A DNA stretch of 64,000 nt from Armatimonadota bacterium (lineage in GTDB: Bacteria > Sysuimicrobiota > Sysuimicrobiia > Sysuimicrobiales > Humicultoraceae), in contig JAVHMA010000020.1 of assembly GCA_031081715.1 (NCBI GenBank), forward strand, positions 1 through 64,000, written 5' to 3'. Within the stretch, counting starts at the first letter, position 1, and the number at the start of each line of letters is the position of its first letter. Position numbers and translations under genes: made by a program. The notes beneath the pieces are model-generated. The model ran no database searches, was not told the DNA's origin, and saw only the letters and a list, made by a program, of their open reading frames with translations. This document shows positions 1-64,000 of this stretch, in pieces.

Positions 1-28
1 ACTGTAGCATCAAACGCTCTCCCCCGGT

Positions 29-1363
29 GTGGCCGAAGACCAAACCGGTCATCAGCGTCCGCCCGGACCGTTCTGGCCTTCGCTCATGATGGCGATCTCT
101 GCGCCCCGTGCGCCGTGCGTCGGCGTGGCTCCTGCCGGAGGAACGGCTCCGGGGCTGCGCGAACTCAGCCGCGAGATCATGCGCGCGGATGCCGTCATGG
201 CCCGCCACCCGAACTGGCGTGAGGCGCTTGCCGACGCGGTGCGGCAGATGCCCGTGCTCGCGCGCCCCCAGCACGAGGTGCACCTGGCCCTGCTCTTCGC
301 GAGCGCCGCCTTCGCCCCGGAGTTCGACGACCTGGTCGCGGAGGCGCGCGCGGCGACCCGCGCGCAGGTGCTGGTGGGCTGCTCGGGACAGGGGGTCATC
401 GGTCAGGGCCTGGAGATCGAGGACGAGCCCGCGCTGGCGCTGCTGGCCATCTCGGCCCCGGGCGCGTCGCTGCGGGCAGTGCACGTTGTGCAGGACGAGT
501 TCGAACGCTGGACCGAACCCGCGACGTGGCACCGCATGACAGGCGCCGCACCCGCCGACGTCCGCGCGTGGCTGGTCTTCGCAGATCCTTTCACGATCGA
601 CGCCGAAGGCCTGCTCGGCGCGCTGACGCACGCCTACCCCGGGGCGCCGCTGGCGGGCGGGCTGGCCTCGGGCCACGTCCAGCAGCAGCGGACCCATCTG
701 TTCCTCAACGGCAAGGTCTACGCTCAGGGCGCGGTGCTCCTGGCGCTCGGCGGCCCCTACCGCCTGGAGACCGTGGTGTCGCAGGGCGCGGCGCCGATCG
801 GCCGGCCCTGGACGATCACCGGCGCCCAGGGGAACGTGATCGAGACCATCGGCCGGCGGCCGGCCTACCAGGTGCTGATCGACACCCTGCGCGCGCTCCC
901 GAGCGAGCTGCAGCGCCGCGCGAGCCGCAACCTGCTGGTCGGGCTGGCGATGGACGAGCGCCGGGACGAGTTCCGCCGGGGTGACTTCCTCATCCGTAAC
1001 CTGGTCGGCCTGATCCCCGAGACCGGCGCCCTGGCGGTGGGCGCGCTTCCCCGCATCGGGCAGACCGTGCAGTTCCAACTCCGAGACCCGGCGGCCGCGA
1101 CCGAGGAACTCTACGCGCTGCTCGAGCAGGCGCGGACGCGGCTGGGCGAGCGCCGGCCGCTCGCCGCGGTCCTGTGCTCGTGCAACGGACGCGGCATCGG
1201 CATGTTCGGCCGGCCGCACCAGGACGCGCAGGCGGTCGTGCGGACGCTCGGCCCGGTGCCGCTGGCCGGGCTCTTTTGCAACGGCGAGATCGGGCCGGTG
1301 GCCGGCCGTCCGTACCTGCACGGCTTCACCGCGAGCCTGGCGCTCGTGGTCCGCGACGAGTAG
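29..1363 (+). CDS. FIST domain-containing protein
   Basis: A 444-residue protein with the two-part FIST architecture. The N-terminal half (about residues 60-240) carries small-molecule-sensor strands such as VLVGCSGQGVIG and PLAGGLASG. The C-terminal FIST_C half (about 245-430) has PAYQVLIDTL and a closing LAGLFCNGEIGPV block. FIST proteins are thought to bind small ligands such as amino acids and are usually coupled to signalling domains. Here the protein stands alone, with no kinase, cyclase or chemoreceptor fused or adjacent. The GTG at 29 gives the longest frame. An ATG pair at 86/89 is an equally plausible start because neither has a clear ribosome-binding site. Family assignment is firm; the ligand is unknown. 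Confidence 0.8.
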   Translation: MAEDQTGHQRPPGPFWPSLMMAISAPRAPCVGVAPAGGTAPGLRELSREIMRADAVMARHPNWREALADAVRQMPVLARPQHEVHLALLFASAAFAPEFDDLVAEARAATRAQVLVGCSGQGVIGQGLEIEDEPALALLAISAPGASLRAVHVVQDEFERWTEPATWHRMTGAAPADVRAWLVFADPFTIDAEGLLGALTHAYPGAPLAGGLASGHVQQQRTHLFLNGKVYAQGAVLLALGGPYRLETVVSQGAAPIGRPWTITGAQGNVIETIGRRPAYQVLIDTLRALPSELQRRASRNLLVGLAMDERRDEFRRGDFLIRNLVGLIPETGALAVGALPRIGQTVQFQLRDPAAATEELYALLEQARTRLGERRPLAAVLCSCNGRGIGMFGRPHQDAQAVVRTLGPVPLAGLFCNGEIGPVAGRPYLHGFTASLALVVRDE

Positions 1364-1427
1364 CGCCCGCCGGCCCGGGCGCCGGTTCCACCGCCCGCGG
1401 GAGATCGTCATCGGCTACGACGAGCGG

Positions 1428-1946
1428 GTGATCGCCCCACGGGCGATCGCGGCCGTCCGCGACGCGTGGCACGCCGCGGTGCCGGTGCGCACCATGCCCT
1501 TTGCGCGCGACGAGGCCGATCCCGAGGCCCCGCTTCTGGTGACGTTCGGCGACGCCGATGACGGCCTGGAGGCCCCGCCGGTCGAGGCGTGCGCCCTGCT
1601 GGCAGCAGCACTCGCCGACGCTCGGGGGCGTCCCCTGCGTCTGATGGTGCGCTTCGACTACCGTGGGGTGATCGTGCGCGGCGACGTGGCCGCTCGGGGC
1701 GCGGACGCGGCCGGACGCGCGGTCGCGACGGTCCCGGCGCTGGCGGCGCTGGTTCGCGACGTGGTGAGCGGCGCGCTCGACCGGCCCCACGCCACCTCCC
1801 CGGCTGCCCTGCCGCCCGGGCTGCACCTGCTGACGGCCCGGTTCGACGAGGGCGCCGGGGCGTGGCAGGTCACCGCGGCGCACGGGTTCGCCGACGGCGT
1901 CTGGCACCGGACGCTGGCCGATGCCCCCGAGCCCGGCGCCCGTTAG
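1428..1946 (+). CDS. Hypothetical protein, unrecognised family
   Basis: A 172-residue alanine/arginine-rich protein that I do not recognise. It has no signal peptide or membrane segment and looks like a mixed alpha/beta soluble domain (strands LLVTFGDAD, RLMVRFDYRG, LHLLTARFD). It lies 64 bases after the FIST gene in the same direction, so the two may be cotranscribed. The start is uncertain. GTG 1428 is the first in-frame start, but the frame stays open upstream into the FIST gene and reads a strand-like EIVIGYDER just before the GTG, so the true N-terminus may lie upstream. Its last four bases overlap the end of the convergent GntR gene. Confidence 0.5.
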   Translation: MIAPRAIAAVRDAWHAAVPVRTMPFARDEADPEAPLLVTFGDADDGLEAPPVEACALLAAALADARGRPLRLMVRFDYRGVIVRGDVAARGADAAGRAVATVPALAALVRDVVSGALDRPHATSPAALPPGLHLLTARFDEGAGAWQVTAAHGFADGVWHRTLADAPEPGAR

Positions 1947-2656
1947 CGGCGGGCCACCGTGAACACGTATCGGTCGGTGCGGACGTGGTTGGTGGTGGAA
2001 TACACGGGCCGATCCGTGGCGTCGTAGACCGTGCCGGTCAGCCGCAGGAGCGGCGCGCGGGGCCGGACCCGTAGAATCGCCGCGACCCGCGCGGGTGCAC
2101 TGACCGCGGCCAGCGCCAGCACGGCCTCGCGGACGTCGAGGCCGAGGTCCAGCCGCAGGAAGTCGAGGAGCGACTCTCGCTCCCGCCGTTGCTGCACCTG
2201 CTCGACCGAACTCACCACGCGCGCGGGCAGTAGGTCCTCACAGTACAGCACCGGATCTCCGTTGGCGAACCGGAGGCTGCGAATGAGGATGCCCCGATCG
2301 CCTGGGGCGGCGTGGAGCGCCGCGGCCGCCTCAGCGTCGAGGGCCACCGGTCGGATGTCGAGCACCTGGTCGCTCGCCTGACCGCCGGCCCGCCGAATCG
2401 TCTCGGTGAAGCTCTCCAGGCGCTCCAGGCCGGCGGTCACGCGACGGGACACGAACGATCCGACGCCGTGCCTGCGGACGACCAGTCCCTCCTGTTCCAG
2501 GGCCCGCAGCGCCTCGCGCACGGTCGCGCGGCTCACCCGGAAGTCACGGCCCAGGACGAGCTCGGACGGGAGACGGCCGGTACTCGCGAAGCTGCCCGCG
2601 TGGATCTCCCGGCGGAGCTGATCCGCGATCTGTCGGGAGAGGGAGATACGTCCCAT
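1943..2656 (-). CDS. GntR/HutC-family transcriptional regulator
   Basis: A 237-residue GntR regulator of the HutC subfamily. The N-terminal winged helix-turn-helix (about residues 1-72) contains RLPSELVLGRDFRVSRATVR and EALRALEQEGLVVRRHGVGSF. A UTRA effector-binding domain (about 90-235) follows. The start at 2656 is fixed by an AGGAGG five bases upstream; the frame itself runs further. It is the last gene of the minus-strand operon that begins at 10557, and is likely its local regulator. A 16-bp near-palindrome over the operon promoter (10566-10581) is the obvious candidate site. UTRA domains bind small molecules, so the effector is probably the transported or catabolised substrate. DNA-binding role is certain; target and ligand are inferred. 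Confidence 0.93.
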   Translation of the reverse strand: MGRISLSRQIADQLRREIHAGSFASTGRLPSELVLGRDFRVSRATVREALRALEQEGLVVRRHGVGSFVSRRVTAGLERLESFTETIRRAGGQASDQVLDIRPVALDAEAAAALHAAPGDRGILIRSLRFANGDPVLYCEDLLPARVVSSVEQVQQRRERESLLDFLRLDLGLDVREAVLALAAVSAPARVAAILRVRPRAPLLRLTGTVYDATDRPVYSTTNHVRTDRYVFTVARR

Positions 2657-2681
2657 GGGTTCCTCCTGCATCCGCCCTGGC

Positions 2682-3566
2682 CTAGAGCACGAGCCGCGGG
2701 TCCAGCCGGTCGCGCAACCAGTCTCCGACCAGGTTGATCGCCAGCACGGTGAGCGTGAGCGCCAATCCGGGAGACGCCGCCAGCCACCACGCGATGGCAA
2801 GGTAGTCCCGGCTGTCGGCCAGCATTCCGCCCCACGTCGGGGTGGGGGGTTGGACACCCAGGCCCAGAAAGCTCAGCGCCGACTCCAGAATGATGACCTG
2901 CGCCACGGAGAACGAGGCCAGCACGATCAGCGGCGAGATCGCGTTGGGCAGGACGTGGCGCCAGGCGATTCGCGCGTCCGGCACCCCCAGGCATCGTGCG
3001 GCCATCACGTACTCCATCTCCCGCACCATCAGGACCTGCGCACGCGTCATGCGGAAGTAGGCGGCCCATCCGCCCAGCCCGAGCGCTGCCACGACGTTGA
3101 CCAGGCCCGGCCCCAGGATGGCGATGAGGGTAATGACCAGCAGGGTCAAGGGAAACGCGAGCTGGATGTCGGCGAGTCGCGTCAGCACGCGGTCCGCCCA
3201 CGCGCCGTAGTAACCGGCCACGACCCCGAGGCTCACGCCGGTCGCCGCGGCAATGCCCACCGCCAGCGCCGCCACGGTCAGCGAGATCCTGGCGCCGAAG
3301 AGGATACGGCTGGCGATGTCGCGGCCCAGCTGATCGGCCCCGAGCAGATGCTCGGGACTCCCCCCGGGCATCCAGGCCGGCGGCGTCAGGCGGCGGGCTA
3401 TCTGCTGGCGCGTCGGTGGGTGCGGGCTGACCACCGGTGCCGCGACCGCGGCCAGGACCACGAGCGCGAGGAACGCCGTTGCCAGCGCCGCCACGCGATG
3501 CCGACGGGGCCTGGCCAGCGGCGTGCCGTGGGCGAGGTCGCGAGGGAGCCCAAGCGCCCGTTCCAC
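2682..3566 (-). CDS. Dpp/Opp-type ABC transporter permease (DppC-like)
   Basis: A 294-residue inner-membrane permease of the peptide/nickel ABC family. It has the DppC layout: an N-terminal membrane helix, an extracytoplasmic stretch ending in HLLGADQLGRDIASR, then five helices with the BPD_transp_1 signature (EYVMAARCLGVPDARIAWRHVLPN), where the ATPase coupling loop sits. It follows its partner permease with a 4-base gap. No ATPase gene (DppD/DppF) is present in this operon, so the transporter must borrow ATPases encoded elsewhere. Substrate could be di- or oligopeptides or another small amine-containing solute. Confidence 0.93.
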   Translation of the reverse strand: MERALGLPRDLAHGTPLARPRRHRVAALATAFLALVVLAAVAAPVVSPHPPTRQQIARRLTPPAWMPGGSPEHLLGADQLGRDIASRILFGARISLTVAALAVGIAAATGVSLGVVAGYYGAWADRVLTRLADIQLAFPLTLLVITLIAILGPGLVNVVAALGLGGWAAYFRMTRAQVLMVREMEYVMAARCLGVPDARIAWRHVLPNAISPLIVLASFSVAQVIILESALSFLGLGVQPPTPTWGGMLADSRDYLAIAWWLAASPGLALTLTVLAINLVGDWLRDRLDPRLVL

Positions 3567-3570
3567 GACG

Positions 3571-4488
3571 CTACTGGTACCGAATGCGCGGGTCGAGCCG
3601 CGCGTAGATCAGGTCCATGAGCAGGTTGATGCCGACGAACGCCATGGCCAGGTAGAAGACGACCGCCTGGACGACCGGGTAGTCCCTGCTCTGGATCGCC
3701 TGCACGACCAGCCGCCCCACGCCCGGCCAGGCGAAGATCGTCTCGGTGACCACCGCGCCGCCCAACAGCGTCCCGAAGTCGAGCGCCAGGATCGTCACCA
3801 CGGGAATGGCCACGTTGGGAAGCGCGTGATGTATCAAGACCCGGGCATGCCGCAGGCCCTTGGCCCTGGCGGTGCGAACGTAGTCGTGCGTCAACACCTC
3901 GACGATCCCCGACCGGACAATGCGGGCGATCCGAGCCATCGGGGTCGCCGCGAGTGTCAGCGCCGGGAGGACCAGGTGGCGGAGCGTCTCGCTGCCGAAG
4001 GCCGGCAGCCACCGGAGGTGGACGGCGAAGACCATGATGAGCAGGATGCCCAGCCAGAAGTACGGGATCGACTGCCCCAGCGTGGCCACGGCCACGGCGG
4101 CCCCGTCGGCCAGCGACCCGCGGCGGGCACCGGCCAGCACACCCAGCGGCAACCCGACCAGCAGCGCGACCACCAGCGCCGCGGCGGCCAGGAGCACGGT
4201 GGCCGGCAGCGCCCCGTAGACCAGGGGCGCCGCCGGCTTGAGGAATCGCAGTGACTCGCCGAAGTTGCCGCGCAGCGCGTCGGCGAGGAACCGCAGGTAC
4301 TGCTGCCACAGCGGCAGGTCCAGCCCCAACGCCCGCCGCACCCGCTCGACGTCCTCCGGCGTCGCGTACTCGGTGATGAGCAGCGCGACCGGGTCGCCCG
4401 AGAGCCGGATCGCCAAAAACGCGATGGTGGAGACCCCCAGCACCGCCAGCAGCGCGTCGGCCGCGCGACGCCCCAGGTACGCGAGCAT
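3571..4488 (-). CDS. Dpp/Opp-type ABC transporter permease (DppB-like)
   Basis: A 305-residue permease of the DppB class: N-terminal helix LGRRAADALLAVLGVSTIAFL, a short extracytoplasmic region with the usual LGLDLPLWQQYLRFL segment, then the transmembrane bundle. The coupling-loop signature DYVRTARAKGLRHARVLIHH is followed by ALPN, and the protein ends with the typical DLIYARLDPRIRY. It sits 3 bases downstream of the substrate-binding protein gene and 4 bases before the DppC-like gene. Together they form one importer lacking a local ATPase. Confidence 0.93.
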   Translation of the reverse strand: MLAYLGRRAADALLAVLGVSTIAFLAIRLSGDPVALLITEYATPEDVERVRRALGLDLPLWQQYLRFLADALRGNFGESLRFLKPAAPLVYGALPATVLLAAAALVVALLVGLPLGVLAGARRGSLADGAAVAVATLGQSIPYFWLGILLIMVFAVHLRWLPAFGSETLRHLVLPALTLAATPMARIARIVRSGIVEVLTHDYVRTARAKGLRHARVLIHHALPNVAIPVVTILALDFGTLLGGAVVTETIFAWPGVGRLVVQAIQSRDYPVVQAVVFYLAMAFVGINLLMDLIYARLDPRIRYQ

Positions 4489-4491
4489 GAG

Positions 4492-6033
4492 CTAGCGGCG
4501 CACCACCTCCGCGCGATGCAGATCCATCAGGTAGTCCGGGCGCCACGCGAACCCACGGACTCGCTGCTGGACCGCGTAGATTCCGGGCGTCTGGACGAGG
4601 AAGAGCACCGCCGCTTCTTCGCGGACGATCAGCGCGGCGCGCTGGAGGAGCTGCTGCCGACGCTGCGCGTCCATCGTCTGCCGCGACTGCTGCAGCACCT
4701 CGTCGAAATCGCGGCTGCAGAAGAAGTTGCCGACGCCGGCACAGGTGAAGAAGTTGAGCGGCAGGTCGGCGTCCATCGCCGGGAAGTACTGCCAGGCCCA
4801 GGTCCACAGCGGCCCGAGCTGTCGGGCGATGTGCCGCTGAATGTAGACGCCACCCTCGACGATCTCCAGACGTGCCCGGACGCCGACCTCGGCGAGCTGG
4901 CCGACGATGAGCTCCTCGATCTCCTTGTCCTTAGTGTATCGGCCGATCGTGCCGTGGAACGTGACCTCGAAGCCACCGGCGAAACCCGCCTCGGCCAGCA
5001 ACCGCCTCGCCCGCGCGACGTCGTACGGGTAGGGCCGCAGCACCGGGTTGTGGCCCACCGCATCCGGTCCCACGACCTGGCCGTTGAGCACACGCCCATG
5101 CCCGCGCAGGATGCTCCGGAAGATCGCCTCTTTGTCGACGGCGTAGTTCAACGCCTGTCGGACCTTGCGATCGGCGACCGGGCCAGGCACATTAGACCGC
5201 AGGTTGATGACCATGCCCTGTCCCAGGTTGACCGTCCCGAGTTGCAACCCGCGGCCGCGCAGTCGCTCGACCTGCTCCGGGGGCACGAGGACCGCGACGT
5301 CGAGCTCGCCGGTCTCCAACCCTGCCACCCGCGTCGCGTCCTCGGGGATGGCCCGGAACACGATCTCGTCGACTCTGGGCCGGCCGCGCCAGTAGCCGTC
5401 GTGCGCGCGGACGACCATGCGGTCCTGACGCAGCCACTCCACGAAGGTGAACGGCCCGGTTCCCACCGGCGCCGTCGCGAACCCGGCGGGGCCGCGCTCC
5501 TGGAAGTAGGCGGCCGGGAGGATGTCCACCACGGTCAAGCCCTGGAGCAGCGGGGCGAACGGCCCCCGCGTGATGATGCGAAACGTCGAGGGCCCGGTCA
5601 CCTCCACGCGGTCGATCGCGGAGATGCGGCCGAGCCACGGCGACCGCGTGGCCGGATTGAGCACGCGCTCGATCGAGAACTTGACGTCACCGGGCTCCAG
5701 GCTCTGGCCGTTGTGGAAGCGAACGCCCGACTGCAGCGTGAACTCCCACGTCGTCGTATCCACCAGGCGCCACGCCCTGGCGAGCACCGGCCGGAAGCCC
5801 CCTCGGCCGTCGCTCTCGATCAGCTTCTCGAAGATCGTGGCATAGGCTGGCAAGGCGTTTGCGGTGCTGTCGAGATGCGGGTCGGGCGTGTTGGGAATCG
5901 ACCCGATCCCGATGACCAGCCGCTGTGCGGTCGTCTGGGCCTGCGCCTGGGGGCCCGTCGCCGGGACCAGACCGAGCGCGGCCAGGACCGCGATTGCCGC
6001 CACCCTCGGAAAGACACGCTGCAACAGTCTCAT
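4492..6033 (-). CDS. ABC transporter substrate-binding protein, peptide family (SBP_bac_5)
   Basis: A 513-residue periplasmic solute-binding protein of the DppA/OppA family. A Sec signal peptide (about residues 1-33, ending near GPQAQAQ) lacks a lipobox cysteine, so it should be a free periplasmic protein. Family landmarks are IPNTPDPHLDSTA near the mature N-terminus, WEFTLQSGVRFHNGQSLEPGDVKFSIERV, ATAPVGTGPFTFVEW and VRQALNYAVDKEAI. Start ATG 6033 overlaps the stop of the PLP-enzyme gene by 4 bases (ATGA), implying translational coupling. Such proteins bind peptides, but many members bind other solutes. Its neighbours (peptidase-like and PLP enzymes) fit an amino-acid-containing ligand. Confidence 0.92.
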   Translation of the reverse strand: MRLLQRVFPRVAAIAVLAALGLVPATGPQAQAQTTAQRLVIGIGSIPNTPDPHLDSTANALPAYATIFEKLIESDGRGGFRPVLARAWRLVDTTTWEFTLQSGVRFHNGQSLEPGDVKFSIERVLNPATRSPWLGRISAIDRVEVTGPSTFRIITRGPFAPLLQGLTVVDILPAAYFQERGPAGFATAPVGTGPFTFVEWLRQDRMVVRAHDGYWRGRPRVDEIVFRAIPEDATRVAGLETGELDVAVLVPPEQVERLRGRGLQLGTVNLGQGMVINLRSNVPGPVADRKVRQALNYAVDKEAIFRSILRGHGRVLNGQVVGPDAVGHNPVLRPYPYDVARARRLLAEAGFAGGFEVTFHGTIGRYTKDKEIEELIVGQLAEVGVRARLEIVEGGVYIQRHIARQLGPLWTWAWQYFPAMDADLPLNFFTCAGVGNFFCSRDFDEVLQQSRQTMDAQRRQQLLQRAALIVREEAAVLFLVQTPGIYAVQQRVRGFAWRPDYLMDLHRAEVVRR

Positions 6034-7304
6034 GCGGCTCCCCCCTCGACCAAGATGCCATAGTGATCGCGCAGTACGCGAACCAGCGCGTCCGGGTTGG
6101 CCTCGATGACCGGCACCGCCGGGCGTACTCGGGCCCCCGCGGCCGGATCCTTCAGGCCGCCGGCCGTCATGATGGCCACCACGGGGTCGTCCTCACCGAT
6201 GACTCCTTGCCGCCGAAGCTGACGCGCCGCCGCGAGACCGGCGACCGCGGATGGTTCGGCGAACAGACCTTCGCACTCACCCAACTCCGCGTGCACGGCG
6301 AGCAGGTCGTCGTCCGTCACCACGGCGGCACGACCGCCGGCGCTGCGGAGCGCGTGCAGCGCCTGGTACGTGCTGATGCCCGCGGCGATCGAGAACGCGA
6401 CCGACGGCCCCGCGGGCACCGGCGCCACCCGCTCTGCCCCGGCGGCCAGCGCCGCGGCCAGCGGCCCGAACACCTCGGCGGCGACAGGCCGCGGTTGGCC
6501 CTCCACCACCCCGGCGCGCCACAGCTCCTCGAACCCCCTGACAATACCCCACAGGCCGTCGCCATAGCACGTCGGCACCAGGACCCACGACGGCACCTGC
6601 CACCGTAGTGCCTCGGCGATCTCGAACGCGATCGTCTTGTAGCCCTCGATGCCGTAGGGATCGCTGCCGACGGGCGGCGATACGTAGTTGGTGAGCGCCG
6701 ACCACCCGAGTCGCTCGGCACCGGCACGGAGCAGCGTCCAGCGGTCAGCGGGCGTGCGGGTCGCGACCAGGACCGCCCCGAGCGCCTGCATCTGCTGTTG
6801 CATCGCGGCGGGCGCGCCGGCGGTCGTGAAGACCACGCACCGGAGCCCGGCCCTCGCCGCGTAGGCAGCCGCCGAGGCGCCGGCGTTGCCCGAGGACGCG
6901 AGCGCCACCACCTGACGACCGGCACGTCGCGCCCGCGTGATCGCCACGGAGAACATGCGGTCTTTCCACGAACCGGTCGGGTTGCGAGACTCGTCCTTGG
7001 CGAACAAGGACGCCAGGCCCCAACGCGCCCCGAGCGTCGGCAGCGGGATCAACGGCGTCCCCCCCTCGCCGAGGGTGACCGGCGCGTCATCGACCGGCAG
7101 GAGCGCGGCGTAGCGCCACATCGAACGTGGCCCGTCGGCAAAGGCCCGCACAAGCGCCTCGCCGCGCGGTGCGTCGGTGTACACCGGCGCGACGTTGCTG
7201 GGCCTGCCCGCGGCAGCGCAGTCCGGGCATCCACGCGTGAGCGCGCGGTCGGCCGGATAGACCGTAGCACACTGCACGCACCGCAGGCCTATGACGCGCG
7301 CCAC
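6030..7304 (-). CDS. Threonine synthase-like PLP-dependent enzyme
   Basis: A 424-residue fold-type II PLP enzyme of the threonine synthase group. An N-terminal zinc ribbon (CVQC at residues 9-12, CPDC near 30) resembles the archaeal-type short form. The PLP lysine lies in NPTGSWKDRM, the phosphate-binding loop in ASSGNAGASAAAY, and the C-terminal glycine-rich segment in IMTAGGLKD. The ordinary function is O-phosphohomoserine to threonine, but no thrA/thrB-like genes are nearby. The gene is locked between a peptide-binding protein and an M24 peptidase, so a catabolic beta/gamma-elimination or replacement on an imported amino acid is at least as likely. Cysteate synthase and diaminopropionate-type enzymes are relatives. 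Fold is certain; reaction unresolved. Confidence 0.85.
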   Translation of the reverse strand: MARVIGLRCVQCATVYPADRALTRGCPDCAAAGRPSNVAPVYTDAPRGEALVRAFADGPRSMWRYAALLPVDDAPVTLGEGGTPLIPLPTLGARWGLASLFAKDESRNPTGSWKDRMFSVAITRARRAGRQVVALASSGNAGASAAAYAARAGLRCVVFTTAGAPAAMQQQMQALGAVLVATRTPADRWTLLRAGAERLGWSALTNYVSPPVGSDPYGIEGYKTIAFEIAEALRWQVPSWVLVPTCYGDGLWGIVRGFEELWRAGVVEGQPRPVAAEVFGPLAAALAAGAERVAPVPAGPSVAFSIAAGISTYQALHALRSAGGRAAVVTDDDLLAVHAELGECEGLFAEPSAVAGLAAARQLRRQGVIGEDDPVVAIMTAGGLKDPAAGARVRPAVPVIEANPDALVRVLRDHYGILVEGGAA

Positions 7305-7307
7305 GGC

Positions 7308-8507
7308 CTATACCCGTCGCAACCCGCGGTCGCCCCGCGTCAGGAGCCGGACACCCGACTCGGTGACCAGCGCGGTGTCCTCGACCTGCACGCCACCGAA
7401 GCCCAGTTCGTAGTAGGGCGTCTCGACCTCGAGAACCATCCCCGCCTCCAGGCGTGCGCTCGCGTCGGCCGCGAGCAGGGGGTCGTCGTAGATCTCGAGG
7501 CCGACGCCGTGCCCGACGTGATGGCGGCGGTAGTGAGGGAGGCCGCTGGCGCGTGTACGTTCCACCGCCGCGGCGAACACGTCGGCCGCGGACGCGCCGG
7601 GGCGGACGGCCGCGAGCGCGGCGTCCTCCCCAGCGAGGATGGCGCGGTAAGCCTTGGCCTGCGCCGGCGACGGCTCACCGAACACCGCGGTGCGCGCAAT
7701 GTCCGAGCAGTACCCCTCGTAGCGACAGCCGACATCGAAGCGAATCAGGTCGCCGCGGCGCAGTCGACGGTCGCCCGGCGCGGCGTTGGGGTACGCGCTG
7801 TGGGCGCCGAACGCGATCACCGTGAAGAGCGGGTAGCCGCCACCCTCCACCACCGCGGCGTCGAAGACCTGCGCCATCTCGCGCTCGGTCATCCCGTCGC
7901 GAACGGCAGCCAGCGCCGCGGTCACGGCGTCCTCCACGATGCGCGCGGCGCGCTCCAGGCGCCGCACCTCCTCGGCGGTCTTCACCGCGCGGATGGTGCG
8001 CCACGCGCGGCCGGCCGGCACGAAGACCAGGTCCGGACATTGCCGCTGTAGATGGCTCAGCACCTCGGGCGGCACGCCGTCGTCGATGCCCACGCGGCCA
8101 CGCCCGACCCCAACCGCCTGAAGCGCCGCGGTCAGCGCCTCTTCCGCCCTCGGCAGCGGCGTGCTCTCGACCACGTACCGTCTGAGCCGCTCGTCGGCCG
8201 GGTCACCGTCGGCCCCACCCAATGCCCCCGGTTCGATGAAGAACGTCCCGAACGCGTGCAGCGTACCGACGGTCGGGAACTGCGCGGCCATGTCCGCCTC
8301 GCCGATCCCGTGCACCACCGCCGGCCGGTCCAGGGCGCCGCGCGGCAACACAGCGTACACCTGCGTCGCCCGCGACAGGGACTGACCGAAACTCCAGAAC
8401 CCGCTGGCATAGTAGACGTTCTGAAACGTGGCGGCGATCAGGGCGACGAGATCATGCCCGTCCATGACCGCCGCCGCGCGATCACGATTGAGCAACGGAT
8501 GGGTCAC
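7308..8507 (-). CDS. M24 family peptidase (Xaa-Pro peptidase/creatinase fold)
   Basis: A 399-residue protein with a creatinase-type N-terminal domain (about 1-165) and a pita-bread catalytic domain (about 170-395). Metal-ligand positions are visible: the two aspartates in IRFDVGCRYEGYCSDIART, histidine in HHVGHGVGLEIYDDP, and glutamates in LEVETPYYELGFGG and GVQVEDTALV. This is a dinuclear-metal hydrolase by family. Members cleave Xaa-Pro bonds, creatine, or, in DddP, act as a lyase. The GTG start overlaps the upstream LLM gene stop by 4 bases. In this operon a role in splitting an imported peptide or amide is the simplest reading. Confidence 0.9.
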   Translation of the reverse strand: MTHPLLNRDRAAAVMDGHDLVALIAATFQNVYYASGFWSFGQSLSRATQVYAVLPRGALDRPAVVHGIGEADMAAQFPTVGTLHAFGTFFIEPGALGGADGDPADERLRRYVVESTPLPRAEEALTAALQAVGVGRGRVGIDDGVPPEVLSHLQRQCPDLVFVPAGRAWRTIRAVKTAEEVRRLERAARIVEDAVTAALAAVRDGMTEREMAQVFDAAVVEGGGYPLFTVIAFGAHSAYPNAAPGDRRLRRGDLIRFDVGCRYEGYCSDIARTAVFGEPSPAQAKAYRAILAGEDAALAAVRPGASAADVFAAAVERTRASGLPHYRRHHVGHGVGLEIYDDPLLAADASARLEAGMVLEVETPYYELGFGGVQVEDTALVTESGVRLLTRGDRGLRRV

Positions 8508-9520
8508 GCGCCGTCCTCCGGAAACGCCGAAACCACCTCGCGGCCGAACAGCCGCAGCCTGTCCAGGAACTCCTCGACCGTGTTGGCCACGAACAGGAGC
8601 CCGGCCAGGTGGGTGACCCCGGCGGCACGATAGGCCTCGACCTGCCGGCGGATGTCGTCGGGCGTGCCGAGCAGGTTTCGCTCGGCGAACGAGGCGACCG
8701 CCTGGTGGCGCATCGTCGAGCTCTTGAGAGAGACGAGGTGGCGGTAGAGCTGTGAGGCTTCGAAACGCTCGATCGCCTGCTCGCGGGTGGGCGCGATCGA
8801 CACCCCCAGCTGCACCGCCACGTCCATGTGCGAGACGTCGCGTCCCTGCTCCCAGGCGAACTCGCGGACGCGCGCAAGACCCGCCGCCACCTCGTCGGGC
8901 GTCAGCGCCGCCGGGAGCCAGCCGTCCGCGTAGCGCGCCACGCGGCGATGGTGCTCGGCGGCGTTGCCTCCGACGTAGATCGGCAGGGGATGCTGGAGCG
9001 GCTTCGGGTAGAGCTCGACGTCCTCGAACGCATAGTACCGGCCCCGGAAGGTCGCCCGCCGCTGGGTAAAGAGCAAACGCAGCGCGCGAAGGTGTTCCTC
9101 CAGCATCCGACCGCGGTGGGCCGGCTGACCGGGGGCCACTGCCTCGAACTCCTCGCGGTAGGCGCCGACGCCGACGCCGAGCAGGACGCGGCCTCCGGAG
9201 AACTGGTCCAGCGTTGCGACTTGCTTCGCCAGGACGACCGGCGCGCGCATGGGCAGGACGATCACCCCGGTCATCAGTCGGATGCGCGACGTCTGGGGCG
9301 CCAGCACCGAGTACGTGATCAACGGCTCGTAGAAGTTGGGCGGGTCGCGGTATTCGTCACGGACGTAGCGCTGGGTGGTCATGTGGTCGTTGCCCATGAC
9401 GGCGTAGTACCCCAGGGCCTCGGCCTCGACCGCGATGCGGACCACGTCCGCCGGCGACGCGAACGGCACCGGGTACATCATGCCCTCGGTACAGGTTGGC
9501 AACCCCACGCCGAACCTCAT
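8504..9520 (-). CDS. LLM-class flavin/F420-dependent oxidoreductase (first of two in operon)
   Basis: A 338-residue luciferase-like monooxygenase-fold TIM barrel. Typical elements: MRFGVGLPTC at the first strand, IRLMTGVIVLPMRAPVVLAKQ, LDQFSGGRVLLGVGVGAYREEF, and the C-terminal GTPDDIRRQVEAYRAAGVTHL. Members use FMNH2/O2 or coenzyme F420; the sequence alone does not decide. The start ATG at 9520 is chosen because it overlaps the upstream LLM gene stop by 4 bases, although the frame is open for another 850 bases. Only about a quarter of visible positions match its neighbour at 9517-10557, so this is not a recent duplication. Probable role: oxidation of the imported substrate or a degradation intermediate. 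Confidence 0.9.
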   Translation of the reverse strand: MRFGVGLPTCTEGMMYPVPFASPADVVRIAVEAEALGYYAVMGNDHMTTQRYVRDEYRDPPNFYEPLITYSVLAPQTSRIRLMTGVIVLPMRAPVVLAKQVATLDQFSGGRVLLGVGVGAYREEFEAVAPGQPAHRGRMLEEHLRALRLLFTQRRATFRGRYYAFEDVELYPKPLQHPLPIYVGGNAAEHHRRVARYADGWLPAALTPDEVAAGLARVREFAWEQGRDVSHMDVAVQLGVSIAPTREQAIERFEASQLYRHLVSLKSSTMRHQAVASFAERNLLGTPDDIRRQVEAYRAAGVTHLAGLLFVANTVEEFLDRLRLFGREVVSAFPEDGA

Positions 9521-10557
9521 GGCCTGTGCTCCGCCGCCTCGACGGTGACCGCGGGGATGACTTGCTCCGCCAGCAGGCGCAGGGCGGCCAGCAGGTCCTG
9601 GCCCGGCGCGGCCACCGGCCGCACGAGCAGTTGTGTCACGCCCGCGGCGACGATCTGCCGCAGCTGTTCGCGGACCTGGGCCACCGTGCCGGCCACGGCA
9701 AGGTGCGCGACGTACGCCTCGGGGACATGCCGGGCGGCCTCGGGAATCAGATCGTACTGCCGACGACTGAGAATCTCCAGCAACGGCGCCGGCGGCGGCG
9801 GCAGGTCCAAGGGCCGCAGGTAGTCCAGATTGGGGTAGCTGATCCACATCGGCAGTGCGATGGCGGGCTTCACCGCGGCGCGGGCCGTCTCCGCGTCGTC
9901 GGCGATGCAGACATCCACCCGGGCCGCCACCTCCAGCGTCGTCATCGACCGACCGGCACGCTCCGCGCCCCGGCGTATCTGGGCCAGCGCGAACCGCAGC
10001 CCGGGCAGTGAGGCGTACGGTGCCACGATCACCCCGTCGGCCACCGCACCCGCGGTGGCCAGCATGCCGCGGGCGCGCGCGGCGACATAAATGGGGATGT
10101 CGGGCCGGGGCCGGAAGTGCAAATGGGCGTCGCGAAACGTCACCGTCCGACCCTGGAAGTCCACGTGCTCGTCCCGCAGCAAGCGGCGCACGAGGGTCAC
10201 GGCCTCGGCGACCGCCACCGCGGGCCGCGCGCGCCGCACGCCCATCGCCGGAAAACCGCTCCCCCCGGCCCCAAGGCCCAGCATCGCGCGGCCGGCCGAG
10301 ACTTCGTCCAGCGTGCCGATCGCCATCGCGAGCAAGGCGGGGTGGCGCGTGTAGGGTTCGGTCACGCACGTACCCAGGCGGAGGCGGCGCGAGTGCTGCG
10401 CCGCGTGCGTGAGCCCGACGAAGGGGTCGCGGTAGAACTTCTCATCGGCCAGCCAGAGCACATCGAACCCCGCCTCGTCAACCGCCCGCACGACCGCGGT
10501 GAAGCGATCGACGGGGTGCTCCCCGAGCACGAGGACGCCGAGCGTGAGGCGGGACAT
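9517..10557 (-). CDS. LLM-class flavin/F420-dependent oxidoreductase, first gene of operon
   Basis: A 346-residue LLM-fold protein: RLTLGVLVLGEHPVDRF at the N-terminus, FDVLWLADEKFYRDPFVGL, RLGTCVTEPYTRHPALLAMAIGTLDE, and SAGRAMLGLGAGGSGF forming the cofactor pocket. The layout resembles F420-dependent methylene-tetrahydromethanopterin reductase-like members (the MSRLTLGVL... start and short insertion), but FMN use cannot be excluded. It starts the eight-gene operon running to 1943. No Shine-Dalgarno is visible. A TAACAT -10-like hexamer ends 7 bases before the ATG, which suggests leaderless translation. Confidence 0.9.
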   Translation of the reverse strand: MSRLTLGVLVLGEHPVDRFTAVVRAVDEAGFDVLWLADEKFYRDPFVGLTHAAQHSRRLRLGTCVTEPYTRHPALLAMAIGTLDEVSAGRAMLGLGAGGSGFPAMGVRRARPAVAVAEAVTLVRRLLRDEHVDFQGRTVTFRDAHLHFRPRPDIPIYVAARARGMLATAGAVADGVIVAPYASLPGLRFALAQIRRGAERAGRSMTTLEVAARVDVCIADDAETARAAVKPAIALPMWISYPNLDYLRPLDLPPPPAPLLEILSRRQYDLIPEAARHVPEAYVAHLAVAGTVAQVREQLRQIVAAGVTQLLVRPVAAPGQDLLAALRLLAEQVIPAVTVEAAEHRP

Positions 10558-10564
10558 ACTAAAG

Positions 10565-10581
10565 ATGTTAGACGTCTGACA
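10565..10581 (-). promoter_or_regulatory. Leaderless promoter -10 and overlapping GntR-type operator palindrome
   Basis: The 16-mer TGTTAGACGTCTGACA at 10566-10581 matches its own reverse complement at 14 of 16 positions. On the minus strand its proximal half overlaps the -10-like TAACAT (10565-10570), which ends 7 bases before the ATG at 10557. A clear -35 is not seen. GntR-family operators are short GT...AC palindromes, and a GntR gene closes this operon. A repressor here would cover the -10 and spacer. Operator assignment is inference from position and symmetry. Confidence 0.55.
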
Positions 10582-10647
10582 ACGTCGGTCCTGCCGCTCG
10601 ACGGACCGACCCGCGAGTTGACCTCGCCGCGCCAGATGCCCCCGTGG

Positions 10648-10653
10648 TACGCT
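10648..10653 (+). promoter_or_regulatory. Candidate leaderless -10 for the PhoD-like gene
   Basis: TACGCT fits the TANNNT pattern and ends 7 bases before GTG 10661, the spacing of leaderless promoters. There is no Shine-Dalgarno between. A TTGACC at 10618-10623 is too far (24 bases) to serve as an ordinary -35. Confidence 0.35.
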
Positions 10654-10660
10654 GGATCAC

Positions 10661-11905
10661 GTGCGCGCCCGGCTCCTCCTGCTCGGATCGGTCATCGTGC
10701 TGGCCGCCCCGGCCGCCGCCCAGTCCCCCCTGTTCCCCGACGGCATCGCTTCCGGCGACGTCACGCACCAGGCCGCCGTGATCTGGACCCGTACGTCCCT
10801 GCCTACCGCCGTCGCCGTCGAGATCGGAACCGACCCGCAACTCCGGGGGGCCCGTCGCCTGCGGCCGGTCCGGGCGACGCCGGTAACCGGGCTGGCCGTG
10901 CGCGTGGATGCGGACGGGCTGCAGCCGGCGCAGCGGTACTACTATCGCGCGGTCGTCCCCGGCGGCCGCAGCGAGATCGGCACGTTCGTGACCGCGCCGG
11001 CGCCGGGGGCCGCCGCACCACTCAGCCTGCTGTGGGGGGCGGACACGATGGACCTCTTCCAGCCCTTCCGGATCTTCACGGCCATGCAGGCCCGCGGCGC
11101 GGACCTCTTCCTCTATCTCGGCGATACGGTGTACGCCGACCTGGGGTTGGAGCGGGCGACTACCCTCGAGGAGTACCGACGGAAGTACCGCGCCAACCGC
11201 GCCGACGCGTCGCTGCGCACGTTCCTGGCCAGAACCGCGACCTGGGTCACGTGGGACGACCACGAGGTCGCGAACAACTTCGACCGCACGCACCCGCGAC
11301 TGGCGATCGGGCGGCAGGCGTTCATCGAGGCCTGGCCGATCCGACTTGACCCAGCGCAGCCCACGCGCCTCTACCGCAGCCTCCGCTGGGGCCGAACCGC
11401 GGAGATCTTCATCCTGGATACACGCCAGTATCGGAACCGCGCCGCGACGCCCGACGGGCCGGACAAGACGATGCTCGGTGCCGAGCAGAAGCGCTGGCTG
11501 CTCGACGGGCTGGCGCGCTCGGACGCCGCGGTGAAGATCGTCGCCAGCACGGTCATCCTGCGTTACCACGGCCGCGACTCCTGGGGCGGCTACGCGCACG
11601 AGCGCGACGAGCTCCTGCGCGCCATCCGCGACCGCGGACTCGGGCCCGTGATCTTCCTGGCGGGCGATGTGCACTACGCCGCATGGATTCGTCATGCGGA
11701 GGGACCCTACGAAGCGGTGGCTGGTCCGCTCGCCGCGATTCCGGCGCGGACCGCCCACGTCGCAGGGCGGCCGGGAGTGGCCTGGACCGCCGCGGGCGCC
11801 TTCACCTACGGATGGCTGCGCATCGCCGACGGCCGCGCGCGCGTCGGGTGGTACGACGAGGAGGACCGACCGCTGCACGAGGTGGACGTGCCGCTCATCC
11901 GGTAG
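10661..11905 (+). CDS. PhoD-like metallophosphatase (alkaline phosphatase D family), secreted
   Basis: A 414-residue secreted protein: signal peptide at about 1-20 (ending APAAAQ), an N-terminal Fn3-like PhoD_N domain (FPDGIASGDVTHQAAVIWTR), then a calcineurin-like catalytic domain. Metal and active-site motifs are LFLYLGDTVYAD, TWDDHEVANN and FLAGDVHYAAW. PhoD enzymes are Fe/Ca phosphodi-/monoesterases that release phosphate outside the cytoplasm. At 414 residues it is shorter than most PhoD proteins, and the usual first catalytic strand reads WGADTMD instead of a Cys-containing SCQ-type motif, so activity or metal set may differ. It is divergent from the LLM operon. Confidence 0.85.
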   Translation: MRARLLLLGSVIVLAAPAAAQSPLFPDGIASGDVTHQAAVIWTRTSLPTAVAVEIGTDPQLRGARRLRPVRATPVTGLAVRVDADGLQPAQRYYYRAVVPGGRSEIGTFVTAPAPGAAAPLSLLWGADTMDLFQPFRIFTAMQARGADLFLYLGDTVYADLGLERATTLEEYRRKYRANRADASLRTFLARTATWVTWDDHEVANNFDRTHPRLAIGRQAFIEAWPIRLDPAQPTRLYRSLRWGRTAEIFILDTRQYRNRAATPDGPDKTMLGAEQKRWLLDGLARSDAAVKIVASTVILRYHGRDSWGGYAHERDELLRAIRDRGLGPVIFLAGDVHYAAWIRHAEGPYEAVAGPLAAIPARTAHVAGRPGVAWTAAGAFTYGWLRIADGRARVGWYDEEDRPLHEVDVPLIR

Positions 11906-11922
11906 CTCCGCGCGCTGCGGGG

Positions 11923-12990
11923 TCAGAGGCCCGCGAGCACGGCCTCGGTGAACGCGCGCGTCCCGAGCGCGCCGCCGAGGTCCCTGGTCCGTGTGCCCGC
12001 GGCAAAGGCGCGCTCGACGGCGGCCTCGATGCGCCCGGCGGCGACCACGAGCGCAGGATCACCGTGCCGCTCGCCGAGCCAGCGGAGCAGCATCGCGACC
12101 GACAGGATCTCGCCCGTCGGGTTCGCCGCGTCCCGTCCCGCCAGGTCGGGCGCCGCGCCGTGCGCGGCCTGGGCCATGGCGACGCCCTCGCCCACGTTCA
12201 GGGACGCGCCAAGCCCGAGGCTGCCGACCAGCTCCGCCGCCACGCTGGACAGGATGTCCCCGACCATGTTGGTGGTCAGGACCACGTCGAAGTCGGCCAT
12301 TTGCCGTACGAGAAGCGCCGCCATCGCATCCGCCAGCACATCGGTCGTCGTCACGTCCGGATAGCCGGCGGCGACGCGCCGGCAGGCCTCCAGCCAGAGT
12401 CCCATTCCGAGGCGGATCACGTTGGCCTTGTGCACGATGGTCAGGCGACGACGGCGGCGCCGCGCGAGTTCGCACGCGTAGCGCGCGACGCGCTCGGCGG
12501 CGTCTGTGGTGAAAACGCCGACAGAGATCGCGACGTCCCCCGCCGGCATCCACTCGCCCGAGCCGCGCACGACGTTGCGATCGGCGTAGAACTCCTCGGT
12601 GTTCTCCCGTACGACGACGAGGTCGGCGGGACCGCTGCGCCCCGACAGCCCCGTGAACGTCCGGGCGGGTCGCACGTTAGCGTAGAGGCGAAAGTGGCGG
12701 CGCAACTCGCCGCTGGGCGCCCGCCCGCGGCGGTGCTCTGGCGGGTAGGACTGCGAGTCGTGCGGCCCCATCACCCAGCCGTCGCACGTCTCCAGCGCCC
12801 GCCGGGTGGCCTCCGGCATGGGTGCGTCCCCACGACGGATCGCCTCCCACCCCATGGGGAGCGTGACCCACTCGACCGGCAGCGCGCCGGCCGCCGCCAG
12901 CGCCGCGCGCGCGACCTCCAGCGCGGCGCCGACGATCTCCGGGCCGATGCCGTCGCCATGGAGCACGCCGAGACGCAGCGCGCGCGACAT
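11923..12990 (-). CDS. Isocitrate/isopropylmalate/tartrate dehydrogenase-family protein
   Basis: A 355-residue beta-decarboxylating dehydrogenase. Visible signatures: LGVLHGDGIGPEIV at the N-terminus, VVVRENTEEFYAD, VHKANVIR with the catalytic lysine, TTNMVGDILSS with a metal aspartate, and HGAAPDLAGRDAANPTGEIL. The RENTEEFY motif and loop lengths point to the tartrate/3-isopropylmalate/homoisocitrate side rather than true LeuB. No leu genes are near. The start at 12990 (MSRALRLGV) is preferred over an upstream in-frame GTG. It probably oxidises a 2-hydroxy-3-carboxy acid with NAD(P), but the specific substrate cannot be read. Confidence 0.85.
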   Translation of the reverse strand: MSRALRLGVLHGDGIGPEIVGAALEVARAALAAAGALPVEWVTLPMGWEAIRRGDAPMPEATRRALETCDGWVMGPHDSQSYPPEHRRGRAPSGELRRHFRLYANVRPARTFTGLSGRSGPADLVVVRENTEEFYADRNVVRGSGEWMPAGDVAISVGVFTTDAAERVARYACELARRRRRRLTIVHKANVIRLGMGLWLEACRRVAAGYPDVTTTDVLADAMAALLVRQMADFDVVLTTNMVGDILSSVAAELVGSLGLGASLNVGEGVAMAQAAHGAAPDLAGRDAANPTGEILSVAMLLRWLGERHGDPALVVAAGRIEAAVERAFAAGTRTRDLGGALGTRAFTEAVLAGL

Positions 12991-13133
12991 CAACAACGGC
13001 GGCGCCCCGCCCGCCAAAAGACCACGTCAAGCCCTTCCGCCTCACGGCGCGCGCCTCCTGCCGCCGGCAGGCGTTTGCCGCACCACGGGTGAACTGCCTC
13101 CTCGACATGTCATCCCCCAGGAGCGCACCGCCG

Positions 13134-14561
13134 ATGACATCGCACGACGTTGCATTCCAGGGTATCGCCGGGCTCTCGCGCCTGCTGCGCGCGCGCCAGA
13201 TCTCGTCCGTGGAGCTGACGCGGGCGGCCCTCGACCGCCTCGAGCGGCTGGGGCCGGCATACAACGCGCTCGCGGAGCTCACCCCCGACCTGGCGCTGGC
13301 GCAGGCCCGCCGCGCCGATCGGCTGTTCCGCCGCGGCGAGGTCCGCTCCCCGCTCCAGGGCATCCCCTACGGCGCCAAGGACCTGCTGGCGACCGCGGGC
13401 ATTCCGACGCGGTGGGGATCGCCGGCGCACCGCGCGCAGGTTTTCGCCCACGACGCAACGGTGATCCGGCGGCTGGCGGCCGCAGGGGCGGTCCTGGCCG
13501 CCAAGCTCGCGCTGGTCGAGATCGCGGGCGGCGGCGGCTACCAGTACGCCGACGCCTCGGACACGGGGCCCGGGCTCAACCCCTGGAACCGGCGCCGGTG
13601 GGCGGGCGGCTCCTCGTCGGGGTCAGGGAGCGCCGTGGCCGCCGGCCTGGTCCCTTATGCGCTGGGCTCGGAGACGTGGGGCAGCATCGTGACGCCGGCG
13701 GCCTACTGCGGGGTCACGGGGCTGCGCCCGACGTGGGGTCTGGTCAGCCGCCACGGCGCGATGGAGCTGGCGTGGAGCATGGACAAGATCGGTCCCATGG
13801 CGCGCTCCGCCGAGGACTGCGGGTGGGTGCTGGAAGCGATCGCCGGGGGCGACCCGCACGATCCGACCACAGCGGGCATCGGGTTTCGCTTCACACCGCG
13901 GCCGGCACGCCGTGCGCTGCGGCTGGGCATCCTGCCGTCGGACTTCTCCGCGGCCCCCCGCACGGCCGTCGTCTTCGAGGAGGCGGTGCGCGTGCTCCGG
14001 CGCACAGGCATGCGCCCTGCGCGCGCGCCGCTCCCAGATCACCCCTACGAGGCCGTGGCCCGAACGATCCTCAACGCCGAGATCGCAGCCGCCCACGAGG
14101 CGTTCATCCGCAGCCGGGGCCTGGCGGCCCTGGTCGACACCGCGCAGCGACGCGGCCTGCGCGCGACGCTGGCGCTGCGGGCCTCCGAGGTGGTCAGGGC
14201 GGAGCAGCGCCGCCTGCTGATCCGGCGCGATGTCGCGCGCCTGTTCGAACGCTACGACGTCCTGGTCTCGCCCACCCTGCTGACCGAAGCCACGACCCTG
14301 CGCACGAACCTGCGCGTCTCTCGCCGCCGCCGGGGCGGCTACGCCGTGCTGGGCGCGCTGTGCGGGCTACCGGCGCTGAGCGTGCCGATGGGCTTCGGAC
14401 CCCAGGGGTTGCCGCTGGGCCTCTGCTTCACGGGGCGGCCGTTCGACGAGGCGACCCTCCTGCAGCTGGGCATGCTCTTCCAGCGCGAGACGGACTGGCA
14501 CCTGCGGCGGCCGCCCGCCGTGCGGCGCGTCCCGACTCAGCGGGCAGCGCTACCGGTGTAG
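13134..14561 (+). CDS. Amidase signature (AS) family amidase
   Basis: A 475-residue amidase-signature enzyme. The Ser-Ser-Lys triad is recognisable: lysine in PYGAKDLLAT, cis-serine in AGGSSSGSGSAVAAG, nucleophile serine in GSETWGSIVTPA. The usual GSDTGGSIR motif is altered (Trp for the first Gly of GGS, Val for the Arg), which may affect substrate choice. It lacks the GatA context: no gatC or gatB is present. Start ATG 13134 has an AGGAG 10 bases upstream; ATG 13107 and GTG 13089 are in frame alternatives. It overlaps the convergent XdhC gene by 25 bases. Expected reaction is hydrolysis of a small amide. Confidence 0.88.
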   Translation: MTSHDVAFQGIAGLSRLLRARQISSVELTRAALDRLERLGPAYNALAELTPDLALAQARRADRLFRRGEVRSPLQGIPYGAKDLLATAGIPTRWGSPAHRAQVFAHDATVIRRLAAAGAVLAAKLALVEIAGGGGYQYADASDTGPGLNPWNRRRWAGGSSSGSGSAVAAGLVPYALGSETWGSIVTPAAYCGVTGLRPTWGLVSRHGAMELAWSMDKIGPMARSAEDCGWVLEAIAGGDPHDPTTAGIGFRFTPRPARRALRLGILPSDFSAAPRTAVVFEEAVRVLRRTGMRPARAPLPDHPYEAVARTILNAEIAAAHEAFIRSRGLAALVDTAQRRGLRATLALRASEVVRAEQRRLLIRRDVARLFERYDVLVSPTLLTEATTLRTNLRVSRRRRGGYAVLGALCGLPALSVPMGFGPQGLPLGLCFTGRPFDEATLLQLGMLFQRETDWHLRRPPAVRRVPTQRAALPV

Positions 14562-15484
14562 CGAGCGGGCTCTTCGTCGAACGCCCGCTTGCAGCCGGCG
14601 CAACAGAAATAGAAGACGCGTCCGTCCGCCTCGGAGCGGAACCGGGCGGTCGCGACCTCCACGACCATGCCGCAGACGGGATCCGTGGCCTCCGTCAACC
14701 CCACCCGCCCGGGTGAGGCAGCCGCGGCGGGCGACTCGCCAACACCGGCGCGAAAGACCTGCACCATCTCGGCCAGGATGCTGGCCGCGATCTCCTGCGG
14801 GGTAACCGCGCCGATGTCGAGGCCGGCGGGCGCGTGGAGACGCCGCAGGCGCTCCTCGGAGACGCCGCGCTCGCGCAGGACCGCGACGACCGCCGCGGCC
14901 CGGCGCCGGCTCGCCACCAAGCTCACATACCCGGCGTCGCTGCGCAGCGCATGGTCGAGGGCGTCCTCGTCGGCGGCGCCGTGCGTGGCGACCACGACGC
15001 TGGTCCGCGCGCCGACATGCAGCGCGTCGAGCTCCCGCGCGGCGTCCTCGGGCGCGGCCACCGTGACCGCGAAGGCCACGGCGTCGGCCAGCCGGGCCAG
15101 CGTCGCGATGACCGGCCCGTGCCCGATCAGGATCACGCGCGGGGCCGACAGCACCGGCTCGATGTAGATCTCCAGGGTCCCTCCGCTGTGGCAGGACATC
15201 GCGTACTCGACCATGCCCTCGCCCGCCCGCGCGGGGCTCCCCTCCCCCACCAGCGCGATCAGGCGCGGCCGGCCGTCACGGAGCGCGCCCAGCGCCTCGC
15301 GGACCACCGCCGGCTCGGCGCAGCTCCCACCGACCCATCCATGCAGGCTACCATCCATGCGCACGAGCGCCCGGGCGCCGGGCTTGGCCGAGGTGGGCCG
15401 TACCGCCCGCACGACCGTGGCTGTCGCGAACGGCTCCCCGCGGCGGGCGAGCTCGTGGGCCAGGGCAAGCAGGTCGTCGGTCAC
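14537..15484 (-). CDS. XdhC/CoxF-like molybdenum hydroxylase maturation protein with C-terminal YHS domain
   Basis: A 315-residue fusion. The XdhC/CoxI N-domain (about 1-85) has GGSCAEPAVVREAL and EYAMSCHSGGTLEIYIEP. A Rossmann-type XdhC_C domain follows (about 112-245, VILIGHGPVIATLARLAD). A short linker leads to a YHS domain (about 267-310) starting DPVCGM and ending YFCCAGCKRAF, with four cysteines suited to metal binding. XdhC proteins bind, protect and insert sulfurated molybdenum cofactor; CoxF does this for CO dehydrogenase. The gene is 3 bases after coxL and is surely coexpressed with it. The YHS domain on such a protein is unusual and could deal with copper for the Mo-Cu site, which is inference. 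Confidence 0.88.
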   Translation of the reverse strand: MTDDLLALAHELARRGEPFATATVVRAVRPTSAKPGARALVRMDGSLHGWVGGSCAEPAVVREALGALRDGRPRLIALVGEGSPARAGEGMVEYAMSCHSGGTLEIYIEPVLSAPRVILIGHGPVIATLARLADAVAFAVTVAAPEDAARELDALHVGARTSVVVATHGAADEDALDHALRSDAGYVSLVASRRRAAAVVAVLRERGVSEERLRRLHAPAGLDIGAVTPQEIAASILAEMVQVFRAGVGESPAAAASPGRVGLTEATDPVCGMVVEVATARFRSEADGRVFYFCCAGCKRAFDEEPARYTGSAAR

Positions 15485-15487
15485 GCG

Positions 15488-17853
<2,366 letters not shown>

Positions 17854-17854
<1 letters not shown>

Positions 17855-18330
17855 CACGCGCCTCCCTCCTGGAGCCTCGCCGCGGCGTACTGCACGGCCT
17901 TCACGATGTTCACGTAGCCGGTGCACCGGCACAGGTTGCCAGAAATAGCGTGCCGGATCTCATCCTCGGACGGGTTCGGGGTACGTTTGAGGAAGGCGTA
18001 GCTCGTCATCATCATGCCCGGCGTGCAGTAGCCGCACTGCAGCCCGTGTTCCTGGACGAACCCCTCCTGGATAGGATGGAGCGTGCCGTTCCGCTCGAGC
18101 CCCTCCACGGTCATGAGGCGCTTGCCGTTGGCCTGCACGGCGAAGACGGTACACGACTTGACGGGCCGGTCCTCCAGGAGGACGGTACAGGCCCCGCAGT
18201 GGGTCGTGTCGCATCCGATGTGCGTCCCCGTCAGCCGGAGCACGTCGCGAAGCAGGTGCACGAGCAGCAGCCGCGGCTCGACCTCGACCTCGTGGCGCTC
18301 GCCGTTGACCGTGAGCTGGACGCGCATCAT
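17854..18330 (-). CDS. coxS: Aerobic CO dehydrogenase small (iron-sulfur) subunit
   Basis: A 158-residue two-[2Fe-2S] subunit. The plant-type ferredoxin cluster cysteines are in [16 protein letters not shown] plus the following VKSC; the second cluster is held by [10 protein letters not shown] and GNLCRCTGY. It passes electrons from the CoxL molybdenum site to the FAD of CoxM. The start ATG 18330 follows GGGAGGTGAAG, a strong ribosome-binding site. It lies 2 bases after coxM. The M-S-L gene order is the one known for form I CO dehydrogenases. Confidence 0.96.
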
Positions 18331-18332
18331 CT

Positions 18333-19208
18333 TCACCTCCCCGCGCCGGCGCGCCCCGCGGCCAGCCTGAGCGCACGCGCCGTCAGCACCCGCACCAGGT
18401 CGCGCTTGTATGCTGCCGAACCCCGCACGTCGTCCACCGGATCGGCCTCCTCCGCGGCCAGCTCCCCGGCGCGGCGAACCGTGGCGTCGTCGAGCGGCTT
18501 GCCGCGCAGGAACCCCTCGGCCCGCCGGGCCTTGATCGGCACGGTGCCGGCGTTGGTCAGGCCGACGCCGGCGTGCACGCAGGTCCCGGCCGGGTCGAGC
18601 GCGACCTGCACGGCGACCGCGGCCGTGGCGAAGTCGCCTACCTTGCGCTCGAGCTTCAGATAGGCTCCGCCGCTGCGCGGCAGCGGGACAGGCACCCGGA
18701 CCTCGGTGAGCACCTCGTCGCCGCGAAGCGCGGTCGCGAACGGACCCGTAAAGAAGCTGGTGATCGCGATCCGGCGCTCGCCCCGCGGCCCCGTCGCCAC
18801 GACCTCGGCGCCGAGTGCCAGCATCGCCGCGGGATGGTCGTTCGCCGGGTCGGCATGCGCCAGGTTGCCGCACACCGTGGCCAGGTTGCGCACCAGGGGG
18901 TCGGCGACGACTCGCGAGGTGTCGTGCAGCAAGGGGTAGCGCGCCCGGATGAACTCCGAGTCCTCCAGATCGGCCTCGCGGACGAGCGCCCCGATCCGCA
19001 ACACCCCGTCCTCCTCTTTGAGATAGTCGAGGCCCGCGATGCCGTTGATGTCCACGACATGCCGGGGCGTGGCGAGTCGAAGCTTCATCAACGGGATGAG
19101 GCTCTGGCCGCCGGAGAGGATCTTGGCCTCGTCCCCGTGTTGCCCGAGCAGCTTGACCGCGTCGGCGAGCGAGGCAGGTGCGTGATATTCGAAAGCCGCG
19201 GGGATCAT
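18333..19208 (-). CDS. coxM: Aerobic CO dehydrogenase medium (FAD-binding) subunit
   Basis: A 291-residue FAD subunit of the PCMH family. FAD-binding signatures [17 protein letters not shown] and [19 protein letters not shown] are complete (the latter is the AHADPAND pyrophosphate-binding motif typical of CoxM). A C-terminal CO_deh_flav_C domain (about 180-285) ends the protein. First gene of the coxMSL-xdhC operon. Start ATG 19208 has GGGAGGG three bases upstream. The 220 bases upstream to the divergent tRNA show no convincing -35/-10 pair, so the promoter is unassigned. Confidence 0.96.
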
Positions 19209-19412
19209 GGCCCTCCCTTCCTCTTGCGCGCGAATGCGGACGAGCACGTTCCGTCGCTTGCGGCCTTCAGGTGGGACGGCAGGTGCGTTAGGGTACCACG
19301 CCGGCAGGGAGCACTCCTGCCGCGGCGCCGGGCCCACGGGCGCGCCGAGCCCCCTGAGGGGCCCGCGGCGGCTGGAGCGGGGCTGCTCGTCCACGCCCGA
19401 GACGCGATGCGG

Positions 19413-19418
19413 TATACT
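19413..19418 (+). promoter_or_regulatory. -10 hexamer for tRNA-Arg
   Basis: TATACT ends 13 bases before the tRNA 5' end, so transcription would start a few bases ahead of the mature tRNA. No good -35 is visible 16-18 bases upstream. Confidence 0.4.
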
Positions 19419-19431
19419 GAGGAGGATCGTC

Positions 19432-19509
19432 GGGCCCGTAGCTCAATCGGACAGAGCGCCAACCTTCTAAGTTGTGCGGTTGGGGGTTCGACTCCCCCCG
19501 GGCCCGCCA
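19432..19509 (+). tRNA. tRNA-Arg (anticodon TCT)
   Basis: Full cloverleaf: acceptor GGGCCCG pairing with CGGGCCC, D stem GCTC/GAGC, anticodon loop CTTCTAA with TCT at 34-36 (reads AGA), and T arm GGGGG-TTCGACT-CCCCC. G discriminator and an encoded CCA (19507-19509). The first anticodon-stem pair (C27-T43) is mismatched. A Kef-type antiporter ATG lies only 20 bases beyond the CCA. Confidence 0.95.
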
Positions 19510-19529
19510 GCCTCGAATCACAGGTTCCC

Positions 19530-21248
19530 ATGGACGAAACCCGGTTCTTCGTCGATCTCGGCCTGGTCCTCCTCGGCGCCCTGCTCGGCGGGGCGCTGGC
19601 CCAACTGCTCCGCCAGCCGCTGATCGTCGGATACATCCTGGGCGGTATCCTGGTCGGGCCGTTCACGCCCGGCCCGACGATCTCCGACCCGCACTCGTTC
19701 CAGCTCTTTGCCGAGATCGGCGTCGTGCTGCTCATGTTCACCATCGGCGTGGAGTTCTCGATCACCGAGCTGCTGCGCGCCGGAAAGGTGGCCCTCTACG
19801 GTGCGCCCGCCGGAATCGTGCTCATCGTCTTGCTCACGCTGCCGGTGGGCGGGCTGCTCGGATGGCCGACCGCGCAGTCGCTCGTGGTCGGCGCCGCGGT
19901 GAGCGTCGCCAGCACGATGGTCCTGTTGAAGTTCCTGCTCGAGCGCCGCGAGCTCCACTCGCCCCACGGCCGGGCGATCGTCGGCATCACCCTCATGGAG
20001 GACCTCGCGGTCGTGGCGCTGACGATCCTGGTCCCGGTGCTGGCGACGGGCGCCGAGGACCGCCTCCGGCTCTTCGGCCGCGGGCTCCTGGAAGCGGCGC
20101 TGGTCCTGGCACCGCTGCTCTGGCTGGCGCGCCGCCTGATGCCGCGGCTGCTCTCGCGTGTGGCACGGACGCGCAACATGGAGCTGTTTCTGCTGGTGGC
20201 GATCTCGGTCGCGATCGGCACGGCGGCGCTCACCGCGAGCCTCGGGCTGTCCGTCGCCCTGGGGGCGTTTTTGGCCGGACTCGTCGTCAGCGAGTCGGAG
20301 TTCGCCTACGAGGCGCTCTCGCGGGTCCTGCCCATGCGAGACCTGTTCGTGGCGTTGTTCTTCGTCTCCGTCGGCACGCTCGTGCGCCCCGCGAGCCTGC
20401 TCGCCGAGTGGCCGACCGTCCTCGCGCTCGTGTTCGTGGTGATCGTGGTCAAGTTCGCCGTCTGGACCACGGTGGTACGCGCGGCGGGCTACGCGGCCGG
20501 CACCGCCGCGATGGCCGGGTTGGGGCTGACCCAGATCGGCGAGTTCTCGTACGTGCTGGCGGGCGTCGGCCGGCTCCACGGCCTATTGAGCCCGGCGGTC
20601 TACGACGCGATCCTGGCGACGTCACTGGTCACGATTCTGGCGAACGCGCTTCTCTTCAGGCGCACGCCGGCGTGGCTGCAGCGCCTGCTGGCCGGGCGCG
20701 TCGGCCCGCCGGAGCCGGAGCCCGCGGGCGTCCCGGCCGACGGCCGCGCGCTCCTCTGCGGCTTTGGGCGGGTCGGCCGGCAGGTGGCCGACGCCCTGGA
20801 CGCGTTCGGCGCGCCTTACACGGTGATCGACCTCGACCCCGATGGCACGACCGCCGCGAAGATCCGCGGTGTACCGGCGGTCTTCGGCGACGCGGGGAGC
20901 GAGCTGATCCTGCGCCGGGCCGGCGCCGAACGCGCGCGCCTGGCCGTGGTCGCGATTCCCGACGACGAGGCGGCCTACCGGTGCGTCTCGGCGCTACGGC
21001 GGATGCGCGAGGATCTGCCCATCATCGTCCGGGTGACCCATGAGGCCGCGCGCTCCGACCTTCTGGCCGCTGGCGCGACCGAGGTCATCCTGCCGGAGGT
21101 CGAGGCGGCGCTCACGATCGTCCGGCACAGCCTTGACCGGCTTGAGGTGGACCACAGCGAGGGACGGCGCTACCTGGAGGAGGTCCGCCGCCACTGGTCG
21201 GCGGACCTGAGCGCCGCGCAGGGCGCGGAGCGCCCCGCCGGCGGCTAA
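19530..21248 (+). CDS. Kef-type monovalent cation:proton antiporter (CPA2) with TrkA_N domain
   Basis: A 572-residue membrane protein: about 12 helices of the Na+/H+ exchanger fold (residues 1-385; IVGYILGGILVGPFTPGP, ASTMVLLKFLLERRELHSP, ITLMEDLAVVALTIL) followed by a cytoplasmic RCK/TrkA_N domain. The NAD(H)-type Rossmann motif is LLCGFGRVGRQVADAL with VIDLDPD. This matches KefB/C-like or CPA2 K+ efflux systems that exchange K+ or Na+ for H+ under nucleotide control. It lacks a clear TrkA_C ending. The start ATG is 20 bases after the tRNA-Arg CCA and has no recognisable ribosome-binding site or separate promoter. Confidence 0.9.
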   Translation: MDETRFFVDLGLVLLGALLGGALAQLLRQPLIVGYILGGILVGPFTPGPTISDPHSFQLFAEIGVVLLMFTIGVEFSITELLRAGKVALYGAPAGIVLIVLLTLPVGGLLGWPTAQSLVVGAAVSVASTMVLLKFLLERRELHSPHGRAIVGITLMEDLAVVALTILVPVLATGAEDRLRLFGRGLLEAALVLAPLLWLARRLMPRLLSRVARTRNMELFLLVAISVAIGTAALTASLGLSVALGAFLAGLVVSESEFAYEALSRVLPMRDLFVALFFVSVGTLVRPASLLAEWPTVLALVFVVIVVKFAVWTTVVRAAGYAAGTAAMAGLGLTQIGEFSYVLAGVGRLHGLLSPAVYDAILATSLVTILANALLFRRTPAWLQRLLAGRVGPPEPEPAGVPADGRALLCGFGRVGRQVADALDAFGAPYTVIDLDPDGTTAAKIRGVPAVFGDAGSELILRRAGAERARLAVVAIPDDEAAYRCVSALRRMREDLPIIVRVTHEAARSDLLAAGATEVILPEVEAALTIVRHSLDRLEVDHSEGRRYLEEVRRHWSADLSAAQGAERPAGG

Positions 21249-21252
21249 CCGC

Positions 21253-22557
21253 CTACCTGCCGCCGGCCACCGTGGCCACGGGCACCGGTGCCGGAGCGCG
21301 CCCGGCCCGTGCCAGCGCCAGCAGGGGCACCGAGCCGAGGACCGCCGCCAGCGTGCCGACCGTGAGCTCACCGCCGCGGGCGAGCAGCACCCCCGAAAGC
21401 AGCGCGGCGACCATGGCCGAGGCGTGCGTGAGCACGTCGCTCAGTGCGACCAGGCGCCCGCGCGTCGCGGTGGTGGCCACATCGGCCAACAGCGCCGATC
21501 CCGCGACAAACGCCAGGCACCACCCCAGGCCGACCAGCAGGAACGCTGTCACGGCGATCGCCGCCGAGTGCACGCCGGTCGTGAACACCAGCCCGCTCGA
21601 GGCCGACAGCAGCGCGCCGCCCACGAGCACGGGCCGCCGGCCTGCACGATCCGCGACCCGCCCGATGGGCACCGACAGGCCGAACATGCCGAAGACGTGC
21701 GCCATCAGCGCGATCGAGATGACGTCCATGCCGTGGCCGTGCATCGAGAGCATGAGCGAGGATGTCGCCATCAGCATGACCATCGTGGCCTGGGCGCAGG
21801 CAAGCGCGATCATGGCGGCCTGCGCCGACCGTGAGGCCGCTAGCTCCCGCACGGTGGGCGCGCGCGCTGGCCAGGCATGCCCGGCGTGAGGCGTCGGAAT
21901 CGGCGCGGCCCCGGTGTTGGGGAAGAACTCCGGCAGCCGCGCGGCGATCTCCCGCGGGTCGGGCCGCAGGGTGGCCAGCGCGACCGCGGCCGCGCCGAAC
22001 GTGCCGACCATGAACAGCCACGGCGTGGCCAGCGGGGGCGTTCCCACCGCCTGGGCCAGGCGCTGGCCGAGCGCGACGAGCATCGGGCCCCCCAGCCCAC
22101 CGACCAGCCCGCCCGTTACCACCAGGCCGACGGCGCCCGCGCGCCGCGCGGCCGGGTACATGTCCGCCACGGCCGCGCGGGTGAGCTGGCCGATCGCCAC
22201 GCCCACGCTGAACACGGCGACCGCCAGGAAGTACGGCCCGAGCGCGCGCGCAAAGACCGCGAGGCTCATCAGGAGCGCACCGAGCGCGCCGATTGCGAAC
22301 CCGAGCATCAGGCCGGGTCGCCGGCCTCGGCGGTCCATGAGGCGGCCCGCGGGGTAGCCGACGACAGCGACCGTCAGCGCCGTGATCGCCGTGGGCACGC
22401 CAGCGAACGAGGCGGTCCCGCTCAGATCGAAGGCGATCAGGCTGCCGAGCTGTGCGCCAGCCGCCAGCCCGGTGGACAGCGACGCCTGTGCGAGGAAGAG
22501 CAACCAGGTGTTGCGCCGGACCGCGGCCGGGACCGGCGGCGCGGCGGCGGTGCTCAT
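21253..22557 (-). CDS. Major facilitator superfamily transporter
   Basis: A 434-residue membrane protein with twelve predicted helices in two halves. The MFS motif A is present after helix 2 as GYPAGRLMDRRGRRPGLM and its repeat in the second half as GRVADRAGRRPVLVGG. A cytoplasmic loop of about 60 residues separates the halves. The family covers drug and metabolite exporters and sugar/organic acid carriers, so substrate is open. The gene lies 3 bases after the second VWA gene and seems to be the last cistron of the MoxR operon. Confidence 0.88.
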   Translation of the reverse strand: MSTAAAPPVPAAVRRNTWLLFLAQASLSTGLAAGAQLGSLIAFDLSGTASFAGVPTAITALTVAVVGYPAGRLMDRRGRRPGLMLGFAIGALGALLMSLAVFARALGPYFLAVAVFSVGVAIGQLTRAAVADMYPAARRAGAVGLVVTGGLVGGLGGPMLVALGQRLAQAVGTPPLATPWLFMVGTFGAAAVALATLRPDPREIAARLPEFFPNTGAAPIPTPHAGHAWPARAPTVRELAASRSAQAAMIALACAQATMVMLMATSSLMLSMHGHGMDVISIALMAHVFGMFGLSVPIGRVADRAGRRPVLVGGALLSASSGLVFTTGVHSAAIAVTAFLLVGLGWCLAFVAGSALLADVATTATRGRLVALSDVLTHASAMVAALLSGVLLARGGELTVGTLAAVLGSVPLLALARAGRAPAPVPVATVAGGR

Positions 22558-22560
22558 GCC

Positions 22561-23538
22561 CTACACAATGCGATGCACCGCCAGCATCGACACGACGACG
22601 GCGCCTACCGCCAGCACGAGCGCCGCGCCCGCGGCGACCGCGGTGACCTCGGTGGGCCGGCGCTCCCAGCCGATCTCACGGCTGAGCTGTCGGTAGACCC
22701 GGCGCAGCTCACGCACGCTGGTCGTCCGGTAGTACGCACCGCCGCCGATCTCGGCCATGCCGCGCAGCGTCTCCTCGTCGAGCCGCACCCAGATGCTGCG
22801 GCCGCCGACGCTGAGAAACGTGCCCTCCGGAGTGCCCACGCCGATGGTGTACACCTTTACCTGGAGGTCTCGCGCCATGCGGGCGGCCTCCAGCGGCAGC
22901 ACGCCGCGGTTGCTCTGACCGTCGGACATCAGCACGACGACCCCGGGCGGCAGCGGCCCCGTGGGCGTCGGCGGTGGCGCACCGAGGTAGGCCGGCCGCG
23001 GCCGGCCGGGCAGGTTGTAGACCGCCTCCATCAGCCCGTCGCCGATCGCGGTGGCGAACTCGGTAGCGAGCAGGTCGATGGCGTCCAGCACCCGTGCCTT
23101 GTCGGTCGTCGGCGGGACCACGGTCGTGGCGTAGCTACTGAACGTCACCAGGCCCACGCGGAACCCCCGCGGCAGCGCCTGCACGAAGTCGCGCGCGGCG
23201 ACCTTGGCGGCCTCCATGCGGTTGGGCGGCAGGTCCTCGGCCAGCATGCTGCGGCTCGTGTCGATCGACAGGACGACCACGCCCTCGGCCGCCGGCACCG
23301 GTAGCGGCGCCACGGGCCGGGCCAGGCCGACGATCACCGCGGCGAGCGCGGCGAGGTAGAGCGCCGCGGGTAGCCAACGGCGCCACCGCCCGTGATAGGC
23401 GGCGGCCTGTGCGAGGATCTCCAGGTTCGGGATGACCACTGCGCGGCGCGGCTCGCGGCGCAGCAGGCGCCGGTAGAGCAGCGCCAGCGCCGGCAACAGC
23501 GCCAGGCCCCACAGCACCGACGGCCATTCGAACGTCAC
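22561..23538 (-). CDS. VWA domain-containing membrane protein (BatA/BatB-like), distal copy
   Basis: A 325-residue protein with two N-terminal helices, a von Willebrand A domain (about 85-285) and a C-terminal helix (AAGAALVLAVGAVVVSML). The metal-ion-dependent adhesion site reads VLSIDTSRSMLAEDL (DxSxS) with the later SDGQSNRG. This is the Bat/aerotolerance-type arrangement: membrane-anchored VWA proteins thought to work with MoxR ATPases on envelope or metalloprotein maturation. GTG start overlaps the preceding VWA stop by 4 bases. It is a paralogue of its neighbour. Confidence 0.9.
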   Translation of the reverse strand: MTFEWPSVLWGLALLPALALLYRRLLRREPRRAVVIPNLEILAQAAAYHGRWRRWLPAALYLAALAAVIVGLARPVAPLPVPAAEGVVVLSIDTSRSMLAEDLPPNRMEAAKVAARDFVQALPRGFRVGLVTFSSYATTVVPPTTDKARVLDAIDLLATEFATAIGDGLMEAVYNLPGRPRPAYLGAPPPTPTGPLPPGVVVLMSDGQSNRGVLPLEAARMARDLQVKVYTIGVGTPEGTFLSVGGRSIWVRLDEETLRGMAEIGGGAYYRTTSVRELRRVYRQLSREIGWERRPTEVTAVAAGAALVLAVGAVVVSMLAVHRIV

Positions 23539-24560
23539 GGCACCCGCCTGAACCAGATCATGGACAGGGTCCCACCGGTCAGCAGGAACAGCCCGCCGAC
23601 GCCCAGCAGCAGGAACGCCACCTCGGTTCGCGTGCGCTCCCAGCCGATGACGCGCCCGAGCTGCTGGTAGACCCGACGCAGCTCCTCATCGCTCGCCGAC
23701 GGGAAGTAGCGGCCATCGGTCATCTGAGCGATGCGCTGCAGCCCGGAGGGCTCGAACGGCACGAGCACGGTCTGGCCCTCCACCTGCATCACGACCCCAC
23801 CTGGCGTTCCCAATCCCACGGCGTAGATGCGCACCCCGCCGTCCCGGGCGACCTGCGCGGCCTCGTAGGGATTGGGCCCGAAGTTGTCCACGCCGTCGGA
23901 GAAGACGATGATCGAGGCTGGCGGCAGGTCCTCGAGGCGCGGGACGGGCTCGAGCGGGTTCGCCGGTGGCAGCGGCGTCCCCGGCCGCAGCAGGCGGTGC
24001 AGCCGCTCGCGCAGCAACGCCTCGCGGCCCGGCAGGACGCGGACCGCCTCCAGGATGCCCGCACCCACCGACGTCGCCGACTGCAGCTGCAGACGCTCCA
24101 GCGCCTCCGCGAACGCAGTGCGGTCGGTCGAGGGGACGAGCAGCACGGTGCCATACTCGCTGAAGGTCACCAGGCCGATCCGGGTGGTGCGCGGGACCGC
24201 GCTGGCGAACGCGCGCGCTGCGGCTTTCGCGGCCTCGAAGCGACTCGGGGCGACGTCCGTGCCGACCATACTCTTGCTCGTGTCGATCGCGATCACCACG
24301 GCCGCCCGGTTCACCGGCAACGGCAGCGCGGCCACCGGCCGGGCGAGGGCGACCGCCAGCAGCAGGACCGTCACCAGGTAGCAGACGACCGGGACCGCGC
24401 GCTGCCACGCGGGCGGCCGCACGACGAGCCGGGCAAACAACGGCGCGTCCGCGAACCGCTCCGCGGCGCGCCGCTGCCGAAGGAGCAGCCACCGGTACCC
24501 GATCGCCAGGATCGGAACCAGGAGCACCGCCGACAGCATCAATGGCCAGGTGAACTCCAC
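23535..24560 (-). CDS. VWA domain-containing membrane protein (BatA/BatB-like), proximal copy
   Basis: A 341-residue paralogue of the following gene with the same layout: N-terminal helices (about 1-75), VWA domain with VIAIDTSKSMVGTDV (DxSxS) and VFSDGVDNFG, and a C-terminal helix (VAFLLLGVGGLFLLTGG). Both copies share the closing pattern RVYQQLGRVIGWERTRTEV. The GTG start overlaps the end of the DUF58 gene by 22 bases, a tight coupling typical of MoxR-DUF58-VWA operons. Confidence 0.92.
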   Translation of the reverse strand: MEFTWPLMLSAVLLVPILAIGYRWLLLRQRRAAERFADAPLFARLVVRPPAWQRAVPVVCYLVTVLLLAVALARPVAALPLPVNRAAVVIAIDTSKSMVGTDVAPSRFEAAKAAARAFASAVPRTTRIGLVTFSEYGTVLLVPSTDRTAFAEALERLQLQSATSVGAGILEAVRVLPGREALLRERLHRLLRPGTPLPPANPLEPVPRLEDLPPASIIVFSDGVDNFGPNPYEAAQVARDGGVRIYAVGLGTPGGVVMQVEGQTVLVPFEPSGLQRIAQMTDGRYFPSASDEELRRVYQQLGRVIGWERTRTEVAFLLLGVGGLFLLTGGTLSMIWFRRVP

Positions 24561-25450
24561 CGGCGCCTCCTCCGGCGCATGACGAACCGCACCAGCGGGT
24601 CGACCATCGACTCCGCGGTCGTGAGCTCGAGTGGGTCCACGCGTGCCTGGCGGAATGCCTCGGTCACGCGGGCACGGCGGGCCGCCACGAGCGCGCCGAA
24701 CGCTGTGCGCACCCTCGGGTCGGAGGTGTCCACCCAGCAGTGCGCGCCCGTCTCGGGATCCCGCACCGGCATCATGCCCACGTCGGGCAGGGCTTCCTCC
24801 GCCGGGTCACGGATCCAGACCGCGATGACGTCGTGCCGGCGCCCCAGCTCGCGGAGCGGCGCCTCCCACCCCGGCGGGGCGATGAAGTCCGAGACGACGA
24901 ACACCAGGTGCCGCCGCTTGAACATGCCGGCGGCGTCGCGCAGCGCGCCCGCCAGGTCGGTCGCGCCGGTACCCCGGGGCTCGCCACGCTGCAGGGTGTG
25001 GATCAGCCGTAGCGCGTGCCGCCGGCCGGTGCGCGGCGGAATGACCGGGATGCCCGCATCGGGAAACGCCATCGCGCCGACCTTGTCGCCATGCCGCGTG
25101 ACCACGTACGCCGCCACACCGGCGAACTCGATGGCGAGCTCGCGCTTGAGCCGGCGCCGCGTGCCGAATGCCATCGACGGCGAGAGGTCCACCAGCAGCC
25201 AGGCGGTCAGCTCGCGCTCTTCCAGGTACTGCCGCACGAACAGCCGGCTCATGCGCGCGGTCACGTTCCAGTCGATGCGGCGCACCTCGTCGCCCGGCTG
25301 GTACTCGCGCACCTCGGCCAGATCGAGGCTGGGGCCGTAGAAGAGCCCGCGGTAGTCCCCGAAGAGGAACCCGTCGAGGCGCCGGACGACGGTGAACTGC
25401 AGCCGCTGCAGCAGGCGCTCGGGCGTGTCCTGCTGGGTGGCCGCGGGCAC
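24539..25450 (-). CDS. DUF58 domain-containing protein
   Basis: A 303-residue DUF58 protein, a degenerate VWA-like family always linked to MoxR ATPases. Key family marks are the early GLFYGPSLDLAEVREYQPGD followed by EVRRIDWNVTAR, then WLLVDLSPSMAFG (VWA-like DxSxS) and FVVSDFIAPPGWE. No membrane helix is seen. It lies 5 bases after moxR. Presumed to be a substrate adaptor of the MoxR chaperone. Confidence 0.93.
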   Translation of the reverse strand: MPAATQQDTPERLLQRLQFTVVRRLDGFLFGDYRGLFYGPSLDLAEVREYQPGDEVRRIDWNVTARMSRLFVRQYLEERELTAWLLVDLSPSMAFGTRRRLKRELAIEFAGVAAYVVTRHGDKVGAMAFPDAGIPVIPPRTGRRHALRLIHTLQRGEPRGTGATDLAGALRDAAGMFKRRHLVFVVSDFIAPPGWEAPLRELGRRHDVIAVWIRDPAEEALPDVGMMPVRDPETGAHCWVDTSDPRVRTAFGALVAARRARVTEAFRQARVDPLELTTAESMVDPLVRFVMRRRRRRWSSPGH

Positions 25451-25455
25451 CGGGC

Positions 25456-26496
25456 TCAGGCCCCCGCGGGCGGCTCGCCGGCGACCACGCGCTGGCGCTC
25501 GTAGGGGTCGCCCAGGGCGACGCGCGGCGCGGGCACGGCGTTGATGGTCTGCTCGATGATCGCGTCGGGACCGACCTCGTCGGCCAGCGCCTCGTAGGAG
25601 AGCACGAGCCGGTGGCGCAGCACCTCGGGCGCCAGGTCGCGGATGTCGTCGGGCAGCACATGGTCGCGACCGCGCAACAACGCGAGCGCGCGCGCGCCGA
25701 TCACCATGTTCAGCGAGGCGCGCGGGCTCGCGCCGTAGGCGATGTAGCGCTGCAGGCGATCGAGCCCCACCTCGCGCGGGCTGCGCGTCGCGGCCGCGAG
25801 CTGCACCGCGTACTCGCGAATCTTGGGGTCCACGTAGACGGCGTCCGTCACCACCTGGAGGTCATTCAACTCGGTGGACGAGATGACCGGCTGGACCTCG
25901 GGCGGCGTCGCGCTCATGCGCTCGACGACGGTCACCTCCTCGTGATAGCTCGGGTAGCCAATGACGACCTTGAACATGAACCGGTCCACTTGCGCCTCCG
26001 GGAGCGGGTAGGTGCCCTCGCTCTCGATCGGGTTCTGGGTCGCCATCACGAGGAACGGCTGCGGCAGGTGGAACGTCTGCTTGCCGATGGTCACCTGCCG
26101 CTCCTGCATCGCCTCGAGCAGGGCGGACTGCACCTTGGCCGGGGCGCGGTTGATCTCGTCGGCCAGGACGAAGTTCGCGAACACGGGGCCGAGCTCGATG
26201 TCGAAGGCGTTGGTACGCTGGTTGAAGATGCGCGTGCCCACCAGGTCGGCGGGGACCAGGTCGGGGGTGAACTGGATGCGCTTGAAGTCGCAGTCGATAG
26301 CGCGGGCGGTGCTCTTGATCGCGAGCGTCTTCGCCAGGCCCGGGACGCCCTCGATGAGGACGTGCCCGCGCGAGAGCAGCGCGACGAGCACGCGCTCGAG
26401 CATCAGGTCCTGCCCCACGATGACCCGCTTGACCTCGTAGAGCACCTTGCGCATGGTCGCGGAGGCCTGCTGGAAGGTCTCGAGCGGGACGGTCAC
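25456..26496 (-). CDS. MoxR family AAA+ ATPase
   Basis: A 346-residue AAA+ chaperone. Walker A-type GVPGLAKTLAIKST, Walker B FVLADEINRAPAKVQSALLEAM with the neighbouring QERQVTIG and MATQNPIESEGTYPLPEAQ sensor segment, and RFMFKVVIGYPSYHEE. It remodels or matures partner proteins with the DUF58 and VWA proteins encoded downstream. The start is placed at GTG 26496, which has GGAGG seven bases upstream; the frame is open to another GTG at 26535. In aerobic CO dehydrogenase clusters CoxD is a MoxR-like ATPase, and this gene lies about 7 kb from coxM. Confidence 0.94.
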   Translation of the reverse strand: MTVPLETFQQASATMRKVLYEVKRVIVGQDLMLERVLVALLSRGHVLIEGVPGLAKTLAIKSTARAIDCDFKRIQFTPDLVPADLVGTRIFNQRTNAFDIELGPVFANFVLADEINRAPAKVQSALLEAMQERQVTIGKQTFHLPQPFLVMATQNPIESEGTYPLPEAQVDRFMFKVVIGYPSYHEEVTVVERMSATPPEVQPVISSTELNDLQVVTDAVYVDPKIREYAVQLAAATRSPREVGLDRLQRYIAYGASPRASLNMVIGARALALLRGRDHVLPDDIRDLAPEVLRHRLVLSYEALADEVGPDAIIEQTINAVPAPRVALGDPYERQRVVAGEPPAGA

Positions 26497-26533
26497 GGGG
26501 CTTCCTCCCTTGTGCACGGGTGGTATCATGCTC

Positions 26534-26563
26534 ACGTTAGCACCGCGGCGAGAAGCGGGTCAA
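26534..26563 (-). promoter_or_regulatory. Promoter of the MoxR operon
   Basis: On the minus strand TTGACC (26558-26563), an 18-base spacer and TAACGT (26534-26539) give a good sigma-70-type promoter. The resulting leader of about 30 bases contains the GGAGG that selects GTG 26496 and excludes the upstream GTG 26535. Confidence 0.65.
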
Positions 26564-26571
26564 CATTGCTT

Positions 26572-27444
26572 ATGAAACGACGTGACCGGCGCCTGATGTT
26601 CCTGACGGCGCGGCTGCCGCTGGCGGCGGCGCTGCTGCTGACGGCCCTGCTCCCGCGGGCGGTGCTTCCGCTGCTGGCCGCGCCGCCGGGGCCCACGCTC
26701 ATCGTCCCCGGACAGTCGCTGGGGACGCTGCGCCTCGGCACCGGCGTCGGCGCGCTCTACCAGACGCCCGGGTTCGGGCAGCCGGATCGCACCCATGCAG
26801 CCGGATCCATCACCTATCTGACCTACGGCCGCCAGGGCGTCACCGTGGCGGTGCGCGAGAGCAGCGTGGTCCTCATCCTGACGACCAGCGAGCGCTTCCG
26901 CACCGACAAGGGCCTTGCCGTGGGGCAGCCGGCGGCGGCGGCCTCGGCCTACGGCCCGGCATCACGGGGCGGGGACGCGAGCATCCTGTGGTTCGACGAC
27001 GCGGGCCTGGTGGTGATCACCGGCGGCGGCACCATCGTGCGGATCGGGGTCTACGACCCCAGCCAGTTCGTGCGCGCCATTCTCGCGGAGGAGCGCCCCG
27101 CGCGCGACGTTTTCCTGACGGCGCGCGCCCCGAGGCTCGCGGAGGCGACAACGGCCGCCGGCGGCGCGTCCGCGCGCACCGCCACGGTCGTGGTCACCCT
27201 CAAGAACGCGAGCCGCGCCGGCAAGGTCCTCAACCCGAACTACCTGGTGCTCGTGGACCGCGAAGGACAACGCTACCGCTACGACCGCTCGACGTTCGCG
27301 CAGGGCGACGCGTGCCGCTCGACCCTCATGGTGCGGCCCGGCGAGGCGAAGTCCTGCTCGGTCGTCTTCATCCTGCCGACGGGCCGGACGCCGCGGTCGA
27401 TCGTCTTCGACGACGGCGCGAGCGCGGACGAGCACTACTTCTGA
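26572..27444 (+). CDS. Secreted protein with C-terminal DUF4352-like domain
   Basis: A 290-residue exported protein: signal peptide or anchor at about 10-37 (LPLAAALLLTALLPRAVLPLLAA), a central beta-rich region (about 45-165), and a C-terminal Ig-like domain (about 200-290). The last resembles DUF4352/telokin-like folds: ATVVVTLKNASRAGKV, YLVLVDREGQRYRYD, CSVVFILPTG. Two cysteines in that domain could form a disulfide. Function is unknown. It is divergent from the MoxR operon and its last 10 bases overlap the convergent DksA/TraR-like gene. Confidence 0.7.
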   Translation: MKRRDRRLMFLTARLPLAAALLLTALLPRAVLPLLAAPPGPTLIVPGQSLGTLRLGTGVGALYQTPGFGQPDRTHAAGSITYLTYGRQGVTVAVRESSVVLILTTSERFRTDKGLAVGQPAAAASAYGPASRGGDASILWFDDAGLVVITGGGTIVRIGVYDPSQFVRAILAEERPARDVFLTARAPRLAEATTAAGGASARTATVVVTLKNASRAGKVLNPNYLVLVDREGQRYRYDRSTFAQGDACRSTLMVRPGEAKSCSVVFILPTGRTPRSIVFDDGASADEHYF

Positions 27445-27932
27445 CCGTCCTCGTCGTCGTCCGCGCCCCAGGTCGTCTTGAGCACGCGCCACTCGCGAAA
27501 GGGAACGTGGCGGTCGAGCCCGCCGCCCCGCTCCTGGGCAGCCTTGCAGGCCACGCAGAGGGTCGCGTAGGGGATCGCCCGTAGCCGGTGCGGGTTGATG
27601 GGGTACCCGCAGCGCACGCAGGTCCCGTAGGTCCCGGTGCGCAACCGTCGCAGCGCCTGGTCGATCTCCTCCATGATGGTCCGGAGGCTCGTCTCGACGG
27701 CTGAGTCGCGGTCGCGCTCGATCGTCTCAGCCGCGGCGTCGGCGAGCGCGTCGTCGTCACCGCCGCCCGGCGCGGGCGCGTCGCCCGCGCGCGCGGCCCG
27801 GACGGCGAGCACGGCGATCTCACCGGCCAGGCGGCGCCGCTCGTCGAGGAGCAGCCGGCGGAACTCCTGGCGGTCCAAGTGCCACGCCCGCCGGCGCGGC
27901 CCGGCTGGCCGGCGTCTCCCCGGTGTGGACAT
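27435..27932 (-). CDS. DksA/TraR family C4 zinc-finger protein
   Basis: A 165-residue protein with an N-terminal coiled-coil region (HLDRQEFRRLLLDERRRLAG, then a helix of about 40 residues) and a C4 zinc finger, CVRCGYPINPHRLRAIPYAT then LCVAC. This is the DksA/TraR/YteA layout; such proteins bind in the RNA polymerase secondary channel or are sporulation/stress-linked relatives. The conserved DxxDxA tip of DksA is not visible, so a polymerase role is unproven. ATG 27932 is taken as start; the frame is open to 28061. Confidence 0.8.
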   Translation of the reverse strand: MSTPGRRRPAGPRRRAWHLDRQEFRRLLLDERRRLAGEIAVLAVRAARAGDAPAPGGGDDDALADAAAETIERDRDSAVETSLRTIMEEIDQALRRLRTGTYGTCVRCGYPINPHRLRAIPYATLCVACKAAQERGGGLDRHVPFREWRVLKTTWGADDDEDGQK

Positions 27933-28090
27933 CCGCACGGCCCCACCCGCCGCGACCCGTCGCACCCGCTCCACCGTCGGCCACCTCCGCTCCGGGCCCG
28001 GTGCTGCCAGGCGCCTGCGGGCCCGGTCATGTCGTATCACGGGGGGAACGGGACCGCCCATCGGTTCGACGACCGATGTTGACCAAGACA

Positions 28091-28117
28091 GCGGGGAGGG
28101 CCACTGGCCCTCCCCGC
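28091..28117 (-). terminator. Strong hairpin terminator after the CTPGFWKN-type gene
   Basis: Perfect 13-bp stem (28091-28103 with 28105-28117) around a single-base centre. On the minus strand it is followed by the moderately T-rich TGTCTTGGT. It lies 41 bases beyond the stop at 28158 and insulates the DksA/TraR-like gene downstream. Confidence 0.6.
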
Positions 28118-28157
28118 GTCGCGCCGGGCACGCCCGGGTAGACCGGGCGTCTGCCGC

Positions 28158-28760
28158 CTACCTGGAAAACGCCGCAGACAGCGGGCACCCCTGGTTGTTC
28201 GCCGTATCGAGGTTCGTCGCGAGCGTCAAAATCGTCTCGCGGGAGTTGCTCGCCAGGGCCGTGTTCACCGCCCCGACGATCTGCGAGGTCGAGTACGCGT
28301 AGGACACGCCCGGGTGCGCGGCGTTCAACAGCGCGGCCACGGCGGCCCGGAGCATGATGCGGGCCGCGCCGTCAAGACCGGCGCCGCCGCCGTACCCGAG
28401 CGCCTGCAGGAACGTCGCGCTCCCGAAGCTCGAGAAGCCGGCCGGGAAGGTGAAGACCGAGCCGAGCGTTGCGCCGGGCGCGTAGCCGGTCGGCCCCCAG
28501 GCCTGCGTGTTGTTCTTCCAGAAGCCGGGTGTGCAACCCCCGAACCGGGCGGTGGGCGTCGGTGTCGGCGGCTTGGGTGTGGGCGTCGGGTCGGACGGCT
28601 TGGGTGTCGGGGTGGCGCCGTCCTTGGGCGTTGCAGTCGGCGCCGGGTCCGCGGCCAGGCCCAGCCTGGTGTCGTCGCCGAACGGCCATCCCGTCGCCAC
28701 GAGCAAGAACGTCACGGCAAGGACGATGGCTGCGGCCTTCCACATACTCTGCTTGTCCAT
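28158..28760 (-). CDS. Secreted/anchored protein with Thr-Pro linker and CTPGFWKN domain
   Basis: A 200-residue exported protein. N-terminal signal/anchor (WKAAAIVLAVTFLLVATG) leads to a low-complexity TPTPKP-type linker (about 38-70), then a compact C-terminal domain. That domain opens with GCTPGFWKNN and contains LQALGYGGGAGLDG and MLRAAVAALLNAAHP, closing with a lone cysteine. Domains opening CTPG(F/Y)WKN occur in surface proteins of several phyla; no function is established to my knowledge. A second in-frame start lies at 28904 behind GGAGG, adding 48 Arg-rich residues. An intrinsic terminator lies between the two starts, so expression looks attenuated. Confidence 0.75.
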   Translation of the reverse strand: MDKQSMWKAAAIVLAVTFLLVATGWPFGDDTRLGLAADPAPTATPKDGATPTPKPSDPTPTPKPPTPTPTARFGGCTPGFWKNNTQAWGPTGYAPGATLGSVFTFPAGFSSFGSATFLQALGYGGGAGLDGAARIMLRAAVAALLNAAHPGVSYAYSTSQIVGAVNTALASNSRETILTLATNLDTANNQGCPLSAAFSR

Positions 28761-28811
28761 AGACTGGCCCCCCTTGCGCGACGGAGCACGCTGGCGCGGC
28801 CCGCCGGCGCC

Positions 28812-28851
28812 GCAGAAAACAGAAAACCCGACCAGACGATCTGGCCGGGTT
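28812..28851 (-). promoter_or_regulatory. Intrinsic terminator in the leader of the CTPGFWKN gene (attenuator)
   Basis: On the minus strand a 12-bp stem (28840-28851 with 28825-28836, one G-U pair, 3-base loop) runs directly into a tract containing TTTTCTGTTTTCTG. This is a textbook intrinsic terminator placed 64 bases upstream of ATG 28760 and downstream of the promoter-like region near 28930-28958. A second perfect 8-bp stem (28865-28872 with 28895-28902) precedes it, and its arms have an alternative partner. No known riboswitch consensus fits. Confidence 0.6.
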
Positions 28852-28928
28852 CGCCACTGGCTCCGCGCAGGCCAGGCGACCAGCGACGAGCGACGCCTGC
28901 GCATCATTGCCTCCAGAACTTGCATGCT

Positions 28929-28958
28929 ATTGTGGGCGTCATTGGCGGCCCCCGTCAA
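28929..28958 (-). promoter_or_regulatory. Promoter for the attenuated leader
   Basis: Minus-strand TTGACG (28953-28958), 18-base spacer, CACAAT (28929-28934). Transcription would begin near 28922, giving a leader of about 160 bases that includes the two hairpins. Confidence 0.45.
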
Positions 28959-29050
28959 GGCAACTCCCGGGGAAGTTTGCGGCACACCGCCGCCGCGTGC
29001 CGGCCCGATCGCGCGCCATGCGCATCGGAAGGAGCCCGGCGCGCGCGCGG

Positions 29051-29079
29051 TGGACCCGGCGCGGACGCCGTGGCATAAT
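29051..29079 (+). promoter_or_regulatory. Promoter reading toward the small coiled-coil gene
   Basis: TGGACC (29051-29056), 17-base spacer, CATAAT (29074-29079): -35 matches 4 of 6 and -10 matches 5 of 6 consensus bases. It would produce about 180 bases of RNA ahead of ATG 29268. I see no gene in 29086-29267, so this is either a long leader or a small RNA. Confidence 0.45.
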
Positions 29080-29267
29080 GGTACCGACAGGCGAGCCAAG
29101 AAGCCTCTGGTCTACAACGATCGCGCCGGGCTCCTCGCAGCAAGCCGGGTCTTCCGTACGACCCCAGCGTTTGACTGCTCCCGATAGTGCGCTGATCTTG
29201 CAGGCGCTCCTGCCGCCTCGCGGCCCCCGAGCGCCACCGCGAGGTGCGCCGGCGGAGGGAGCGTGGC

Positions 29268-29558
29268 ATGTTCGTGGGACACGAGCACCGGCAGGGTCTG
29301 CGGCGCGCGCTGCGCACAAGCGAACGGCTCGCGCGGTCGCACCGGGCGGCGCTGGACGCGGAGCGACGGCAGCGGGCGCGCCAGCGCGCGGTGGTCGAGG
29401 GCGCGCGGCACGCGCACCGCGCGGCGCTACGGAGCGAGCGCGAGCAGATAGCGGCCCTACGCCAGGAGCACAAGGCGGCCGCGGCGCAGTTGCGGTGGCT
29501 GGTGGCGCTGGCGGAGCGGGTGGCCGCAATGCGGGCTGGACGGGGCCGGGCGCGCTAG
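29268..29558 (+). CDS. Small Ala/Arg-rich predicted coiled-coil protein
   Basis: A 96-residue, strongly basic protein predicted to be one long helix: heptad-like stretches such as RRALRTSERLARSHRAALDA and SEREQIAALRQEHKAAAAQL. No homologue family is recognised. A GGAGGG eight bases before ATG 29268 and the upstream promoter support it being real. Its stop ends one base before the 3' end of the opposite-strand tRNA-Pro gene. It could bind nucleic acid or be structural; this is unknown. Confidence 0.5.
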   Translation: MFVGHEHRQGLRRALRTSERLARSHRAALDAERRQRARQRAVVEGARHAHRAALRSEREQIAALRQEHKAAAAQLRWLVALAERVAAMRAGRGRAR

Positions 29559-29559
29559 G

Positions 29560-29636
29560 TGGTCGGGGCGGCCCGATTCGAACGGGCGACCTTCTGGTCC
29601 CAAACCAGACGCGCTACCGGGCTGCGCTACGCCCCG
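29560..29636 (-). tRNA. tRNA-Pro (anticodon TGG)
   Basis: On the minus strand: acceptor CGGGGCG pairing CGCCCCG, anticodon stem TCTGG/CCAGA with loop TTTGGGA (TGG at 34-36), T arm GCCCG-TTCGAAT-CGGGC, A discriminator and encoded CCA (29560-29562). All stems pair, and the gene is intact at 77 bases. Confidence 0.96.
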
Positions 29637-29766
29637 ACGCCCGCATCGTAGCAGAAGCCTGCGCCGCCGGCCAGGGGCCAAGGCCCGGTTGGGAGCCGCC
29701 GGCCGGGAGGACGCCCCGCCTGGTGCCTGGAACTCACCGGCATCCCCTTGGTGTGGTGACCCGGCG

Positions 29767-31407
29767 ATGACCTCAGAGGCCTTCGAGCAGCTCGCGCACG
29801 GCTTCCTGGCGGATTACCTCGAGTTCTACCCGGCGACCGGCGCCTGGCTGGGCCTGCACGTCTATGACGGCCGACCGGGCGACTTCGGCCCGCCTGCGGT
29901 GGACGCGTTCCTGCGCACGCTCGACGCCTGGGACCGCCGGCTGGCCGCGCTCGACCCGCCGCCCTCCGACAGCCAGGCGGTCCACGACGCCGCCCTGATC
30001 CGTCTGACCATCGCCCAGGAGCGGTTCCGCTGGCAGACACTGCGCGAGCACGAGTGGAACCCGATCTGGTGGAGCGGCCTGCTCGACCTCACGCACTACC
30101 TGAAGCGCGACTACGCGCCGCTGGTCGAGCGGCTGAACGCGCTCGCGGCCCATCTCGAGGAAACGCCGCGCGTGCTGGAACAGATGCGGGCGGCGCTGCG
30201 GCGGCCGCTGGCCAGGCCGATCGCCGAGACCGCGGTCGAGGTGTTCTCGGGCCACCTGGCGTTCTACGCCGACGAGTTGCCCGCGTACGCCTCCGGGGCG
30301 GACGACCCGCGCGTCCGCGCGCGGCTCGAGGCCGCGCACGCCGCGGCCCTCGACGCGGTGCGCGACGCCTGCGACTGGCTCGCCGGCCTCCGCGACCGTG
30401 CCGACGGGGGCTTCGCCATCGGCGAGGCCGCGTTCGCCGAGATGCTGCGGACCGGCGAGATGGTGGACGTTCCGCTGGACGCGCTCCAGCGCCTGGGCGA
30501 GGCCGAGATGGCGCGCCTGACCGCCGACCTGGTCGAGACCGCCGCGCGCGTCGACCCCGGCGCATCGCCGCGCGAGGTCATGGCGCGGCTCGGCCGCCAC
30601 CACCCGAGCGAAGCGACGCTCCTCGTGGAGGTCCGGGCGCTGCTCGACGAGCTCCGCCGGTTCCTGGTCGAGCGCGAGATCATCACCCTGCCCGGCGAGG
30701 TGCGGCCGATCGTCGAGGAGACACCGCGGTTCGCGCGCTGGGCGTTCGCCATGATGGACACCGCCGGCCCGTTCGAGCAGACGGCCACCGAGTCGTTCTA
30801 CTACGTGACGCCACCCGAGCCGGCCTGGCCACCGGAACGGCGCGAGGAGTGGCTCTCGAAGTTCGACTACGCGACGCTGAAGGCCGTGAGCATTCACGAG
30901 GCCTACCCTGGGCACTTCGTCCACTTCATGCACGTGCGGCGGGCGCCGTCCGCGGTCGCACGGGTGATGACGGCCTACTCGTTCGTCGAGGGCTGGGCGC
31001 ACTACACGGAGGAGATGATGCTCGAGGCCGGCGTCGACCCACGCCCGGAGTTCCGGCTCGCCTGTCTGGGTGAGGCGCTGGTCCGCGCGGTGCGCTACCT
31101 GGTCGCGATCGGCATGCACACCGGCGAGATGCGCGTGGACGAGGCCGCGCGGCTGTTCGAGACCCGGGCGTTCCTGGAGCCGCTGCCCGCCCGCAAGGAG
31201 GCCGAGCGCGGTACCTTCGACCCGGGCTATCTGAACTATACGCTGGGGAAGCTCATGATGCGCCGGCTGCGCGACGACTACCGCACCGAGCGCGGCGCGG
31301 CGTTTGCGCTCCGCGAGTTCCACGACCGGCTCGTGGCGCTTGGTGCGCCTCCGGTGCCGCTCGCGCGCCGGGCGCTGCTGGCCGACGCCTCGAGCCCGGC
31401 GCTGTAG
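29767..31407 (+). CDS. DUF885 family protein, probable zinc metallopeptidase
   Basis: A 546-residue, largely helical DUF885 protein. The conserved zinc-peptidase-like motif is SIHEAYPGHFVHF (HExxxGH variant HEAYPGH) at about residue 378, with a downstream glutamate in SFVEGWAHYTEEMM acting as the third ligand candidate. The N-terminus LADYLEFYPATGAWLGLH is typical. No signal peptide is seen, so it is likely cytoplasmic. DUF885 proteins are related to M32-type carboxypeptidases by motif; substrates are poorly known. A peptide role fits the other peptidases in this window. Confidence 0.88.
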   Translation: MTSEAFEQLAHGFLADYLEFYPATGAWLGLHVYDGRPGDFGPPAVDAFLRTLDAWDRRLAALDPPPSDSQAVHDAALIRLTIAQERFRWQTLREHEWNPIWWSGLLDLTHYLKRDYAPLVERLNALAAHLEETPRVLEQMRAALRRPLARPIAETAVEVFSGHLAFYADELPAYASGADDPRVRARLEAAHAAALDAVRDACDWLAGLRDRADGGFAIGEAAFAEMLRTGEMVDVPLDALQRLGEAEMARLTADLVETAARVDPGASPREVMARLGRHHPSEATLLVEVRALLDELRRFLVEREIITLPGEVRPIVEETPRFARWAFAMMDTAGPFEQTATESFYYVTPPEPAWPPERREEWLSKFDYATLKAVSIHEAYPGHFVHFMHVRRAPSAVARVMTAYSFVEGWAHYTEEMMLEAGVDPRPEFRLACLGEALVRAVRYLVAIGMHTGEMRVDEAARLFETRAFLEPLPARKEAERGTFDPGYLNYTLGKLMMRRLRDDYRTERGAAFALREFHDRLVALGAPPVPLARRALLADASSPAL

Positions 31408-31411
31408 CCGA

Positions 31412-32176
31412 CTACTCCTGCTTCTGGCGGGCCTTGCGCAGCGCCTCGGCCTTGGCCCGGGCCGCGGCCAGGCGCTCCTCGCGGCTCATCGATTCGACGT
31501 CGGGCGCCGGGGTGGACGCGGCCGCCGCCGCGGCGGGCTCGGGCCGCGCGGGTGCGGGTGGAGTCTCGGGGCCGGCCTCGGGCTGTGCCGGGACGGGCTG
31601 CGCCGCGGCCGGCTGGGCCGCGGGCGCCGCCGGGCGAGCCGCCGGCGTCTTGGCCGCGGCCTCCCGCGCCAGCTCGGTGGTACGCGGGGGCCGGACCTGC
31701 TCACGGCCGAGGAAGTCCGCGGCAAGGTGCCGCTGGAGGACCGCGGCGACCTCGCTCAACCTGGCCTGATCGCCGGCCATCGCCGCCGCCACGATGTCGC
31801 GGTCGAGCCGGTAGGACTCCAGCCGCGTGCCGTTGCTGAAGTGCACCAGCGGATGGCCTTTGGAGTCCTCGAGCACCAGGACCGAGACCGGCGGCGACGG
31901 CCCCAGGCGCCGCACGAGGTCCTCGGCGACGCGCGCAACCCACTCCCGCTTCCCCTCCGCCACCTGGCCGGGTCCGGGGAAGATCGTGGCGGCCACCGAG
32001 CGGCCCGCGAGCGGGTTCGGGTCCAGCGCCGAGGGCTTGCGCTCGGCGCGACGCTTCTTCGCAGCTTCGCTCGCGCTCGCGAACGTGTCCAGCGAGGCCA
32101 CGATAAACGCAAAGATGTAGAAGACGAAGACCGCGAACGTAAGTGCCCAGTAGCGCAGGAAGGCTCCGAAGTCCAT
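31412..32176 (-). CDS. Membrane-anchored Ala/Pro-rich hypothetical protein
   Basis: A 254-residue protein not recognised. One N-terminal helix (LRYWALTFAVFVFYIFAFIV), a soluble domain (about 55-160, containing VSVLVLEDSKGHPLVHFSNG and YRLDRDIVAAAMAG), an Ala/Pro-rich linker (about 175-225), and a charged helical tail (SREERLAAARAKAEALRKAR). It resembles a single-pass protein with a cytoplasmic or periplasmic linker. It follows rdgB by 73 bases in the rph-rdgB direction and overlaps nothing. The GGGGG tract before ATG 32176 is a weak ribosome-binding site. Confidence 0.6.
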   Translation of the reverse strand: MDFGAFLRYWALTFAVFVFYIFAFIVASLDTFASASEAAKKRRAERKPSALDPNPLAGRSVAATIFPGPGQVAEGKREWVARVAEDLVRRLGPSPPVSVLVLEDSKGHPLVHFSNGTRLESYRLDRDIVAAAMAGDQARLSEVAAVLQRHLAADFLGREQVRPPRTTELAREAAAKTPAARPAAPAAQPAAAQPVPAQPEAGPETPPAPARPEPAAAAAASTPAPDVESMSREERLAAARAKAEALRKARQKQE

Positions 32177-32249
32177 CCGATCCCCCGGTTCCGTCTCGCC
32201 CGTCGTGCGACTATTTGGTCGCCGCGCGAAGGTCTTCCTGCCGCGCACC

Positions 32250-32864
32250 TCACCCGGCCGCCAGCTCGACCAGGTATGCGCGCGCCGCAGCCAGCGCCTT
32301 CGCGCGATGGCTGATCTGGTTCTTCACTTCGGGGGGAAGCTCGGCCATCGTGCGGCCGTAGGCCGGCACGATGAAGATCGGATCGTAGCCGAAGCCGCCC
32401 TCGCCCCTCGGTCCCTCGGCGATGCGGCCCTCGCAGGCGCCCTCGAACGTGCGCACCGCGCCCCCCGGCGAGGCGACCGCGATCACAGCGCGGTAGCGCG
32501 CCGTGCGCAGCCCCTCGGCCAGGCCGCGCAACCGCGCGAGCACCCACCGGTTGCGGTCGTCGTCGCTCGCCGCCGGCCCGAGGAAGGTCGCGGAGTCCAC
32601 GCCCGGCGCGCCGCCGAGCGCGTCCACCTCGAGCCCGCTGTCATCGGCCAGGGCCACCTGCCCGGTCGCCTGCGCGACCGCCACGGCCTTGCCGACCGCG
32701 TTCTCGGCGAAGGTACGGCCGACCTCAGGCAAGACCGGCACGTCGGGGTAGTCGTCGAGCGTCCGCACGCGTACCGGCAGGTCGGCGAGCAGCGCCTCGA
32801 GCTCGCGGGCCTTGCCGCGGTTGCGGGTCGCCAGCACGAGGACCAACGGCGTCCGGTCGGCCAT
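32250..32864 (-). CDS. rdgB: RdgB/HAM1 family XTP/dITP diphosphatase
   Basis: A 204-residue housekeeping enzyme that hydrolyses XTP, dITP and ITP to monophosphates, keeping deaminated purines out of DNA and RNA. Signatures: VLVLATRNRGKARELEALL, FAENAVGKAVAVAQATG, LADDSGLEVDALGGAPGVDS, and FGYDPIFIVPAYGRTMAEL, all at the expected positions. The final KNQISHRAKAL is the usual C-terminal motif. It lies 14 bases after rph, the common rph-rdgB pairing. Confidence 0.96.
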   Translation of the reverse strand: MADRTPLVLVLATRNRGKARELEALLADLPVRVRTLDDYPDVPVLPEVGRTFAENAVGKAVAVAQATGQVALADDSGLEVDALGGAPGVDSATFLGPAASDDDRNRWVLARLRGLAEGLRTARYRAVIAVASPGGAVRTFEGACEGRIAEGPRGEGGFGYDPIFIVPAYGRTMAELPPEVKNQISHRAKALAAARAYLVELAAG

Positions 32865-32878
32865 CGGGCCGGCGCCGG

Positions 32879-33613
<735 letters not shown>

Positions 33614-33682
33614 GCGTGCGCTCCAGGTGAGTGCGGCGTGGCGTCGCCGCTGGATTCGCGGCGGCCGCGACGGGTTCCTGGC

Positions 33683-35482
33683 CTAGTGCGCCGGGACCGG
33701 GTAGACGGCCAGGAAGCGCTGCACCGCCCGGCTCACCGCTTCGGCGAGCCGCTGCCGGAACGCGGCCTGGCGCAGGCGCGCCTCCTCGTCGGCGTTGGAG
33801 AGGTAGGCGACCTCCACGAGCACCGCGGGCATGTCCGCCTCGCGCAGCACCAGGAAGTTCGCGGTGCGCACGCCCCGGTTGGCCAGGCCCTGCACGCGAC
33901 CGAGCTCCTCCTGGATGAGCTGCGCCAGGACCAGGCTCTGCGGCGACAGGTAATAGGTCTCCGACCCGGCCACCGCCGGCCGGGTCGAGGCGTTGGCGTG
34001 GATGCTCACGAACACCGAGGCGCCCTGCTGCTTCGCGGCCCGCGGGCGGTCCGGGAGGTCCACGAAGGTGTCGGTCTCGCGCGTCATGACCACGCGGACG
34101 CCGGCGCGCACCAGCAGCTCGCGTACGCGCTGCGCGATGTCGAGGACCACGTCCTTCTCCTGGAGACCGGTCGGGCCGATCGCGCCCGGGTCACGGCCGC
34201 CGTGGCCGGCGTCGATGGCGACCACGTGCGCGCGCAGCGACGGTTCGGGAATCTCCACGACCAGGAACTGACCGGCATCGCCGCCCGCAAAGACCGTGTA
34301 GGCCGTCTTCCGGCGCAGCACCACCACCACGCGTGTCACGTTGGGCTCGGTCTGGAACTGCGCCGCGCGCACCTCCTCCACCACCGCGCCCGCCACCGGA
34401 ATCTCCTGCTTGACCGGCACGAAGATCGCGTCGGCCACGTCCACCACGATGCGGTCGGGCTCGGGCAGCTCGCGCACGGTGTAGGTGAGCGGCGTGGTCC
34501 CCTCGACGATGACGCGGAATCGCGCGCTGAGTTGCTCGACGCGCACCTGGCGGATTCGAGGGAGCCCGTCGTCGGGGGCGGGCTCGGCGGGCGCCACGGG
34601 CGCCTCATGCGTGGAGGGCGGCTCCTGGGCCGGCGTGATCGCGGGCGGCCCCGCGGCAACGGGCGGCGAGGGCGCGACATCGGGCGCCGGCGGCGGAGGC
34701 TGGGGCGCGGCCACGGGCGGCGCGGGCGGCCGGGTCTGCGCCGCGGGCGCACCGAGCGGGCGCACCTCGAGGAGGAGCGCGAACGAGTCGGGCGCGGCGA
34801 GCACCCGCGCGTCCACGGCGCGGTCGAGGTCGAAGACTACCCGTGTGACGTAGGGTTTGGTCTGGAACTGGCCCGCACGCACCCGCACGACGCCGGCATC
34901 GCCCACCGGATGATCCTGGTCAGGCAGGCGAAAGGCGCCGCCGTGCAGGTCGACCACCAGGCGCTCGGGGTCGGGCAAGCGGCGGGTCTCGGCGCGCAGC
35001 GGCCCGGTCGCCTCCAGCACGACCCGCACCGCGCCGTCGGCGCGGCGCACCTGAAGCGCCGTGATCTGGGAGGCGACGTGCAGGACGCGCGCGTCGTCGT
35101 CGTGGCGCACCCAGGCGCCAAGCAGCATGAACACCGCGTGCGCCGGGACGTAGGGCACCGCTCCGATGACCACCGGCGCGACCGGCAGGGGCCGCGCCCG
35201 GCCGTTGACGTCGGCCGTGGCCTCGCCCACACGCAGGCGAATCGCCAAACCGGTCCGGTTGGTGATGAGGATCGTGCGGTCGGCGGGACGCCAGACCGCC
35301 GCGGCGCCGAAGTGCTCGAAGACACGCACCGCCGGAACCATCAACTGGCCGGCCTGCGTAACCGCAGGCGCGGCCAGCGACGCCGGCACGCCATTCACGA
35401 TGACCCGGACTCCGGGCTCGGCCGCGGCAGGCCACGCCGCCGCGAGCACGAGCGCCAGCGTCCACGGAACGACTCCTCGCAT
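33683..35482 (-). CDS. N-acetylmuramoyl-L-alanine amidase with copper-amine-oxidase-like and two AMIN domains
   Basis: A 599-residue exported cell-wall hydrolase. Signal peptide about 1-21 (ending WPAAAEP), a Cu_amine_oxidN1-like domain (about 25-130), AMIN domain 1 (about 133-235), a Pro/Ala linker (about 240-305), AMIN domain 2 (about 315-410) and a C-terminal Amidase_3 zinc domain (about 418-595). Catalytic motifs: VVAIDAGHGGRDPGAIG, LQEKDVVLDIA, VSIHANAS and LVEVAYLSN. It cleaves the amide between muramic acid and L-Ala. AMIN domains localise such enzymes to septal or periplasmic sites. A GAAA-looped hairpin lies 3 bases before ATG 35482. Confidence 0.92.
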   Translation of the reverse strand: MRGVVPWTLALVLAAAWPAAAEPGVRVIVNGVPASLAAPAVTQAGQLMVPAVRVFEHFGAAAVWRPADRTILITNRTGLAIRLRVGEATADVNGRARPLPVAPVVIGAVPYVPAHAVFMLLGAWVRHDDDARVLHVASQITALQVRRADGAVRVVLEATGPLRAETRRLPDPERLVVDLHGGAFRLPDQDHPVGDAGVVRVRAGQFQTKPYVTRVVFDLDRAVDARVLAAPDSFALLLEVRPLGAPAAQTRPPAPPVAAPQPPPPAPDVAPSPPVAAGPPAITPAQEPPSTHEAPVAPAEPAPDDGLPRIRQVRVEQLSARFRVIVEGTTPLTYTVRELPEPDRIVVDVADAIFVPVKQEIPVAGAVVEEVRAAQFQTEPNVTRVVVVLRRKTAYTVFAGGDAGQFLVVEIPEPSLRAHVVAIDAGHGGRDPGAIGPTGLQEKDVVLDIAQRVRELLVRAGVRVVMTRETDTFVDLPDRPRAAKQQGASVFVSIHANASTRPAVAGSETYYLSPQSLVLAQLIQEELGRVQGLANRGVRTANFLVLREADMPAVLVEVAYLSNADEEARLRQAAFRQRLAEAVSRAVQRFLAVYPVPAH

Positions 35483-35485
35483 GCA

Positions 35486-35501
35486 GCACCGTTTCCGGTG
35501 C
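35486..35501 (-). promoter_or_regulatory. GAAA-tetraloop hairpin at the start of the amidase mRNA
   Basis: Minus-strand GCACCG-GAAA-CGGTGC is a six-pair stem with a GNRA tetraloop, ending 3 bases before ATG 35482, where a Shine-Dalgarno would be expected. A GGGAGG occurs further upstream. It may affect translation initiation or be an RNA-protein or RNA-RNA docking element; no evidence distinguishes these. Confidence 0.35.
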
Positions 35502-35639
35502 GCCGACCACCCTCCCCAGGCCTTAACTGCCCCGCGTGCCTCTCCCGTAAGTCCTGCTCGTTCGTCGCGGTGGGAGGAACTCCTGCCCGCCCCGAATCTC
35601 CCCGGGGTCGCCAGTGGCCACGCGGGGGGAGGTATGGGC

Positions 35640-36650
35640 ATGCGCGTGGACGCGCGCCTGGTGTACGACACGCTCCACGAGGTACCGGCCATCACCGCGG
35701 CCGCCGAACGCCTGGGCTTCGACGGCCTGTGGACCAGCGAGACGACTCACGACCCGTTCCTGGGGCTCGCGCTCGCGGCGGCGCAGTCGACGCGGCTGGA
35801 GCTTGGCACCGCCATCGCACTCGCCTTCACCCGAAGCCCCACGGTGCTGGCGCACACCGCGTGGGACCTGGCGCAACTGACGGCCGGGCGTTTCGCGCTC
35901 GGACTGGGCACCCAGGTGCGCGCGCACGTGGTGCGGCGCTTCGGCGGCACGTGGGAGCGGCCGCTGCGGCGACTGCGCGACGTCGTGGGCGCGATCCGCG
36001 CGGTGTGGGCGGCGTGGGCGGAGGGCCGCCCGCTCGACTACCGCAGCCGCCATGTCACGCTCACGCTGATGACGCCGTTCTTCACCCCCCCGGGCCCGGC
36101 GCCTGCGGGCCTACGCGTCGAGATCGCGGGCGTGGGCGCGGGCATGTGCCGGCTGGCCGGCGAGATCGCGGACGGGTTCCACGTGCACCCCTTCCACACG
36201 CGGCGGTACCTCCGCGAGGTCATCCTGCCGCAGCTGGCGGCCGGCCGGGCCCGCCGCGGCCGGGCGCGAGGCGACGTGCGGATCATGGCAAGCGTCTTCG
36301 TCGCCACGGGCACGCCCACCGAGGTAGCGACGGGGCTCGCCGCGGTCCGCCGGCACGTGGCGTTCTACGCGTCCACGCCGGCCTACCGGCCGGTGCTCGA
36401 CCTGCACGGGTGGGGCGAGGTCGGCGAGCGGCTCAGCCGGCTCGCCGCGCGCGGCGCGTGGGAGGAGATGCCGGCGTCGGTCCCCGACGGCCTGCTGGAC
36501 GCGTGCGCCCTGTGGGGTTCCCCCGACGAGGTGGGCGCCCGGCTGCGCGCCGAGTACGGTGAACTGGCCGACCGAGTGGCGCCCTACGAAGACCTGGTGC
36601 CGGGCCGGCGCGAGGCCGCCTGGAGGGCGCTGCTGACCGCAGCGCGGTAG
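35640..36650 (+). CDS. LLM-class (probably F420-type) oxidoreductase, third copy
   Basis: A 336-residue LLM TIM-barrel protein: RVDARLVYDTLHEVPAITAA, FDGLWTSETTHDPFLGLALA, RLELGTAIALAFTRSPTVLAH, and the cofactor loop TAGRFALGLGTQVRAHVVRRF. The THDPFLGLALAA segment and overall shape match the TIGR03617-like F420-dependent group. ATG 35640 is chosen because GGAGG lies seven bases upstream; ATG 35634 is too close. It stands alone, flanked by cell-wall and peptidase genes, and is distinct from the two copies near 9 kb. Substrate unknown. Confidence 0.88.
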   Translation: MRVDARLVYDTLHEVPAITAAAERLGFDGLWTSETTHDPFLGLALAAAQSTRLELGTAIALAFTRSPTVLAHTAWDLAQLTAGRFALGLGTQVRAHVVRRFGGTWERPLRRLRDVVGAIRAVWAAWAEGRPLDYRSRHVTLTLMTPFFTPPGPAPAGLRVEIAGVGAGMCRLAGEIADGFHVHPFHTRRYLREVILPQLAAGRARRGRARGDVRIMASVFVATGTPTEVATGLAAVRRHVAFYASTPAYRPVLDLHGWGEVGERLSRLAARGAWEEMPASVPDGLLDACALWGSPDEVGARLRAEYGELADRVAPYEDLVPGRREAAWRALLTAAR

Positions 36651-36656
36651 GACCAC

Positions 36657-38384
36657 TCAGGCCTCGGGTGCAAGCGTCTCCATCTCGGCGGCCAGTTCGG
36701 CCACGAGCGGCCGCAGGGTCCGCTCCGAGAAATCGAACTCCGCGCCCGCAGCCGCGAACAGCGCCGGCAACGGCTCGCGGCCGCCGAGCGCCAGCGCAGC
36801 CCGGTAGCGGCGCACCGCGTCCGCGCGGTCGCGCCTGGCCCGGCGCCACACCTGCAGCGCGCCGATCTCGGCGATGGCGTACTCGATGTAGTAGAACGGC
36901 ACCAGGTAGAGGTGCAGCTGGCGGTGCCAGAGCGCGGCTTCCTCCTCTTCGTAGCCCGAGTAGTCCACGCCCGCGCCGAACCGCCGGAAGACCTCCAGCC
37001 AGGCCGCCCGGCGTTGTGCGCGGGAGTGTCCCTCGTGCGTGTACAGCCAGTGCTGGAAGGCATCGATGGTCGCCACCCAGGGAAAGATGAGCACCACCCG
37101 CTCCAGCGCCTCCCGCGCCGAGCGTCGCAGGTCGGCGGGGTCGCGGTAGAAGACGTCGAGGTAGGGCGCCGCCAGCAGCTCCATGCCCATCGACGCAACC
37201 TCGCAGAACTCCATCGGGGCCTCGCGGTACTCCACGATGGGCTCGTCGCGCGCGGCGAGCATGTGGAAGGCATGGCCGCCCTCGTGCAGCAGGGTGCGCA
37301 GGTCGTCGTCCACCCCGACCGCGTTCATGAAGATGAAGGGCACGCGCCGTTCGTGCATGGTGCTCTGGTAACCGCCCGGCGCCTTGCCCTTGCGGCTGTC
37401 CAGGTCGAGCAGGCCCTGCTCGCGCAGGAACCGGAACTGCCGGCCCAACTCGGGGTCCACCCGCGCGACCATCTCCTCCACCCCGGCGGCGAGCTGCTCG
37501 CCGCCCTCGAACGGCCGCAGCGGCGGCCGGCCGAGCGGGTCCACCGACAGGTCCCAGGGCCGCAGGGTCTCGACGCCCAGACGGCGCTGGCGCTCGGCGT
37601 GGATGCGCCGGACCAGGGGCAGCACCGCCGCGTCGACCGCGTCGTGGAAGCGCAGGCAATCCTCCGGGCCATAGTCGAACCGCTCGCGCTGGCGGAACGC
37701 ATACGCGCGGTAGTCGGGGAACCCGGCGGCTCGCGCGATCCGCGCCCGCAGGTCCAGCAGACGGTCGAAGAGCTCCTCCAGCGCCTCGCGGTCGGCCAGT
37801 CGGCGCCGCGCCACGAGCTCCCAGGCCTCCTGGCGCACCGCGCGGTCCGTCTCCTGCAGGTAACGCGCCATCTGCGGCAGCGTGTGCTCCCGGCCGCGAA
37901 AGACCACGGTCATCGCGCCGGTGAGCTTCTGGTACTGCTGCTTGAGCCGCGCCTCCTCGGTTTCCAGCGGGACGGTCTCTGGCCGGAACAGCGCGGCCCG
38001 GTTGGCGATCTGCCGGTCGAGCACGCGGTAGCGCGCCGGCAGCGCCGCCCGGTGCGGGGAGGTCAGGTAGGCCTCGTCGAGCGCGTGGGCCAGCGGCTTC
38101 ACCCTGGGGACGATCTCCGTCACGTAGAACAGGTGCGCGCGCTCGCGCTCCGGGTCGTCGGTCTGGCAGGTCATCGCGACGTAGCGCCGCGCGCGCTCCT
38201 CGTCGATCGCCGCCAACAGCTCGCTGACGTCCTCGAGCCAGCGCTCCAGCGCCGCGGGACTCTCCGGCCGTGCGTCGAGCAACGTTCGGAACAGCGGCTC
38301 GATCTGGCTCCAGACCCCCATGTCCGCCTCCGCCGGCACGAACCGCCGGGGGAACTGCTGGTGCAGGTCCACCGCGACCGCCAT
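36657..38384 (-). CDS. M3 family oligoendopeptidase (PepF-like)
   Basis: A 575-residue cytoplasmic zinc oligopeptidase. The M3 active site is TLLHEGGHAFHMLAARDEPI (HExxH variant HEGGH), with the second-shell motif FCEVASMGMELL providing the glutamate ligand. The rest matches the mostly helical PepF/M3B scaffold. It would finish cleavage of imported peptides to smaller pieces. It is 10 bases downstream of pyruvate kinase and convergent with the LLM gene. Typical family length is 560-610. Confidence 0.92.
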   Translation of the reverse strand: MAVAVDLHQQFPRRFVPAEADMGVWSQIEPLFRTLLDARPESPAALERWLEDVSELLAAIDEERARRYVAMTCQTDDPERERAHLFYVTEIVPRVKPLAHALDEAYLTSPHRAALPARYRVLDRQIANRAALFRPETVPLETEEARLKQQYQKLTGAMTVVFRGREHTLPQMARYLQETDRAVRQEAWELVARRRLADREALEELFDRLLDLRARIARAAGFPDYRAYAFRQRERFDYGPEDCLRFHDAVDAAVLPLVRRIHAERQRRLGVETLRPWDLSVDPLGRPPLRPFEGGEQLAAGVEEMVARVDPELGRQFRFLREQGLLDLDSRKGKAPGGYQSTMHERRVPFIFMNAVGVDDDLRTLLHEGGHAFHMLAARDEPIVEYREAPMEFCEVASMGMELLAAPYLDVFYRDPADLRRSAREALERVVLIFPWVATIDAFQHWLYTHEGHSRAQRRAAWLEVFRRFGAGVDYSGYEEEEAALWHRQLHLYLVPFYYIEYAIAEIGALQVWRRARRDRADAVRRYRAALALGGREPLPALFAAAGAEFDFSERTLRPLVAELAAEMETLAPEA

Positions 38385-38394
38385 TCCGTCCTCC

Positions 38395-39816
38395 TCACTC
38401 GACCGTGACGACCTTCAGCATATTGGTGGTGCCCGACCGGCCGATCGGCACCCCCGCCGTCACCACGACCTGCTCCCCGCGGCGGGCGACGCCGAGCGCC
38501 ATCGCCGCCCGCACGCCGCTGGCGATCAGCTCGTCGATGTCCCTGACGGGCTCCACCAGCACGGGCCGCACCCCCCAGACAAGCGCCAGGTGCCGGGCGG
38601 TGGCCGCGTCGTGGGTCACCGCGACGATCGGCCGGCGCGGCCGCAGCCGGGAGACGCGGCGCGCCGTGCTGCCGGACTGGGTGGCCGCCACGATGGCCGC
38701 GGCGTCGATCGCCTCCGCGGCCTCGCACGCGGCCAGGGCGATGGCCTCGCCCGTCTCGGGTGTCCGCTCGCGCGCGCGCGCCGCGAACATCAGGTCGTAG
38801 GGCAGGGCCGCCTCCGCGCGCTCCGCGATCGCGGCCATGGTGGCCACGGCCTCGACGGGGTAGGCGCCGATCGCCGTCTCACCCGAGAGCATGAGCGCGT
38901 CAGTGCCGTCGAAAACCGCGTTGGCCACATCGGCGGCCTCGGCTCGCGTCGGCCGCGGCCTCTCGATCATGCTCTCGAGCATCTGCGTTGCGGTGATGAC
39001 CGGCCGCCCCAGCCGATTGCAGAGCGCGATGATCGACTTCTGCACGACCGGCACGTCCTCGATCGATGTCTCGACGGCCAGGTCGCCTCGGGCGACCATG
39101 ACGGCGTCCGCGACCGCGGCGAGCTCCTCGATGCGGTCCAGGGCCCGGCGCTGCTCGATCTTCGCCACGAGCTTGCAGGACGCGCGGCGCGCGGCGAGCA
39201 GCCCGCGCACACGCGCGATCTCCTCGGGGCGCTCCACAAACGACAGGCCGACGAAGTCCACCCCGTGCGCTATGCCCCACTCCAGGCAGCGCAGGTCGTC
39301 GTCGGTAACCGCCGGCACGCTGAGAGGGACGCCGGGCACGTTCAGCCCCGCGTGCTGACGCAGCCGGCCGCCGCGCTCCACCCGACAGCGTACCAGCCGC
39401 CCGTCCACCGCGGTGACCTCGAGCGCGATCTCGCCGTCCTGGAGGAATATCCGCACCCCGGCCCGCACGTCGTCCGCCAGGTGCGCGTAGGCGATCGGGA
39501 TGAGACCGTCGCCCGCGCCGCCGCCCGAGGCCAGCACCACCTCCTGGCCACCGGCCAGGGTCATCGCCCCGCCGGGGAGCGCCCCCACCCGCAGCTTCGG
39601 ACCGGGGAGGTCCTGCAGCACCGCGAGCGGTTGGCCGCGCGCGGCCGCGGCCCGGCGCGCGGCCTCGAGGCGCCGGGCGTGCTCGTCGGGCGTACCGTGC
39701 GAGAAGTTGAGGCGCACGACCTCGACGCCGGCGGCCACCAGGCGGCCGAGCCGCTCCGGATCGTCCAGCGCGGGGCCGAGCGTGGCGACGATCTTCGTGC
39801 GGCGCGCGACGGCCAT
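38395..39816 (-). CDS. pyk: Pyruvate kinase
   Basis: A 473-residue glycolytic enzyme converting phosphoenolpyruvate and ADP to pyruvate and ATP. N-terminal RRTKIVATLGPALDDPERL, VVRLNFSHGT, the metal/K+ region around LVAKIEQRRALDRIEELA, MVARGDLAVE and the hallmark PVITATQMLESMI with PTRAEAADVANAVFDGTDAL. It lacks the extra PEP-utiliser C-terminal domain of some Firmicutes enzymes. Start ATG 39816 is clear by homology. A TATACT at 39832-39837 on the minus strand is a likely -10. Gene symbol is functional; isozyme class is not assignable. Confidence 0.95.
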   Translation of the reverse strand: MAVARRTKIVATLGPALDDPERLGRLVAAGVEVVRLNFSHGTPDEHARRLEAARRAAAARGQPLAVLQDLPGPKLRVGALPGGAMTLAGGQEVVLASGGGAGDGLIPIAYAHLADDVRAGVRIFLQDGEIALEVTAVDGRLVRCRVERGGRLRQHAGLNVPGVPLSVPAVTDDDLRCLEWGIAHGVDFVGLSFVERPEEIARVRGLLAARRASCKLVAKIEQRRALDRIEELAAVADAVMVARGDLAVETSIEDVPVVQKSIIALCNRLGRPVITATQMLESMIERPRPTRAEAADVANAVFDGTDALMLSGETAIGAYPVEAVATMAAIAERAEAALPYDLMFAARARERTPETGEAIALAACEAAEAIDAAAIVAATQSGSTARRVSRLRPRRPIVAVTHDAATARHLALVWGVRPVLVEPVRDIDELIASGVRAAMALGVARRGEQVVVTAGVPIGRSGTTNMLKVVTVE

Positions 39817-39831
39817 CGGGAGTCCAGACGC

Positions 39832-39837
39832 AGTATA
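39832..39837 (-). promoter_or_regulatory. -10 hexamer upstream of pyruvate kinase
   Basis: Minus-strand TATACT lies 15 bases before ATG 39816. The upstream TTCTGC at the -35 distance is weak. No Shine-Dalgarno is evident. Confidence 0.4.
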
Positions 39838-39919
39838 GCAACGTCGCACGGCGCGCAGAAGGCCCGGCCGCGCGACGGGGAGAATGGTCAACAGACCACG
39901 CGTCGAGGAGGGTGGGTCG

Positions 39920-41449
39920 GTGGTCCTGCGCGTCGTCGTCTTCGGCAGCGGAGCGATTCTGATGGGGCTCGAGATCGTCGGGAGCCGGATCATCGCGCCG
40001 TTCTTCGGGAGCTCCGTGTTCGTGTGGGGCGCGCTCATCAGCATCTTCCTGGGTGCGCTCAGCCTGGGGTACTACCTGGGCGGGACGATGGCCGACCGGT
40101 GGCCGAGCGCCACCGTGCTCGCCGGGCTGCTCTCTCTGGCGGGGATCGCGATCCTGAGTCTCAACGTGATCGCCCGCCCGGTGCTGCTGGCCTTCGACGC
40201 GTGGGACCTGGGGCCGCGGCTGAGCCCGCTGCTCGCGTCGGTGGTGCTCTTCGCCGCCCCGAGCGTGCTGATGGGCACGACCTCGCCGTTCGCGATCAAG
40301 CTCGTGGCGCGCGACCTGGCCACGGTCGGCGCCAGCGCGGGTGTCCTGTACGCGCTCTCCACCGCGGGCAGCATCGCGGGCACGATCGCGACGGCCTTCT
40401 TCTTGATCCCGTCGCTCGGCGTGCGCGCCATCCTCTATCTGCTGGGCGGCGGCCTGCTGGTGCTCGCCGGCCTGCTGGTCGCGGCCTACGGCCGCGCCGC
40501 CCGGCCGGCACTCGGCGTGGCGGTGCTGCTGCTCGCGCTGCTCGCCCCTCCGCCGGGCGAGGCGGGCCCGATCCGGCTCCCGACGCAGCGCGTGGTCTAC
40601 GAGCGCGACAGCGCCTACCACCAGATCAGCGTGCTCGAGGACGGCCTCAACCGCTACCTGCGTTTCAACCGCTCGTTCCAGGGCGGCATGGTGCTGCGCG
40701 ACCCGTTCGAGAGCCCCTTCCTCTACACGTCCTACGCCCACCTGGCCCACGTCTTCCACCCGGGCATCCGGCGCGTGCTGATGATCGGCCTGGGGTCGGG
40801 GACCATCCCCAAGCGCTTCACGCGCGACTACCCCGAGGTGACGGTGGACAGCGTCGAGCTCGACCCGGCGGTGGTCGAGGTGGCGAAGCGCTTCTTCGAG
40901 GTGCGGGAGGATGCGCGCCACCGCGTGGCGGTCCAGGACGGCCGGGTGTTCGTGCGGCGGGCCGAGGCGCGCTACGACCTGGTAATCCTCGACGCCTACT
41001 TCGCGGAAGGGATTCCCTTCCACCTGGCCACGAAAGAGTTCCTCGAGCAGGTCCGGGAGCGCCTGACCCCAGGCGGGGTGGTCGTCTCGAACATCATCGG
41101 CGCGCTCGACGGTCCGAACAGCCACCTCTACCGCGCGCTGCACCGGACCTACGGGGTGGTCTTCCCGGGCCTCTACCCCTTCCCTACGGCCTTCGGCCTG
41201 TCGCGCAACCCGACCGAGACGCGCACGATCATCCTGGTCGCGACCGCGCGGGCGGGCCTCAGCGCCGAGCAGATCGTCGCCGCGGCGCAGCGGCTCCGCG
41301 CCGACCGCCGGGTGACGCTGCCGCTCGACCGGTACGCGCGCGACTACTACGACCGCCCGGTGGCGACCGAGGGCGTGCCGCTGCTGACGGACAACTACGC
41401 GCCGGTGGACATCCTGCCGGTCTACGGTTGGGAGCCGGAGCGGCGCTAG
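39920..41449 (+). CDS. Membrane-fused spermidine synthase-like protein
   Basis: A 509-residue fusion: about seven N-terminal helices (residues 1-220; SGAILMGLEIVGSRIIAPFF, ISIFLGALSLGYYLGG) then a spermidine synthase-like methyltransferase-fold domain (about 235-480). S-adenosyl-binding region is RVLMIGLGSGTIPKRF with DSVELDPAVVEVAKRFF, and the acidic catalytic-type motif is LVILDAYFAEGIPFHL. These fused proteins are common; aminopropyltransferase activity is not proven for them. GTG 39920 is preferred because GGAGG precedes it; ATG 39884 is in frame without one. Confidence 0.88.
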   Translation: MVLRVVVFGSGAILMGLEIVGSRIIAPFFGSSVFVWGALISIFLGALSLGYYLGGTMADRWPSATVLAGLLSLAGIAILSLNVIARPVLLAFDAWDLGPRLSPLLASVVLFAAPSVLMGTTSPFAIKLVARDLATVGASAGVLYALSTAGSIAGTIATAFFLIPSLGVRAILYLLGGGLLVLAGLLVAAYGRAARPALGVAVLLLALLAPPPGEAGPIRLPTQRVVYERDSAYHQISVLEDGLNRYLRFNRSFQGGMVLRDPFESPFLYTSYAHLAHVFHPGIRRVLMIGLGSGTIPKRFTRDYPEVTVDSVELDPAVVEVAKRFFEVREDARHRVAVQDGRVFVRRAEARYDLVILDAYFAEGIPFHLATKEFLEQVRERLTPGGVVVSNIIGALDGPNSHLYRALHRTYGVVFPGLYPFPTAFGLSRNPTETRTIILVATARAGLSAEQIVAAAQRLRADRRVTLPLDRYARDYYDRPVATEGVPLLTDNYAPVDILPVYGWEPERR

Positions 41450-41461
41450 GACCTGATCCGT

Positions 41462-41481
41462 CCTGCGCGCGGCGGCGCAGG
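41462..41481 (+). terminator. Possible bidirectional terminator hairpin
   Basis: CCTGCGC (41462-41468) pairs with GCGCAGG (41475-41481) in the 33-base gap between two convergent genes. No T-tract follows on either strand, so it is a weak candidate. Confidence 0.3.
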
Positions 41482-41482
41482 C

Positions 41483-42358
41483 TCAGCCCTTCGCGTACGG
41501 CTGGCCGAGCGCCTCGGGCTTCGCCAACCCCCACCGCGTCCGGAACCAGGGTGTGGAGATGACCACCAGGATCGGGATCGTGATGGCGAACGGCAGCGTC
41601 CGCCACACGTACCGCGAGAGAATGCCGGGAAGCACGAGCTCCGGGCTCAGCGAGAGCTGCCACATCAGGCCGAACAAGGACGCCCCCGCCAGCAAGATCC
41701 AGGGGTTCCACATCGAGAAAAACACGAGCGCGAGGCTCACGAATCCCCAGCCCATGATGAAGTTGTAGTTCCACACCGGGTTATACGACAGCGTGTACGC
41801 CGCGCCCGCCAGCGCCGCCAGCACGCCGCCGGCCACCACGCAGAGATAGCGGATCGCGGCGACCGGAATGCCCGCGGCCTCGGCGGCCGCCGGGTTCTCC
41901 CCGACCGAGCGGATCGCCAGCCCCGGGCCGGTTCGGTACAGCAGGAACCACGCGGCGGCGACCAGCAGTACGCCGAGCACGAAGAACGGCGGGAGGCCGG
42001 CTGGGCTCTCAATGCGACCCAGCCCGAGCGGCCCCGCGTAGGGGCTGCCGAGGAACGTCGTGAGGCCGAAGCTCAGGATCCACAGGCCCATGCCGCTGAC
42101 GACCTGGTCGCCGCGCAGCGTGATCGAGAAGAATCCGTGGGCACACCCCAGCAGCGCGCCGACGGCGAGCGCGGCGGCGAACCCCAGCGGGAAGTTCCCC
42201 GTGGCCTGCGTGGCGATGAAGGCGACGGTGCCGCCGAACAGCATCAGCCCCTCGAGCCCGACGTTGAGGACGCCCGAGCGCTGACCGACCAGCTCGCCCA
42301 GGGCCGCGAGCAGGAGGATCGCCGAGACCTCGAGGCTGCGGACGGCCAGCTCCCACAT
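41483..42358 (-). CDS. BMP-type ABC importer permease (YufQ/NupQ-like)
   Basis: A 291-residue permease of the branched-chain/nucleoside family (BPD_transp_2). Helices around AILLLAALGELVGQRSGVLNVGLEGLML and the coupling loop AIRSVGENPAAAEAAGIPV are characteristic; the end FSMWNPWILLAGASLFG fits NupQ/YufQ. It is the second permease of the importer, 4 bases after the first. Such importers with BMP-family binding proteins carry purine nucleosides or related compounds. Confidence 0.93.
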   Translation of the reverse strand: MWELAVRSLEVSAILLLAALGELVGQRSGVLNVGLEGLMLFGGTVAFIATQATGNFPLGFAAALAVGALLGCAHGFFSITLRGDQVVSGMGLWILSFGLTTFLGSPYAGPLGLGRIESPAGLPPFFVLGVLLVAAAWFLLYRTGPGLAIRSVGENPAAAEAAGIPVAAIRYLCVVAGGVLAALAGAAYTLSYNPVWNYNFIMGWGFVSLALVFFSMWNPWILLAGASLFGLMWQLSLSPELVLPGILSRYVWRTLPFAITIPILVVISTPWFRTRWGLAKPEALGQPYAKG

Positions 42359-42362
42359 CGAC

Positions 42363-43502
42363 CTACGCGCCGGGAAGCCCGCCCACCACGGCCTCGGGGG
42401 CCGCAGCTGCGCGCCGTCGCCAGACCACGCGGAACGCCTGGAGCACGTGCGACCCGATGAACGTCATCATGAGCAGGCCCAGCAGCGCGTAGTCCACGCC
42501 GAAGGGCAGGCGCAGGGCGCCCTGCGCGAAGCGGGCACCCAGCGAGAGGCCGCCAAAGAGGAACGCGATCGGGACCGCGCCGAGCGCCGACCCGCGGGCG
42601 ATCAGCGCGGAGATCATGCCGTAGAAGCCAAGGTCGCCGTAGTAGCCGTAGTTCCCCGGAATCTTGTAGACGCCGGGGATCGCCGCGAAGTTGTGGTAGC
42701 CGGCCAGCCCCGCGAACGCGCCACCGAGCAGGAAGACGAGCAGCGAGGTCGCCGCGGGGTTAACGCCGCCGTAGCGGGCCGCGGCCGGGCTCTCGCCGAA
42801 TGCGCGGATGCGGTAGCCGAGCGCGGCGCGGGCGAAGAGCAGGTCGAGGAGCGCCGCCGCGCCGAGGGCCGCCGCCGCGGTGAACGGCACGCCCCACCAC
42901 AGCGGGGCGCGGAGCGGTGCCGGCAGCGTGAAGCTCTCGCCCTCGGCCGTCGCGCCCATGAACGGCCCACCTTCCTTCACCATGTACGCCACAACCCAGA
43001 AGAGGATCGAGTTCAGCATCATCGTGACCAGGATCTCGTTCACCTGGAAGCGCGCGCGCAGGACCCCGGCGATCCCGCCCGCCGCCGCACCCGCGGCGGC
43101 CGCCGCGGCGATCATGAGCGCGATCACAACCGCGGGCGCCGGGGCGCCCGGCGGCTCGCGCCACAGCAGGAGCGGCACCGCGAACGCGGCCAGCCCGCCC
43201 GCGTACACCTGCCCGGGCAGGCCGATGTTCCACAGCCCGGCCCGCAGCGGCACCAGAAAGGCGTAGGTGCAGAACAGCAGGTAGATGGAGCGGTGCACAG
43301 TGGCTGCCAGGCCGTGAGGGTTGAGGAACGCGTACGAGAAGATGGCGCGGTACGCCGCGGCGGGCGACGCGTCCGCGGACAGGAAGAGCACGCTCGCGAG
43401 CGCGAGCGCGGCCACGATGGCTGCGACCGCGGTGAGCACCGTGTAGCCCGCGGGCGGCGCCTGGCGCGGCTCGAGGGTGAGCTCGTGACGGCCGAGCCTC
43501 AC
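42363..43502 (-). CDS. BMP-type ABC importer permease (YufP/NupP-like)
   Basis: A 379-residue BPD_transp_2 permease, about 9-10 helices: VLTAVAAIVAALALASVLFL, FCTYAFLVPLRAGLWNIGLPGQVY, and the coupling loop RIRAFGESPAAARYGGVNP. GTG 43502 is chosen: it overlaps the ATPase stop by 4 bases (GTGA). The frame extends to 43517 with no ribosome-binding site. Pairs with the YufQ-like protein. Confidence 0.93.
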   Translation of the reverse strand: MRLGRHELTLEPRQAPPAGYTVLTAVAAIVAALALASVLFLSADASPAAAYRAIFSYAFLNPHGLAATVHRSIYLLFCTYAFLVPLRAGLWNIGLPGQVYAGGLAAFAVPLLLWREPPGAPAPAVVIALMIAAAAAAGAAAGGIAGVLRARFQVNEILVTMMLNSILFWVVAYMVKEGGPFMGATAEGESFTLPAPLRAPLWWGVPFTAAAALGAAALLDLLFARAALGYRIRAFGESPAAARYGGVNPAATSLLVFLLGGAFAGLAGYHNFAAIPGVYKIPGNYGYYGDLGFYGMISALIARGSALGAVPIAFLFGGLSLGARFAQGALRLPFGVDYALLGLLMMTFIGSHVLQAFRVVWRRRAAAAPEAVVGGLPGA

Positions 43503-45025
43503 CGGGCCGCAGCCCACTCGCGCCGCCGCCCGGCCATCATGGCGCCGACGGTCTCCGGGTCGGCCTGCTCCCGGCCGAGCCAGGCGACGAACCGGCCCTC
43601 GTAGATGGGCGCCACCCAGTCGCCCAGCGCGACGATCTCGTCCAGGTCCTCGGAGATGAGCACGACCGCGGCGCCGCCGGCGGCCGCCTCGCGTAGTTGC
43701 GCGCGGACGAACGCGGTCGCCTCCACGTCGAGGCCCTGCGTGGGGAGGTGCGCGATGAGCACCCGCGGCGCACGAGAGAGCACGCGCCCCAGGATCATCT
43801 TCTGAAGGTTGCCGCCCGAGAGTTGGCGCGCGCGGGCGTACGGGTGCGGGACCTTCACGTCGAAGCCGTCGATGATGCGCCGGGTAAGCCGGGCGAGGCC
43901 GGCGTCGTCGAGCAGACCGCGCCGGACGTACGCCGGGTCGAAGTGGTAGGTGAGCGCGGTGTTGTCCACCAGCGAAAAGGCACCGATGGACGCCACCTCG
44001 GTTCGCTCCGCCGGGATGTAGCCGACGCCCAGCGCCCAGCGCGCCACCGGCGGGAGACGGGTGATGTCACGGCCGTCCAGGCGGACGCGCCCGGCCGTCG
44101 CAGGACGCAGGCCGGCCAGCACCTGGGCCAGCTCCTCCTGGCCGTTGCCCGCCACGCCGGCAATCCCGAGGATCTCCCCCTCGCGCAGCGCGAACGAGAC
44201 CCCCCGCAGGGCCGCGACGCCACGGTCGCCGAGACAGGCCAGGTCCTCGACCTCAAGCACCCGACGGCCGGGCGCACCGGACGGGCCAGCCGGGCCCGGC
44301 GCGACGTCGCGGCCCACCATGTAGCGGACGAGGAGGTCCTCGGTCGCCTCGGCCGTCCGCAGGCGCCCCACGACGCGCCCCGCGCGCAGCACGGTGACCC
44401 GGTCGCAGGCGCTCATCACCGTGGGCAGCTTGTGGGTCACGAGCAGCGCCGTGACCCCCTCGCCGCGGACCATCGCCTGCAATCCAGCGAGCAGCGCCGC
44501 GGCTTCAGGCGGCGTGAGCACGGAGGTCGGCTCGTCCAGGATCAGCACGCGCGCGCCCCGGTAGAGTGCCTTGAGGATCTCCACCCACTGCCGCTCGCCC
44601 TCGGAGAGCTGCCAGACCCGCGCGCCCAGGTCGAGGCCGACACCGTACCGGCGGCACAGCGCGGCCACCTCGACCCGCGCGTCGCGCAGGCTGAGCACCC
44701 CACGCACCCGGGGATGGCCGAGCACGATGTTCTCCAGGACGGTGTGGGCGGCCACCAGCCGCCGCGTCTGGTGGACCATGCCGATCCCGTGCGTCAGCGC
44801 GTCGTGGGGGGACCGGAACTCCACGCGGCGGCCGTGGAGGAAGAGCGCGCCCTCGTCCGGCTGCACCAGGCCGAACAGCACGTTCATCAGTGTGGTCTTG
44901 CCGGCGCCGTTTTGTCCCAGCACGGCGTGGATCTCCCCGCCGGGGACCTCGAGATCCACCCGATCGAGGGCCAGGACGCCCGGAAAGCGCTTCGTGATGC
45001 CCCGGGCCGCGAGGACGACTTCCAC
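43499..45025 (-). CDS. BMP-type ABC importer ATPase with two nucleotide-binding domains
   Basis: A 508-residue tandem ABC ATPase (YufO/NupO/RbsA-like). First domain: Walker A GQNGAGKTTL, signature LSEGERQWVEI, Walker B RVLILDEPT. Second domain: Walker A is degenerate at AGVAGNGQEELAQ, signature QLSGGNLQKMILGRVL, Walker B lacks the usual DEP (RVLIAHLPTQGLD). One active and one altered site is usual in this class. It powers the two permeases downstream. Start GTG 45025. Confidence 0.94.
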   Translation of the reverse strand: MEVVLAARGITKRFPGVLALDRVDLEVPGGEIHAVLGQNGAGKTTLMNVLFGLVQPDEGALFLHGRRVEFRSPHDALTHGIGMVHQTRRLVAAHTVLENIVLGHPRVRGVLSLRDARVEVAALCRRYGVGLDLGARVWQLSEGERQWVEILKALYRGARVLILDEPTSVLTPPEAAALLAGLQAMVRGEGVTALLVTHKLPTVMSACDRVTVLRAGRVVGRLRTAEATEDLLVRYMVGRDVAPGPAGPSGAPGRRVLEVEDLACLGDRGVAALRGVSFALREGEILGIAGVAGNGQEELAQVLAGLRPATAGRVRLDGRDITRLPPVARWALGVGYIPAERTEVASIGAFSLVDNTALTYHFDPAYVRRGLLDDAGLARLTRRIIDGFDVKVPHPYARARQLSGGNLQKMILGRVLSRAPRVLIAHLPTQGLDVEATAFVRAQLREAAAGGAAVVLISEDLDEIVALGDWVAPIYEGRFVAWLGREQADPETVGAMMAGRRREWAAAR

Positions 45026-45076
45026 GGGCGCTAGGTCACGGCCGGGCCGCGCCGCGGGCCGCCGCCCGCGTCCGCC

Positions 45077-46333
45077 TCACCTGAGAATGGTCATCCCGTC
45101 CAGGTCGAAGTTGAACTTGCCGAGCAGCCACTCGTCGGACGGCATCTCCCCTGCCTTCTTGACCACGGTGCCCTTGGCGGGGATCGGCGTGTCCTTGAGG
45201 GCCAGCCCTGTGCCGTTGCTGACGAACGCATGCGCCTGGAACGGATCCCACTGCCCCTTCATCATCTGGTCGCGGCGCTGGGCCACCAGCCGGAGGATGG
45301 AAGCGGCGATGAGCGGCCGCGCCTTCGGGCTGATCGCGTCCACGCCCACCCGCTTGTTGTTCATGATGTCCACCGTGGGCTCGACCGTGCCGTCGGCGAG
45401 CGTCATGGTGTCGCGCATGCCGAGGTAGAGCAGCGTGCGCGGGCTCTGGTTGCCCGCCAGCCAGTCGCGCACCATGCGGTCGTAGAGCACCTCCCAGCGC
45501 GTGTCGAAGGAGACCGCGACCGTGTCGGTGCTCGACCAGCCGTAGAACCCCACGACGTCCATGTCCTTGCCGACGAACCAAATCTTCCGCTCCTGGGCCA
45601 CGTCCAGGGGCGAGCCGGAGTCGGTCTGTTGGGTGATCACGTCCACGCGGTACTGGCGCACCAGCGTCGTGGCGACCTCGCGCTCTTCCGTGGGCTTGTA
45701 CCAGTCGCCGACGTACTTGACGTAGACGTTCACGCGCCGCCCGAGTGTCCGGGCTCCCTCCTGCACCCCCAGGTAGAAGGCCGCGGTCCGGCGGAGCACC
45801 TGCACGTTGGGGAAGGCAGACACGATGCCGACGTTGCCGGTCCGCGTGAGCGCCGCCGCGATGAGTCCCTCCAGGTAGAGCGCCTGGTACTGCCGGGGGA
45901 AGAACCGGATGAAGTTGCGCTTGGTGGTCACGTCGCTGGCGACCACCGATCCGAAGTAGACGTTCGGGTACCGGTCCGCCAGGTCCTTGAGCGGCAGGCC
46001 CATGAACTCGGCGTTGCCGACCACGATGGTGGCGCCCTGGCGGATGAGCTCCTCGGCGTAGGGCACGGTCAGGTCCGGGCCGACCTCCTCGCGGTAGACG
46101 TACCGCACGTTGGGGTACTTCTGCGCGATGCGCTGACCGGCGCGGTGGTGCGCGCCGGACCAGGTCGTTCCTTTGATGACGCTGAAGTGCAAGATCGCGA
46201 GCACCGCCGGCCGGGGCGCCGCCGCGGCCGGCGCGCCGCCGCCCGGCAGGCTCCCCAGGAGCACCGCGAGCGCGAGCGCTAGGATCACGACTCGGACTGT
46301 AACCCTCACGCGCCACCGACCTGCCCGGTCCAT
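45077..46333 (-). CDS. BMP family ABC transporter substrate-binding protein
   Basis: A 418-residue basic membrane protein (BMP/PnrA-like) family binding protein. Signal peptide about 1-38 (VVILALALAVLLGSLPGG...APAAAA) without a lipobox cysteine, then two Rossmann-like lobes: LAILHFSVIKGTTWSGAH, GATIVVGNAEFMGLPL, YFGSVVASDVTTKRNFIR, GNVGIVSAFPNVQVL, DVITQQTDSGSPL. Relatives bind purine nucleosides or other small ligands. ATG 46333 has GGAGG five bases upstream. It is the first gene of the importer operon; the absent lipobox argues for a free periplasmic protein. Confidence 0.92.
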   Translation of the reverse strand: MDRAGRWRVRVTVRVVILALALAVLLGSLPGGGAPAAAAPRPAVLAILHFSVIKGTTWSGAHHRAGQRIAQKYPNVRYVYREEVGPDLTVPYAEELIRQGATIVVGNAEFMGLPLKDLADRYPNVYFGSVVASDVTTKRNFIRFFPRQYQALYLEGLIAAALTRTGNVGIVSAFPNVQVLRRTAAFYLGVQEGARTLGRRVNVYVKYVGDWYKPTEEREVATTLVRQYRVDVITQQTDSGSPLDVAQERKIWFVGKDMDVVGFYGWSSTDTVAVSFDTRWEVLYDRMVRDWLAGNQSPRTLLYLGMRDTMTLADGTVEPTVDIMNNKRVGVDAISPKARPLIAASILRLVAQRRDQMMKGQWDPFQAHAFVSNGTGLALKDTPIPAKGTVVKKAGEMPSDEWLLGKFNFDLDGMTILR

Positions 46334-46508
46334 GTCGGCCTCCTCTCCGCGTCCGCCGGCCGCGTGCGGTCCTCGCGCCGCCGGCGCCATCCTGCTGGTT
46401 GTAGTTCGACGTGCGTGCCGATGGATGCCCGTTCGCGGGCGCGCGGGGCTTTCCCTCTCAGCCTCCCGCGCGGGCCATGGCGGCGCGGACCGCGGAGCCG
46501 AGAGCGGA

Positions 46509-48797
<2,289 letters not shown>

Positions 48798-48915
48798 GGG
48801 ACCTCACTCCCCTCGCGACATGGTCAACACTTCCACGCTAGCAACGAGCCCGCGGGCCGCGCATCGGGCGCCGACCTGAGGGCGACAGGCAAGAGAGTTC
48901 TCGCGCGAGCGCGGG

Positions 48916-48944
48916 TTGCCTCTTCTGGCGCGGCGGGCTACCCT
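48916..48944 (+). promoter_or_regulatory. Promoter upstream of the nitroreductase gene
   Basis: TTGCCT (48916-48921), 17-base spacer, TACCCT (48939-48944): 4 of 6 and 3 of 6 consensus matches. Positions the start site about 40 bases before GTG 48988. Confidence 0.35.
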
Positions 48945-48987
48945 GAGAGCACGGCCGCGCTGCCGGCGCGGTCACCGGGGGTGCGCG

Positions 48988-49530
48988 GTGGACGCCTATC
49001 TAGCGATCGTGAGCAAGCGCGAGGTCCGGCGGTACCGGGCGGAGCCCTTGCCCGAGGACGTCCTCACCCGCATCCTCGAGGCGGGCCGCGCGACCGGGAG
49101 CAGCCGCAACCGGCAGCCCTGGCGGTTCATCCTCGTCACGGAGCGCGCCCGACTGAACGCGCTGAGCACCTGCGTGAGCCGGCCGTCGAACCTGCTCGCA
49201 AGCGCCGCGGCGATCGTCATCGCGCTCACCTCGCCAGAGGCCGCGTTCGACGGCGGGCGCGCGGCACAGAACATGATGCTGGCGGCGTGGGCGCTGGGCG
49301 TGGGCAGTTGCCCCAACACGCCCACCGACGCCACGGACGTCCGCCGGCTGCTCGCATTGCCGGACGACGTCACCGTCGCCACGATCCTCTCGATGGGCCG
49401 TCCGGCGCCCGGGGAGCGGCGCCCGCCGCGGGCGGCCCGCCCGGAGGCCGTGCTCGCCAGGATCGACCGGCGGCCGCTGGCCGAGGTAGCGTTTCGCGAG
49501 ACCTACGGGGACGGCGCGGCCCGGGCCTAG
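48988..49530 (+). CDS. Nitroreductase family protein
   Basis: A 180-residue FMN-binding nitroreductase-fold protein: AIVSKREVRRYRAEPLPEDV at the N-terminus, SSRNRQPWRFILVT (FMN contact), GRAAQNMMLAAWALGVGSC in the dimer helix and ATILSMGRPAPGERRPPR near the end. Probably NAD(P)H-dependent reduction of nitro, quinone or similar groups; substrate unknown. GTG start. Its stop overlaps the convergent LOG gene by 4 bases. Confidence 0.88.
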   Translation: MDAYLAIVSKREVRRYRAEPLPEDVLTRILEAGRATGSSRNRQPWRFILVTERARLNALSTCVSRPSNLLASAAAIVIALTSPEAAFDGGRAAQNMMLAAWALGVGSCPNTPTDATDVRRLLALPDDVTVATILSMGRPAPGERRPPRAARPEAVLARIDRRPLAEVAFRETYGDGAARA

Positions 49531-50108
49531 ACCTCCTCGCGCCGCACCCACCGGGGCACGGGCGCCGGCCGGTGCGCGCTCATGCGGTCGAGCAACAACG
49601 CGGGCGCGTCGTCGACGAGCAGGAACGCGCGGTCCTCGGCCCGGATGAACCCGTCCGCCACCCCGCGGTCGAGCATGGCCAGCAGCGCGTCAAAGTAGCC
49701 GTCCACGTTGAGCACCCCGCAGGGCTTCCGGTGCAGCCCGAGCTGCGCCCAGGACAGCACCTCGCTCAGCTCGTCGAGCGTGCCCACCCCACCCGGCAAC
49801 GCCACGAACCCGTCGGCGAGATCCACCATCAGCGCCTTGCGCTCGTGCATCGTATCCACCACGTGGAGGGCGGTGAGCCCCTCGTGGGCGACCTCCTTCG
49901 CGACGAGCGCGCGAGGGATGACCCCGACCGCTTCGCCGCCGGCGGCGAGCACCGCGTCGGCCACGACGCCCATCAACCCCACGCGGCCTCCGCCGAAGAC
50001 CAGCCCGGCGCCGCGGCTGACGAGCAGGTACCCAAGAGTTCGCGCCGCCTCGGCGTAGACCGGCCGCAGGCCCGGGCTCGCGCCGCAGAAGACACAGACG
50101 CGCTTCAC
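49527..50108 (-). CDS. LOG family protein (cytokinin riboside 5'-monophosphate phosphoribohydrolase-like, TIGR00730)
   Basis: A 193-residue Rossmann-fold protein. LOG motifs are complete: VCVFCGASPGLRPVYAE, VFGGGRVGLMGVVADA (with the arginine) and the PGGxGTxxE signature LPGGVGTLDELSEVL. LOG enzymes hydrolyse nucleotide 5'-monophosphates at the N-glycosidic bond; in bacteria they are often general AMP/pseudo-nucleotide hydrolases. GTG start overlaps the preceding gene by 4 bases. Its place in a histidine-degradation operon is unexplained. Confidence 0.92.
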   Translation of the reverse strand: MKRVCVFCGASPGLRPVYAEAARTLGYLLVSRGAGLVFGGGRVGLMGVVADAVLAAGGEAVGVIPRALVAKEVAHEGLTALHVVDTMHERKALMVDLADGFVALPGGVGTLDELSEVLSWAQLGLHRKPCGVLNVDGYFDALLAMLDRGVADGFIRAEDRAFLLVDDAPALLLDRMSAHRPAPVPRWVRREEV

Positions 50109-51019
50109 GCGACGGGCCTCTCGGCGATGACCGGGTTGGTCAGCCGGCCGATGCCCTCTACCTCGGTGACCACGACGTCGCCTGGCCGCAAGGACTCGCC
50201 GCGCGCCATTCCGACCCCGGCCGGCGTGCCGGTGGCGATGAGGTCGCCGGGCTCAAGCGTGAGCGTGCGCGAGAGGTAGGCGATCTGCTCCGCGATGCCG
50301 AAGAGCATCTCGCCCGCCGGCGCGTCCTGCTTGAGCACACCGTTCACCCACAGGCGCAGTCGCAGCGCCCGCCAGTCCTCCACGAACCGCGCGGGCAGGA
50401 ACACGGGGCCGCACGGCCCGAAGGTGTCGGCGCACTTGCCGCTCAGCCAGTCGTGCGGGAACTGCCCGTCGGTCCGGCGGTTGAGGTCACGGGCCGAGAC
50501 GTCGTTGAAGACCGTGTAGCCGGCCACGCAGTCCATCGCGCGCTCCGGTGCGATGTGGTGCCCCCGACGGCCGACGACCACGGCCAGCTCCACCTCCCAG
50601 TCCACGAGCCGGGAGCGGGCCGGCAGGCGAATCGGCTCGCCGTCGCCCAGGAGCGCGTTGCGCGCGGTCTTCACGAAGAAGAACGGCTCGGCCGCTGGCC
50701 GCGGCGCGGTGCCCATCACCGCGGCCATCTCCTCGAGGTGCGACCGGTAGTTGGCCGCGGCGCAGAAGACGTACGCCGCGCCGAGCACCGGCGGGAGCCA
50801 TCGGAGCGGGCCGACCGCCAGCCCCGGCGCCGCCGAGGCCGCCAGGCGCTCGAGCGCGGGCAGGGCGTCCTCCCAGGCCGCGAGCAGGTCGAGCACACGG
50901 CGCGCGCGGACCGGCGCCTCGCGGAGGTCGATCAACCGGTCGCCCGCGACCAGGACCGGCACGGCCGCGCCCTCGTACCAGATGGTGGCGAGCGCGAATC
51001 GCGCCCCGGGGCTAGGCAC
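50105..51019 (-). CDS. Fumarylacetoacetate hydrolase (FAH) family protein
   Basis: A 304-residue FAH-fold protein. Mg2+-binding carboxylates are seen in [17 protein letters not shown] (ExE) and FNDVSARD, with the C-terminal [19 protein letters not shown] and the [12 protein letters not shown] substrate-site segment. Members are hydrolases, decarboxylases or isomerases of 2-oxo acids. It follows hutU (8-base overlap at GTG 51019; the frame extends to 51073). It might process a urocanate-derived product, as an alternative to the usual imidazolonepropionase route. That is inference. Confidence 0.88.
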
Positions 51020-52670
51020 CGAGACCGAGCCCCCACCGCCGCGCCGCGGCCTGCGCCGTCTCGTAACCCGCATCCGCGTGGCGGATGACCCCGAGCCCCG
51101 GGTCGGTCGTTAGCACGCACCGCAGCTTCTGCGCGGCCAGGTCGGACCCGTCGGCCACGCTCACCTGCCCGGCGTGGATCGCGTACCCGATGCCCACCCC
51201 GCCGCCGTGGTGAACGGCGACCCAGGTGGCGCCGGCGCAGGTGTTGAGCAGCGCGTTCAGCACCGGCCAGTCCGCGATGGCATCCGAGCCGTCGCGCATG
51301 CCCTCGGTCTCGCGGAGCGGCGAGGCGACCGAGCCCGCATCCAGGTGGTCACGGCCGATCGCGATCGGCGCGCGCACACGGCCCGCGCGCACCAGCTCGT
51401 TGAAGGCCGCCCCGGCCGCGGCGCGCTCACCGTAGCCCAGCCAGCAGATGCGGGCCGGCAGCCCCTGAAAGGGCACGCGCTGCTGCGCGAGCCGAATCCA
51501 CCGCGCCAGGGCCTCGTCGTGCGGGAACAGCTCGAGCACCGCGGCATCGGTGACCGCGATATCGGCCGGCTCCCCGGAGAGCGCCACCCAGCGGAACGGC
51601 CCCTTCCCCTCGCAAAAGAGCGGCCGCACGTAGGCCGCCACGAACCCCGGGTAGGCGAACGCGTCGGCGAACCCGCCCTCGCGCGCCTGGCCGCGCAGGT
51701 TGTTGCCGTAATCGAACGCCACGGCGCCGGCGCGCATTAGCGCCACGATCGCCTCGCAGTGTCTGGCCATCGACGCGCGGCTGCGGGCCACATAACCCCT
51801 GGGGTCCTCCCGCCGCAGGATTGCGGCTTCCTCGGCCGAGACGCCAGCCGGCACGTACCCGCCCAGCGGGTCGTGCGCCGAGGTCTGGTCGGTGACGGCG
51901 TCCACCGGCACCCCGCGCCGCACGATCTCCGGAACCACCTCGCTCGCGTTGCCCAGCAGCGCCACCGAGAGCGCCTGGCCGCCGCGCCGGGCCGCCTCGG
52001 TCCAGGCGAGCGCCTCGTCGAGCGAATCGGTGGTCCGGTCCACCCAGCCCTGCGCCCGCCGGCGGTGGATGCGCGCGGGGTCCACCTCGACGACGAGCGC
52101 CACGCCGTCGTTCATGGTGACCGCGAGCGGCTGGGCGCCGCCCATGCCCCCGAGCCCCGCCGAGAGCACCAGGCGGCCGCGCAGCGAGCCGCCGAAGTGC
52201 CGCCGCGCCACCGCCGCGAAGGTCTCGTAGGTCCCCTGCAGGATGCCCTGGGTCCCGATGTAAATCCACGAGCCCGCGGTCATCTGGCCGTACATCGTGA
52301 GACCGAGGGCCTCGTACTCCCAGAACCGCTCCCAGGTGGCCCACGCCGGCACGAGCATGGCGTTGCTGATGACGACGCGCGGGGCCCACGGGTGCGTGCG
52401 GAAGACGCCCACCGGCTTGCCCGACTGGACGACGAGCGTCTCGTCGTCGCCGAGCGCGCGCAGCGCCGCCACCAGCGCGTGGAAGGCGGGCCAGTTGCGG
52501 GCCGCCTTGCCCGTGCCGCCGTAGACGACGAGGTCGGCGGGCCGCTCGGCGACCTCGGGGTCGAGGTTGTTCATCAACAGACGCAGCGCGGCCTCCTGCG
52601 GCCACCCGCGGCATGAGAGGGTTGGACCGCGGGGGGCGCGCACGACGCCGGGTGCGAGCCCGTCGGTCAT
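51012..52670 (-). CDS. hutU: Urocanate hydratase
   Basis: A 552-residue urocanase converting urocanate to imidazolonepropionate, using tightly bound NAD. Family motifs are abundant: [95 protein letters not shown] and [18 protein letters not shown]. Full family length. ATG 52670 is the start; the frame extends to 52733. It is divergent from hutH, with 101 bases between the two starts. Confidence 0.97.
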
Positions 52671-52700
52671 GGTGCGCACGCTCCGGGAGGGATCGTCTGC

Positions 52701-52722
52701 AGGACTGTCGTACGACTCACCT
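52701..52722. promoter_or_regulatory. Palindromic element in the hutU-hutH intergenic region
   Basis: A perfect 10-mer GTCGTACGAC (52707-52716) lies in a longer interrupted palindrome whose outer AGG and CCT arms (52701-52703, 52720-52722) are also complementary. A second TACGAC follows at 52722-52727 in part. It is centred between two divergent hut starts, a natural place for a shared operator. No regulator gene for hut is present here. Confidence 0.45.
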
Positions 52723-52771
52723 ACGACCCACACACCGTGACATCCTTGTCGGCTCGGGTCCCCGGTCCCCC

Positions 52772-54272
<1,501 letters not shown>

Positions 54273-54283
<11 letters not shown>

Positions 54284-55565
54284 AGATGCTCCACCAGTCG
54301 CCGTCGTCGAGGTTGGACAGGTCGAACACCATCAGCCCGTCGGTGACGGCCTCGGCGGCGCGGACCGCGCCGGCGCCCTCAGCGCGGCGCCCGCGGTAAA
54401 CGTCCATCCACACGCCGCCCAGTAGCGGCGTCCCCCGCGTGAGCTCGCGGCCGCGCAGGCCGTTGCCGATCACGGTGACGAACGGGGAGGTACCCTGCCG
54501 CAGCGCGTCCCAGCGTGTCACGGTGCGGTGGTAGAGTCCGATCATCAGGTAGTCGAGCTCGCCCAGCAGGCTCGCCTCCGCCCAGGCCGGGCTCCAACCC
54601 GGCACCAGGGGCGGGGCGTCGGGCCGTGCCCAGTTCTGGCCAAACTCGTGGATCGAGGGGTACCAGGCGCCGACGTACATTCCCACCGGGAGGTTGGGCC
54701 GGACCCCGCGCACCACGCGGCTCGCAGCACGCACGAACCCCTTGATCACCGAGGCGCGCCAGGCGATCCACGCCGGGAACAACGGGCCCGGCCGAAAGCC
54801 GTCAGCCTCGGGCCGCAGGACGTCCTCGGGCCAGGCACCGACCACCGCGCCCAGCCGCGCCTCGAACTGCCGGCGGCTGAGCGTCGAGAAGTCCGCGTCC
54901 ACGCCCGCGTAGCGCGTGCGGTCGAGCACGATACCGTCCACGTCGTAGCGCGAGACGACCTCCCAGATCACCCCGAGCTCGTAGGCCGCCACCTCCGGAT
55001 GCGAGGCGTTGACGAAGACGATCTGGATCGCTTGCGTGGAGGGCACGAAGGTCGGCGCGCCGTCCGGCCCGACGCGCAGGTGCACGCTGACCCAGTCGGG
55101 ACGCTGCGCGGCGGGGCCCACCACCGGGCCGCGCGGCGAGAGCGCCAGCCCCTCGCCGAACGAGTTCACCGCGGCGTGCACGCGCAGCCCCGCCGCGCGT
55201 GCCTCCTCGATGAGCACCTGCAGCGGGTCGAACTCCCTTGGGAACCACGTCACCGGCGCCGGATAGGCCGCGCGCGCCACGGGCGAGGTCCGGATGTGGG
55301 GCGCCAGGTCGGACTCGTAGATGACGAAGCCCCACGCGTTCTTCGCCTCCGGCACGAGGACGTCGAAGCCGGCCGCGGCCGCTCGGGCGACCACCGCGCG
55401 GATGCCCTCGCGGGTGCTGAGCGCGCGCAGGTTCGCCGACGTCTCGATCCACAACGCCCGCCGCGGCACCCGCGCCGCGCCCGCCGCGCCCGGCGCGGCG
55501 GCGGTGATGACCAGCATCGCACAGACCAGCGCGGCGACCACGGCCGCCGCGCGCCGCACACGCAC
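54273..55565 (-). CDS. Secreted glycosyl hydrolase-10-like (GHL10) protein
   Basis: A 430-residue exported protein: signal peptide about 1-32 ([21 protein letters not shown]) and a (beta/alpha)8 GHL10-type domain (PF02638-like). Typical segments are [53 protein letters not shown], and [19 protein letters not shown], the last containing the family aspartate/arginine region. These proteins are distant glycoside hydrolases often near peptidoglycan or exopolysaccharide functions; activity is unproven. GTG 55565 is preferred for the signal peptide; the frame runs to 55646. Confidence 0.82.
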
Positions 55566-55607
55566 GATCGAGGAACCCCTCCCCGACGCCGCGAACCCCT
55601 TCCGGCG

Positions 55608-56756
55608 ATGCACCCGACGCCCGGCGCCCTGGCGACGTTCGTCCAAGACCTTCGCGCTTTCGTCCTCGAAGACCTGGAGGCAACCTGCGAGGCGCTCGCG
55701 GCGGGAGGCATCAGCGCGCCCGAGCTCTGGGCGCGCCTGGCGGACCGCTCACTGCTGCGCCTGACGCTGCCCGTTGAGCACGGCGGCTGGGGCCTGTCCT
55801 TTCAGGAGTACCTCCCGATCCTCGAGCTGGTCGCGCAGTCACACGGCTCGGCGCGGATGATCGTGCACGTCCACAACGGCCTGTGGCGGCTGCTGGACCG
55901 CTACGGCTCAGCGGCGCAGAAGGCGCGCTTCCTGCCCGGGTGGGCAACCGGCCGGGTCAAGATGGCCTTCGCGCTCACCGAACCCGACGCCGGCACAGGC
56001 ACCGACATCCGCGCGGCGGCGCGCCGCGACGGCAGGGGTTGGGTGCTGGACGGCCGCAAGTGGCTCATCACCTTTGCGGACGTCGCCGATGCCTTCATCG
56101 TGGTCGCCTACACCGACCGCGACCGCGGGGCCGAGGGGATTTCGGCGTTCATCGTGCCGCGCGACGCGCCCGGCCTGCACATCACCCCGCAGCCCGACGG
56201 CATGGGGCTGGCCGGCACGGGCCACGGGCTCCTCACGTTTGACGGGTGCCGCCTCGACGCCGATGCGCTGCTCGGCCGCGAGGGCGAGGGCCTCCGCATG
56301 GTCCTGCGCGGCTTCCTCGATACAAGTCGCATCTCGATCGCGGCGAGCTGCGTCGGGCTCGCGCAGCGCGCGCTGGATCTGGCCGCCGACCACGCGCACC
56401 GCCGCGTGACCTTCGGCAAACCGCTGGCGGAACGCCAGGCGGTCCGGTTCGCGCTGGCCGAGGCCGCGCTCGACGTCCACGCCGCGCGCCTGCTCGTCCG
56501 CGACGCCGCGGCGCGCGCGGATGCCGGACAGCCGTGCACCACGGAGGCCGCCATGGCCAAGCTGTTCGGGCTCGAGATGGTCGGCCGCGTCACCGACACG
56601 GCGCTGCGCGTCTGCGGCGGCCCGGCCTACCTGCGCGGGCACCCCGTGGAGCGGCTCTATCGCGACGCGCGCGCGCTGTGGTTCGAGGAGGGCACGGCGG
56701 AGGTCCAGAAGCTCGTCATCGCGCGCGCGGTGCTCGGCGGCCGCGAGCAGGGATAG
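55608..56756 (+). CDS. Acyl-CoA dehydrogenase
   Basis: A 382-residue FAD-dependent acyl-CoA dehydrogenase. Signatures are FALTEPDAGTGTDIRAAA, GRKWLITFADVADAFIVVAYT, RVTFGKPLAERQAVRFALAE and YRDARALWFEEGTAEVQKLV, whose glutamate is the catalytic base candidate. It performs alpha,beta-dehydrogenation of an acyl-CoA with electrons to ETF. First gene of a co-directional set (acyl-CoA dehydrogenase, alcohol dehydrogenase, two SDRs). Only 42 bases separate it from the divergent GHL10 gene. Confidence 0.93.
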   Translation: MHPTPGALATFVQDLRAFVLEDLEATCEALAAGGISAPELWARLADRSLLRLTLPVEHGGWGLSFQEYLPILELVAQSHGSARMIVHVHNGLWRLLDRYGSAAQKARFLPGWATGRVKMAFALTEPDAGTGTDIRAAARRDGRGWVLDGRKWLITFADVADAFIVVAYTDRDRGAEGISAFIVPRDAPGLHITPQPDGMGLAGTGHGLLTFDGCRLDADALLGREGEGLRMVLRGFLDTSRISIAASCVGLAQRALDLAADHAHRRVTFGKPLAERQAVRFALAEAALDVHAARLLVRDAAARADAGQPCTTEAAMAKLFGLEMVGRVTDTALRVCGGPAYLRGHPVERLYRDARALWFEEGTAEVQKLVIARAVLGGREQG

Positions 56757-56765
56757 ACGACACCG

Positions 56766-57827
56766 GTGCTGGCCGCGCGGCTCTACGACAGCGGTCCCCC
56801 GCGCCGGCTCGTGCTCGAGTCGATTCCCGACCCGGCGCCCCGCCGCGGCGAGGTCGTGGTCGCGGTGCGGGCCGCCGGGCTGTGCGGCACGGACCTCGAG
56901 ATGCTCGACGGCCTCCGGTTGCCGCCGGAGGTGCCGTGGCCGATCGTGCCAGGCCATGAGGTCGCGGGCGAGGTCGCGGCAGCGGGCGAGGACGCGGGCC
57001 CGTGGCGGCCCGGCGACCGGGTGGTGGTCCACCCGTACGTGGCCTGCGGCCGGTGCCGCTCGTGCCTGGATGGCCGCCAGTCCGCGTGCCTGGCGCCGGA
57101 GCTCATCGGCCTGACCCGGCTCGGCGGCTTCGCGGAGAAGATCGCGGTCCCGGGGGTCAACCTGTTCCGCCTGCCCGAGGGCGTGCCCTACACGGTAGGC
57201 GCCATCCTGCCCGACGCCGTGGCGACACCCTACCACGCGCTGGTGACGCGCGGCGAGCTCGCTCCCGGGCAGAGCGTGGCGATCTTCGGGGCGGGCGGGG
57301 TGGGCACGCACGGCGTGCTCTTCGCCAAGATGCTCGGCGCGCACCCGGTCGTGGTCGTGGTCCGCCGGCCGGCCGTCGCCGGGCGGCTGCGGGCGCTCGG
57401 CGCCACGGTGGTCGTGGCCGACGCCGCCACGAACCCGGTGCGCGAGATCAGGCGGCTCACCGGCGGTCTCGGCGCCGACCTGAGCGTGGACTTCGTCGGC
57501 CGCTCGGAAACCGTGCGCGCGTGCATCGGCGCGACCCGGATCGGTGGCCGCGTCGTGCTGGTGGGCGTCGCCGACGAACCGCTCGCGCTGCCGGGCTCGT
57601 CCTACCTGGTCCGCCGCGAGGTGGAGCTGCGGGCGGCATTCGGTGCTACCCCGCAGGAGATCGACGTGGTGATCGGGCTGGTGGCCTCGGGCCGCCTCGA
57701 CCTGAGCCGCAGCGTCTCGCGCGAGCGCCCGCTGGCGCGCATCCACGAGGCGGTCGCGATCCTGCGCGACCGGCCGCCGGACGTCGTGCGGGTGGTATTG
57801 ACGATGGACGCGGCAACGACGGGGTGA
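56766..57827 (+). CDS. Zinc-dependent medium-chain alcohol dehydrogenase
   Basis: A 353-residue MDR. Catalytic zinc ligands lie in AAGLCGTDLEM and VPGHEVAGEV; the structural zinc loop is CGRCRSCLDGRQSAC; the Rossmann motif is AIFGAGGVGTHGVLF. NAD-binding residues VVVVRRPAVAGRLRALGAT follow. This resembles threonine/2,3-butanediol or acyl-alcohol dehydrogenases. It starts 9 bases after the acyl-CoA dehydrogenase gene. Confidence 0.92.
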   Translation: MLAARLYDSGPPRRLVLESIPDPAPRRGEVVVAVRAAGLCGTDLEMLDGLRLPPEVPWPIVPGHEVAGEVAAAGEDAGPWRPGDRVVVHPYVACGRCRSCLDGRQSACLAPELIGLTRLGGFAEKIAVPGVNLFRLPEGVPYTVGAILPDAVATPYHALVTRGELAPGQSVAIFGAGGVGTHGVLFAKMLGAHPVVVVVRRPAVAGRLRALGATVVVADAATNPVREIRRLTGGLGADLSVDFVGRSETVRACIGATRIGGRVVLVGVADEPLALPGSSYLVRREVELRAAFGATPQEIDVVIGLVASGRLDLSRSVSRERPLARIHEAVAILRDRPPDVVRVVLTMDAATTG

Positions 57828-57834
57828 TGGACTG

Positions 57835-58623
57835 ATGGACCTGCGGGGCAAGGTCGCGCTGGTCACCGGTGCGTCGCGCGGCATCGGCCGCGCGACCGCG
57901 CTCCTGCTCGGCGAGCGCGGGGCCGACGTTGTGGTGCACTACAAGACCTCGGAGGAGGCGGCGCGCGGGGTCGCCGCGACGATCGCCGCCAGCGGCCGGC
58001 GCGCGGTCGCGGTGCGCGCCGACCTGGAGCGGCCCGAGGAGATCGACGCGCTGTTCGCCCGCGTGCGCGAGACGTTCGGCGCCTTGGACATCTTCGTGGC
58101 CAACGCCGCGGCCACCGCGTTCCGACCGTTCGCGGCGCTGCGGCCGCACCACCTGGCGCGCACCTACCAGGCGAACGTGTTCGCGTTCGTTCAGGCCGCG
58201 CAGGCCGCGATGGCGCTCATGGCCGGCCGGCGGGGCCGCATCGTCACCGTGTCGAGCTTCCCGACCGCGCGCTATCTCCCCGACTACGCCCTGCTGGCGT
58301 CCGCGAAGGCCGCGGTGGAGACGCTCACCCGCTACCTGGCGGTCGAGGCCGCGCCGCTCGGCGTGACGGTCAACGGCGTGAGCCCCGGCGTGGTCGCCAC
58401 CGAGTCGATCGGCGCGTACGCGCGCGGCGACGACGCGGCCTTCGTTGAGGCGGCCACGGCCGCCACGCCCATGGGCCGGCTGGGGCAGCCGGAGGACATC
58501 GCGCGCGTGATCGCCTTCCTGTGCTCGGATGACGCGGCGTGGATCGTGGGTCAGACGATCGTGGCAGACGGCGGGCTGACGCTGACGGGCCCCTACGCGC
58601 GGCCGCCGGCTGACCGGCCGTGA
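57835..58623 (+). CDS. SDR-family oxidoreductase, FabL-like (enoyl-ACP reductase III type)
   Basis: A 262-residue short-chain dehydrogenase. The cofactor motif is TGASRGIGRATALL. The active site does not show YxxxK but YALLASAK, i.e. Tyr-x6-Lys, the pattern that identifies FabL-type enoyl-ACP reductases. Adjacent text (RYLPDY, then LTRYLAVEAAPLGVTVNGVSPG, and the closing GQTIVADGGLTL) also follows FabL. So a NADPH-dependent enoyl-thioester reductase is more likely than a sugar or alcohol dehydrogenase. Its stop overlaps the next SDR start by 4 bases (GTGA). Confidence 0.85.
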   Translation: MDLRGKVALVTGASRGIGRATALLLGERGADVVVHYKTSEEAARGVAATIAASGRRAVAVRADLERPEEIDALFARVRETFGALDIFVANAAATAFRPFAALRPHHLARTYQANVFAFVQAAQAAMALMAGRRGRIVTVSSFPTARYLPDYALLASAKAAVETLTRYLAVEAAPLGVTVNGVSPGVVATESIGAYARGDDAAFVEAATAATPMGRLGQPEDIARVIAFLCSDDAAWIVGQTIVADGGLTLTGPYARPPADRP

Positions 58624-59375
58624 GGTTCCGTGACCGCGTGGCGGTCGTCACGGGCGGGGCGGGCGGCATGGGCCGCGAGATCGCGCGGCGGCTGGCCGGT
58701 GAAGGCGCGCGCGTTGCGCTGATCGACCGCAACGCCACCGGCGCGCGGGAGACCGCCGAGGCCCTCACCGCCGGTGGCGCCGAGGCGCTCGCGCTCGAGG
58801 CCGACGTCTCGCAGAAGGCCGCGGTGGACGCCGCGATCGCGGCGGTGCTGGCCCGCTGGGGCGCCGTGCACGTCCTGGTCAACAACGCCGGCTGGGACCG
58901 GGTCATGCCGTTCGTCGAGACCACCGAGGAGCTGTGGGACCGTCTGCTCGCGATCAACCTGAAGGGTCCGATCGTCTGCACCCGCGCTGTCCTCGACGCG
59001 ATGATCGCGCAACGCTACGGCCGCATCGTGAACATCGCCTCGGACGCCGGCCGCGTAGGCTCCTCCGGCGAGGCGGTCTACGCGGCGGCCAAGGGTGGGG
59101 TGATCGCCTTCACCAAGGCCATGGCCCGCGAGCTCGCGCGGTGGCAGATCACGGTGAACTGCATCTGCCCCGGCCCGTCGGATACCCCGCTCTTTCGCCG
59201 CGAGGTCATCGAGCCGCACCCGAAGCTCGCCGAGAGCCTGGCGCGCGCCATCCCGCTCGGCCGGCTCGGCAGGCCGCAAGACGTCGCGCCGGCCGTCCTG
59301 TTCCTGGCCGGGGACGACGCCGGGTACATCACCGGGCAGACGCTGTCGGTCTCCGGCGGGCTGACGATGGTCTGA
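58620..59375 (+). CDS. SDR-family oxidoreductase, BadH-like (hydroxyacyl-CoA dehydrogenase type)
   Basis: A 251-residue SDR: cofactor motif TGGAGGMGREIAR, NNAGWDRVMPF, catalytic YAAAKGG (YxxxK) within GRVGSSGEAVY, and a final SVSGGLTMV. These segments match the 2-hydroxycyclohexanecarbonyl-CoA dehydrogenase (BadH) branch very closely. With the acyl-CoA dehydrogenase upstream it suggests beta-oxidation-like handling of a cyclic or branched acyl-CoA. GTG start. It ends 25 bases before the convergent fabH stop. Confidence 0.87.
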   Translation: MRFRDRVAVVTGGAGGMGREIARRLAGEGARVALIDRNATGARETAEALTAGGAEALALEADVSQKAAVDAAIAAVLARWGAVHVLVNNAGWDRVMPFVETTEELWDRLLAINLKGPIVCTRAVLDAMIAQRYGRIVNIASDAGRVGSSGEAVYAAAKGGVIAFTKAMARELARWQITVNCICPGPSDTPLFRREVIEPHPKLAESLARAIPLGRLGRPQDVAPAVLFLAGDDAGYITGQTLSVSGGLTMV

Positions 59376-59400
59376 CCGTCAGGGGGCCCGGCATCCGCGG

Positions 59401-60435
59401 TCAGCGGCCCCAGGTCAGCGCGCACGCCGCCCAGGTGAAGCCACCCCCAAACGCCGCGAGCACCAGGCGGTCGCCGTCTGCGATGCGGCCGTCGCCCCGC
59501 GCCTCCCACAGCGAGATCGGCACCGACGCCGACGACGTGTTCCCGTAGTGCTCGATCGTCGAGACGAACCGCTCGACCGGCAGGCCCATCTGCCGGGCCA
59601 CCGCTTCCAGGATGCGCTGGTTGGCCTGATGCGGCACGATCCACCGCACCTGGTCGAGCGACCACTCCGCGCGGCGCACCACCTCGGCGATCGCGTCGGG
59701 CACGACGCGCACCGCCAGCCTGAACAGCGTGCGGCCGTCCATCCGCGGGTAGTGGAGCCCCTGACGCAGGACCTCGTCGGAGTAAGGCATGCGGCTGCCG
59801 CCGCCGGGCAGCTTGAGCATGTCGCCGGCCCCGCCGTCGGCGCCGACGACCGCCGCCCGCACGCCTCCCCCGCCCTCGGCCGGCCCGAGGACCGCCGCGC
59901 CGGCGCCGTCGCCCACGAGCACGCACAGCGACCGGTCGGTCCAGTCCACGAGCTTGCTGAGCACCTCGGCGCCCACGACCATGACGTGCCGCGCCACACC
60001 GGCCTCGATGGCCTGCGCCGCGGCGATGACCCCGTAGACGAAGCTGGAGCACGCGGCGAGCAGGTCGAAGGCGCCCGCGCGCCGCGCGCCCAGCCGGTCC
60101 TGGATCAGGCAGGCCGTGGCGGGGAACAGCATGTCCGGCGTGGTGGTGGCGCAGATGATCAGGTCGAGCTCCCCGGCTTCCAGGCCCGCGTCCACGAGCG
60201 CGGCTCGGGCGGCCGCCACACCGAGGTCCGAGGCCGCCTGGTCCGGTGAGGCGATGTGCCGCGTGCGGATGCCGGTGCGCTCGACGATCCACGCGTCGGA
60301 GGTGTCCACCATCCGCGACAGGTCATCGTTGGTGAGCACCCGCGGCGGAACGTAGACCCCCAGACCGCGGATCGCCGCGCGGCAGACAGCCGCCGGCGCC
60401 GCGGCCGGAGTTGGGGCGGGCTGCGGCCCGTGCAT
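59401..60435 (-). CDS. fabH: Beta-ketoacyl-ACP synthase III
   Basis: A 344-residue FabH (KASIII), which condenses acetyl-CoA (or branched starters) with malonyl-ACP to start fatty acid synthesis. Catalytic triad: Cys in LLAACSSFVYG, His in VPHQANQRI, Asn in HYGNTSSASVP. The early NDDLSRMVDTSDAWIVERTG and ERTGIRTRHIA are FabH hallmarks. ATG 60435 is the selected start. It stands opposite the FabL-like/BadH-like genes, not in a fab cluster, so it could be a specialised copy. Confidence 0.94.
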   Translation of the reverse strand: MHGPQPAPTPAAAPAAVCRAAIRGLGVYVPPRVLTNDDLSRMVDTSDAWIVERTGIRTRHIASPDQAASDLGVAAARAALVDAGLEAGELDLIICATTTPDMLFPATACLIQDRLGARRAGAFDLLAACSSFVYGVIAAAQAIEAGVARHVMVVGAEVLSKLVDWTDRSLCVLVGDGAGAAVLGPAEGGGGVRAAVVGADGGAGDMLKLPGGGSRMPYSDEVLRQGLHYPRMDGRTLFRLAVRVVPDAIAEVVRRAEWSLDQVRWIVPHQANQRILEAVARQMGLPVERFVSTIEHYGNTSSASVPISLWEARGDGRIADGDRLVLAAFGGGFTWAACALTWGR

Positions 60436-60481
60436 GTCTACCGACGTTCGGCCGGCGGCGTCAAACCCCTGCTCTACGCGC

Positions 60482-61024
60482 CTACCGTGCCCAGAGGCCG
60501 CGCATCGCCGCGCGCGCCTCGCGCTGGCAGGCGACGAACAGCGCGGCATACCGCACGTTTGGCGGGACCGTCAGGGCCTGCGCGTAGCCCTCGCGCACGA
60601 TGCGCACGTTGAACATCGTACCGTCGGGCAGCCAGACGTAGGCGAGCGTCCGGCCATGACGGTCCAGGCGCTCGACGTCGAACTCGAGCCCGACCGTCCG
60701 GCCCGCGAGGTGCCGGCGCGCGAACGCCCGGGCACGCCGTCCCTGGGTTAGGATCTCGGCACGGCTGCGGTGGGTGCGCCGGCCGACCTCATCCAGGTGC
60801 GCCCCGGCGTAGACCTCGGGCGCGTCGATCCCGATTAGGCGCACCCGCTCGGAGGCGCCGAGGCCGCGCCGAACGCGAATCGTGTCGCCGTCGATGACCT
60901 GCGTGACCGCGGCGTGAACCAGCGTTGCGGGTGCCGGCGGATCGAGGCAGACCGGCCCCCCGCCGGCGGCCGCGATCGCGACCACCGCGAGCCCGGCCAA
61001 GACGATGAGCGATCCGGCGTGCAC
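60482..61024 (-). CDS. Secreted thermonuclease (SNase) family protein
   Basis: A 180-residue exported nuclease-fold protein. N-terminal signal/anchor (AGSLIVLAGLAVVAIAAAGGG) then the SNase OB-fold: QVIDGDTIRVRRG, VRLIGIDAPEVYAG, the conserved arginine segments around AGRTVGLEFDVERLDRHGR, and MFNVRIVREGYAQAL. Active-site Asp, Glu and Arg are in place. Ca2+-dependent DNA/RNA cleavage outside the cytoplasm is expected, perhaps nucleic acid scavenging. GTG 61024 follows GGGGGG; the frame extends to 61285. Confidence 0.88.
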   Translation of the reverse strand: MHAGSLIVLAGLAVVAIAAAGGGPVCLDPPAPATLVHAAVTQVIDGDTIRVRRGLGASERVRLIGIDAPEVYAGAHLDEVGRRTHRSRAEILTQGRRARAFARRHLAGRTVGLEFDVERLDRHGRTLAYVWLPDGTMFNVRIVREGYAQALTVPPNVRYAALFVACQREARAAMRGLWAR

Positions 61025-61220
61025 AACGCAGCCCCCCGCCCGCGCGGCGTCCGACACCACCGCTACGCGCCGAAGGGGCGATAGGTTCGGGTAGGGACGG
61101 GTCGGGGGGCCCGGGCGCACCGCCAGAGGCCCGCGCAGGAAGATCACCCGCCGGGGTCGCAGTCTACGGGTGGACCGCCCCGGCGCGGGACGGCACACGC
61201 GTTGAGGGGTGAGGCGTAGC

Positions 61221-63887
61221 GTGACCACCAGGAGTCTGGACCGGCCGCTGCCCGGCGGCACGGTCACGTTCCTCTTCACGGACATCGAGGGCTCGACGCG
61301 GCTGCTCCAGGGCCTGGGGCCGCGCTACGACGAGCTCCTCGAGGAGCACCGCCGCCTGATCCGCGAGGCCGTGACCGCCGAGGGCGGCCATGAGGTGAAC
61401 ACCGAGGGCGACGCGTTCTTCATCGTCTTCGCGAGCGCGCCGCGCGCCATCGTCGCGGCCGTGGCGGCGCAGCGCGCGCTCGGCGCGTTCGCCTGGCCGG
61501 CCGACGGTGTGCTCCGGGTCCGCATGGGCCTGCACACCGGCGAGGGCACCCCGATCGCCGGCGACTACGTGGGCCTGGATGTCCACCGGGCCGCGCGCAT
61601 CTGCGCGGCGGCGCACGGTGGCCAGGTCCTGGTCTCGCACTCGACCCGGGCCCTCGTGGAGGGCGCGCTGCCGCCCGGCGTGACGCTCCGCGGCCTGGGG
61701 GAACGGCGGCTCAAGGATCTGCTGCGGCCGGAGCACCTGTTCCAGGTGGTCGCGCCCGACCTGCCCGCGGACTTCCCGCCGCTGCGCACGCTCGACCGCG
61801 CGCCCAACAACCTGCCCACCCAGCTCACCAGCTTCATCGGCCGCCAGCGGGAACTCACCGAGGCGCGACGGCTGCTGGGCGGCACGCGGCTGCTCACCCT
61901 GACAGGCCCGGGCGGCACCGGCAAGACCCGGCTGGCGCTGCAGCTCGGCGTCGAGGTCATCGACAGCTTCCCGGACGGCGTCTTCTTCGTGGGGCTGGCG
62001 CCGATCGCCGATCCCGAGCTCGTGCCGTCCACAATCGGCCAGGCGCTCGGCCTCCAGGAGGCCAGCGGCCGCGCCCAGATCGACCACCTGGTCGAGTTCC
62101 TGGGCGAACGGCGACTGCTGCTCATCCTGGATAACTTCGAGCAGATCCTCTCCGCGGCGCCGTTCGTCAGCCGGCTGCTGCGGGGCACGCCCAACATCAA
62201 GATCGTGGTCACGACCCGGGCCGCCCTGCACGTCTACGGCGAGCAGGAGTTCCCGGTCCCGCCCCTCGCCCTGCCTGACCTGAAGCACCTCCCGTCGCTG
62301 GAGTCGTTGTCGCAATACGAGGCGGTCGCGCTCTTCATCCAGCGCGCCATGGCCGCCAAGCCGGACTTCGCGGTCACCAACGAGAATGCGCCGGCCATCG
62401 CCGAGATCACCTCGCGGCTGGACGGGCTGCCGCTGGCGATCGAGCTCGCCGCGGCGCGCGTCAAGCTGCTGCCACCGCAGGCGCTGCTCGCGCGGCTGTC
62501 GCGGCGCCTGAGCCTGCTCTCCGCCGGCTCGCGCGACCTCCCGACCCGACAGCAAGCCCTGCGCGACGCCATCGCGTGGAGCTGCGACCTGCTCGACGAG
62601 CCCTCCAAGCGCCTGATGGGGCGGGTCTCGGTGTTCGTCGGTGGCTGCACACTGGAGGAGGCCGAGGCGGTCTGCGGCCCGGCGGCCGAGCTCGGCCGCG
62701 ACGTGCTGGACGGCCTGGCCGCGCTCGCCGACCACAGCCTGCTCCGGCACGAGGAGGTCGCGGGCGAGCCGCGCTTCTCCATGCTCGAGACGATCCGCGA
62801 GTTCGCGGCCGAGCGCCTGGAAGCGAGCGGCGAGGCTTCGACGATCCGGCGTCGGCACACCGCGACGTTCCTGGCGCTGGCCGAGGCGGCGGCGCCGCGC
62901 CTGGTACGGCCCGAGGCGCCCGGGTGGCTCGACCGCCTCGAGCGCGAGCACGACAACCTGCGCGCCGCCATCGGCTGGGCCCTCGAGCAGGGCGACGCCG
63001 AGACCGCGCTGCGGCTGGGCGCGGCGCTGTGGCGCTTCTGGCAGATGCGCGGGCACGTGCACGAAGGTCGTGAGCGGCTGCGCGCGGTGCTCGCGATGCC
63101 CGACGCCCGCCAGGCGTCCGCCTACCCCGCGGCCGTGGAGGCCGCGGGCGGCATCGCGTACTGGCAGGGCGACTTCGAGGGAGCCCGCGCCTACTACGAG
63201 GAGCAGCTCGCGATCGCGCGCGCGGCCGGGCGACCGGCCGACGTGGCCGGAGCCCTCTACAACCTGGCCTTCACCCACATCGTGCCGCAGACCGGCATAG
63301 ACGTGGGGCGCGCGCAGCTCGAGGAAGCGCTGGCCCTCTACGCGCAGCTCGGGGATAAGACGGGCATCGCGAAGGTCCACTGGGGGATGGCCAGCGCCGC
63401 GTTCGCCAACCACCCCGATACGGCACTCGGCCACCTCGAGGTGTGCATCCCGATCTTCCGGGAGCTCCAGGACCGGTTCGGCCTGGCGTGGGCCCTTCAC
63501 AGCGCCGGGCTGGCGCGGATGCAGCGCAGGGAGCTGGACGCCGCGCGGGCGGTGTTCACCGAAGCCCTCCGCCTCTTCGCCGACGCGCGCGACGTCTCCG
63601 GCATCGCGGGCCTGTTGCAAGACTTCTCCAACCTCGCGTTGCTCGAGGGCGACGTGCGGCGCGCGGCGCGCCTGCACGGCGGCACCGCCGGCGTCGCGAA
63701 CACCGGCGGCGCCGACTTGAAGGCGTTCTTCGAGACCATGGAGCGCTGGAGGGTCGGGGACGTGGCCCTCGACAAGGCGGCGCTGGCGGCGGACATCGAG
63801 GCCGGCCGCGCCATGTCCGCCGAGGAGCTGGTAGCCTACGCGCTCCAGCCCGCTGCAAAGGCCCCGGCCGGGGAGGAACCGCGCTAG
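61221..63887 (+). CDS. Class III adenylate/guanylate cyclase-ATPase-TPR signalling protein
   Basis: An 888-residue multidomain protein. Cyclase domain (about 12-185): TFLFTDIEGSTRLL with metal Asp21, NTEGDAFFIVF with Asp64, and VHRAARI, where His replaces the usual Asn. STAND/AfsR-type ATPase (about 200-530): P-loop TGPGGTGKTRLAL and Walker B RLLLILDNF. C-terminal TPR region (about 570-870). Such proteins link nucleotide second messengers to ligand-sensed gene control; no DNA-binding domain is attached. GTG 61221 is chosen (GAGG six bases upstream) over GTG 61209. Confidence 0.92.
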   Translation: MTTRSLDRPLPGGTVTFLFTDIEGSTRLLQGLGPRYDELLEEHRRLIREAVTAEGGHEVNTEGDAFFIVFASAPRAIVAAVAAQRALGAFAWPADGVLRVRMGLHTGEGTPIAGDYVGLDVHRAARICAAAHGGQVLVSHSTRALVEGALPPGVTLRGLGERRLKDLLRPEHLFQVVAPDLPADFPPLRTLDRAPNNLPTQLTSFIGRQRELTEARRLLGGTRLLTLTGPGGTGKTRLALQLGVEVIDSFPDGVFFVGLAPIADPELVPSTIGQALGLQEASGRAQIDHLVEFLGERRLLLILDNFEQILSAAPFVSRLLRGTPNIKIVVTTRAALHVYGEQEFPVPPLALPDLKHLPSLESLSQYEAVALFIQRAMAAKPDFAVTNENAPAIAEITSRLDGLPLAIELAAARVKLLPPQALLARLSRRLSLLSAGSRDLPTRQQALRDAIAWSCDLLDEPSKRLMGRVSVFVGGCTLEEAEAVCGPAAELGRDVLDGLAALADHSLLRHEEVAGEPRFSMLETIREFAAERLEASGEASTIRRRHTATFLALAEAAAPRLVRPEAPGWLDRLEREHDNLRAAIGWALEQGDAETALRLGAALWRFWQMRGHVHEGRERLRAVLAMPDARQASAYPAAVEAAGGIAYWQGDFEGARAYYEEQLAIARAAGRPADVAGALYNLAFTHIVPQTGIDVGRAQLEEALALYAQLGDKTGIAKVHWGMASAAFANHPDTALGHLEVCIPIFRELQDRFGLAWALHSAGLARMQRRELDAARAVFTEALRLFADARDVSGIAGLLQDFSNLALLEGDVRRAARLHGGTAGVANTGGADLKAFFETMERWRVGDVALDKAALAADIEAGRAMSAEELVAYALQPAAKAPAGEEPR

Positions 63888-63921
63888 CCGCGCGGCGGCC
63901 GCTGCGCGAGCTCGATGGTGT

Positions 63922-64000
63922 CTACCCCGTCTTCCCCATCTCCCCGACGTCGTACTCCTCGAAGACGACGCCGCGCGCGCGCAGATCGGCCATGAGCGCC
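63922..64000 (-). pseudogene. 3' fragment of a probable VOC/glyoxalase-family gene (runs off the window)
   Basis: Minus-strand frame reads ALMADLRARGVVFEEYD then a stop at 63922 after GEMGKTG. The DLRARGVVFEEYD string is typical of VOC-fold proteins, which normally continue about 30 residues with a metal-ligand glutamate. A +1 frame continues VDTIELAQ, as intact proteins would. So the 3' end is either degraded or frameshifted, or the sequence carries an error. Most of the gene lies outside. Confidence 0.35.

Follow-up and report, generated by a model that had tools for sequence, protein, structure and literature searches.

What does an intrinsic terminator do when it stands between two in-frame starts of a single gene? 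The question is raised by a leader on the minus strand of a 64,000-nucleotide stretch of DNA (the window), in which an earlier note listed a promoter, a GGAGG followed by an ATG, a perfect 8-bp stem and a strong terminator ahead of a second ATG, and proposed either translation-coupled attenuation or an unidentified riboswitch. These landmarks are present. The promoter, TTGACG-18-CACAAT, is read at 28958-28929 (minus), and a pattern written post hoc from the site itself matches nowhere else in the 64 kb, with 0.02 expected. GGAGG precedes ATG 28907/28904 (minus), which opens the frame MRRRRSSL; ATG 28760 lies 144 nt from 28904 in the same frame, with no stop between. The stem (GCGCAGGC/GCCUGCGC, 28902-28895 with 28872-28865, minus) is perfect, and the terminator (28852-28824, minus; approximately -20 kcal/mol) has a 13-pair stem, a 3-nt loop and a T-rich tract.

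A terminator-like site alone and an open frame alone say little. By chance, 0.9 ± 1.2 terminator-like sites are expected in the region, so about one, and the open frame does not depend on ATG 28904, since it extends upstream to TTG 29099. Far beyond chance are the covariance-model match of the whole leader and an overlap of terminator and aptamer that recurs in 13 of 13 loci.

Table 1. Features of the leader and its gene, in window coordinates; aptamer positions follow the numbering of PDB 3Q3Z.
Feature	Positions	Strand	Basis
-35 hexamer TTGACG	28953..28958	-	sequence
-10 hexamer CACAAT	28929..28934	-	
Class-II c-di-GMP riboswitch aptamer (assigned)	28834..28923	-	RF03170 65.0 bits; RF01786 50.5 bits
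P1 5' strand UCUGG, inner 5 pairs with 28844-28840	28913..28917	-	
"Upstream ATG", part of the aptamer's conserved GAUGAU, not a conserved start	28902..28904	-	
P2 5' strand GCGCAGGC, pairs with 28872-28865	28895..28902	-	
Pseudoknot strand UCGCC, pairs with GGCGA 28855-28851	28875..28879	-	
Pseudoknot strand GGCGA	28851..28855	-	
Ligand-contact strand A69 C70 C71 C72 G73	28846..28850	-	contact list PMC7288161
Terminator 5' arm GAACCCGGCCAGA, aptamer positions 67-73 and P1 3' strand	28840..28852	-	
Terminator 3' arm UCUGGUCGGGUUU	28824..28836	-	
U-rich tract UCUGUUUU, 3' of the hairpin	28816..28823	-	
Regulated gene, 200-aa protein: signal/anchor segment, TPTPKP linker, CTPGFWKN domain	28158..28760	-	

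Identity and architecture of the leader

The leader is assigned to a known kind of RNA, the class-II c-di-GMP riboswitches (Rfam RF03170/RF01786). The Rfam covariance-model search that the earlier note had proposed places RF03170 (c-di-GMP-II-GCG) at 28834-28923 (minus) with 65.0 bits, above the curated cut-off of 47.9 (E 1.2e-9 over 64 kb and 4227 families). The match is full length, covering model positions 1-85, and is the only one above the cut-off in the 2.98-Mb genome, where scores elsewhere reach at most 26.2 bits. RF01786, the canonical c-di-GMP-II family, matches the same place at 50.5 bits, just below its cut-off of 53.5, and other Rfam families yield only noise on the window at E values up to 10. 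The suggestion of a riboswitch thus holds, but not the word "unidentified", since Rfam assigns the leader to class II. The remark that GEMM does not fit was right: GEMM is class I (RF01051), which was rejected for the leader because the Rfam scan finds no covariance-model match there, as against 11 matches elsewhere in the genome.

A second covariance model was built from the aptamers of eight relatives, with the window left out because the MAFFT alignment (A1) misplaced the P2 insertion of the window. This model finds the window leader at 69.5 bits, and its second-best match in the window scores 25.5 bits. The latter (20843-20922, plus strand) is dismissed as chance; it has no pseudoknot and sits within a long coding frame (18573-21248).

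Secondary structure was examined across several phyla, in 97 matches to the model; the 21-base scan pattern matches often by chance, where there is no aptamer, and only its hits with a model match were used. Standard pairs occupy 84.6% of pair cells, a share that none of 500 shuffles reached (60.7% in shuffles), and 22 of the 27 pairs vary at both partners. The inner five P1 pairs, the adjoining short helix and P2, the last being the 8-bp stem of the earlier note, are paired in 92-94% of cells, figures that lean towards the model because the alignment was fitted to its structure. The outer six P1 pairs are paired in 52%, without alignment support, and are poor in the window too. Free of that bias is the loop pseudoknot UCGCC/GGCGA, which forms in 98.8% of cells though absent from the model and shows compensating swaps at two loci (L015 and L135; G-C and A-U for U-A). 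By covariation and by pairing in the 97 sequences, the leader has the P1, the P2 and the loop pseudoknot of the class-II clan.

The supposed upstream start falls inside this architecture: what reads as "GGAGG ... ATG" is the conserved sequence that separates P1 from P2 and closes with GAUGAU. Under translation-coupled attenuation, ribosomes starting at ATG 28904 would cross the terminator hairpin and make an N-terminally extended protein, a reading that draws on the GGAGG before this ATG and on the frame left open to 28760. However, this ATG and the bases around it belong to the aptamer consensus, the frame is open far upstream as well (to 29099), and an extension would bury the hydrophobic signal segment, whose beginning lies near 28760. 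Among relatives with an ATG at this place the frame stops after four or five codons in nine of ten, and in the tenth (L016) the ATG and the gene are in different frames; two further loci (L012 and L014) have no ATG at that position. A frame closed so early in 9/10 relatives argues that ATG 28904 is not a conserved coding start, and relatives with the ATG have no conserved upstream reading frame of the kind expected of a leader peptide. With no conserved frame to sustain it, translation-coupled attenuation from 28904 was rejected as highly improbable.

Binding site and position 70

In PDB 3Q3Z, the ligand contacts are A13, A14, U37, G39, U60, A61, C68, A69, A70, C71, C72, G73 and A74 (PMC7288161). 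In a base-by-base comparison at nine of these, the window keeps U37, G39, A61, A69, C71, C72 and G73; A70 is replaced by C, and C68 by A with a compensating U40. The triad at positions 69-70-73 is A-C-G in the window, A-A-G in the canonical site and G-C-G in the RF03170 consensus, and from that consensus we read the Rfam suffix "GCG" as these three bases. The window therefore has A69-C70-G73 in place of the G69-C70-G73 that names the variant. With RF03170, its best-scoring family, the window shares P1, P2, the pseudoknot and C70, but the model consensus has G69 where the window has A69. With canonical class II (RF01786; 3Q3Z) it shares the architecture and the retained contacts, but differs in C70 and in a pseudoknot of UCGCC/GGCGA rather than GCAC/GUGC. 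A related aptamer of the same family, L015, has the canonical site.

Since position 70 is C and not the canonical A, affinity for c-di-GMP is not guaranteed. The A-C-G aptamers might be a specificity group of their own, sensing a different (cyclic) dinucleotide or signal and again acting through antitermination. Rfam does put the window aptamer in a variant family apart from the canonical class, and position 70, one of the listed contacts with the ligand (PMC7288161), is C, within an A-C-G triad, in 24 of the 97 matches; 69 matches are A-A-G, although the scan pattern forced A69 and the tally is uninformative on how frequent G69 is. Both types also occur in one genome (L013 with L019 in G038; L077 with L043 in JA1.bin20), and tandem A-A-G/A-C-G and A-A-G/G-C-G pairs precede single genes (L025, L116). 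Yet, between species, orthologous genes stand behind aptamers that differ in having A70 or C70 (L077/L078, 76% identical; L077/L110, 65%; L024/L043, 51%; the subtilase family), aptamers with C70 (L012) and U70 (L014) precede the same prepilin pair, and at least three of the genome's GGDEF domains have ordinary FKxxND motifs. Orthologous genes behind either A70 or C70 aptamers most likely answer to the same ligand. A separate specificity is accordingly judged unlikely, and the simplest reading is a single ligand, most likely c-di-GMP, with a position 70 that would tolerate the change. Were the A-C-G group real, the genome would read two signals through its class-I and class-II RNAs.

Tandem class-II aptamers before single genes lie at L025:2676-2985 (an Acidimicrobiaceae MAG) and at L116:2504-2810 and 5667-5975. 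Their mixture of A-A-G with A-C-G or G-C-G sites could serve to steepen the response or to gate a gene by two signals. In one relative (G029, L016:1501-1593), a divergent aptamer whose site is G-A-G, with a strong terminator, precedes a beta-propeller-like secreted protein.

Terminator overlap and the predicted switch

The 5' arm of the terminator is also the ligand-binding and P1 strand of the aptamer, so that aptamer and terminator exclude each other. In the window's phylum the arm lies within the aptamer at all 13 loci, where shuffling of the downstream bases leads one to expect 0.33. At L019, position 70 is A and the terminator 3' arm carries the matching U, giving A-U instead of C-G. A terminator that overlaps the aptamer and is mutually exclusive with it is what marks a transcriptional riboswitch, and the overlap predicts an ON switch. 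The terminator fold, with P2 kept, is estimated at -39.5 kcal/mol and the aptamer fold, without its pseudoknot, at -22.0 kcal/mol; on these values the ligand-free default should be termination. At the level of sequence, the aptamer, its pseudoknot, the terminator and their mutual exclusivity are evident, and they are kept across relatives.

The leader very probably belongs to the class-II c-di-GMP riboswitches and switches the CTPGFWKN gene on at the level of transcription. In the proposed mechanism, for which we infer the ligand, the direction and the start site, RNA polymerase would start near 28922, a +1 suggested by the placement of the -10 hexamer and falling where the aptamer begins. Without ligand, the GAACCCGGCCAGA strand (28852-28840) would leave the aptamer and pair with 28836-28824, forming the terminator and keeping the gene off. 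With c-di-GMP bound, the same strand would stay engaged in the pocket, in the pseudoknot and in P1, which would block the terminator, and the secreted CTPGFWKN protein would be made from ATG 28760. Class-II switches in C. difficile are transcriptional ON switches whose targets include pili (a type IV pilin operon) and adhesins (PMC11477304). The window leader resembles them in its class-II aptamer, its predicted transcriptional ON logic and a surface-structure target, but belongs to another phylum and precedes another target protein, and its direction is read from anatomy only.

The regulated 200-aa protein is hydrophobic at its N-terminus; Pfam and NCBIfam give no match for it, and the PDB no relative of note. 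Its gene has a homologue in only one relative, G004 (50% identity over 119 aa), where the leader is absent; the pairing of leader and gene is not conserved there. The earlier note held that a leader unconserved in relatives with the same gene would speak against its reading. This is literally the case for the gene itself, but the leader is strongly conserved before other genes. Of 86 proteins encoded behind other class-II aptamers, 4 carry the motif [TS]PG[YF]W[KR]; among 1939 further frames at the same loci, 2 do. Its bearers (L055, L057, L093 and L106, from Chloroflexi and similar MAGs, and the window gene) are secreted proteins of different phyla. The next gene downstream of the regulated gene (27435-28061, minus) encodes a DksA/TraR-type zinc-finger protein (PF01258).

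The leader might instead be a decayed aptamer, an inherited structure that has lost ligand sensing and whose terminator merely attenuates. The broken outer P1 of the window and the leaderless homologue in G004 would fit such decay, but the retained ligand contacts and the whole core are intact, as are P2, the pseudoknot, the inner P1 pairs, the promoter and the terminator, and there is scarcely any likelihood that sensing has been lost.

The c-di-GMP setting and its meaning

The genome encodes 8 GGDEF domains, 10 HD-GYP domains and 1 PilZ domain, and no EAL domain was found in it. Eleven class-I c-di-GMP riboswitches score above the cut-off in its 3 Mb and precede, among others, a prepilin, HD-GYP proteins, a sigma factor, a CAP-like secreted protein and a TPTPT-rich secreted protein, names that were read directly from the sequences. 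Class-I sites lie on contigs C37, C34, C41, C44, C48, C49, C24, C30 and C25 of the genome (G000; L151-L158). RF03170 matches occur in 9 of 61 genomes searched, all in the window's small phylum, represented here by 43 genomes. Behind related aptamers stand genes for prepilins, a PilB/MshEN ATPase, subtilases, camelysin-like proteins and other secreted proteins. Camelysin-like (Peptidase_M73) proteins, or proteins with a similar N-terminus, follow class-II aptamers at seven loci, mostly actinobacterial (L024, L043, L058, L077, L078, L105 and L110), which suggests c-di-GMP control of matrix-fibre-like proteins.

The riboswitch assignment fully explains the leader and removes a false upstream start from the annotation. 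The RNA belongs to a known type, the class-II c-di-GMP riboswitches; its phylum is little studied, its binding-site triad is intermediate, and it is ordinary in kind. The interchange of A70 and C70 before orthologous genes raises the question of whether C70 is relevant to ligand choice. Class-II c-di-GMP switches are placed in a small candidate phylum, where their targets fit a c-di-GMP surface programme.
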